From Lutjanus erythropterus (lineage: Eukaryota; Chordata; Actinopteri; Lutjaniformes; Lutjanidae), in contig CM034591.1 of the NCBI GenBank assembly GCA_020091685.1, forward strand, positions 12,968,833 through 13,032,832: a DNA stretch of 64,000 nucleotides, written 5' to 3'. Made by a program: the position numbers and the translations under genes. Below, in pieces: positions 1 to 64,000 of the stretch. The notes under the pieces are model-generated. The model searched no databases. It was not told where the DNA came from and worked only from the letters and a program-made list of their open reading frames with translations. Numbering within the stretch: position 1 is the first letter of the stretch; each line of letters starts with the position of its first letter.

Positions 1-55
1 TTCACTATAATAATCTTGATACAGACACAAGGATGTGATTAATATGATTTTATAC

Positions 56-1751
56 CTCAGGCCCTCTGACCACCACCAGACTGGCTCCCACCTCCCTCAC
101 CACTCTGCGGACCAGCAGCGTCTTCCCCACCCCTGGAGGTCCCACCAGGAGGACACCTCTGGGACAGGACACCCCCAGAGAGCTCAGGGTGGACGGATAG
201 AGCAGAGGAAGCTGCAGCATCTCCGTCAGAGAGGAACTCACCTAAAACACAATAAAAAAACAAATGTTACACAGCAGAAACACACTGTAGGTGAGTACCA
301 GCAATACAATTAGGTGCCAACTAGAACCACAAAGGGTTCTTTTGTCCCCACAGGAGAACCCTTTTTGGTTCTAACCTTTATAAAGGTTCCACTTGGAACC
401 CTTCCAGGGGGTTCTACCTAGAACCCAACCTAAAGAGTTATGGCTATAATCAAATGTGAAATGTTTCACCAAGAACTCCCTATGAGAGGTTCTACAGAGA
501 ACACTTCTATTGATGAATGGTTCCACCCAGAACCGTCTCTGGGGGTTCTATGCAGAGCCGTTCCATCTTCTAAGGATGCAGGAACAGGAAACCACCCAGG
601 GGATTCTACCGTGAACCTTTTTATATTCCAGGGATTTTATCTAAAACCAACCAAGAGGGTTCTACCAAGACCCTTTTAAGGTTTCAAGGGTTTCATCTAG
701 AACCCTCCCAGGGGCTTCTATGGAGAACCTTTTAAGATTCAAAGGGTTTCTCAGGGTGTTCTACCAGGAACCCTGCTATATTTCAAGGCCGAAAACCCTT
801 TTATATTTCAAGGGTTTTATCTAGAACCCACCAAGAGAGTTCTGCTGAGAAGCTTTTATGACTCCAAGGTTTTTATCTAGAACCCACCCATGGAGTTTCT
901 ACTGAGAACCCTTTTATATTATGGTACAAAGAACACTTGACGAAAGAGTTCTTCAAGGATTTCAACTATCTTTGAAGAACTCTGTCTTCCAAAAAGGATT
1001 ATTTGGATGAAAAGGGTTCTTAAAAGGAACCATTAGCCTTACAAAGAACCCTTAACAAGCCTGTTTTTCAAAAATGGGTTCTTCGGAGGCAAATGGTTTT
1101 GGGTAGAACCATTTTGGAACCCTTATTTCTAAGAGTGTGCAGTGAAAACATGCTGACCTCCTGCAGACCTCCCAGTGGGACTGTGTGCTGGTCCTGCAGC
1201 TGACTCCTGTAGTGCCGGACAGTCTGGATGCTCAGGATCTCCACACCAGTTTTTGAGGTGATCAGTCCAGCAGAGACAGAATCTGGATTGATGCTTTCAA
1301 TAACAACATATCTGATCTCTGTATCAAAGTCCTCCAGGTTGACCACATGCTCCTCATGGACATAAACACCTCTCAGCATGTCTTTCACCAGCTCATGAAC
1401 CAGACGAGGAGGTGTGTGTTTCTTAAACTCAACACTCTGGACCACCACAGTGATCTTCACACCCTTCAGTTTGGGGCAGGGGACCGGTGTCAGCTGGTCA
1501 GGGTCCAGTTTGAGGTGTGTGGGAGGGCGAGAGATCATCAGACTGGGAGAGCAACACTTCAGGTCCATCTGCAGGAAGCCCTCAGCCAGGTCAGGCCGGG
1601 GCCAGGCGGTGCACAGGCAGCTTCCCCCGGGAACAGACACCAGCAGCGCGGAGCCCAGACTCAGACCCAGCGTTGACATCAAGCCTGGACCCAGCCTGCA
1701 TCTCTGCGAGCCCCGGTCTGATGGATCCACCGACAGCAGCCTCACAGACAT
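56..1751 (-). CDS. afg2b: AFG2B / SPATA5L1, AAA+ ATPase, first two coding exons (partial, continues past the left edge)
   Basis: Exon 1 is 1158-1751 (198 codons, ATG at 1749-1751) and exon 2 is 56-241 (62 codons). Both junctions are phase 0: donor GAG|gtcagc below 1158, acceptor ttttag above 241, donor GAG|gtataa below 56. Exon 1 carries the family's N-terminal landmarks, a [11 protein letters not shown] stretch and a [11 protein letters not shown] stretch, and ends in PLGGLQE. Exon 2 holds the Walker A motif GPPGVGKT, with the lysine at about residue 238, after a [11 protein letters not shown] lead-in. The rest of the first AAA domain, the second AAA domain and the stop codon lie beyond base 1. 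Known of the family: AFG2B is a partner of AFG2A in the 55LCC complex, which acts in late cytoplasmic 60S ribosome maturation and in replisome protein turnover. Intron 1 (242-1157) is almost entirely a degenerate repeat array. The gene is head-to-head with nnt. Confidence 0.9.
315..1138. repeat. Degenerate GGTTCT/AGAACC tandem and inverted repeat array in afg2b intron 1
   Basis: The interval is built from many imperfect copies of AGGGTTCTA-like and TAGAACCC-like blocks, on both strands. Between about 630 and 920 they settle into tandem units of roughly 56-57 bases, each reading aagggtttnatctagaaccc, then ccaagagggttcta, then gagaacccttttatattcca. Because each unit contains both orientations, single strands could fold into repeated short hairpins. 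The right edge (ttatttctaagagtgtg) resembles the ends of a fish non-autonomous DNA repeat I recall only loosely, so the array may be an expanded internal part of one element. The open frame at 440-679 is repeat sequence, not a gene. Confidence 0.8.
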
Positions 1752-3729
1752 CCTCCGACCTCAGCAGCCACCAGCCTCGATAAAGAAAGGCAAGAAATTA
1801 AAAAGCTACTTTTAAATCAGCAGTGAAGTTTTGGCTACAACAGACACACAGGAGTGAAGTTAGTGCCATTACTTTAGCTGCACTGTAGCTAAATCTAAGC
1901 TAAGCTACATGCTACTAGCCGCTAGCTACGACTTAATTCTCAGCTGCGATAAATACTTTATAACAAAAACCGTCACATCGTTACATACCAGATAAAACCT
2001 GACACCAGTGAATGGAGTCTAAAATGCTGTCAGCATGAGTGCTACTGACAGAACAGACCGACTACTGTTTACAAAATCCATGTGGCGTTAAAACAAGATG
2101 GCCAACCAAAACATTTCCCTGTGAGAGACGAGGGCCATATGACGGCTATTAAAATAAATAAATAAATTATTAAATCGGTAAAAAGAATGAGTAAATAAAT
2201 AAATAAACAAGACAAGCTGGAACTTCATTAATCTTGAAGGAAATTATTGTGCCAAAGATTAAATCTAAATGTTAAAGGACTGTTGTATTTTTACCATTCT
2301 CTAAATGGTTGTTCTTTAGTGTTTGCCTCCATATTTGTGTTTTTGTTTGTCTGCATTTCTTTCTCTTTGTGTGTTTTATCTTATTTAAGAATAATAATGA
2401 GCAACAAACAAAATAATCTCACAATAAACTCCGTCAAAGCTAAACAAATTGAATTAACATGATCTCTGGAGAGAAACCAATGAAACAGTCATGGTCGTCC
2501 AACAATCTGTCAGTTTACATGTTTCTCTGGCGCTCTGGCGTCACCTTGTGTACAGAAAAGAAAATACAGTAAGTCTCTTCTAAATATAGAAAGTCTAAAA
2601 AATCGAAACAAACACACTTCTGTCAGATATTCCCCAGCCGTGTCTGTGTGCTACTTTAATAACGTTTTAGAGCCTTGCAGGAAGCGAGACGAACTATCGC
2701 GAGACTTCAAATATCTGCCTAACTTTGAAAAATAAATTTACTTCTCTATTTCTGATAAACATGTTAAGCTTGCCTTTAATTCTCAGGTAGTCTGTGGGAG
2801 TTTTAATCACTGGCTGCAGGAGTTTATCTGCTTCAAGGGTGGTCATGAGTGAGGTCACATGGCTCTGCTATTTATACATAAATAGAGCAGCAGTGATATC
2901 GAAACTGCGGAAGGTCGTCTGTGTGCTCCTGCTAGCAGACGAGGGAATTTTGGGTAGGACGTCTTACAGGTGACCCTGCTGCTGCTGCTGCTGAGGGAAA
3001 GTTACACCACCTGCTCTTTCTGCAAAATCTGAAAGGCAAGTCTCATCAGCAAATCCTTCAAAAATCTAATTTATGAATGAATTAGTAAGGTGGAGGATGA
3101 AGGACACTGATTGATTGTGTGATTCAGTGAATGAATGAATGAAATAAAAGGAAAAATAGCAAGTACATGATCAAAAGCAGCTGGTATGACTCACCAAGCA
3201 CAGTTTCTTCATGTTTGTTTTGTTTGTAAGTAATTAAATTGTGTTTTCTTAAAAAAAAAAAAAAAAAGCAGAAAAATAATCTTAGAAATATTTGTGTGTT
3301 TTCAGGGAGACTTGTGCTGCAAGGTGTGTGTCTCTGTCCTGCACCAAACATTTCATCTGGGCACTGATTTCTCTGCCCGGTCGGTCAGTCCTTTCTCTGC
3401 TCCTGCTCTCAAACAACAACCAGGCCAGACTTGGCACAGTTTCCCTCTTGTGCCGTCATAATTCCAGATCTCGCGAAGAGTGTGTAACCAACCCTGGGCC
3501 CTGTGTGTCGTGTCCTGCAGAGCTGAAATGTCACACTGCTGTCTGTAGGCCTTGCAGGAGAGACACCCTGAGAGTGTGACTGATTGGGGGGCTCAGGATC
3601 TAACTTGGAGGGGGGGATTATAATGTGTTTTATTATTTGACAGCAGAAGCAGAAGGAGCTTTAACTTATCATCTACCTCTATTTGTTTGTGTTCATATTA
3701 AAGAGCCAGAGGGAGGACGCTGAGTGGCC
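1752..3729. promoter_or_regulatory. Divergent intergenic and promoter region between afg2b (-) and nnt (+)
   Basis: The two start codons lie 1978 bases apart, pointing away from each other, so both promoters and 5' leaders must fall here or very close. Visible motifs are: a YY1-like AAGATGGCC at 2095-2103; a TCGCGAGA at 2697-2704 and a TCTCGCGA at 3469-3476 (half-sites of the TCTCGCGAGA promoter element, opposite orientations); a palindromic pair of MEF2-like sites around CTATTTATA at 2868-2885; a GAGGTCACATGG stretch at 2851-2862 that could serve nuclear receptors or E-box factors; and a short CTG run near 2980. A non-coding first exon of nnt probably lies here, but I cannot place it. No coding sequence is seen. 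Confidence 0.6.
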
Positions 3730-24975
<21,246 letters not shown>

Positions 24976-25182
24976 TGACCCCTCAACATCATGGACAGTA
25001 GTTCTCACCTACAGATAATATATTTCCAGCATTGGCTCTCAGTATATATATTTTGGAGACCAGATATAATGGGGCTGAAAAAAAATGCGATTCTATTACA
25101 AAGGTGCCCACAATTCATGAGATGATTTTTTTTGAAAATATGGGTCATAAATAACTCAAATACAAATGTGTACTGATTTGTA

Positions 25183-25188
25183 AATAAA
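25183..25188 (+). terminator. Likely nnt polyadenylation signal (AATAAA)
   Basis: An AATAAA hexamer lies about 210 bases after the nnt stop codon in AT-rich sequence. It is followed by a T-rich stretch near 25195-25250, as expected for a downstream element. No earlier AATAAA is seen between the stop codon and this point. Confidence 0.6.
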
Positions 25189-25282
25189 AATATTTAAACC
25201 TATTTGAAGTCCGTTTTCCTTGCACATTATTACATTTTATATTTTAAGACTGAAATAATAGGCAGCTTGTAATCACTGTAAC

Positions 25283-25779
25283 TTAAAGGGATAGTTCACC
25301 CAAAAATTAACTTTCATGCCGCTTGAAGGTCGGGTTTAGCTTTTTAGTCCACAAGCCAAGTCCCCTAAGACCTCAACATGCTAAGGTACCTTGAAAGATG
25401 TCATTTACACCATGTTTTTAGCCTAAATCCTCACTGTAGATCCTGATGTTGGAGCAACGTTCACATGTGCATGCACACTGTCTGAACCATGTGTGATGGT
25501 GAGCCCGTTTAAGTGAACAGCATGTCGGGGCTTTAGGAGACTTGGATTACGCCAAATGAGCAGAATGGAGGCATTTTATGTTTTTTTTTTTCCACGGATT
25601 GTTTGTTATATTCGAAAAATGGTCACCATTTACTTTGTTTTAAGAGAGTATGCAATGTTGTTTTCCTGTGAAACTCCAGCAGTTGTTTGTGCATTAAAAA
25701 ACTAAACCCGACCTTCAATCAGCGTGACGGTGAGTAGATCAGGACTGAGTTTTCATTTTTGGGTGAACTATCCCCTTAA
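25283..25779. mobile_element. Inverted-repeat DNA element (AAAGGGATAGTTCACCCA) downstream of nnt
   Basis: The left end TTAAAGGGATAGTTCACCCA (25283 on) pairs with the right end TGGGTGAACTATCCCCTTAA (25760-25779). The interior also keeps sub-terminal pairing (gaaggtcgggtttag near 25325 with aaacccgaccttca near 25706). It is about 0.5 kb and has no coding capacity. Confidence 0.85.
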
Positions 25780-25818
25780 CAGGTTGGAGTGTGAGGAGCA
25801 AAAACAAAATGCTCTAGA

Positions 25819-26396
25819 ACCTAGACTCTCAAACTGTGGTAATCAAGCTGCCTTTAGTGGTACACCGAGAAGTCTCGGGAATTTTTTTAAATGAAATAAG
25901 TTAATTTAGAAATGTATGATCAAAATACTACATTTTTTAAATTAACTCTTCAAATGAGAATACTTAAACCATGAGATTGCTGAAATGAACTTAAAATAAG
26001 TTTAGACTTTCCTGCAACATTTTTGTTTCTCAATCTGCCTGTTAGTCATTAGTTATGTGTGCATACATCATCCATGATTAGTGACAAGATAAACTGAAGG
26101 CAAGATAGTGAGTGGAGGTTAAACAAAGGAGACTGATGTGAGTGAGAGGGTCTGCTCCTTGCTGTGCAGAAGAGTTTAAGTGGCACCTCTAGTGCTAACC
26201 CTGTGTACAGTTTGGCTGTACAACAGTTACCAATACATTATCTTACAAGGAACAAAACCTGCCTCCTGTACAAACTGTCCATAACCAAACAGTGTAGCGC
26301 TATTCTACTTAATATTAATGTTGGTCATAATGGTGGTACTTAGAGAGCACTGTATTTTCTGAGGCACTACACGGTGTGAAAAGCTTGAAAAACACT
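25819..26396. mobile_element. hAT-like non-autonomous DNA transposon with 8-bp target duplication
   Basis: It is flanked by GCTCTAGA (25811-25818) and GCTCTAAA (26397-26404), an 8-base duplication with one change, the length typical of hAT elements. The ends carry ctctcaaactgtggtaatca on the left and, inverted on the right, gtgtttttcaagcttttcac, both of the hAT type. No transposase is present. Confidence 0.7.
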
Positions 26397-26412
26397 GCTC
26401 TAAATGACTGAT

Positions 26413-27012
26413 TTAAAGGGACGGTTCACCCCATAATCAAAAATATATATCTTTTCTATTACCTGTAGTGCTATTTATCCATATAGATTGTTCAGCCGTA
26501 GAGATGTCTGTCTTCTCTCTAATATAACGGAACTAGATGTCAGTCTGCTCCAGCGGTTTCATATAGGACATTTTTCTTTCTACTGAACTACACCCACCAA
26601 CGGTATGCCCATGCAGAAGAATGTGTGCATCTACTCACGGATGAGAGGTTACAGCACAGATGAGGAGGACGCCATTGTCTACATTCAGCGCTGTCATAAG
26701 CATTAGCTGTTTATCCATGTGTAGATACACGCTTCCTTCTGCACAGTGATCCGGTTCGTGGACGGTAGAAAGAAAATAGTTCGGAAGTGGATTATCTTGA
26801 ATAACCGGCTCATACATTGCTGACAAGTTCTTCTAATGGTTTTTTTTTTTTTTTTGTGCTTTGAGCACCACAAATGAAGTGCCATCAAGTCCTATTATAT
26901 TTGAGAGAAGGCAGACGTCTCTACGGCCTCCAAAACATGACAACTCGCACCAAAACAATCTAAATGGATAAATAGCATTACAGACCAGGATTTTGGGGTG
27001 AACTGTGCCTTA
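26413..27012. mobile_element. Inverted-repeat element with TTCACCCCA ends, copy 1 of 3
   Basis: The left end is TTTAAAGGGACGGTTCACCC and the right end GGGGTGAACTGTGCCTTA. Just inside lie tagtgctatttatccatata and, inverted, ctaaatggataaatagcatt. The same inner and outer words occur at 36747-37454 and 39855-40280, so this is one family. Non-coding. Confidence 0.75.
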
Positions 27013-27089
27013 GGTTCATAAAATATATCAAATGTTCATGCTGTTCCCTTTCTGATGAAATATGATCATTTTTACATTTTGAATTCAAG

Positions 27090-27310
27090 AATTCAGTTGA
27101 TTTTGGAGGCCCATGTGAGCAAAAGCAGTAGTGTTTCCATCGTAATAGCCAAAAAATATGATATCAAAAATAAAATTCTCAAAAAAAAAATCTCCTCCTT
27201 CTTCCATTTAACTGTCTAATATACTACTCACTGTAACTTTGCCTGTGAGAATGAAAACATCGGCAGTTTCATCTGACCCAAGGCCAGGCGTCAAGAATAA
27301 CTACATGGAA
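27090..27310. repeat. Interspersed repeat shared with 41330-41540, 45955-46315 and part of 12470-12620
   Basis: Shared words in order include ggaggcccatgtgagcaaaa, agtagtgtttccat, tctcctcct, tactcactgtaac and catctgaccca. The copy at 45955-46315 is in reverse orientation. I do not recognise the family by name and see no clear terminal repeats in this copy. Confidence 0.6.
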
Positions 27311-27601
27311 ATTCCAATCTTCTGATGGTCTTGTGAACTTCTGTAGGTCATATGAATTTCCTTTGGGAAATATCTTTTATCTTAGAAACATCAGTATTAA
27401 ATTGAGATCGATTCATTGCCAGTTAAAACTCCTCTAACTCTTTTTGTTCCTTTTACTTTTCAGACTTTATTTTTATATACCTGTTATCCCGTAGCTGTTG
27501 TCTTGTGGCAAAGGTAGAATTTTGATTTCATAGTTATATTTCTTGCACTTACTCATGTATCAGACATATCACATTCATGTTTAGCAGCTGTAAAGCCTTT
27601 T

Positions 27602-27607
27602 TTTATT
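27602..27607 (-). terminator. Likely dtwd1 polyadenylation signal (AATAAA on minus strand)
   Basis: TTTATT on the plus strand reads AATAAA on the minus strand, 146 bases after the dtwd1 stop codon. Other AATAAA-like hexamers lie closer to the stop, near 27645-27680 on the opposite strand, so the choice is tentative. Confidence 0.4.
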
Positions 27608-27752
27608 GCATATTCTTATACAAACAGATGTCACAGTATCCCTTACAAAATAAAATATCACTCCGTCACAAAATAAAACCGGGCTTCCATGTGAATCTAC
27701 TCTTCAGCTACAGTTCATAACAGTCTCTTGTAGCTGATTTCAGTTTTTCCTC

Positions 27753-30358
27753 TCAGCATTTTCCAGCAGAAGTCTTTGCTTTGTTGACGACTGAGTGCAG
27801 GTACGAGTAGAAGAAGAGAAGGTTATCATACTCGCCGTTGTATTCTTGAGCAAGGCATAGCTCATGAAAGTCTTTGAGGAAATAATAAATAGCCTCGATA
27901 GTAGCCAGGTAGGTGTCTGGTTTGCCCTTCTGACGGCGCCAGAAACATGTTTTCCTCATCTTCAGCTCTACCTGGAGAAGATCTAGGCAAGAAAACATGT
28001 CCGTCAGAAAACACTGAGTGAGCTCATGTTAAAATGCACTGTGGGTGAAGTAAATGTGCCCCTAATAATCATCAGCAGTCAGAGCTCTTTGAAAAGCAGC
28101 AGAAATGCAATCTTTGATGATTACCTTGCAGTCTCTCGTCTGTGCTGATCTTGTTGGTCTGGTTCCATGTGCTGTCGATGAAGACCACCCTCTGGAGGGG
28201 ATACACCCTTGACTCCGAGCCTTTTGTTTCATCTGGGGTCCCTGACTCCAGGCTCTCTGAAGTGTGTGTGGGACCTTGATCTTCCTCACTTTTCAGCCTC
28301 TTTATGCAGGGTTCATCAGAGAGGTAACGTGACTTGCTGTCAGCTCGGTCATGCAGACGCTGCATCATGTCTTGAACTGAGACAGACCCTGGACCAGGGA
28401 ACACCAACACCACCTGGAGAGGACAGAGAGACGAAACAGATTCAGAGTGGAACATCATCATACAAACAAAGACTAGAGTACAAAAAACGTTTTTCTGTCT
28501 AAGATATGTTGCTTCTACAGCATGGAAAATTATGCATGGCTACATTTCGGAAAGAGAGGAATACAATTTGATAGGAGGAAGCATAAAGTTGAAGAAAAAA
28601 AGAAAACTTGTGGTCATTAAAATACCTAAAATAGATGGGAAGGCAAGAGGAAATATTCAAAGTTTGAAGCTGTCAGATATAATAAACATACATGGTTTGT
28701 GTACCAAAGCCACTGTAATTCTGTAAGTCATGTCAAATTACAGTATCTGATTACGTCTGATATAATCAGAGCTATGAAATGTAAACTTGTCGACCATGAA
28801 ATATGAAAATGCAGCATCTGACTCAATCTTCTAAATCTATCACAGATTCTAATCTTTTCATTATAAACTTGCATACAGTTTAGATCAAAATCTAAAATTA
28901 GTTATCCAAGTAAAAATAAGAATATATATTGCAAAAAAGAGACATTTACTTCAACGACTGTGAATTTAATGAATGACAGACATGACACACGTTGTTTTAT
29001 GTTAAGAATGTGAAATAAAATAGTTCCCTTTGTTAAGAAATTAACACTATCACTTATTGCCATTCCTATGCCCATTATGTGTAACCATTGAGCTAGTGCT
29101 AATGCTAGTAATCAATTCAATCAAAGACTTTAATTCAGGAATCTCAAAATACTTAAGTAATTTTACTTCAGTGAAATTATTTTTTTTTCTCCCAACCCTT
29201 CTATTTAGAGCAGGGGCCAGCAACCTGCGACCCCAGAGCTGCATGCAGCTTTTTGTTTATCATTGTTGTAGGCCTACTGTGATAGTGATTACATTCTCCA
29301 GTTGTAAAAATATGCATGTATGCCGATACACATAATAAAATATTTGCTAAATAAAATGTTCGTCATACCCTTTATCTACGGCTCGGCGCCTTTTCCTCTT
29401 AACTTTGCTAGTGAGTCTTGAATCTCGTGAGGCTAGCTATGGGTGCCAAATCCCCCCAAAATAGAAAGGTTTCACAGGAAAATACAGAATTTAATAGTTG
29501 TGGCTCTTGACTTTTGAACAAAAATGGCTCTTTTGATAATAAAGGCTGCAGGCCCCTGATCTAGACTCAGTGTTTGGTTTGTGTGTTCTGGGCTACTGTA
29601 ATGGTAAACATGGTAATAAAAGCACAACAATTCTTATTTTCAGACGAGTATACACTAATGAAAACATAATAATGAATAGTGTATTACATTTCTGACATTG
29701 TGACAATAATCTTACACACTGGACCTTTAAATAAACTAAAAAAACATGAAAAACAACTCACCTTGTCCTTTTCAAAGTCAGGTATGCAGGGGTAAGTGTA
29801 TATGGTGACGTCACTGGGTGCGAGGATCTTGGCGTGGATTGCAGTGCTCTTTCCATCTGTCTCATTGGGATGCTTGATGATGTCTATCTTCACAGGGAGC
29901 TGAACACAACGTACAATATGTAGAGTCAGGTCCAGAAGACGGTCACATTTCAACCACACCATGCGCAAAATTTCATAGAGCTTACATAAAAGACGTGACA
30001 CAACATTTTCCACCACATTAGGATACTTCTGTTGCAGCGATTCCATAGCTAAAGGCCTCTGTTAAAAGAACAATCAAGTGAGTCCTAACCTCTCACTGAC
30101 CTTGATTGAGGGGATTTCTTTCAGGGTGACGCCCACTAATGAGCAGCATGTGTAGCAGAAGAACATCCTTGATCCTCCACATTTAGAGCATTTCAACCTG
30201 CCCCTCTGCTGCGCTTCCTCAAGCACTGCATGTGATGCCAATTTTAGACCTTGGAGAGGCTGCTTGGCGAGCTCATGAGTGTCTGATGAATCACTAGAGA
30301 CTGTTGTTTTGTCACGGCAACTAGGATGGAGACACTGGTCTTGATCCAGGCTACTCAT
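27753..30358 (-). CDS. dtwd1: tRNA-uridine aminocarboxypropyltransferase 1 (DTW domain-containing protein 1), four coding exons, complete
   Basis: Coding exons in transcript order: 30101-30358, 29762-29899, 28125-28413, 27753-27982. Phases agree (0, 0, 1) and sum to 915 nt, or 304 residues, equal to the human protein as I know it. Residues 57-71 form a CxxC...CxxC zinc-type motif (CSKC, then CYTC). The KHPNE motif lies at about 95-99. The signature DTW box appears as DSTW at 212-215, inside [12 protein letters not shown]. The C-terminal exon has [20 protein letters not shown]. Known function: the TDD superfamily enzyme DTWD1 transfers the 3-amino-3-carboxypropyl group from S-adenosylmethionine to U20 of several cytosolic tRNAs. 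A loop at about 160-200, rich in Ser, Glu and Lys, is the most divergent part. The 5' UTR and promoter are probably near 32.5 kb, implying an intron of about 2 kb that holds transposons. Confidence 0.95.
29690..29733. repeat. Terminal fragment of the CACTGGTCCTTTAA family in dtwd1 intron
   Basis: TTACACACTGGACCTTTAAA at about 29712-29731 matches the right end of the element at 4546-6255. A second relic, cttacatactagacctttaa, lies at 39414-39433. No partner end was found for either. Confidence 0.55.
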
Positions 30359-30873
30359 GCTTGCTCTTTAAATGTTGACAGGCCAGTGGTGGAGTATGTG
30401 AGCCTCACATTCATAGCTGAACAACAATGACAAAAACAAACGATGCATATGTTAGCAGGCAGAAATAATCTATAACAGAGTGCAATAATGTGGAAAAACC
30501 ATTTAACAAAGCTAGTGGTTGTTATTTAAAAGGTCAAACAGGAGTCTTTTTCAGACAAATGAGTTGAACTGAGTTGGGAGATATTGGGTATATTAATGTA
30601 AAATTAATATTGTGATGACACTGGATAATGTTTCAACAGTTTTATTGTGTGCATGGTAGGGGTCAACCAATTATCGGATCCCATATTCAGCAATTTACAA
30701 TGATCATGAATGAATCCGTTTTTTTTTTGTTTTTTTTTTAATCAAACTGCCAAGAAGTTGTAATTTACAAATGTGTTGCTTTGCCTCTGATGTAGCCACC
30801 TTTCTCTGTATGTTGTTACCATTCAGTGGTCTCACTCAACGTCACATCCATGACACTATCTGATTGGTTACGC

Positions 30874-31060
30874 CAGTGTTCCCCAACCCTGATCCTCAGG
30901 GCCCACTGTCCTGCATGTTTTAGATGTTTCCCTGCTCCAACACACCTGATTCACATGATCAGCTCGTCATCAAGCCCCTGCAGAAGGCTGACAACAACCT
31001 GATCATTTGAATCAGGTGTGCAGGACAGTGGGCCCTGAGGACCAGGGTTGGGGAACACTA
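30874..31060. mobile_element. hAT-like MITE with perfect 8-bp target duplication
   Basis: The element opens CAGTGTTCCCCAACCCTGAT and closes with its inverse, CAGGGTTGGGGAACACTA. The terminal inverted repeats extend about 41 bases with very few mismatches. It is flanked by GGTTACGC at 30866-30873 and again at 31061-31068. At 187 bases it cannot encode a transposase. The near-intact ends suggest a fairly young insertion. Confidence 0.9.
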
Positions 31061-31228
31061 GGTTACGCCACACAAGTAATACCCTATACTGGAGGCTGCT
31101 GTGCCACTGACAGGCAGTCAAGAGGAACAGGAGAATGCATTTGCTGACTGGAACAGCTCTGTTTAGCAAGCAGAGCTGTGATTCATAGGTAAGGGAGCAG
31201 ATTTTTCCCAAAGTTACAAACATCATAA

Positions 31229-31516
31229 TTAGGGCTACACAATATGAAAAAAAATAAATCATATTGCGTTTATTTTGGCAGATTGTGATTGTGATATGAT
31301 TCATGATTAATGAAAATAAAAAACGAAAATCTTAATGATGTGATCATTTTCTTACATTTGGAGAACAAGATCTGTTGGCCAGACATTCACTGCCACCCTA
31401 CAGTACTTCATCATAATGCTGTTTGGTCATATATTTTTCCTTTATCAAAAAACAGCTGCCTCTGTGATTTGGTTATTGCATTTTTTATAATATTTTGATT
31501 AATTGTGCAACCCTAA
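31229..31516. mobile_element. TTAGGGCTACACAAT inverted-repeat element, copy upstream of dtwd1
   Basis: The left end TTAGGGCTACACAATATG pairs with the right end ATTGTGCAACCCTAA (one mismatch in 15). The interior is AT-rich, with words such as gattgtgattgtgatatgat. Same family as 33708-34050 and the partial copies at 10525 and 16871. Confidence 0.8.
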
Positions 31517-32459
31517 TCACAATCCTCTACACTGAAGTTGCAAGAAAAAAAAAAAATACAATCAAACCACTTTGTTGCAGTGGCAATGTGATAATAGAAC
31601 TTATTTATGACACTAAGATTTTCAATTTTACTGCAAATACATACTTGTTGCAAATATCAGTTATAGTTTTACATAATAAATAAAGGAAACCTTTACTGCT
31701 ATTATTGTTTTTATTATGAAAATCATACAATTTTCAGAACTTATTTGATGGTTCAACAAATATGAAGTTATCAAAAATGTTCCATTTATATCCACAATTA
31801 CCCTAAATAATGATATTTTCTGACATCACGTTAGCTATCCCTAGATAATATGAAGGCATCAATATTTGCACTCATAAAACTGTCACAGTATGATTAGAGG
31901 TAAAATAAACTCATAATCAATGTTGTCACTATCGACCACTGAGACAACAGGAAATACAATAACTTTGAAGAGGGAGGGACTTGTTTTACCACAGCATTTG
32001 CCGAGATTCAGTTCACTCCATCTGCTGCTGATAAAGTCAGTAGACAAACTGTTGCCTGACACTTGTTACATATAGATTAATTCCTAATTTTGGAAAGTCT
32101 GCGTGACAAAACTAGTGAATGAATGACAGGCGAGCTAAACACATGTAATCACCCACAACTCAGTAAACAGCATCAAGAACAAAACATGCAGATTAACGCT
32201 ACATTGCACCTTTATGCGCAAATTTTCTCCTTAGCTCAATGACATCTGACTATAGACTACGTTATATACTATACATCTATCCACATTTACACACTGTAGC
32301 TGAAGTTACAGTAACATACAGTCAACATTACCTGATTCATGCTAGTGAAGCTAGCTCCTGTTAGCAAGCTTGCCATACGCTAAGCATCTGTAGCTTCGGC
32401 TACTAGCAAATCACACTGGCTAGTTAGATTAGCTAATGGCAAAATAATAAGAAAACGTT

Positions 32460-32660
32460 TTCTGGTGTGGTTTAAATGAGTTGCGAGCAACACGCTGTCC
32501 TGGTCACAGCACAAAAACGTGTCCACCGGTATGTAACGTGATGTCCAACCGCTTCAACGTCTTCTTCTACGCCGGAAATACTGTTCCGGAAAGAGTTCTT
32601 TTGCCAGTAACCCGTTGCTAAGCGACGAATTCTGAACGTGTGCTGTTGAGTAGGACTTCA
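32460..32660. promoter_or_regulatory. Likely bidirectional promoter of dtwd1 (-) and the FAM227B-like gene (+)
   Basis: Between the two genes lies a locally GC-richer stretch. It carries CCGGAA at 32572-32577 and the palindromic ETS site TTCCGGAA at 32584-32591. It also carries GTTGCTAAGCGAC at 32614-32626, which fits an RFX X-box (GTTRCC-spacer-RGYAAC) with about one or two mismatches. No TATA box is obvious. ETS pairs are usual at bidirectional housekeeping promoters, and an X-box would fit a ciliary or testis gene. The start sites themselves are inferred. Confidence 0.5.
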
Positions 32661-32667
32661 CCTGCCG

Positions 32668-32727
32668 ATGGTGGACGGTAGATGTACTGCTGAGAATGTA
32701 TTGATTTTAGATAAGATATCAAATATG
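32668..32727 (+). other. Candidate first coding exon of the FAM227B-like gene
   Basis: An ATG in good context (gccgATGg) opens 20 codons, MVDGRCTAENVLILDKISNM, ending at a donor ATG|gtagga. It lies about 40 bases after the X-box-like motif, on the expected strand. I cannot match the peptide to a known FAM227B N-terminus, so the call rests on position, start context and splice site only. Confidence 0.3.
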
Positions 32728-33707
32728 GTAGGAAGCTCGTTCCAAAAAGTTACTGTTAATTATACAAGCATATCGCGACGTTTAAGCTGATTTAAAGTTG
32801 GTTTTGTAGGTAAGTTGTGATAACATTTAAATTGGTTAAGTGACCGTCGTGGAAGTTTTCGGTCACCTATGCTAGCAAGTCTGGTGCCATTACGTAGCTA
32901 GCTGGCTGGGTTAATGTTATTCTAATGACAACTTTGCTCAAACAAATTTATTATTTAAATTATTAGTATGAAAAAAAACCCACATCTATCAATGTTAGCT
33001 TTTTTGGGGTGGTGGTGGTGGTGGTCTTGGTAATAAGAATCCCAGGTTTTGTCATGTAATAAAAATGCTGAAAAAATGTTACCTAGCTCTAGCATACCTT
33101 TGGCTATTTACCTGACAAAACTATCACGAGAATGAAGTTTCATATCTGTTTGTATCGGTAATAATATTGATAATATTGATCATTTAGGTTGTGACTTATG
33201 ACGTGTACTCCGGAGGGTGAAGGGTGATAACACGAGTTTGTTGTATTATCACTGGGCATTATAGACAAAATCAAAGGTCACAATATTTTTAGGAAAATAT
33301 CTCAGTATCAATATTGCAATATCAATATTGCAACAATAGTTTAGGGAAGACTGTTGGTGTTGATGTTGACAAAATATTAACCCAATGAGATTTTTTTAAT
33401 ACATAATCATCAGTGGTTATAGTAAGTGGGTAAAGGCGGAAAGTTAAAAAAAAAATCAGAAAATCACAAAACCAGGAAAAGACAAGACTTATGCCATATC
33501 ATGATATAACAATATCCAACATCTATCAGGATAACTATTCTTATATCACAATATGTTATAATTTTGATATGATGACCAGCCCTAAATTAGCTTGTGTTCT
33601 GGGATATATTTTCATTTATTGAAAGACACTATTCTTAAATAATTTTAAAAAACTTAAAAAAAAAGATTAAATTAACCTAAGCTTACTTAATTTTCCAAGG
33701 ATCTCTG

Positions 33708-34050
33708 TTAGGGCTACACACTTAATCTAAACATTATTGAAATCACAATATGGCCAAGCGTAATATTTAAATTGCAGAATTTTAGGAGAGACAATGGAAA
33801 AATGTGTAACTAAACAACATTATAATGACTATTGCTGCAGAGATGTCCTGGCCTACAAATCTTGTTCTCTCAATGTAAGTACAGATCCCAACAAATGTCA
33901 TATCATCATAGTTTTTTTTTCAGTAAAAAATGAAAATTGTGATGCATAATGGATCATTAAACAGTATTTGTGAATCATATCACAATCACAGTCGTAATTA
34001 CTATAAAAATAATTGCAATATATTTTTTTTATCACATCATGCGACCCTAA
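33708..34050. mobile_element. TTAGGGCTACACA inverted-repeat element, second clear copy
   Basis: The left end TTAGGGCTACACACTTAATC is matched by a right end reading catgcgaccctaa. The interior holds atcacaatatggcc and gcagagatgtcctggcctac, shared with the intronic copy near 10615. It lies between the candidate first exon and exon A of the FAM227B-like gene. Confidence 0.7.
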
Positions 34051-35032
34051 TTTCTTTCCTCTCAAGTATTTTGTTTCAAATATTGTAAAAAGCTGATCAA
34101 TAAAACAAAACTTTTGAAGCATCTCTTTTAAGAGCTTTCACTCTGGACATTTTACAATGTTTTCACATTTTAACACACTCCCCTCCCCACAGAAAATATC
34201 TGCCTGTGAATGTTTAATGATATTGTTTTATCTTTGTTTTTTAATGAGCCACAGTACATAAAAGTCATGAAGTACATTAAAGCAGTCCTTAACCATCTGA
34301 CATTCTCCCCGCAAGCTACAACTGTTCAAGATTAACTTGAGTTAATTTACTTGAGCCTTTCTGGGAATCCCAGTCCTTTTATGATGGTACTTTTTGTAGT
34401 GTCATTTCTTGTTCTGTTGACACAATTCTGAATTAATGTTTTTCACTATAGCTTGGCTCCAGATGCCTGAATTGCTGTCCACAACCCAGATTTTTCAGGT
34501 TTTGAAATAATTTGAATGAAAATGAATACTGAAGTCAAATATAATAGTAATCAGTGTATTTATTATGATTTGTTTTCATTCTACTACAATGGAAATTTCA
34601 TTCTAATCTATGAAGCTGGTGCCATTTAAAGTCATGTTGCATCAGCAAAATTCAACAGATAATATTTCCCCACGATGGCTGATCAAAACCTGAAAGGTTA
34701 GTTGAGGGAAAACTAGTCAAAATTAATAATATGCATTTGTCTTGTTCAAAGCCAGATGTGCTTGGTGTGATGTAAAACAGATTGTTTTATATAAGATTTC
34801 AAAGATACCTGAGCTGTCACACTTTTTATGAGACAGACAATCGCATGCAGACTTGCATGGCAAACAGATGTGTATCGAATGAGACCTTCCGGTGTGATAT
34901 TAGATTCCAGATAATCAGAAATCTGCCAAATGTGCACTGTGTGCCAGGTAGCTTTCATCATCATGGCAGTGAACCATAGTTTATCAATATTGGTCATATT
35001 AATCACACCACTCTTACCTGTCAACCCTGTAG

Positions 35033-36275
35033 GCTGTGATGCTCAAGATCAAGGAGCCTGTCTTTGTGTCCTCTCTCTATAATATGGCGCCATGCTTAAA
35101 GACATCATCTGGTGGATCTTCCTTCACAGGTTCAAGGTGATTCTGCTGTCTAAAACCTAAGTGAATGTTTTAAATGTGCAGCTTTAGTTTCCATAGACAA
35201 CATTTCCTGATGATGTTTTGCTTTTGTCTCTTGGTCTTGGTCTGTTATTGCCTTTGGCATCAAATTGTCACATAGCGAGACACAACAATGTCACGGTTGG
35301 ATGCATCCATCTGCGTCAAATATGAACGAGTTGACTGTTCCTGACATGTCTTATCGTTTAAATTTATTTGTTGTCATTCAATGTTTAGTCTAACACAGGG
35401 GAAGGAAAAAACAAACTGTCTGACTGCATTTCAGCAGTGTTTTTCTTTCTGTTGACCAGAGCCAGACAGATATATCGGTCAGCTTATGTTGTCGGCCCGA
35501 TATTGACCTAGCACAGCTATCTTGGTCTATATTACTAAAAAAAATACTGTGTTGCCCAGTATTTTTTTTTGACAGAACATGAAGGAGGTTGTTTTTATTT
35601 TTATAGGCAGCATGTTATGTTTACTTGATTCTTTTTCTTAATTCAGTTTGTTCTATTTGTATTTTTTTTGTTTATAGATATTTACAGTTGGTGTCATTTT
35701 GGATTTTATATATGTATAAATAAAGAATATTGATACGTATATGTATCTCAATATATCAACATTGGAATTTTTTTTACTCCTTTATGTCTGCATCTTCCCC
35801 CACAAATCCATTATTGGTCAGGGTGTACTGTTGACAGCAGTCTAGATTAAAAGAAAATTCAAAGAAAACTGTTTCTGATAAATTTTGTTCATCTGTATTC
35901 CATGCTGTTGCCACTTCCATACAGTCAGAGAAATGAAAATAAAATATTTGAAATGTCTTTCAGGTGTATCCAAGCTGCTTGGCTCGAGTACTCAATATTG
36001 CATTTTATTGAGCATTCCCTGAATCAAAAGAGGGACTGGATAACAGTTGCAAGAGATGCATTTCAGACGTGGTGAACTTATGGATCTCAGGTAACCACAC
36101 TGATGATACTGCAATGCTACTCTGACTTTCCCTATCTGACATCGTGTGAGTTTTTGATCAGTTGCATGGTGTGCTCTTCAGGTGTGAAGCCCAAACTCTT
36201 CCTGGCAGAAGAGGAACCTCAGCTGGCTCACTACAACAGCTGGAGTGGAGTAGAGAGAGAGGAACCCTGCTTATG
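35033..36275 (+). pseudogene. fam227b: FAM227B-like gene (FWWh domain), three recognisable exons with disabling changes
   Basis: Exon A is 35033-35136. It begins in one frame (EPVFVSSLYNM) but its end, LKDIIWWIFLHRFK, the FWWh-domain hallmark, is in another frame after a one-base loss (or two-base gain) near 35085-35092; a TAA precedes it in that frame. Exon B is 35964-36090. It reads CLARVLNIAFY, a TGA at 36009-36011, then AFPESKEGLDNSC and DVVNLWISG, aligning with the family's SFCxxFPxS...WISG segment; the stop falls where I recall a Cys. Exon C is 36182-36275 and begins VKPKLFLAEEEPQLAHYNSW. Splice sites look intact (ctgtag/gtgatt, ctttcag/gtaacc, ttcag/gtgaga), and phases agree for B and C. 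A linker exon expected between A and B was not found, and exons after C were not identified. FAM227B's function is poorly known. Position and strand relative to dtwd1 and fgf7 match the human order. A sequence error or unusual splicing could also explain the lesions. Confidence 0.6.
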
Positions 36276-36746
36276 GTGAGAAATATGTTTTTGCACGCTA
36301 TGTGTCAAGATAACTTAACCCAGTGCAATTTGTAAAAGAAACACAGGGGAGGCATTTTCATAACTAAAATTTTAATCTTTATAATATAGGTACAGGCTTA
36401 TTGTGACACTGTGCTTGTTTTGGCACAAAAACAAAAGCCCTGTTGCTTTTTGAGACCGGTATTTCCATAGCTAGTGAACATCGATACTAAGTTATTATTG
36501 GTTATAGTAACAGTTAACTTGACAATGGCAGGGACAGTTACGGAACTGGATTTATTGTGTCATTCCAAGCGTGAGGTGTAGTCATCATCGCCACTGTAAC
36601 ATATAAGAGTTCGATTCTGTAGTGACACAGTCCCCTCAAGAGCATTCTTCACGTGTTTAAAATAGCTAGTATGACTTTTCAACTTGCACCTTTTACTGCT
36701 GTTTTAGGAAATGCAAAAGACACGTGTCCCCACTGGGGATAAAAAA

Positions 36747-37454
36747 TTAAAAGGAAAGTTCATACCAAAATCAAAAATACATATTTCCCCCCTGGCCTGT
36801 AGTGTTCCTTATCCATCTAGATTTTTGTGGTGTGAGTTGGAAAGTTTTGGAGATATCAACTGTAGAGATGTCTGCCTTCTTTGCAGTATAATGTGACCAA
36901 ATGGCACTTGGCTTGTGTTCCTCCGAGCACCAAAAGAATACATTTGAAGAATTCAAAACCAGAGTCTCTCCAAAAGTCATGACCCTGTCACTCAAGATAA
37001 TTCACAAACCTTGTTGTGAGCAGTTTTGTGCACAAACTACTTCCTTTCTAGTAGAAAGAAAGTGGTTTCTCAAACTTTTGATTCTTGCACTGTATTTAGT
37101 GGCAGAAAGAAAGTAGTTCTGCTAGATTCTACCCCAGAAAGATTCTACTCCAGAAACAAAGTAGTTCCTACATGAAACTGCTCTCAACGTGTGGATTATT
37201 TTGAGCAACCAGGTCATGATTTCTTGAAAAAGACATTGCTGTTGAGTTTGTCAAATGTTTTTTTTTTTTTTTTTTTGCCGCTTTGAGCACCTAGTGCCAT
37301 CTAGTTCCATTATACTGAAGAGAAGGCAGACCACTCTACAGCCGATGCCTCTAGAACTAAGCAACTCACACCAAAATGTATAGATGGATAAACAGCACCA
37401 CAGGTCAGAGAAAAAAAAATGTGTTTTTGATTTTGGGGTGAACTGCCCCTTTAA
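36747..37454. mobile_element. Inverted-repeat element with TTCACCCCA-type ends, copy 2 of 3
   Basis: It runs from TTAAAAGGAAAGTTCATACC to TTTTGGGGTGAACTGCCCCTTTAA. Just inside the ends are ccttatccatctagattttt and agatggataaacagcaccac. The interior carries atgtctgccttct and gaaggcagaccactctac, an extended imperfect inverted repeat shared with copy 1. Non-coding. Confidence 0.75.
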
Positions 37455-38283
37455 TTTTTTATTCCCAGATACATGTTATTCCTGTTTCCGGTTACTACGG
37501 ACTACGGACCTACGGACTAAATAAATTACATACATTTCCTTTGTGGACCAGTAAATGGTGCAAGTTGATAAGCCATACTAGCTATTTCAAAAAAGACAAG
37601 TAAACCTAATTTCATTTCAATATTTAAAGGATCCATCCACACAAATTGAAAAAATGTTGGTATCAAGCCATGGAAATAGTTTTGGTTTTATTTGCAAAGG
37701 ATTTGAGACATCCAGCACAATGAATGTAATGTGCTGATCAAAACACTGAAAAATTACATTTGAAAGACTCAATACCAGCATGTCCTTCCAACAACAATGT
37801 CCTTGTTTCTGTGGATAATCCGCAGACCCTGCTGTCAATAGTTTTCATTGGGACTATTTATTTGGTAGAATGTAGTTCCAATCCAGTAACCATAATTTAT
37901 CAGCAGGGGTTCAAACATTTTGTTGACCAACTTCTTCTGTGACACAAAAGTTGCTGAGATTTCAAGTTCTCAAAGTGGGCAGTGTACATGTTCAAGGAGT
38001 TATGCTCCCGGTCCCCCCGAAATAACCACTAAACACTGTGCACTTATTGATTTTCTCTGCATCCGGAAGACAAAGGGAGCCTCAAACTTTGTCAGTACTG
38101 TTTGTGGAGTTGGCAGTGTATTTATTGGACAGATAAGGAACCTAAGCATTTGACACACATGCTAATGTTAATGCAATATTATGAAGCAATAGAGATCAGC
38201 ATTTGTCAGCATTTTACAACCAACCAACACTCTCATTTTAAAGCTATTCTAAAAAAGTAAATCTTCTCTATCCTGTGCCTGAA

Positions 38284-38329
38284 ACATTGTCCACCAACCT
38301 GAAAAGATTTTCAGGTTGGTGGACAATGT
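38284..38329. repeat. Near-perfect 46-bp palindrome (22-bp arms, 2-base loop)
   Basis: ACATTGTCCACCAACCTGAAAA (38284-38305) is followed after only GA by its exact reverse complement (38308-38329). No related arms or transposon ends were noticed nearby. Confidence 0.95.
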
Positions 38330-39854
38330 CCGTGTGACTTCTTTATAACTATATCCCAATTCAAATAATCATTACTGTAATGCATCTATGTTAACCTCAG
38401 ATCTTGCACGTTCCTTTGAAATAGAAATCTTGCTGCAGTTGCCATCACATTGTATATTTGTCCCAACAATTGGAACACACTACTGCATACAGTGCCAAAG
38501 AGAAAATTACTTATTACCTCTAATTAGTTATCAGGGAACTTAACGTTGATATGCTTGTCAAACTTTTCATTCTTGCACCGTATTCAGTTCATCGTGATAA
38601 CGGTGGCAGATTTAACATTGAAATTGAGAGTAATTGTTGAAACAACAACAGGCCTGTGGCGCCCTAGTTATGGTTGCTAAGCTATGATTATGTTTGGACA
38701 AATGCTGGTTGGAGGAGGGGCTTAGCGAAGGGTCAGTTTTGTGTTTAACGCGACAGCGCAACACCTTTCACGGTGCAGCACCTTTCTGGAAAGAGTGTGA
38801 TGTGAGTGCTTGTTTGGGATGGTCATGTGAGTTTTGGTGTGGTGAAGTGAGGCATCAAAACATCTCGCTGTGATACCTCTGCCTTGAGAGGTCGTCCCAG
38901 TGTTGACTATTCTGCTTCTAGTGCAACGTCTCTACCTCTAATACACACAGCCTGTCCTGTCCTTTTCTTACTGGAACAAATATGCTTAGTAATTCTTCTT
39001 AAGGGCTTTAAACACAGAAAACTGTTTTGAAGGCAGACAGATTCATGACAGGTCCGAGTTGTGTTACTTTACCAAGCGTGGAGACATGTGTGATTCATTT
39101 GCCACGGACCTTTTGCGAAATTTGCAAATGAAAAATTGTTTCACATCTTTGAGGCAATAGAGTATTTCAATTCTATGGATGTAAAGCTGCCATGAAAGCT
39201 GAGGCATAAACAGATTAGGTGTATATGAGCAGGATTCAGTGGTTTTTATACGAAAAGCCTCATAACATGGGAAAGCCTAATAACAATTAAACTGTCTTTA
39301 CTTTCCAAATTATTTGCTAGAAAGTGGGGCACTTACACATAGTAATATACATACAATGGCAATATACAAAAGTAACAAAATTCCTCTATCAGCACCACAA
39401 AGTCTCACTAATCTTACATACTAGACCTTTAAATGTGGAGCTTTAACACACTTTCAACAGAATCTTGCTTGCTTGAGTCTGAGAAAGTTTTAAAATCATG
39501 ACTAAATTAATGGATGTGAATCTGGCGTTTCAGGCTGTGCATGTGAATCTGTTTCTGTGTAAGTCTCCCACATGAGCCAACTCATGAATAGACGCTCATT
39601 TCAACACCAAAAATGGCCTTACTTGTGGAGTTTATTCTGATGTTTGGTCAGCTTTTATAAATATGATGTTGGCTAGAATACAATCTCTAATGTGCATATG
39701 GCAAAACACCAGAAAGTCATTAATATTATATTTAAAAACACTGAGAGACTCTATACCATTTCACTGGACTTGTACTGCTGTGACTTGGGTCATGAACATC
39801 AGATACTGACTTTTGCGGCAGGTAATACACTTGGACCTCTTTGAGTTTTCATGT

Positions 39855-40280
39855 TTAAAGGGACAGATCGCCTTAAAAATCAAAATACATATGTTTCCTC
39901 TTATTTGTAGTGCTATTTATCCATCTAGTTTTGGTGTAAGTTATCAAGTTTGGGAGATATTTGTTTTCTTTCTGCGTGATCTTTCTACGGTAGAAAGAAA
40001 ATAGGTTCTAGATGAAACTGCCCACAAAAAGGTCTGTGGATTATCTTGAGTAACAAGGTTTTGATTTCTGGAAAGACACACTGATGTTGAGTTTTTCAAA
40101 CATATTTTTTGGCACCATGAGTGCCACATGTCATCTACCAGCCGATTGTCATCTACTTTTATTGTATTTGAGAGAAGGCAGCCGTCTCTATGGCCAGTAT
40201 CTCCAAAACTCAGCAACTCAAACCAAAACTATCTAGATGGATAAATGGCCCTGCAGGTCAAAGGAAAAGAAACATATTTG
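39855..40280. mobile_element. Inverted-repeat element with TTCACCCCA-type ends, copy 3 of 3 (eroded)
   Basis: It begins TTTAAAGGGACAGATCGCCT and contains gtagtgctatttatccatct and, inverted, ctagatggataaatggccct. The terminal GGGGTGAACTG-type right end is lost. It keeps gagagaaggcagccgtctct, shared with the other copies. Confidence 0.6.
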
Positions 40281-42573
40281 GAATAGTTTCAGTTGTTAGA
40301 CAGTATTTTTAACTCCTGTAGTTTTGTAATAGGGCATTTGCGGTTTTTTGTTGTATTTGTTGGTGATCCACAATAGTTTCCCAATATACCATAGTTGAAA
40401 TATCCTTTGGAAATCAGGCGGTTGTCTTTTTCTACTTCAATTTCATAGTGGACTTAGTGGTGACTGAATAGCTGAGAGGTCTTTCAGTCGTAATTGTTCT
40501 AGGTGATTATAAACATCTTCTTTTAATCATAGCTTATTATCTCTCTGTATGGATTTAATTCAGTGTCAGGGAAAAGTGCGATATTGTGGTGAGTTGCTTG
40601 AGGTCCTGACCCTCTTTCTCAACAATCCGGTGTTCTGGGGGTTCCATACGAAGGTCTGCAAACAAAGAATTCCCCATGTTGCATAACCACAGATTTCCTC
40701 AGGGGAAATGAAGGTTTATGGCCCTGAAATGTATCATTTCAGCTGAGTGTTCCCCCTCCCCCCTCAGGGCCTCCCCTTTCTCCCGCTGCCCCAAGACCAC
40801 CTCTCCACATCGCACGAGACTCCCCAGCCACTCTCCCTGTTTATCTTCACTTGCTTCCATTTCTCATCCTCCCCCCATTTGTCTCACTCCATCCCTCCCT
40901 GCAGAGGTCTTCACGAACCAGTGTCAGACTTCCTTCAACCCCCCTGTAGACGCTGCCCTTCTCTGCACATGCTGTTTGTAATATGGGACACATGTGGTTT
41001 TCTGTTTTCATGCTTCCACACAAATGCAAATATAATACTGCTGTTGTAAAGCATTGCAGTGAATAGTAAATCATTGTCATAGAGTCATTATTCATCCCAA
41101 GAGGTCCATCAAACTGCACAGTAGCTCTTTAGCTGTTTTTTAGCAAAGAAAATGAAGAAGGTTATATACGTAAACAATAACAAAACTTTAAATTGATGTT
41201 GTAATCTATAAAATTGTACTTATGCTTTTTAAAACAACAGCACATCACTGGAACTATCAATGTGCTATCAGCTCATTTAGAAGTTTGGATTCCATTATTA
41301 TTCACATTAATGAATATCGATTAAAGCTACTTCAAGGAACTTTCAGGTTGTGTTCATTTTTGAGGCCCCTTTGGACAAAAGTGGTAGGGTTTCCACTGTA
41401 GTGCTCACGAAATATAACATTAGAAATAAAATTATCGAAAAGAAAATCTCCTCCTGTTTCTTTTTAACTGTTCTCACTGTAAATTTGTTTGGAAAAATGT
41501 AAACACAGGCTCGTCTCATCTTATTTCATGGAGAATCCGACCCAATGGTAAAATAGTTGCCAATTGTTTTAATAGGTGATTAATAAGCAATTCGTCATTG
41601 TGGCTCTATCCACATTAGACTAGAGGTGATGATGTAATTACTAATTATTAATATATTAATCGCCATTAAGAATTTAACAGATTAAAAATGTATTAATTGA
41701 AAATTAAGCGATAGCCATATGACATTGTTTTATCTGGCAGAGACATTTGCTGAATAAGAAAACTGAAACTCAAAATGGGAGAAAAAAAAGACAAAAAATG
41801 AAAATGAGGACAAAAATTAGTTTTTAATGATCAATTGATTAATTGATCATAAGCATTTTAAAGACAAGTTTCAACCCTACATAAGAACCTAAATTATGAC
41901 TACATCTGGTAAGCAATTACTGGTATGAAATTATTAATAATACAAAATAAAAACTATTTAGACATTTGCTGTTTAAACAGTTTACTCACATACGTTAAAT
42001 GACGACATTGCAAGGCAATATTTTTTATTAAAAAGAAACTCGTCATTGCTGGCAAGATTATAACTGGTTTCATAATTTTGCTATCTAATAACTCTAATGA
42101 ACAGCAGATGAAGGAAAGTGCACGGGAATCCCACATTTCGTAAAAATGAAAAAAGTATTACAATGATTTGTGATTTCAGGAGCATTTTATTAAACAAAAT
42201 CTGTCATCTTGGAACACCTTGTGAGTATAATTTATGTGTCTGGCGTGTCTGTGTTGCGTCTTTTTCCCTTGGAAGTCTCTACTCTTCGTCTATGACAGTT
42301 CTCTCTCATTCTTGTTGGCTGCGGCCTCTCCTCGTCCTGCTGGGAATACACAGCCTTGAGTCTGAAATGTGTTTACATTTTGAGCATGTTACAAATTATC
42401 TGCTAAGACTAACTTTGCGTGACTTGGCAGAAGCCTTCACCTTGCTCAGATGTTGTTTGGGTCAAACGTATTTCAGGGGTTGGCTCTCTCAATTTGACTG
42501 TCTTTATCTGACAGGGGTTCTCCAAGCCAGATGTGAACCCAGGCGAAAGGTAAAGCTTGAGCTCTGTGTCGGT

Positions 42574-42578
<5 letters not shown>

Positions 42579-42608
<30 letters not shown>
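42579..42608. repeat. (TG)15 microsatellite
   Basis: Fifteen uninterrupted TG units. Open frames covering it on both strands reflect the repeat only. Confidence 0.9.
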
Positions 42609-42609
<1 letters not shown>

Positions 42610-45538
42610 CTGCACACGTGTTTATATATATTTTTGTATGAACGAATGGTGCAGGCACCTTGCCAATATGTCTGCAATATTTTCTGCACTGATGAGACTC
42701 CACTTATACTCAATACAATCTAAACTCAGAGGGAATTAATGTGACATTTGACCAAGTCAATGTATTTTTATCTTCCATCATAAATTAATAGATTTATCCT
42801 CGAGTTGAATTACCACATCTCAACCTCCCTTATCAGATTGAGTGATCTTATTCATGTATATCATGTGTTGAGGACTGTCCAAGGACAAACTAAAGTTTTC
42901 CCAAATGTTTCTTTGCCATGTGTATTCAATATTCTTAAAGACAGTATCAACAGATTTGATTATCTTGTCATTAGATCAGCTAAGCTGGGAAATGGACTGC
43001 TTAATATCTCTAGAGGCCTGCAGTAATATTAGAGTTTGAAACACTGTAGTTGCTTCATGTGTAATGCGTTTTCTCTACAGACGTGTGCGAATTACAGAGT
43101 TAGAGGCTGAATATCCCTAATTTTATCAAATGATATTGAAAGATTAGGTTAGACTAATCCCCAAACAGTCATTTTCTAATTAGATCAAAACCACAGCAAA
43201 TAATAGATCATACATTTTGTTTTTACTTATCATAATAGAGTTTTATCCTGTACTAAAAATGAGGCCAAATCACTTGAGAATGCAAATATTTTAAAATAAG
43301 TTATTGAATAACGAGGTCATCTTTCCTAGTAATGGTCTGCATGCAAATAGTAAAAAAATCTTGTTTATTTCCCAGATCAGATTTATTGAGTTATTGAGGG
43401 TGTGTTGAATTTTTAATCACAGTGTGTCAGCAGAATAAAATTCTCTCTTCATCTTAGTCCAGAGCTTGCTGCTCAGCTTCAGAGTTCATACGTGGCAGAA
43501 TAAAGACACATATGAAACTATGAAGTTGCATGAAGCAATATTTTTCTATTAGCAGCAAATCAATGCGATCCCTATAGTTTTAAAGGCTTGCTAGTCCAAA
43601 TCCACTGAGAATCAACACTGCTCACAGACATGGGTCTGGTGTGAAATAATGGCTTCTTGACATGCAAGAGTGGCTGTTGATGAAAGGTGAAACATTTTGC
43701 AAATCAACAAGAAGGGATGGAAATCAAAAAGCGTTTCCAGTTGAGAACTGGTTCCAAATCCAGATCCATTGGAATCATACGCCTCCAAGCATGTCAGTAC
43801 CTTTTATCAATGCTTGCATGTTTTTCTGATGAAAAGACGTCAAACTAATGCGTCTATACTGCTTGAAACTTGGAACAAGAAGGACTCATGGCGGAAAGAA
43901 AGAAACAGTCCAAAGCATAGCTTTTTACGAAGAAAACATGAAAACAGTGCTCGTTGTATTCGGTTGAAAACACCAGCAACATGCTGAAACACCTTTTTAA
44001 GCAACGTGAGCTTAAAGTCCAGGAATGCTGTAATTTTACAGGCAAGCTGAACAGCACGTCTGTTACCAAGGCTAAATATCGTATGGTAATATGTGTGCCA
44101 TGCAGGCAAACTTAGCAGTTTTTGTGCTTGACTAAAACTAAATGAAAATGAACACTTTGAAATAAAACCTGTGTAGGCCTTCTTTTTTTCTACGTAGAAA
44201 AGTGATCAGGAATTGCTAAAGAATTGGACCAATATGGTATCACTTTGGTATCACTTAGAGGTGTTGAGATGCATCGACCTGGACCAATAAATTGATTTGG
44301 TGTTCAACAATCCAATATTATCAATGCAAAGTGAAAATACCGATTGTCATTTTTAAGTTACACCCTTATTTTGGAATTGCCATGTCATGTCTGTGCCATA
44401 AATGTTTTTGATTGGGCAATTGCTTGTTAACATTGTAACCGAAAGAACTTGATAAGCTAGTTCCTGTGAGTTTGTTTGGGAGTATTTTATACATTCTAGT
44501 GATCAAAAAACATATTACCGACATTTTTAATGCTGTTGTGCAGTTGATCAATGCACACTGTAAGCAAAAGGGACACTTATATATATATATTTATCAGCAG
44601 TATTTGAACTATCTGATTAGGTGCAGTACAAATAAATGGACCTCCTGGTACATTTTTATCTTAGTCAGTAAAAATGAGAATGCCTTAACACAAACTAAAA
44701 AAAATCTCCTTACAAATAAGTATGTGATCTATTAGTGTTCAAGATTATTAACTCCTGATGGAAATAAATTTCATAGCATACACATTGATTATGTTGTTCA
44801 CTTTGTATTTTAATCTGGATATCTTTTCAGCAGCAGCACAATATTTTAGCATTTCAAAATCACACCTTGAGAATGAAGAGGGAATCAGTGAACAGCTACA
44901 ATCCATTTGACCAGTTTTCAATGCAGAAAGGACAAACAGTTCAAACAGATCGTCCTACATACTTACTGAACATGCTATTGTAATTCCTTGTGTCTCTGTT
45001 TTGTGTGCTCCGAGCACTTGTACCATTAAAAAAGACAAGTCCAGCTTGCTTCAGCACATCTTGGTCAAGCCAAATCTCTATTCTGGACCTTTCTGTTGAT
45101 CACACAGGTCTCCTCATCTGGCCGGGTGTAGATCTTTGGAAAAGGATACAATCCCGACTGTGCGTAATACATTTTACTGTTTTATAAGAAAACACTTAAC
45201 TGTTTTATAAGGAAATATAATATTTAACTCAAAAATAACAATAACATTGAATAGACTTTAGTGGTTTTACAGTTTGTATACCAGTCGAAGTTATTTCAAA
45301 TATTTCAGCATTTTCTTGTCTCAACATCTTATTGGAGGATGTTTGGGATACTTTAATGTGCCCATCTGATATCTGTTGCTTCATCTTATGGAAATTACAA
45401 CATACTATGGAACATAACATAACAAATCTACAAATGGAGGAGAGTGGAGCGTGATGTTGGTAATGAGTTTATACAGTATGTGTCTGTTAACATATATAAT
45501 ATGTGATTGAAATCATACACAGTCAGTCCTCTGCTACT

Positions 45539-48500
45539 TCAGTCCACCCTCCGCTCCTCCTCCCTGCACTTCATAGGGATGAAGTGAGATGCTATCTGCT
45601 CCCTTCTGGTCTTCTTCCCTCGCATTGGCCGTCCCCTCTGAGTCAGGGCTATGAACATTTCTCTGCCATTTCTAGTCCACTTTGCAGAGGAGTAAGCGTT
45701 GAAGTAGTTTTCTAGGAAAACCTCCTTGAAGTTGCAGTTTTCATTGTAGATCCTCTGTAAAGGATAAAACAAACATGACTGCGTTAATACAACACAGTCT
45801 GTGGTTGGCAGCATTTTTCTTTTTTGTCAGTAGGGATACACGATATGTCGATATCTGATATTTACAACTCATTTTGGCTGATCGCCAACACTGATATCCA
45901 CACTGTAAAGTATCACACAGGAATTTAGTGGAATCCTGTCTGCTTAACCACAAGGAGTTTTTAACGGGTTATGAAACAGTCTCAATGTAATACTGATGCC
46001 TCTATATGACATACATAAGCAAGACCATGTACATTAACAAGACCATCCACAAGAGGACTGGCTATTTCTGTATAGTTGTTCTTAATGTCTGCCCTCAGGT
46101 TGGATTCTCCTTCAGATCAGATGAAATGAACCTGTGTTTACATTTTCCAAGAAAAAGTCACAATGAGTAGTATGACAGCCAGTTAAAAAGCAGCAGGACA
46201 TTTTAATTTCTATTTTCTGGTTATTATGGTGGAAATACTACCGTGTTTGTCCACTGGGGCCTCCAAAATTAACAAAATATGAACGTTCCTTGTAGGAGCT
46301 TTAACATAAATATATAGGTTTTATTGATCTCAAGTTAATTCAAATTAAAATGTTTAGTTTTTATTTTAAGACCACTTGTTAACACGATTAAATGCCTGCT
46401 TTGAGTTCTCTCAATTCATTACATTAAATTTAAAAAGAAACACACTCATAAGACAACTTTGAAGTAATTATTAAAGCTGAGTTGAGTCAACTCACATCTA
46501 TAAGGGAGCAGGGAAACTTTAAAATTATGATATGTATATGTTTTTTCACCTAACTGCAGACAACATCAGGTCTCTCCTGTGGTGGAATTCACTTATTATT
46601 ATGCTTTTACCATGAAAGCTCACCAGCAGATGCAGACATAAAATACAATGCTTTTAAAAATGTACACATTCTCTGGGCAAAAAAAAAAAAGGATTTCTAC
46701 TGCTGGTGGGTACTTGTTTCTCTTTGTCCTTCACAGATTTTTCATAATGATCAGGATGACAACAATCACAGTTCAGTTTGAGCATGACCAATATGGCAAA
46801 TAACAACTTTGCACGCACACAATGGAAACATAATCTTATCGGTCTGTCACGTCGGCAGAACTGTTCATTTTAGGGCCGATACTTAATTTCAAAGCAGGGG
46901 TCTCAAAATTCTGAACTCCACTCCCCCCTACCTCTGGCCCGCGACATGATGTCAAAAACAAAATATAATCTGGCCTGCAAAATTATTTTTTCATTTAATT
47001 TTTTTTTCTAGTTGTTTCATGACAAATTAAACTACCCTTTAACTGAATACAGTTAAAAGAGAAACACAATTCTATTTGAAAAACTCACTGTATGTATGTA
47101 TTGCTGAAGGATTGCATGTTGCAATTCACTGATATTCTATGACCAGAAAAGAATAGCTTCTTCAACAATACTTGAAACGCAGTGGCAGAGCAAATTAGTA
47201 AGTTATCAAGTGACATTTATAATCAGTTATGTGCCAAAGCTCAAGTTTTCACTGCATATTCTGTGGCTTTTGACAAAGGCACAGACACAGAGTCACTGAG
47301 TTCACCCAATACATGGCTAACTAATGTTAACAATGTTAAAAATGTATAGAAAGTGCTGTTAGCTTTTTTTGGTTTGTGACAAAAGTATGTTCGTACCATC
47401 AGTGACCCCAAACCAATACAGGTTTGAACCCCCTGTTTTAAAGCCTTTACCGGCCGATACTGATGACATGCCGATATTATCATGCTCCCCTCATTGTCAG
47501 TTCTTGGTCTTTGTTACACAAATTGTTGTTTCACAATATTGTTCAGTTTTGGATTAGCTGAAAACAGTGCATGACTTTCTCACTGACGAAAAATATTACC
47601 TTGCCTTGCAGCTGTCCAGCCTTGTTCATAGAGATATAATACTGACTCTTCACGCCTTTGATAGCCAGTATGCCGCCCTCAGACACTGTCCTGATCTCCA
47701 GGATACCTGCCAGACATTCACATGGTTAGAGAAACGAATGAGACATATTATAGGACAGACAGGAAGACACTATTGACATCCAGCCTTCAGTCCAGCTCCA
47801 CGCTGCTGCTCTCAACATTCATCTTCATTAACAGACGGGATGGAAGTTCCTGTGGTTAATCAGTCTGTGGTCTCTCTGGCTTTATTCAAGCCTTGTTAAC
47901 TGGCCTGGGTGGCCATTACACAAACCACAACCTATGCCATAGCACATATGGGAGACAGATTAGGCCTCTCTCTCCTGGGATTGAGAAAACTACCTCCTTG
48001 CATGTGCTTTGCACGCTACATTTTAGGCCTGCCCTTCAAATCTGTGGGAGAGTAAAAACACTTGAGCTGGACTATTTTGGTTTGGGATTTATTTTATTAT
48101 TTTATTATGCAACTGAAAAATTGATGATTGGTACTTTTGACTATATTTCCAGGAATATTTGTGGTGGCATTATTTTGATTATTAATTAACATAATTTGCT
48201 GAAATATGTTTATTTTTGTTCTTGAAAATTGAGCCAAATGCTACTTGCATTGAAACGCAATGTGTGTAATATCGTAAGACTTGATGCTTTAGTAGAATAT
48301 GTAGATAATAGGCCAAAGTTTTCAAATTAATTCCGATTTTAAGCATAGAAATACTGATCATGTATGCAGCAATATTTCTAAATCAAATTCCAACGAAAAA
48401 GATCTTATATTAAGAACATTAGCAGTAATGAAAACAGTATGGAGTTTTACCTCCCTGAAACTGAAGGAGCAAATTACTTATCTTGCAGGACTTTAAGATG

Positions 48501-51500
48501 GAAATGCATTTTACGCAGATCACAGATTATTAGTCAGGCAGTCATACAGATCTACTTGGTTCATACTTGTACATACTGTTTGCTTAGTTCTGTGATTAAA
48601 CGTATGATGACGCTATTACAGATAAGGTGAATCATAAAACGTGAACTCAGAAGTCAAAAACCTGTAGCAGTAAAACTAAGATTAACACAAATATGTACAT
48701 TTCAAGGACACCAACAAGATCCAGATAATATATTTTTAGGTAATGTTCATTTTTACATATTGCAGAAATTCTCTCATTTGACAGGCAGAGAAAACAAAGG
48801 GAAGAACTCTATTAAGGCTCTTTAGACGACATTGAGCATGCTGCATTTTAGTGTTTGATCACAAACAGATGGCAGTCTCCCAATCTTGGAATGTTGTTTG
48901 TGCTCCGCTCACACTGATATTTGACTTAATATTACTGCCCTTGACTGTACACTCATATTTATTTAAAGCTGCGATTCTATTCTCCTGTTTGATTTTAATT
49001 ATTGTGACGTAACTTGACACTGAATTAGAGCTACATCTTACACTGTATACTCAAAGTCAGTTAACCGTTGATTTCTTAAAAAGCATGTTTATTTCTCAAG
49101 TAAAGATTTCAGCCTGAGTATATACAGTAGCTTTAATGTATGCGTTTTTATGGTTGTTAAGAAGCATAGCATAGAAGTGCTATTCCCATTATATTACTTG
49201 TAACAGCTACAGTTGTTTGGTCTACTGTGGAAAAGATGCACCACATTTCCGCACACATGCACACACACACACACGCACGTATTGTTAACATTTTGGCTCT
49301 GATGCGGATGGCCTCTCAGGCTATCCTCAGCTTGAACAGATTTGTTAGCACTCGCTGGTCCAGCCCCATAGGAAAGTAAACTGACTTGTGGGTAATCCCT
49401 AATCCTGAGAATCTGAATCCAGTGTTTACATTTGCTGGTAAGCATATTGCAGACAGCCTTCCAGGAATGGTGCATTATTGTACATACAGTGGAATTTGAG
49501 ACTAATATTGACCGCTCCGTACTTAAAACTTTGACAACACGCAAATTAATTTTGAGGGCTTTTATTCAGTTTTCTTTAAATGCAAATTGAATCTTTATCC
49601 GCACTGAAACTACAAAATACTCCAGATTTCCGTCAGATTATACTGAATGTATTTCAGTTTGGCATTTACCAAATTACAATGAATTCGATAGCAGGTACAG
49701 GATACAGTCAGTCAGTTATTATGATCTGGCTGCACCTGACACTGTTCTACTCTATTGTGCCACAATCCAAGTGATTTAGTAGAGAACTAGGCTAAAACAT
49801 CCTATTACCCACTTATAAAGTTGTTGTCTTTGATTTCTCTGTTTTCCACTTGTCATGCTGTGGTTTATAATTTGTTGACTTCCTTTTTAGAAGTTGTTTA
49901 TCTGCTCTTTGCTGTGGTTTAACACAGCTTTGTTTATTGACGTTATTATCGCGTTTTGGTTAAACTCAAATTAAATATGCCATGGTCTTTCACTGAGACA
50001 AACGTGCAAGTAATTACCATTTACTTTGTTGTTAGAAGTAAATCTATCTGTTATCTTTCATGTAACATGTGTTTGTTTGCTTTTGAGGATTTGCTTACAC
50101 ATTCATAACAAAATTTTACAGGAAACTAACGCAATACCCCAAACCAGAACACACACATTACTTTTTAGTAACATTTCCAGAGCAAATAACTGCTATTCTA
50201 TGATGTCCCATTATTATCGGTAGACATTTTAGTTCTCTTTACATTTCAGATACTAAACCTTCAAAGAAATATCAAAATCTACATTGCAGACATGTTGAAT
50301 TTTGATCTAAACAACCCTTTGAACTATAATAAAGTCAGGAAAAACTTGTGTAGCGCAAGAGATTAGTTTACTGGAAGTAAGCCTATATTTTTATAGCAGA
50401 GACACATGGAATGTGGAAGACAAAAACAATGCAGCTCCAAGTGTCTCATTTTGGTTTCTTCTTTTTTTGCTTTCTCTCTCTCTCTCTCTTTAAAAAGACT
50501 CTTTATGCAATCAGCTTTTCAGGACTTCTTTTTCACTGCAGCCAAAAAAGACTGACTCACTGATTTATTACATATATCTGTACCATGCTCCTCTCTTCAA
50601 AGGCTTATTGGTTTAATTTCTGTGTGCTTTTAGCGTGCGATTGTCAGCCACATATGGGTGTATCAATTTTTCTGTCTTTCACTGCCAATTGTTGCACAAG
50701 CATCTTTTCCATCCACTTTAAGGCATTTCCCTGTCATGCCAACATTCCAGCCACAACCACAGTGTCAGATAGGAGGAAATGATAACTACTTAAAACATCC
50801 TCACAATGACAGAGATTTCCAGTAGTGTCTAAAAACATAGACTTTAAAAAATGTTGGCTCTAAAGCAACAATTTTAACATAAACTTTGAAAAAATGTTGG
50901 CTCCAAAGCAGCAATTTTAACCATTTACTGTGTTAAATTTACATAATAATGTACATAAATGACCATGGCTAGCGAATAAAAAGAGCTTCAATAGTTAATT
51001 GTCATAAATTATGTGGCAAATTTTGCTTTAACTTCCATGGAACAGAACTTTTGGACTAGACACAGATAACCATAGGTTCAGCAGAAGGTGAACGTCATTA
51101 ATTTTCCCATTTCCAACATTCATGCCAGTTCTTTGTCCCAAGATCTCATTCTGATGCTATAGGTTTGTGGGGGAGTAAATCAGGCTGAACAAATGTGAGT
51201 CTGTGTGCCGGCATGAGTCTGAGCCCCTTCAGTTTACTTCATTACAGCCTGTGTTTAGATGGTGTTATGGTTTAACAAGCCAAAGCCCCCACCTGCTTCA
51301 TTTTACCTCTGTCACTTTGGCTGCTCTAACAGAGACACATGACCCATTAACACTGTGATTACACTGTGGAGAACTCTGTACAATAACACCTCCCACGTGC
51401 TTCTGTCACCTTGACAGGCCAAAGGTTCTTTACTGACTCAGTGGAAAGATCTCGCGACTTAACTCCGCAATGCTGAATGATAACATTTCACGTTCTACAT

Positions 51501-52334
51501 TTCTAGGACTAAATTCACACTTACTTTTAAGTTAATTCACATTTGGAAAGTATGTTCTGGCAAATTAGTGGTGTTTCATATTACTTATAAATACAAAGAA
51601 ACTTACGGGTCTCAACAATAAGGATTGCCTGAGGGAAGTAAAATGTCTTGTCGGGCTAGTAGATCTCGCAACTCATTTGCCAGCCCAACAAATTGTCAAA
51701 AATAATTAAACTATTAAACAATTTTGATAATTACTTAGTTCAAGTAATATTTCATGCAAAAATGTCAGAAAAAGGGGTTTTTTAGACTGACAAAACAAGA
51801 CATTTTAAGACATCACCTTGGGCTTGAATGGACATTTCACTGTTCTCTGACATTTCATAGGCTTTTCAGCCATAGATTAAACATGACAATTCACTTTAGT
51901 CTTTCAGGGTATTTGATAACTGCTAATAAATAATCAGGTTACACAGGGGCAAGTAAAAATTGACTACGGGCAAGTAGATTTCACCCACTTGCCTAACACT
52001 TATAGTAAACCACTGGTATTACAAAGAAACAAAAAGCATCATCCTTACTGTGGCAGTTGGTGGGATCTTGAGTCCCATTGATGTTGCCATTGTCATCAAT
52101 CGTTAGGAACCATTGCGTGCGGCTGAACAGCTGTCGGATGCGCACATCTCCTCCCTCCATGTAGTCGTAGTTCCTGGTGTGGCGCTCGTGTCGGGAGCAG
52201 TTCATGATGGCGGCAAGTTGCTCCGGAGTGCAGTCACTGTAGACCACACACACACTGCCGAACAGGAAGATCACGTGCAGGTAGAGTCCCGAGAACAGAT
52301 TTTGAAGGTTCCATGTCAGCATCCATTTGCGCAT
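45539..52334 (-). CDS. fgf7: Fibroblast growth factor 7 (keratinocyte growth factor), three coding exons, complete
   Basis: Exons in transcript order: 52049-52334, 47600-47706, 45539-45754. Phases are 1 then 0; total 609 nt, 202 residues (human 194). Residues 1 to about 33 form a hydrophobic signal peptide ([10 protein letters not shown] start, as in FGF7 rather than FGF10). Then come TPEQ, NCS (sequon at 45) and [21 protein letters not shown], diagnostic of FGF7. The beta-trefoil core runs from about 64 to 192, with EIRTV, AIKGV, MNKAG, ENCNFKE and [16 protein letters not shown] (177-184) is the basic heparin-binding segment. A second sequon, NGT at 86, and a ten-residue tail after HFIPM ([10 protein letters not shown]) are unlike human. 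Known function: secreted paracrine ligand of FGFR2b, made by mesenchyme and acting on epithelium. Introns are 4342 and 1845 bases. The gene lies antisense within the span expected for FAM227B, as in human. Confidence 0.95.
45955..46315. repeat. Interspersed repeat, reverse-oriented copy in fgf7 intron 2
   Basis: It contains ggttatgaaacagtctcaat, gaccatccacaagagg and ggattctccttcagatcag, matched by 12480-12610 in nnt intron 9. It also holds ggggcctccaaaattaac, the inverse of words in the copies at 27090 and 41330. It is the longest copy in the window, and its span suggests the full unit is at least 350 bases. Confidence 0.6.
47707..52048. other. fgf7 intron 1, non-coding
   Basis: This 4.3 kb intron is AT-rich. 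Open frames within it are short and lack splice context. A short CA run lies at 49259-49274 and a TC run near 50472-50489. A near-duplicated phrase (atgttggctctaaagcaacaattttaac at 50851-50878 against the same with small changes at 50895-50922) marks a local 44-base duplication. No clear transposon ends were seen. Regulatory elements for fgf7 may be present but cannot be judged from one sequence. Confidence 0.5.
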
Positions 52335-54510
52335 TATAATACAATGTCGTGGGGATCAATGAACAACATACTGAAATGTGAGATAGAGATCTGCGCGCTA
52401 TCCCTCAGCCCAGCAACCCCCTGACCCCTGACTTATGAGCCTTGTGTCGTGACCTCCGTGTCCCTGTTCCTGCAGCAGGGATTCCTAGCGTGATCTTGAG
52501 ACAGGGTGGTGGTGAAGGAGATTTTGTTAGGCTGGATGGGGTTGACTAAAGCTGGAGAGCGGCGTGAAGGAAACAGGTGACAGTATTACAAGATGATGTC
52601 TCTCTTTAGTCCTCAGAGGTGGCGTGCGTCGACTGCTCCATCCTCTTTTGACCATAGTCTGACAAGGGATGTCATAATCCAGTTCACGAAATGATAGTCA
52701 AGACGTCACTAGAAAAAAAAAATATAGATCTGTTTGATTCTAACCAGTACAATTATAAAAATAGTTATACTTGCAAATACACTTATAAGTGGAAAGATTG
52801 TAGTGAAAACAGCTTAAAAATATAAAATGCTATATAAAGTATAAATAATTAAATCATTACTGGGATTCACCAAGTTTATTGTAGAGCTCCTCTACATTTT
52901 CAAACAACTTTCAAAAAGTTTCTGTGGTCATATTAATATGTATCAAACATTTCCAAGCAGTAAATCAAACTTTCTGTGATGTACTTTGACAGGCATATGT
53001 CTCCCTGTCATAGACCAAAGCCAGTGAAGTATTGCCTCAATGTTGCTGTATTGCTTCACAAGACTATGGTCTGTAATTTCCTCTGTATCATCATACGTAC
53101 TATCATTATGTACTATCAAACAATCAAACTATGTTCGTTAAAAAAAATAAATCCACAGTTTAATGACTTACATGTGCTGTGAGTGATGACAGGAGTTGTC
53201 AGAGGTGTGTTCCCTTTCAGCAAGACTTTTAATTTGAAGACTCTTTAGGTCTGAAGCTGTAGTCTCAGTTGTAAAACAAGCCCAGTAATGCAGCAAAGCT
53301 GAGCAAGAGCTGGGAGCTTCTGTCAATTCCCATGGATGTCTCCCTGATTCTGGCAGGCTGACTCTGTGCATCTTCCACTGTCGCTGTGCACTCTGCTTAG
53401 ATAAATGCCTCCTGCTGACCTCACTTGAGAGCAATTAGATCCCAACCAGTCAGCTGTCCCTGGCTGAGATGCAATGGAGAAACACCCTCTGCCTGCCTCG
53501 CACTGTCACTCACCCACAGGACATGAGAGGGAGCTATAAACTCTTAGAATAGCAGGCTTTCCTTGGTATGCACTCCTAAATACTTTGAGAACATTTGCAT
53601 GCACATTCACCCTTGCAGAACTTTCTACAACCTACCTTTTCCAAGAAACATCTTGCACTTAAATAGGCTTCTGCTGTGTTTTTTACGGATCTGATAGTGA
53701 CTCACATTCACTTAAACGATGGTAAAGATATTTGCCCTAATGACAAAGCTTTAAAGAATACTTTCCCTATCATTTTAAATGTCACAATTAATTAGTGGTT
53801 TTACTTGGCTGCACTGAATCACTGGTACAGATTTATTGACTCAAGTAAAAAAAAACTTCAAAGAAGCCCTTTAGTTTTCATTCTTATTGAGTGTAATAGA
53901 GGGAAGCAATAAGTTATGGCTGGCAGGTATCCATCCAAGGGGAGAAAAACAGAAGACATAACTGCTCAGAAGTAGTCATCTCCGTGTCGGGGGTCATGCA
54001 CTCTTTCACTTTTCGTGTTTGTATTTAAAGTCACAATTTATTGCCTTACATACCTACCCTTTCCTTGGACTCACTACTTCAAAAGTTTATATGGGCCCTA
54101 ATGATGTGCTCCCCTGGGGAGGTCAGGGCTGCAGGCCTGAGAGAGAGGGACTTCTGGCCGCAGCAGGTCTCCTTCTCATCTCTAAACTGGGGGTCGTAAA
54201 GACCTGATCTATTAGGTGTCACTCAGGCCTGTTCATCTGTCCCTTCTATCACCTCAGAGACAGTTCACTCTCTGGTCTTCTGGATGCACAGGCCAAAGAA
54301 ACATTTCTTAACCTCAGCCACCAGAGAACTAGGCAATGAAATTAATGCAAAATCCTAGATTTCAAATAAATAGAAATATAATTCTCTGCCATAGTGTGCA
54401 TGTAGTTTATGAGCAAATACTTTGTTTGAATCTTGAATAAGATATTTTTCCAGACAGGTGGACTGCAGTTTAGGATTAATTTACAGACCCACTATCCATA
54501 AATTGCTGTG
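52335..54510. promoter_or_regulatory. fgf7 upstream region and presumed 5' UTR/promoter
   Basis: The fgf7 start codon is at 52332-52334. Upstream on the minus strand, no CpG-dense block or clear TATA box at a convincing distance is visible, and the transcription start cannot be placed. No coding sequence is seen; the open frame at 53168-53434 has no recognisable features. Confidence 0.35.
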
Positions 54511-54514
54511 CTCT

Positions 54515-55885
54515 CATGGTGGAGGGGTTTGCGTGACCATGGGAGCTGTGTTGTCAGGGGCAGGTAGCACCTGGTGAGGTCCCCCGAGGCCAATTGCTGC
54601 CTCGGGGAGCCGGACAAGGCGATTTGAAGAGCCCTATGAATTGGCCTCAACAGAAATTAATGACCTTGCCTGGAATCTGGAAACTGGGGCCCCCAATCAG
54701 GCCTGTAAGGGGAGCTTGCAGGCAAGACCTTAGTGGCTGCACCCATGGGGTCTGGTCATGCTCAAAACAACGCAGGGTCTCTATGTGGGCTCACTTCCTC
54801 TGAGGATCTGAGGGGTTATAGGGACATGCCAGTTAGGTGACGGACACAGGTGGGACCCATGGAGGACTGTTGGAGAAGGAGCTGGAGCCAGTGCAGGAGA
54901 TCGAGCAACACCAGTTGAGGAACCAAACGATAGTAATCTCACAATACCAGACAATGAGAGGTCTCACTGTGAACCATTTCTCTGGGGATTTCTAAATGCA
55001 AGGTAGTTGCTTGAATAGGGGCGGGTATGGCCACCATCAAACCTATGCCTCCTACATTTTTTCAAGGACACACCTTATTGGACATGATGCTCTCCCCCAA
55101 TTCTCCTCGGTAGCAAGCACACATCTTCTGTATGTTATTTCCAGAATATGAAGGACAGCCGTAAAGTTTTTTAAATTCTGTAATTTCCACTCAGTTTTAA
55201 CGACGAAAGCAAGGAGATTGTCCTCAGCCTCTACTAGCTGAAGCTTTTAGACCGTGACTTATGAGTCCACCTAGATAGGGGCTGTACTCTGTCCTTTTCA
55301 GAGATGCCTAAGGTTGGAGGTATGGGGGATACAAAGATTCCCCCAGTTCAGCTTGGAGTATCCAACCTTCTTGGATTCTCTTGGTTGTCCTGAATTGGGC
55401 ACTGACTGGCACACCGTCGATGGAGAAGGTCATGTCTGAAGAGTAATCTCTCTGATGGAAGTCAGTGACTTAGTTAAAAAGCCCCACAGTCACAAGGTAC
55501 CATGTGGCATGGAGATCAGCAATATTTCTAAAGAACTGAGTTCTGCCCCAAATTAACAAAACTTCAGGACCTCTTTGTTTTTGAAGATTATGTGTGATAT
55601 TGGCAGGTGGATTTGAGCAGTGAAGCTTCACATTCTGACCCTCTCTTACAGAGCTTACAGAAAGAATTAGATTACCGATACAAGCAGTTCATAATGTGCC
55701 ACATATCTAGAGCCAGGAGCTGAGACATCCAAAAGGAGCTCAGACTAGAATTGTTGCTCCGTCATTTTGAAAGCAGCCAGTTGAGCTGAGCCAGGCATCT
55801 GATATATGTCTCCCTGTGGAGGTGTTTCAGGTATGTTTAACTGGGTGCAGACCAAGTTCCCAGGAAGGGTGCCGGGCTTTAAAGC
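54515..55885 (+). mobile_element. Degraded non-LTR retrotransposon (LINE) remnant, internally deleted
   Basis: The left part (54515-54960) resembles the 5' region of a fish LINE I recognise: ggtggaggggtttgcgtgac, gagctgtgttgtcaggggca and tgcacccatggggtctggtc. The right part (about 55715-55885) resembles the 3' coding end of such elements (ccaaaaggagctcagactag, agttgagctgagccaggcat, tctccctgtggaggtgtttc). The middle is about 0.7 kb where a full element would have several kb, so most of the reverse transcriptase is missing. Frames are broken throughout. Confidence 0.6.
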
Positions 55886-58589
55886 CAATAGTGAGGCACA
55901 GTCACGCCCTTTCTGGTGTGCCCCATGAGAAAAGAAAAATATGAATAGTAGTCTTTGGTGAGAGACAAAAAAAATTGTTCCCATTTAAATGAGTTACACA
56001 TGCGATGTTGTGCCATCATGTGCCAATTTAGAAGCTAATTTTACAAGACATGAATGTTGCAATTTGTGGTGGGTTTGTTGTAGTTTAGTTCAGTTCAGTT
56101 TTCATGTGAAACTACTTAGTGAACTACGTCTCTTGTCTCACACAATATACATCATAACAATGAAGAGCGCTGTCTCTCTAAATTTATCTTACATGAAGTG
56201 TTTTATCCAGCAACTCCTGGTCCATTTATCAGCTGGGATGAGAAAAAACTCACAAGATTTGTTGTTTGTGTGACTACATCCAGGTAGAAAACACACAGGT
56301 GCAGTCTTTCTAATTATGTATCTTCACAGTCTGATTCTTAAATAGTTTAACTGCGAACAGTGACTTTCTTGACTTGAAAAATGATCATCTTATGTGTAAT
56401 TCTTGGAACAATTCAACTTTTCAACTCTTGCCATTGACTGCTGTTCATATTTTTTTCTGAAGTAAGGTCCCATGGTAGTCCACCAAAAGGAGAGGAGAGC
56501 AAGTGATGCACTTTTCCCATAGACTTAACATTGTGAAACAATCAGTTCAATCGAATAACATTGGAAAAGTCTGGAAGAACCACACAATTAAATAATTTGC
56601 TACATGTTATTTAGCCTGTTGCTACCACGGCCCTTATTCGTATGCAGTGTAAAATGATGGATGAAAGGCTCTGCCTCTCCACCACTTTGTTTACAATATA
56701 TAGCTACACGTCTCACCATCCCAGTCAGTAACCTCTTGGGTAAAGGTCAGTTCCAGGACTGTCACTCATCTGCAGGGAAACTATTTCATGTCATTTGGTG
56801 TGAGGTTGGGGTCCTGGAAGAATGGAGGGTTTGTTTGTTGGTGACCCTTGTTCTCACCTTGGGTTGGGTCAATGGGAACAAGAAGAAGATGTCAATGGGG
56901 AGTGTTTTGAGATGTGTGCTCCCATAATTGAAAACCTAGTCATATAAATGTAAAGGTATAAATTTAGGATGCCAAAAAGTCCAACAGCATGAAGCTGGAA
57001 CACCTTTTGAATAGTTGATTGCAGAACATAAATGCACCATTTTATAGAGTTTTTACAACAGCCCCAAGTTGACAGGTTAAGGGTGGCATCGTTGACCCTA
57101 CAAGATGAGGAAACAGGAGACGAGGAAGTTGTAGACTTGACACACTTCAAACTCTCTTTAACATACTAGGTTTTTGTGCTCTCGCTTTGTTCTTGAAAGG
57201 TGTTTACTTTCTTACTCTTACTCGTCTGACCTTTGCTTTGACTTACAATATATCACATTAGCTTTTATCGTCCGAACGGATCAATTATCTTTGGTGCTGG
57301 AACTGGTTTTCCCAAGCATTCATCGTTCAAGTAGTCCTCTGTTTTGCTTGTCAAATTTCTCAAACTGTTGTATTCTGTCCAACCCATTAGTGTCTTTAGC
57401 CTCAGAGTTGAGAGACTGTAAAATGATCTGCGTCTCATCAATATCAGATTTTAAATCACTTCTTACAAACACATCTGGAGACTCTTTTCTTTTAGTTGTC
57501 TTTTGTTTATTGCTTTTTGTGTTTATTTGATACTTTTTCTTCGTTCCTTTCTTTATTATTTTAATAATGTTAGCAGAAAAGGTTACTTAGTTTAATGGAA
57601 GTGAAATTGGAAAGTGATTCAATGTCACACTAAGAGTATCATAAAGCTACTTCATCTGGCTTCAAGCATGCCAACAACAGAGACCTGAAAACTGTGTGCA
57701 TGCGTCCTCAGTTGACACATCACCTATAGTGTATACAGTACACTATCATCATAAATCACGTGTACTTTAATCTTGTGTGTGCATTTGTGTGCTTGCATGC
57801 AGGTATGTGTGTGTGCAGGTACTTTGGTTTTATAGCCTGAACGACTGCCTGCTCCCGCTCAAGGATCAAAGGCCCAGAGCTGTCTGGAGTTTACAGTAGC
57901 ATAGGAAGTGCAGTGGCCGTAAGGCAGGCACACTAAACATGCGTGAGTGAGCCTCTTTAAATCTCAATGACTATATGCCTTCACTCCCATCAGTCCGCCT
58001 CACTGCTTTGTTTATCTCTCTGTATTTCTCTGAGTTATTTGGTGTTTTGATGAGCGGAGGTCAGCGTTTAAAATCTTACAGCTCCTTTTAATTGATTCCC
58101 ATTGTTGAATGTTAGGTTAGATGTTCTTGAAGCCAGTAGAGAGTCCATGAGGGTTTTGATGATTGCAGTGTAACACGCAAACATGCAAGCTCACCATGAA
58201 CTCAAATCCCGTTCCAACTCCAAATTCAGACTAACCTCGAGCTCCAGTCTCGGAGCCTTGCTGTGTGTCTGTTTGCTTCATCCAGCATGAACTCACACTG
58301 ACATTATCATCAGTCAGTCTCGTTGCTGCTTTTTGTTAAGTTTAAGAGTGTGTTAAGCTTATGTCTGCCCTTTCCTACACCACAGTCCCATTTTATTAGT
58401 TATTATCTCTGTCAGGTGTTAGCCTGGAGCGGTGTGATCACTTTTGTGTTTGTGCATGTGTCTGCATCTAATCTTGCATATGACTGGACACATCAGCCTA
58501 ATGTTTTTTTGTGCACATTCATAACTGTATGCTGAAGGACCTCTGTGATTCACAAATTTTTGAAAAACCTCGCCAGAAGCATTATGTTT

Positions 58590-58930
58590 TTGGGTCATCC
58601 CATTCTTGTGAAAGTGATATCTCAAGCATGCCTTGAGAGGATTTCTTCAAATTTGACGCAAATGACTCAAGGATGAACTGATTAGATTTTGGTGGTCGAA
58701 GGTCAAAGGTCACTGTGACCTCATGTCCATGTCATTCTTGTGAATGCAAGAAACCTTCAGGGATTGTCTTCAGACTTGGCGCAAATTTTCCCTTTGATTC
58801 AGGGATTGGATTTTGGTGATTAAAAGTTCCTGTGACCTCACAAAACATGTTTTTGCCATAACTCAAGAATTCATATGTTAATTAAGACAAAATTTCTCAC
58901 AGATGTCTAATGGGATACTAGCAGTAATGT
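58590..58930. repeat. Interspersed fish repeat (aaggtcaaaggtcactgtgacctca type)
   Basis: It includes ggtggtcgaaggtcaaaggt, cactgtgacctcatgtccat and a second, partial cycle (attttggtgattaaaagttc, ctgtgacctcacaaaacatg), so at least two imperfect units of about 120 bases follow each other. I recognise this as a common fish dispersed repeat but not its class. Confidence 0.5.
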
Positions 58931-59512
58931 AACTAGTTAAATGTAATTAAATGTAATTGTGATCTCTTCCAGTTACTGGCAGAACATATGTTAAAAAATT
59001 ACTAGTTATTAAAGTTACTAATCAAAATGTTGGTGATTACAAAGGTGTTACATCAAAATACTATTTTTGGGTTTCCTGGTGGAGATATACACTCTACTTA
59101 GTGACCTCTTCTAGTTATCACTGAGATAACTAGAAAAAGAAAAAGTCTTGTTTTTTAAAGTTGTCTATTTCAGATGTTGTGGGTCTTCAGTGAAAAAAAT
59201 AGTTAAAGGGAAATTTTGTCATGCAAATCACTTATCACTTTAATGTGTGATGGCTCACTAGGTAAGCAGTTGTTCAACAAGTTGTTTCCAGTCCCTCCTG
59301 TCCAGGACAGGAATATTGCTGTGTGATTTATCACCACCCTATTGTATCTGAAGAACCTCTTGGAGCGTTAGCACATGAGGCTAGATCCACAATTTATGTT
59401 AGTTTCCACTATTACAACAGAGACATCTGCCTCCACACAGTGTCTGCTCTCAACACTCTAAAAGCATTCCTGGAGAGAGAACAGCCAATGTGTCTGTGTA
59501 TGTCTGTCTGTT

Positions 59513-59518
<6 letters not shown>

Positions 59519-59548
<30 letters not shown>
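59519..59548. repeat. (TG)15 microsatellite, compound
   Basis: TG units with a following imperfect TG/CG stretch up to about 59574. Confidence 0.85.
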
Positions 59549-59549
<1 letters not shown>

Positions 59550-60580
59550 CTGTGTGTGTGCGTGTGTGTGTGTGCTTTTCACCCTGTCTTATAGTGATAT
59601 GACTACATTTATGCCAGGAGAATGGATTATGTCTAAGGTCAGTCTATTCTTAGCACTGTTTTAGACTGTTTGGGTTTAGCTTTTGCTTTCTAAATTCCAT
59701 GATAATTGGGGATCTCTAGGGATGGAGCCTCACAACATTAGCTCCAACTATAAATAACAAGCTTACAAACACACATACACACACATACGTACTCACGCTG
59801 TACGCTCTTACACACGTGCACACAATGGCACAGTGGTGCAAGTTTTTTAAGAAAGGATGTTTTGTAAAATAGCAATAAACTGTTAACAGATCAGTTCAGA
59901 AAGTGAATACTTTCAGTTCACCAGGACCAGATCAGAAACAGTGTAATTTATTCATATGGATTCTGTTTTTTTCAGCCAATAATCATAGTAATGGTGGTCT
60001 CTTTTCTGGCATCTTGAATATTTGGGGGTGTACACAGGCTAATTTATTGCAACGACAGAGAGTATTTTGTCCTTGTGAAGCATTGTGTTGCATAGCATTT
60101 GCTAAATTGACGTGATTGTTACAAGGTTCACACAATTTGTGCTATTCACCTGCTAATCAAGCAACTTAGCAACCTGAGTAGGTTGATGGAGAATAATGCT
60201 AGATTCATGATTTTTATGTGTCAGATGCATTAGGAAGCATGTCTATAGGTGCAGACAGAAAACCAAACTAGCAGGAGTGGAAGTTCAGAATTGAAAAGCT
60301 CCTTATGTACTAAATTTGGATTGTTTATTATCTGTGTTATACAGATCAAATGTGTCAAAAATGCTTTTTTTTTCCAATTAAACATTGTCTCACTAAAACA
60401 ACAGGTTTCAGGTGTTGAGGCTGTACTCACCATTTAGTGAGCAAAGAGGAACAGTGAAGGTTTTTACTGTGACAGCTGCCTTTGCGGTACTTAGACCCAG
60501 CATGTGTATACAGTGCACAGTGTCACACATGCACACACTGCGCAGCTCTTTGAAGCTTCTTTTCCTGGGTCCTTCCTGGG

Positions 60581-60615
60581 TTTACTGCGCTAACAGTGAG
60601 TGTTAGCGCAGTAAA
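60581..60615. repeat. Perfect 15-bp inverted repeat with 5-base loop
   Basis: TTTACTGCGCTAACA (60581-60595), loop gtgag, then TGTTAGCGCAGTAAA (60601-60615). The arms are exactly complementary. It is not flanked by a U-rich run typical of a Pol III or bacterial terminator, and no transposon termini surround it that I can identify. Confidence 0.9.
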
Positions 60616-62016
60616 AGTTGACACATGGTCAACTCAGAGCTCAGGTTGCCATTGCTGCCTCTGCCTGGTCTGGAGTGTGAGGTGGAGGTTCTTTAATGTT
60701 CCTTGGCCCCCTTCAATTAATGTTATCACGCACAAGAATGTCATCTGTATGCAACTTGAGTGTATTGAATGATATGTATTGAATCATACCTGATGTTAAC
60801 ACCATGCTGACAACATTATTTGCTTTAGATCTGTAATGTTGGTTGGTAGGCAGTCTTCACGATGTTGCAGGCGGTTGCAGTGCATTAGGGACGGTGTAAT
60901 CGGCCTTGTTAGAGAATGTGAACCGGCGTTGTGCTTCGCTGTCGGGGGAATACTCTGATCCCATCTAATGCAGGAACAGCTGTTAGGGATCACAGTCTTA
61001 ACTGCTCACCATATCTGTTCATGTATCAGAAAGACCAGAGCCTTGCTTACAAAGACACGCTCTGCCTTAGTGGCTTTAGAGGAGAAAGAGGTTCTAAAAT
61101 AAGCACTTTGAGTTTCTGAGTCAGTACAGTGGACAGTTTACATAGAAACCACTAATTCAGTTAGTATTTATAATTTGAACCATCAATGCATGAAGAAAAG
61201 ACGAGATGTTTCCTCGGGTATAACTTAGTCATTTTGTGCACCTTGTAAATTGTCAGTAGCTGTTGCACTGTGTCTTTGTATTTTCCAAGAACATGTAGCT
61301 TCTTATTACCCCTCATTTAATGTTCTCTTATATGGAATTCCACTCTCTTGCATTCTCCCATATATATCTCATGTGATTGAATTTATTTACATCTCTGCAG
61401 CATTTCTACTCTCTAACTGTCTCAGTTTCTTTACATTATAGTTCTGTGTGTATTGATTATTTGAAGAACACAGATTTTACTGACTCTGCCAAGACACGCA
61501 TTTTCATGTCTTTCCACAAATCTCACTTTTCAGATTGAAGTGCATCACTTTTTTTGACCATTCAACACACACTCCCTTTTTGGGTGCTCCACCTAAAGCA
61601 GTGGTTCTCAAACTTTTTCTGGCATGCCTCCCTTCAGCAAATGAAAAAAAAGTTCTTGCCCCAGACCCTAACTTTTATCAGTCATTACCAATAATTGTGG
61701 AAGCAACTGATTAAACAGTTGAAATTTTAAAAAGTTGAATTTTAATAAAATAATGATCACCACGATAGAAAAAAGATCATTTTTGATTGTCCATTACTTT
61801 GGTCAAGATGAAAATCCTTCTTTTTGCAGTTGGGTGGATAGCCTTGAACACATTAATGTCTCCCTCAGGATGAACCCCACCATCATCAGGTTCAAATTTT
61901 GCTTTGTCCAATACTTGGATATGACAAAATAACTCACTAATCAGTGACATTCCCATCATCCTCAGCTGTACTTTTTGTTTAGTACTAATTGTTGGTGTGC
62001 TGAAATGACAATATAA

Positions 62017-62060
62017 AACATTATACCTGCTACCAATAGCATGCTAGCAGGTATAATGTT
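62017..62060. repeat. Perfect 16-bp inverted repeat with 12-base loop
   Basis: AACATTATACCTGCTA (62017-62032) pairs exactly with TAGCAGGTATAATGTT (62045-62060) around a 12-base loop that itself contains GCATGC. Confidence 0.9.
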
Positions 62061-62295
62061 ATGATATCATAAATCAAGTGACAAGTGGAGTCATTTCTCA
62101 TAGACTTTACAATCAGACCTCTTTTTGCCACCGGTTGAGTCTCCCTTTGATGGCTATTAGAATGTCGCCTTAGCTTCATTTCTCAGAACCAGAAGTAACG
62201 CACGCTTCACTTATACAGTGACGCCCACATATGCATATTGCTTTCCCTCAGCATGCAGTAACGCCTCAAGGAGGTGCTAGAATTGCTGTAGACTC

Positions 62296-63693
62296 TTAGG
62301 GCTCTATCTTCCACATGGCGCTAAATGGCAGAGCAGTGGAGCTGTCATCGTTTTCTGATCAATGCAGTTGTCATTTTTTCACATTGTGTAGGTAGCAAAT
62401 GTATATGTGCCTCTCTGCGTGCCCATGGGTGTGTTGGTCTTGGCGCATTGCTATCTTGAGGCAGCAGAGACCAACTGCGCCATTGACCAACAAAAACCTG
62501 GTCTGAAGTCAGTGGTGCAGTATTTTCCTGCTATTTAAAGGATGTACTATTCAGACAGTAAAATGAGAGTACAGGATTTTCACAACACACATACACTGAG
62601 CTCTTAAGGCACTGCAGTTGCTCCACTGGTCATAAAAATTAATATTCTGATAAACATTAGATGATTGCAGGTTTGTGAAATAGGATGAAGCTGTGTGCAC
62701 ATAAGAGAGAAACACCGCAGATTTATGCATGGATCTGTATCTTCATTGATTGTTTAAATCTGGCAGGATCGTAAGGATCAGTTAATTAATGTCCTGTATT
62801 ATTTTACACATCCAAAAGGTCTCACACACACTCACACACAGTTGCAGTTCATACAGTAAAATGGTTTCAAGTAAACCAGCCATCAACTTGATAAATCCTG
62901 ACTTCCATCAGAGGTGTCTAAAGAATTATTTCATCTGGAAAGTTCCCTCTGTTCTGTGTGTTTATAATTACAAATTTTCATTTTTCTGCTTAATTATTAA
63001 AATATTTGCTATAGTGATTATATGCGTACATGTAAACAAAGTTGAAGTCTCTGATTAATCATTAATCCGTCATTCAAACGATGTTGATGTGATTTCTTTA
63101 TTGTGTGTGGTTCTGTCTTTAACAATTTACTTTAATGATCAGAGCAGCTGCTTGCAATAATCAGCCTACTGTTGTAATGTTTCCATGTGGGCTGCAGTGT
63201 CACAGCAGTCATCCTCCTGTGTCTCAGCTCGTGCATAACACGCATGCACACCGTAAGGACACAGGGAGATGCTCCATCCTATTTCACCCACCTGCTGCCC
63301 ATCTGTTGTTAATCATAATGTTAATTTTATATGTATTGTTTTTATATGTAATTTTTATGACCTGGCCTGCCTGACCGCAGAGCCTGCATCACTACCAGCG
63401 GGTCATTTCATCTCCGTTCACTTCTCTAACTTGCCGAATCTGTCATTGAAATAGCCACAGGCAGGCACACCTGGCTAAGAGAATGGGAGATGACGCTCTG
63501 ATTGGTTTCTTTTACGTTACACCCAAAACACACAGATTAATTAAGAGATTAAATGCACCCTCTTTGCACCTTGTGCCTGACTTTGCGCCCAGATTATGCA
63601 CGGTTTAAATAGCAGAGTGGAATGGGATGTGGCCTAAATGCCTGTGCACCATGCCCTTTAGATGCAGCACAATGATTGTGTAAATAGGGCCCG
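62296..63693. mobile_element. Large non-autonomous DNA transposon candidate
   Basis: The left end (TTAGGGCTCTATCTTCCACA) and right end (gtgtaaatagggcccgta) are complementary over AGGGC-CTAT / ATAG-GCCC. Subterminal features recur at both ends: the left has atggcgctaaatggcagagc and the right has a cgcccagattatgcac / gcaccatgccctttagatgc cluster that I recognise from a percomorph family with GGGCTCTATTT ends. The interior, about 1.2 kb, has no transposase frame. Confidence 0.55.
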
Positions 63694-64000
63694 TAGTCTT
63701 TTAGTGCTCTGCCATGCATTGTACCTCAGTTACTTTTACAACAGGGAGTTCTTTTGGAAAGTTAGCATATTGGCGTAACAGGCAATAATATAATCAATCA
63801 ATAACTGTAACTGTTCATAGTACAGACGCACTAGCAGTCCGTGAAAGTTCCACAGTGATACCATCTCAAAGAACAAGCAGTGGGTGGTAAAACTTAATTC
63901 TTTTATGATTCTTTTATGTCATTGTTGTTTCTGTTTAGGTGCCTTTTTCTCTGCTCAGCCACTTCTTGGTTGGTTAAATTGCTGCGGTCACATCCACATG

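Follow-up and report, generated by a model that had tools for sequence, protein, structure and literature searches.

Does the stretch of DNA between dtwd1 and fgf7 in Lutjanus erythropterus still encode a FAM227B protein, or has only a relic of the gene remained there? The window, i.e., the whole analysed stretch of 64,000 nucleotides (contig CM034591.1, positions 12,968,833 to 13,032,832), holds pieces of such a gene at 35033–36275, which the initial annotation described as broken by a frameshift and an in-frame TGA. It is very probable (about 0.92) that these pieces are the relic of FAM227B, a gene of the FWWh family, and represent a unitary pseudogene still lying where the gene originally stood, between dtwd1 and fgf7. 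As in known unitary pseudogenes, several disabling lesions are found in place, the neighbour is stop-free and the search revealed no other FWWh locus above the cut-off; the difference is that the relic is classed so from one genome alone. The intact ancestral FAM227B is assumed from the family profile.

The identity of the relic is provided by the Pfam FWWh family (PF14922), which matches the plus strand between dtwd1 and fgf7, across the TGA, with an E of 1.4e-8. The curated cut-off (25 bits) is exceeded by the stretch translated directly, with X for each stop (35.2 bits), in the whole-genome search (38.8 bits) and by the pieces joined by X (78.0 bits). As in FAM227B and FAM227A, the domain scores over the cut-off and is spread across exons, here together with a fragment between them, and the opposite strand carries DTW exons upstream and FGF7-like exons downstream. 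The relic differs from these genes in that no open frame runs through the domain and one exon is cut by a repeat. Columns about 36–144 of the full domain (columns 1–150) were found. Columns before about 36 were not convincingly recovered with ten upstream candidates (seven of them ending at donors chosen out of 24 listed), which gave 75.7–78.6 bits vs. 78.0; the match of the candidate with donor 34947 reaches column 10 at a gain of just 0.6 bit. Neither these candidates nor a scan of 36–63 kb, whose 24 top candidates contained nothing recognisable, revealed exons upstream of 35033 or downstream of 36275. No match of the relic to PDB was obtained.

The Pfam DTW domain is present in two minus-strand frames upstream (dtwd1), and the FGF domain in two minus-strand frames downstream; the best PDB match is FGF7 for one of the latter and an FGF7/FGF1 chimera, then FGF7, for the other. 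The relic is thereby flanked by dtwd1 and fgf7, which we take to be the neighbours of FAM227B, presumably in the human genome as well. NNT pieces around the relic were identified by Pfam (AlaDh_PNT_N, PNTB). Further features of the window include a minus-strand open frame of 230 aa (1068–1760), for which Pfam gave nothing at an E of 0.1 or below, and a long inverted repeat at about 30868–31071, recognised by eye, with arms of about 50 bases (near 30870–30920 and 31020–31070).

Three exons of the relic (35033–35136, 35964–36090 and 36182–36275) have GT/AG borders. In splice scoring, their acceptors reach 2.2, 1.5 and 2.9 and their donors 3.6, 3.8 and 4.6. For reference, the best acceptor near 11 of the 12 NNT pieces scores 2.1–11.4 and that near the twelfth −1.4, these values being the best in a range and therefore biased upward; the best donors near two of the 14 reference pieces score 0.2 and −1.5. 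The consensus splice sites claimed in the initial annotation are thus upheld as far as the reality of the three exons and their GT/AG borders is concerned, but their scores are weakish. Codon usage does not separate the frames of the exons.

The exon at 35033–35136 (plus strand) carries the hallmark IIWWIFLHRFK and corresponds to FWWh columns 43–60, scoring 13.5 bits alone, under the cut-off. As initially proposed, WWIFLHRFK does lie in a frame other than that in which its exon is open, and the exon is not open throughout in the WW frame, where TAA occurs at 35080–35082. The interpretation of this lesion as a frameshift is less certain, since a frame change is indistinguishable from an in-frame TAA. 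In the joined pieces, the WW-frame reading with X at the TAA yields 77.0 bits, the frame-change reading 75.9, 78.0, 77.1 and 73.3 bits for four junctions, and omission of the first half of the exon 75.1 bits; the first half therefore carries almost no signal. Under either reading a lesion is present, and Pfam has no power to choose between them. The 104-base open frame of this exon is weak evidence by itself, and the frame that keeps it open meets a TGA at 36073 in the next of the three exons.

The second lesion is found in the exon at 35964–36090 (plus strand), which matches FWWh columns 97–138 with 34.0 bits alone (X at the stop); the locus scores 38.8 bits in the whole-genome search. The TGA at 36009–36011 reported earlier is indeed in the frame in which this exon matches FWWh. 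The following exon, 36182–36275 (plus strand, VKPKLFLAEEEPQLAHYNSWSGVEREEPCL), gives no Pfam match alone; it is in phase with the preceding exon and free of stops in the corresponding frame, and when joined it extends the end of the FWWh match from column 138 to column 144. This open exon and the GT/AG borders kept by all three exons speak against a pseudogene, but the three exons joined contain stops in each of the three phases, and a further exon is disrupted by an insertion (see below), so no open frame of a functional gene was found. Skipping of the TGA exon could be considered a way around the stop: 35033–35136 joined to 36182–36275 has one open phase, but its translation lacks both the WW motif and the VKPK reading.

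Since TGA is also the selenocysteine codon, the gene could in principle be alive, with the TGA read as selenocysteine or passed by stop readthrough. Cysteine is the best of nine residues tried in the TGA column (36.0 bits vs. 34.0 for a blank), so the earlier suggestion that Cys formerly occupied this site is compatible with the profile. The preference is weak, 2.0 bits over the blank, and not special to the TGA, since the column before it also prefers Cys (36.8 bits vs. 34.0 with Tyr). The window contains no Rfam match at the gathering score, and none of the eight Rfam matches at E up to 5 in 35000–64000 is a SECIS element. Furthermore, recoding would leave both the hallmark exon and the insertion unexplained. 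Recoding, already considered unlikely in the initial annotation, is thus a practically negligible explanation.

The region 35137–35963, initially treated as a plain intron, contains the 5′ part of a missed exon (35389–35456, plus strand, SNTGEGKNKLSDCISAVFFFLL), cut by a repeat at 35457–35827. In the joined pieces the FWWh match consists of two stretches, the hallmark exon ending at column 60 and the second stretch beginning at column 94. Placed between the exons and followed by a blank tail, the missed-exon stretch yields 75.6 bits vs. 50.7 bits for all-blank filler, a gain of 24.9 bits. With repeat-coded residues after it, the stretch gave 75.1 bits in the joined protein; by comparison, six further stretches taken from this intron (24 were listed) gave 50.9, 47.4, 55.7, 54.8, 54.9 and 48.4 bits, and four shuffles (of six made) 60.6, 56.6, 53.7 and 66.1 bits. 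The blank-tail test is taken as the main evidence because both these 75.1 bits and the first gain observed, from 49.3 to 73.3 bits, included residues encoded by the repeat. No signal was detected for the exon tail after the insertion: the native tail at three lengths gave 75.8, 74.0 and 78.9 bits, compared with 78.7 bits for a repeat-coded tail, 72.7, 84.1 and 73.3 bits for shuffled ones and the 75.6 bits of the blank. Because donors in the reference set can also score low, weak donors after 35457 are no proof on their own.

The inserted element (35457–35827, plus strand) is 371 bases long and is recognised by its dispersed copies, its ends and a target-site duplication. The duplication CTGTTGAC is perfect (8/8), its left copy occupying 35449–35456 and its right copy 35828–35835, and it occurs nowhere else in 35000–36400. 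hAT elements make 8-base target duplications. A genome DNA search with 35382–35560, in which 40 of 161 candidates were scored, returned the locus itself and 39 other places that match the left part of the repeat, all starting at query positions 74–83 (35455–35464), 25 of them at position 77 (35458). The repeat ends in the window copy are CAGAGCC and GGTCAGGGTGTA, while most of 14 aligned related copies begin with TAGAGCC. A duplication with at most one mismatch was found beside a matching right end in five of 24 related copies, vs. 15 of 633 random 8-mers; the other 19 lacked it. The repeat belongs to an abundant dispersed family, with 695 first-look candidates in the genome, 40 of which were scored.

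Like hAT-type non-autonomous DNA repeats, the element combines an 8-base duplication, short imperfect inverted ends and many dispersed copies. It is too short to encode a transposase, and it differs from those repeats in having neither a matched transposase nor a named family, the label being derived from the ends and the duplication alone. Judged by these sequence features, an exon of the FAM227B relic is hit by an apparently hAT-like non-autonomous repeat.

Errors of assembly or base calling could make an intact gene look broken, and the TGA and the hallmark-exon lesion each could be a one-base event. The insertion cannot be explained in this way, since base-calling errors do not produce a 371-base repeat flanked by a perfect 8-base duplication. 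As a control, the genome search used for FWWh was applied to DTW: the adjoining dtwd1 domain exons and a second DTW locus gave four matches, all four stop-free, which favours both the sensitivity of the search and a sound assembly at the locus. An erroneous sequence is therefore very improbable. At least three independent lesions are present in about 393 bases of recognisable exon, namely, a hallmark exon with a broken WW frame, the TGA in the exon matching columns 97–138 and the hAT-like insertion in the exon between them. The earlier claim of a broken FAM227B-like gene is thus not only supported but strengthened by the insertion with its 8-base duplication and by the lack of a second FWWh locus.

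The search for a second copy covered the 938-Mb genome (444 contigs). At E up to 0.001 the FWWh profile gave one match, the relic locus; at E up to 10 it gave eight, of which only the relic locus exceeded the cut-off and the others reached at most 19.4 bits. Among the scored candidates, the relic was therefore the sole FWWh locus to exceed the cut-off, in a search which proceeds exon by exon, ignores introns and scored 10 candidates, so that a divergent FAM227A may escape it. A genome protein search gave four matches, all at the relic locus. The flanks 34900–35456 and 35835–36400 are single copy, the sole extra being a 45-base match to the latter elsewhere.

The strongest of the weaker matches, L048 (C13:36868030-36868122; 19.4 bits, E 0.47, columns 47–77), covers a WW-like stretch with stops nearby, at a distance of about 10 kb from a frame that, among the matches listed, was judged by eye to be BASP1-like; it was rejected as a second FWWh locus and is either a chance match or a very old relic. 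Chibby, which we take to be a neighbour of FAM227A, gave a single match, on C20. This match presumably represents a live gene and nevertheless holds a TAG; as the search ignores introns, a stop within a match is not proof of a dead gene, which is a point against reading the relic as dead from its stops. Outside the fish genome, no relatives of the relic were found in viral contigs, and the sole match in genome contigs, L001 (Clostridium, 31%), contains stops in its reading and lies in a frame other than that of the enclosing long bacterial open frame, so it was dismissed as chance.

The repeat offers an indirect estimate of the age of the loss. The initial annotation suggested a recent loss in this lineage, and a loss limited to Lutjanus erythropterus would fit two features, namely, the 34.0 bits still reached by a single exon and the lack of any mismatch in the target duplication. 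If an active repeat family had supplied the insertion recently, near-identical siblings would be expected. Among the scored copies (40 of 161 and 40 of 695 candidates) the best sibling has 72% identity over 225 bases, or 87–88% over 72–76 bases, and no copy is closely alike; the insertion therefore appears to be old, and the claim of recent loss is not sustained. Against the majority of the 14 copies, which were chosen for likeness to it, the window copy shows 6 differences in 77 bases; these copies themselves differ at 6–14 of 76–79 bases. A rare source copy may have escaped the scoring, and another lesion may have preceded the insertion. A recent loss confined to this species is accordingly unlikely, and the loss probably dates far back, perhaps by tens of millions of years at the rates assumed for fish.

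An old promoter could have outlived the protein. The stretch at 32401–32900, between dtwd1 and the relic, is rich in CpG, with observed/expected ratios of 1.09, 1.31 and 1.19 in 300-base windows starting at 32401, 32501 and 32601, vs. 0.91 and 0.99 in the adjoining windows and 0.26–0.69 in eight others. This peak is a candidate for the old promoter shared by dtwd1 and the relic, and it is the basis on which the kept promoter proposed in the initial annotation may be considered. An RFX X-box-like motif GTCGCTTAGCAAC lies inside it (32614–32626, minus strand), with one mismatch to the consensus; 4.8 such matches are expected in the window by chance, and this single one was not accepted as a signal. 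Given the CpG peak and the strong donor found at 32809, the locus might still produce a useful transcript, either non-coding or alternative. The peak could serve dtwd1 alone, and the above-mentioned lack of Rfam matches at the gathering score also weighs against this possibility, which is improbable on the present sequence.

The formation of the unitary pseudogene could have proceeded as follows. Selection on FAM227B would have relaxed while dtwd1 stayed intact. One lesion would have removed FAM227B function, and the others would then have built up neutrally, so that a functional protein with the FWWh domain would no longer be made from the locus. The loss is probably shared with related species.

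The loss of FAM227B is well supported but, as such, an ordinary gene loss; titles and the beginnings of abstracts among the literature matches listed contained no report of it. FAM227B is little studied, and its name does not occur in titles among the matches listed. No FAM227A exon scored over the cut-off, and it is conceivable, though doubtful, that this fish, and probably a wider group too, lost the whole FWWh family. For annotators, the relic serves as a warning, as loci of this kind may end up as spurious protein models once gene predictors have patched them. A dated natural knockout offers a comparative handle on FAM227B, allowing the traits of fish lacking the gene to be set against those of fish keeping it. 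If the whole FWWh family is indeed lost, a widely kept animal gene family would have proved dispensable.
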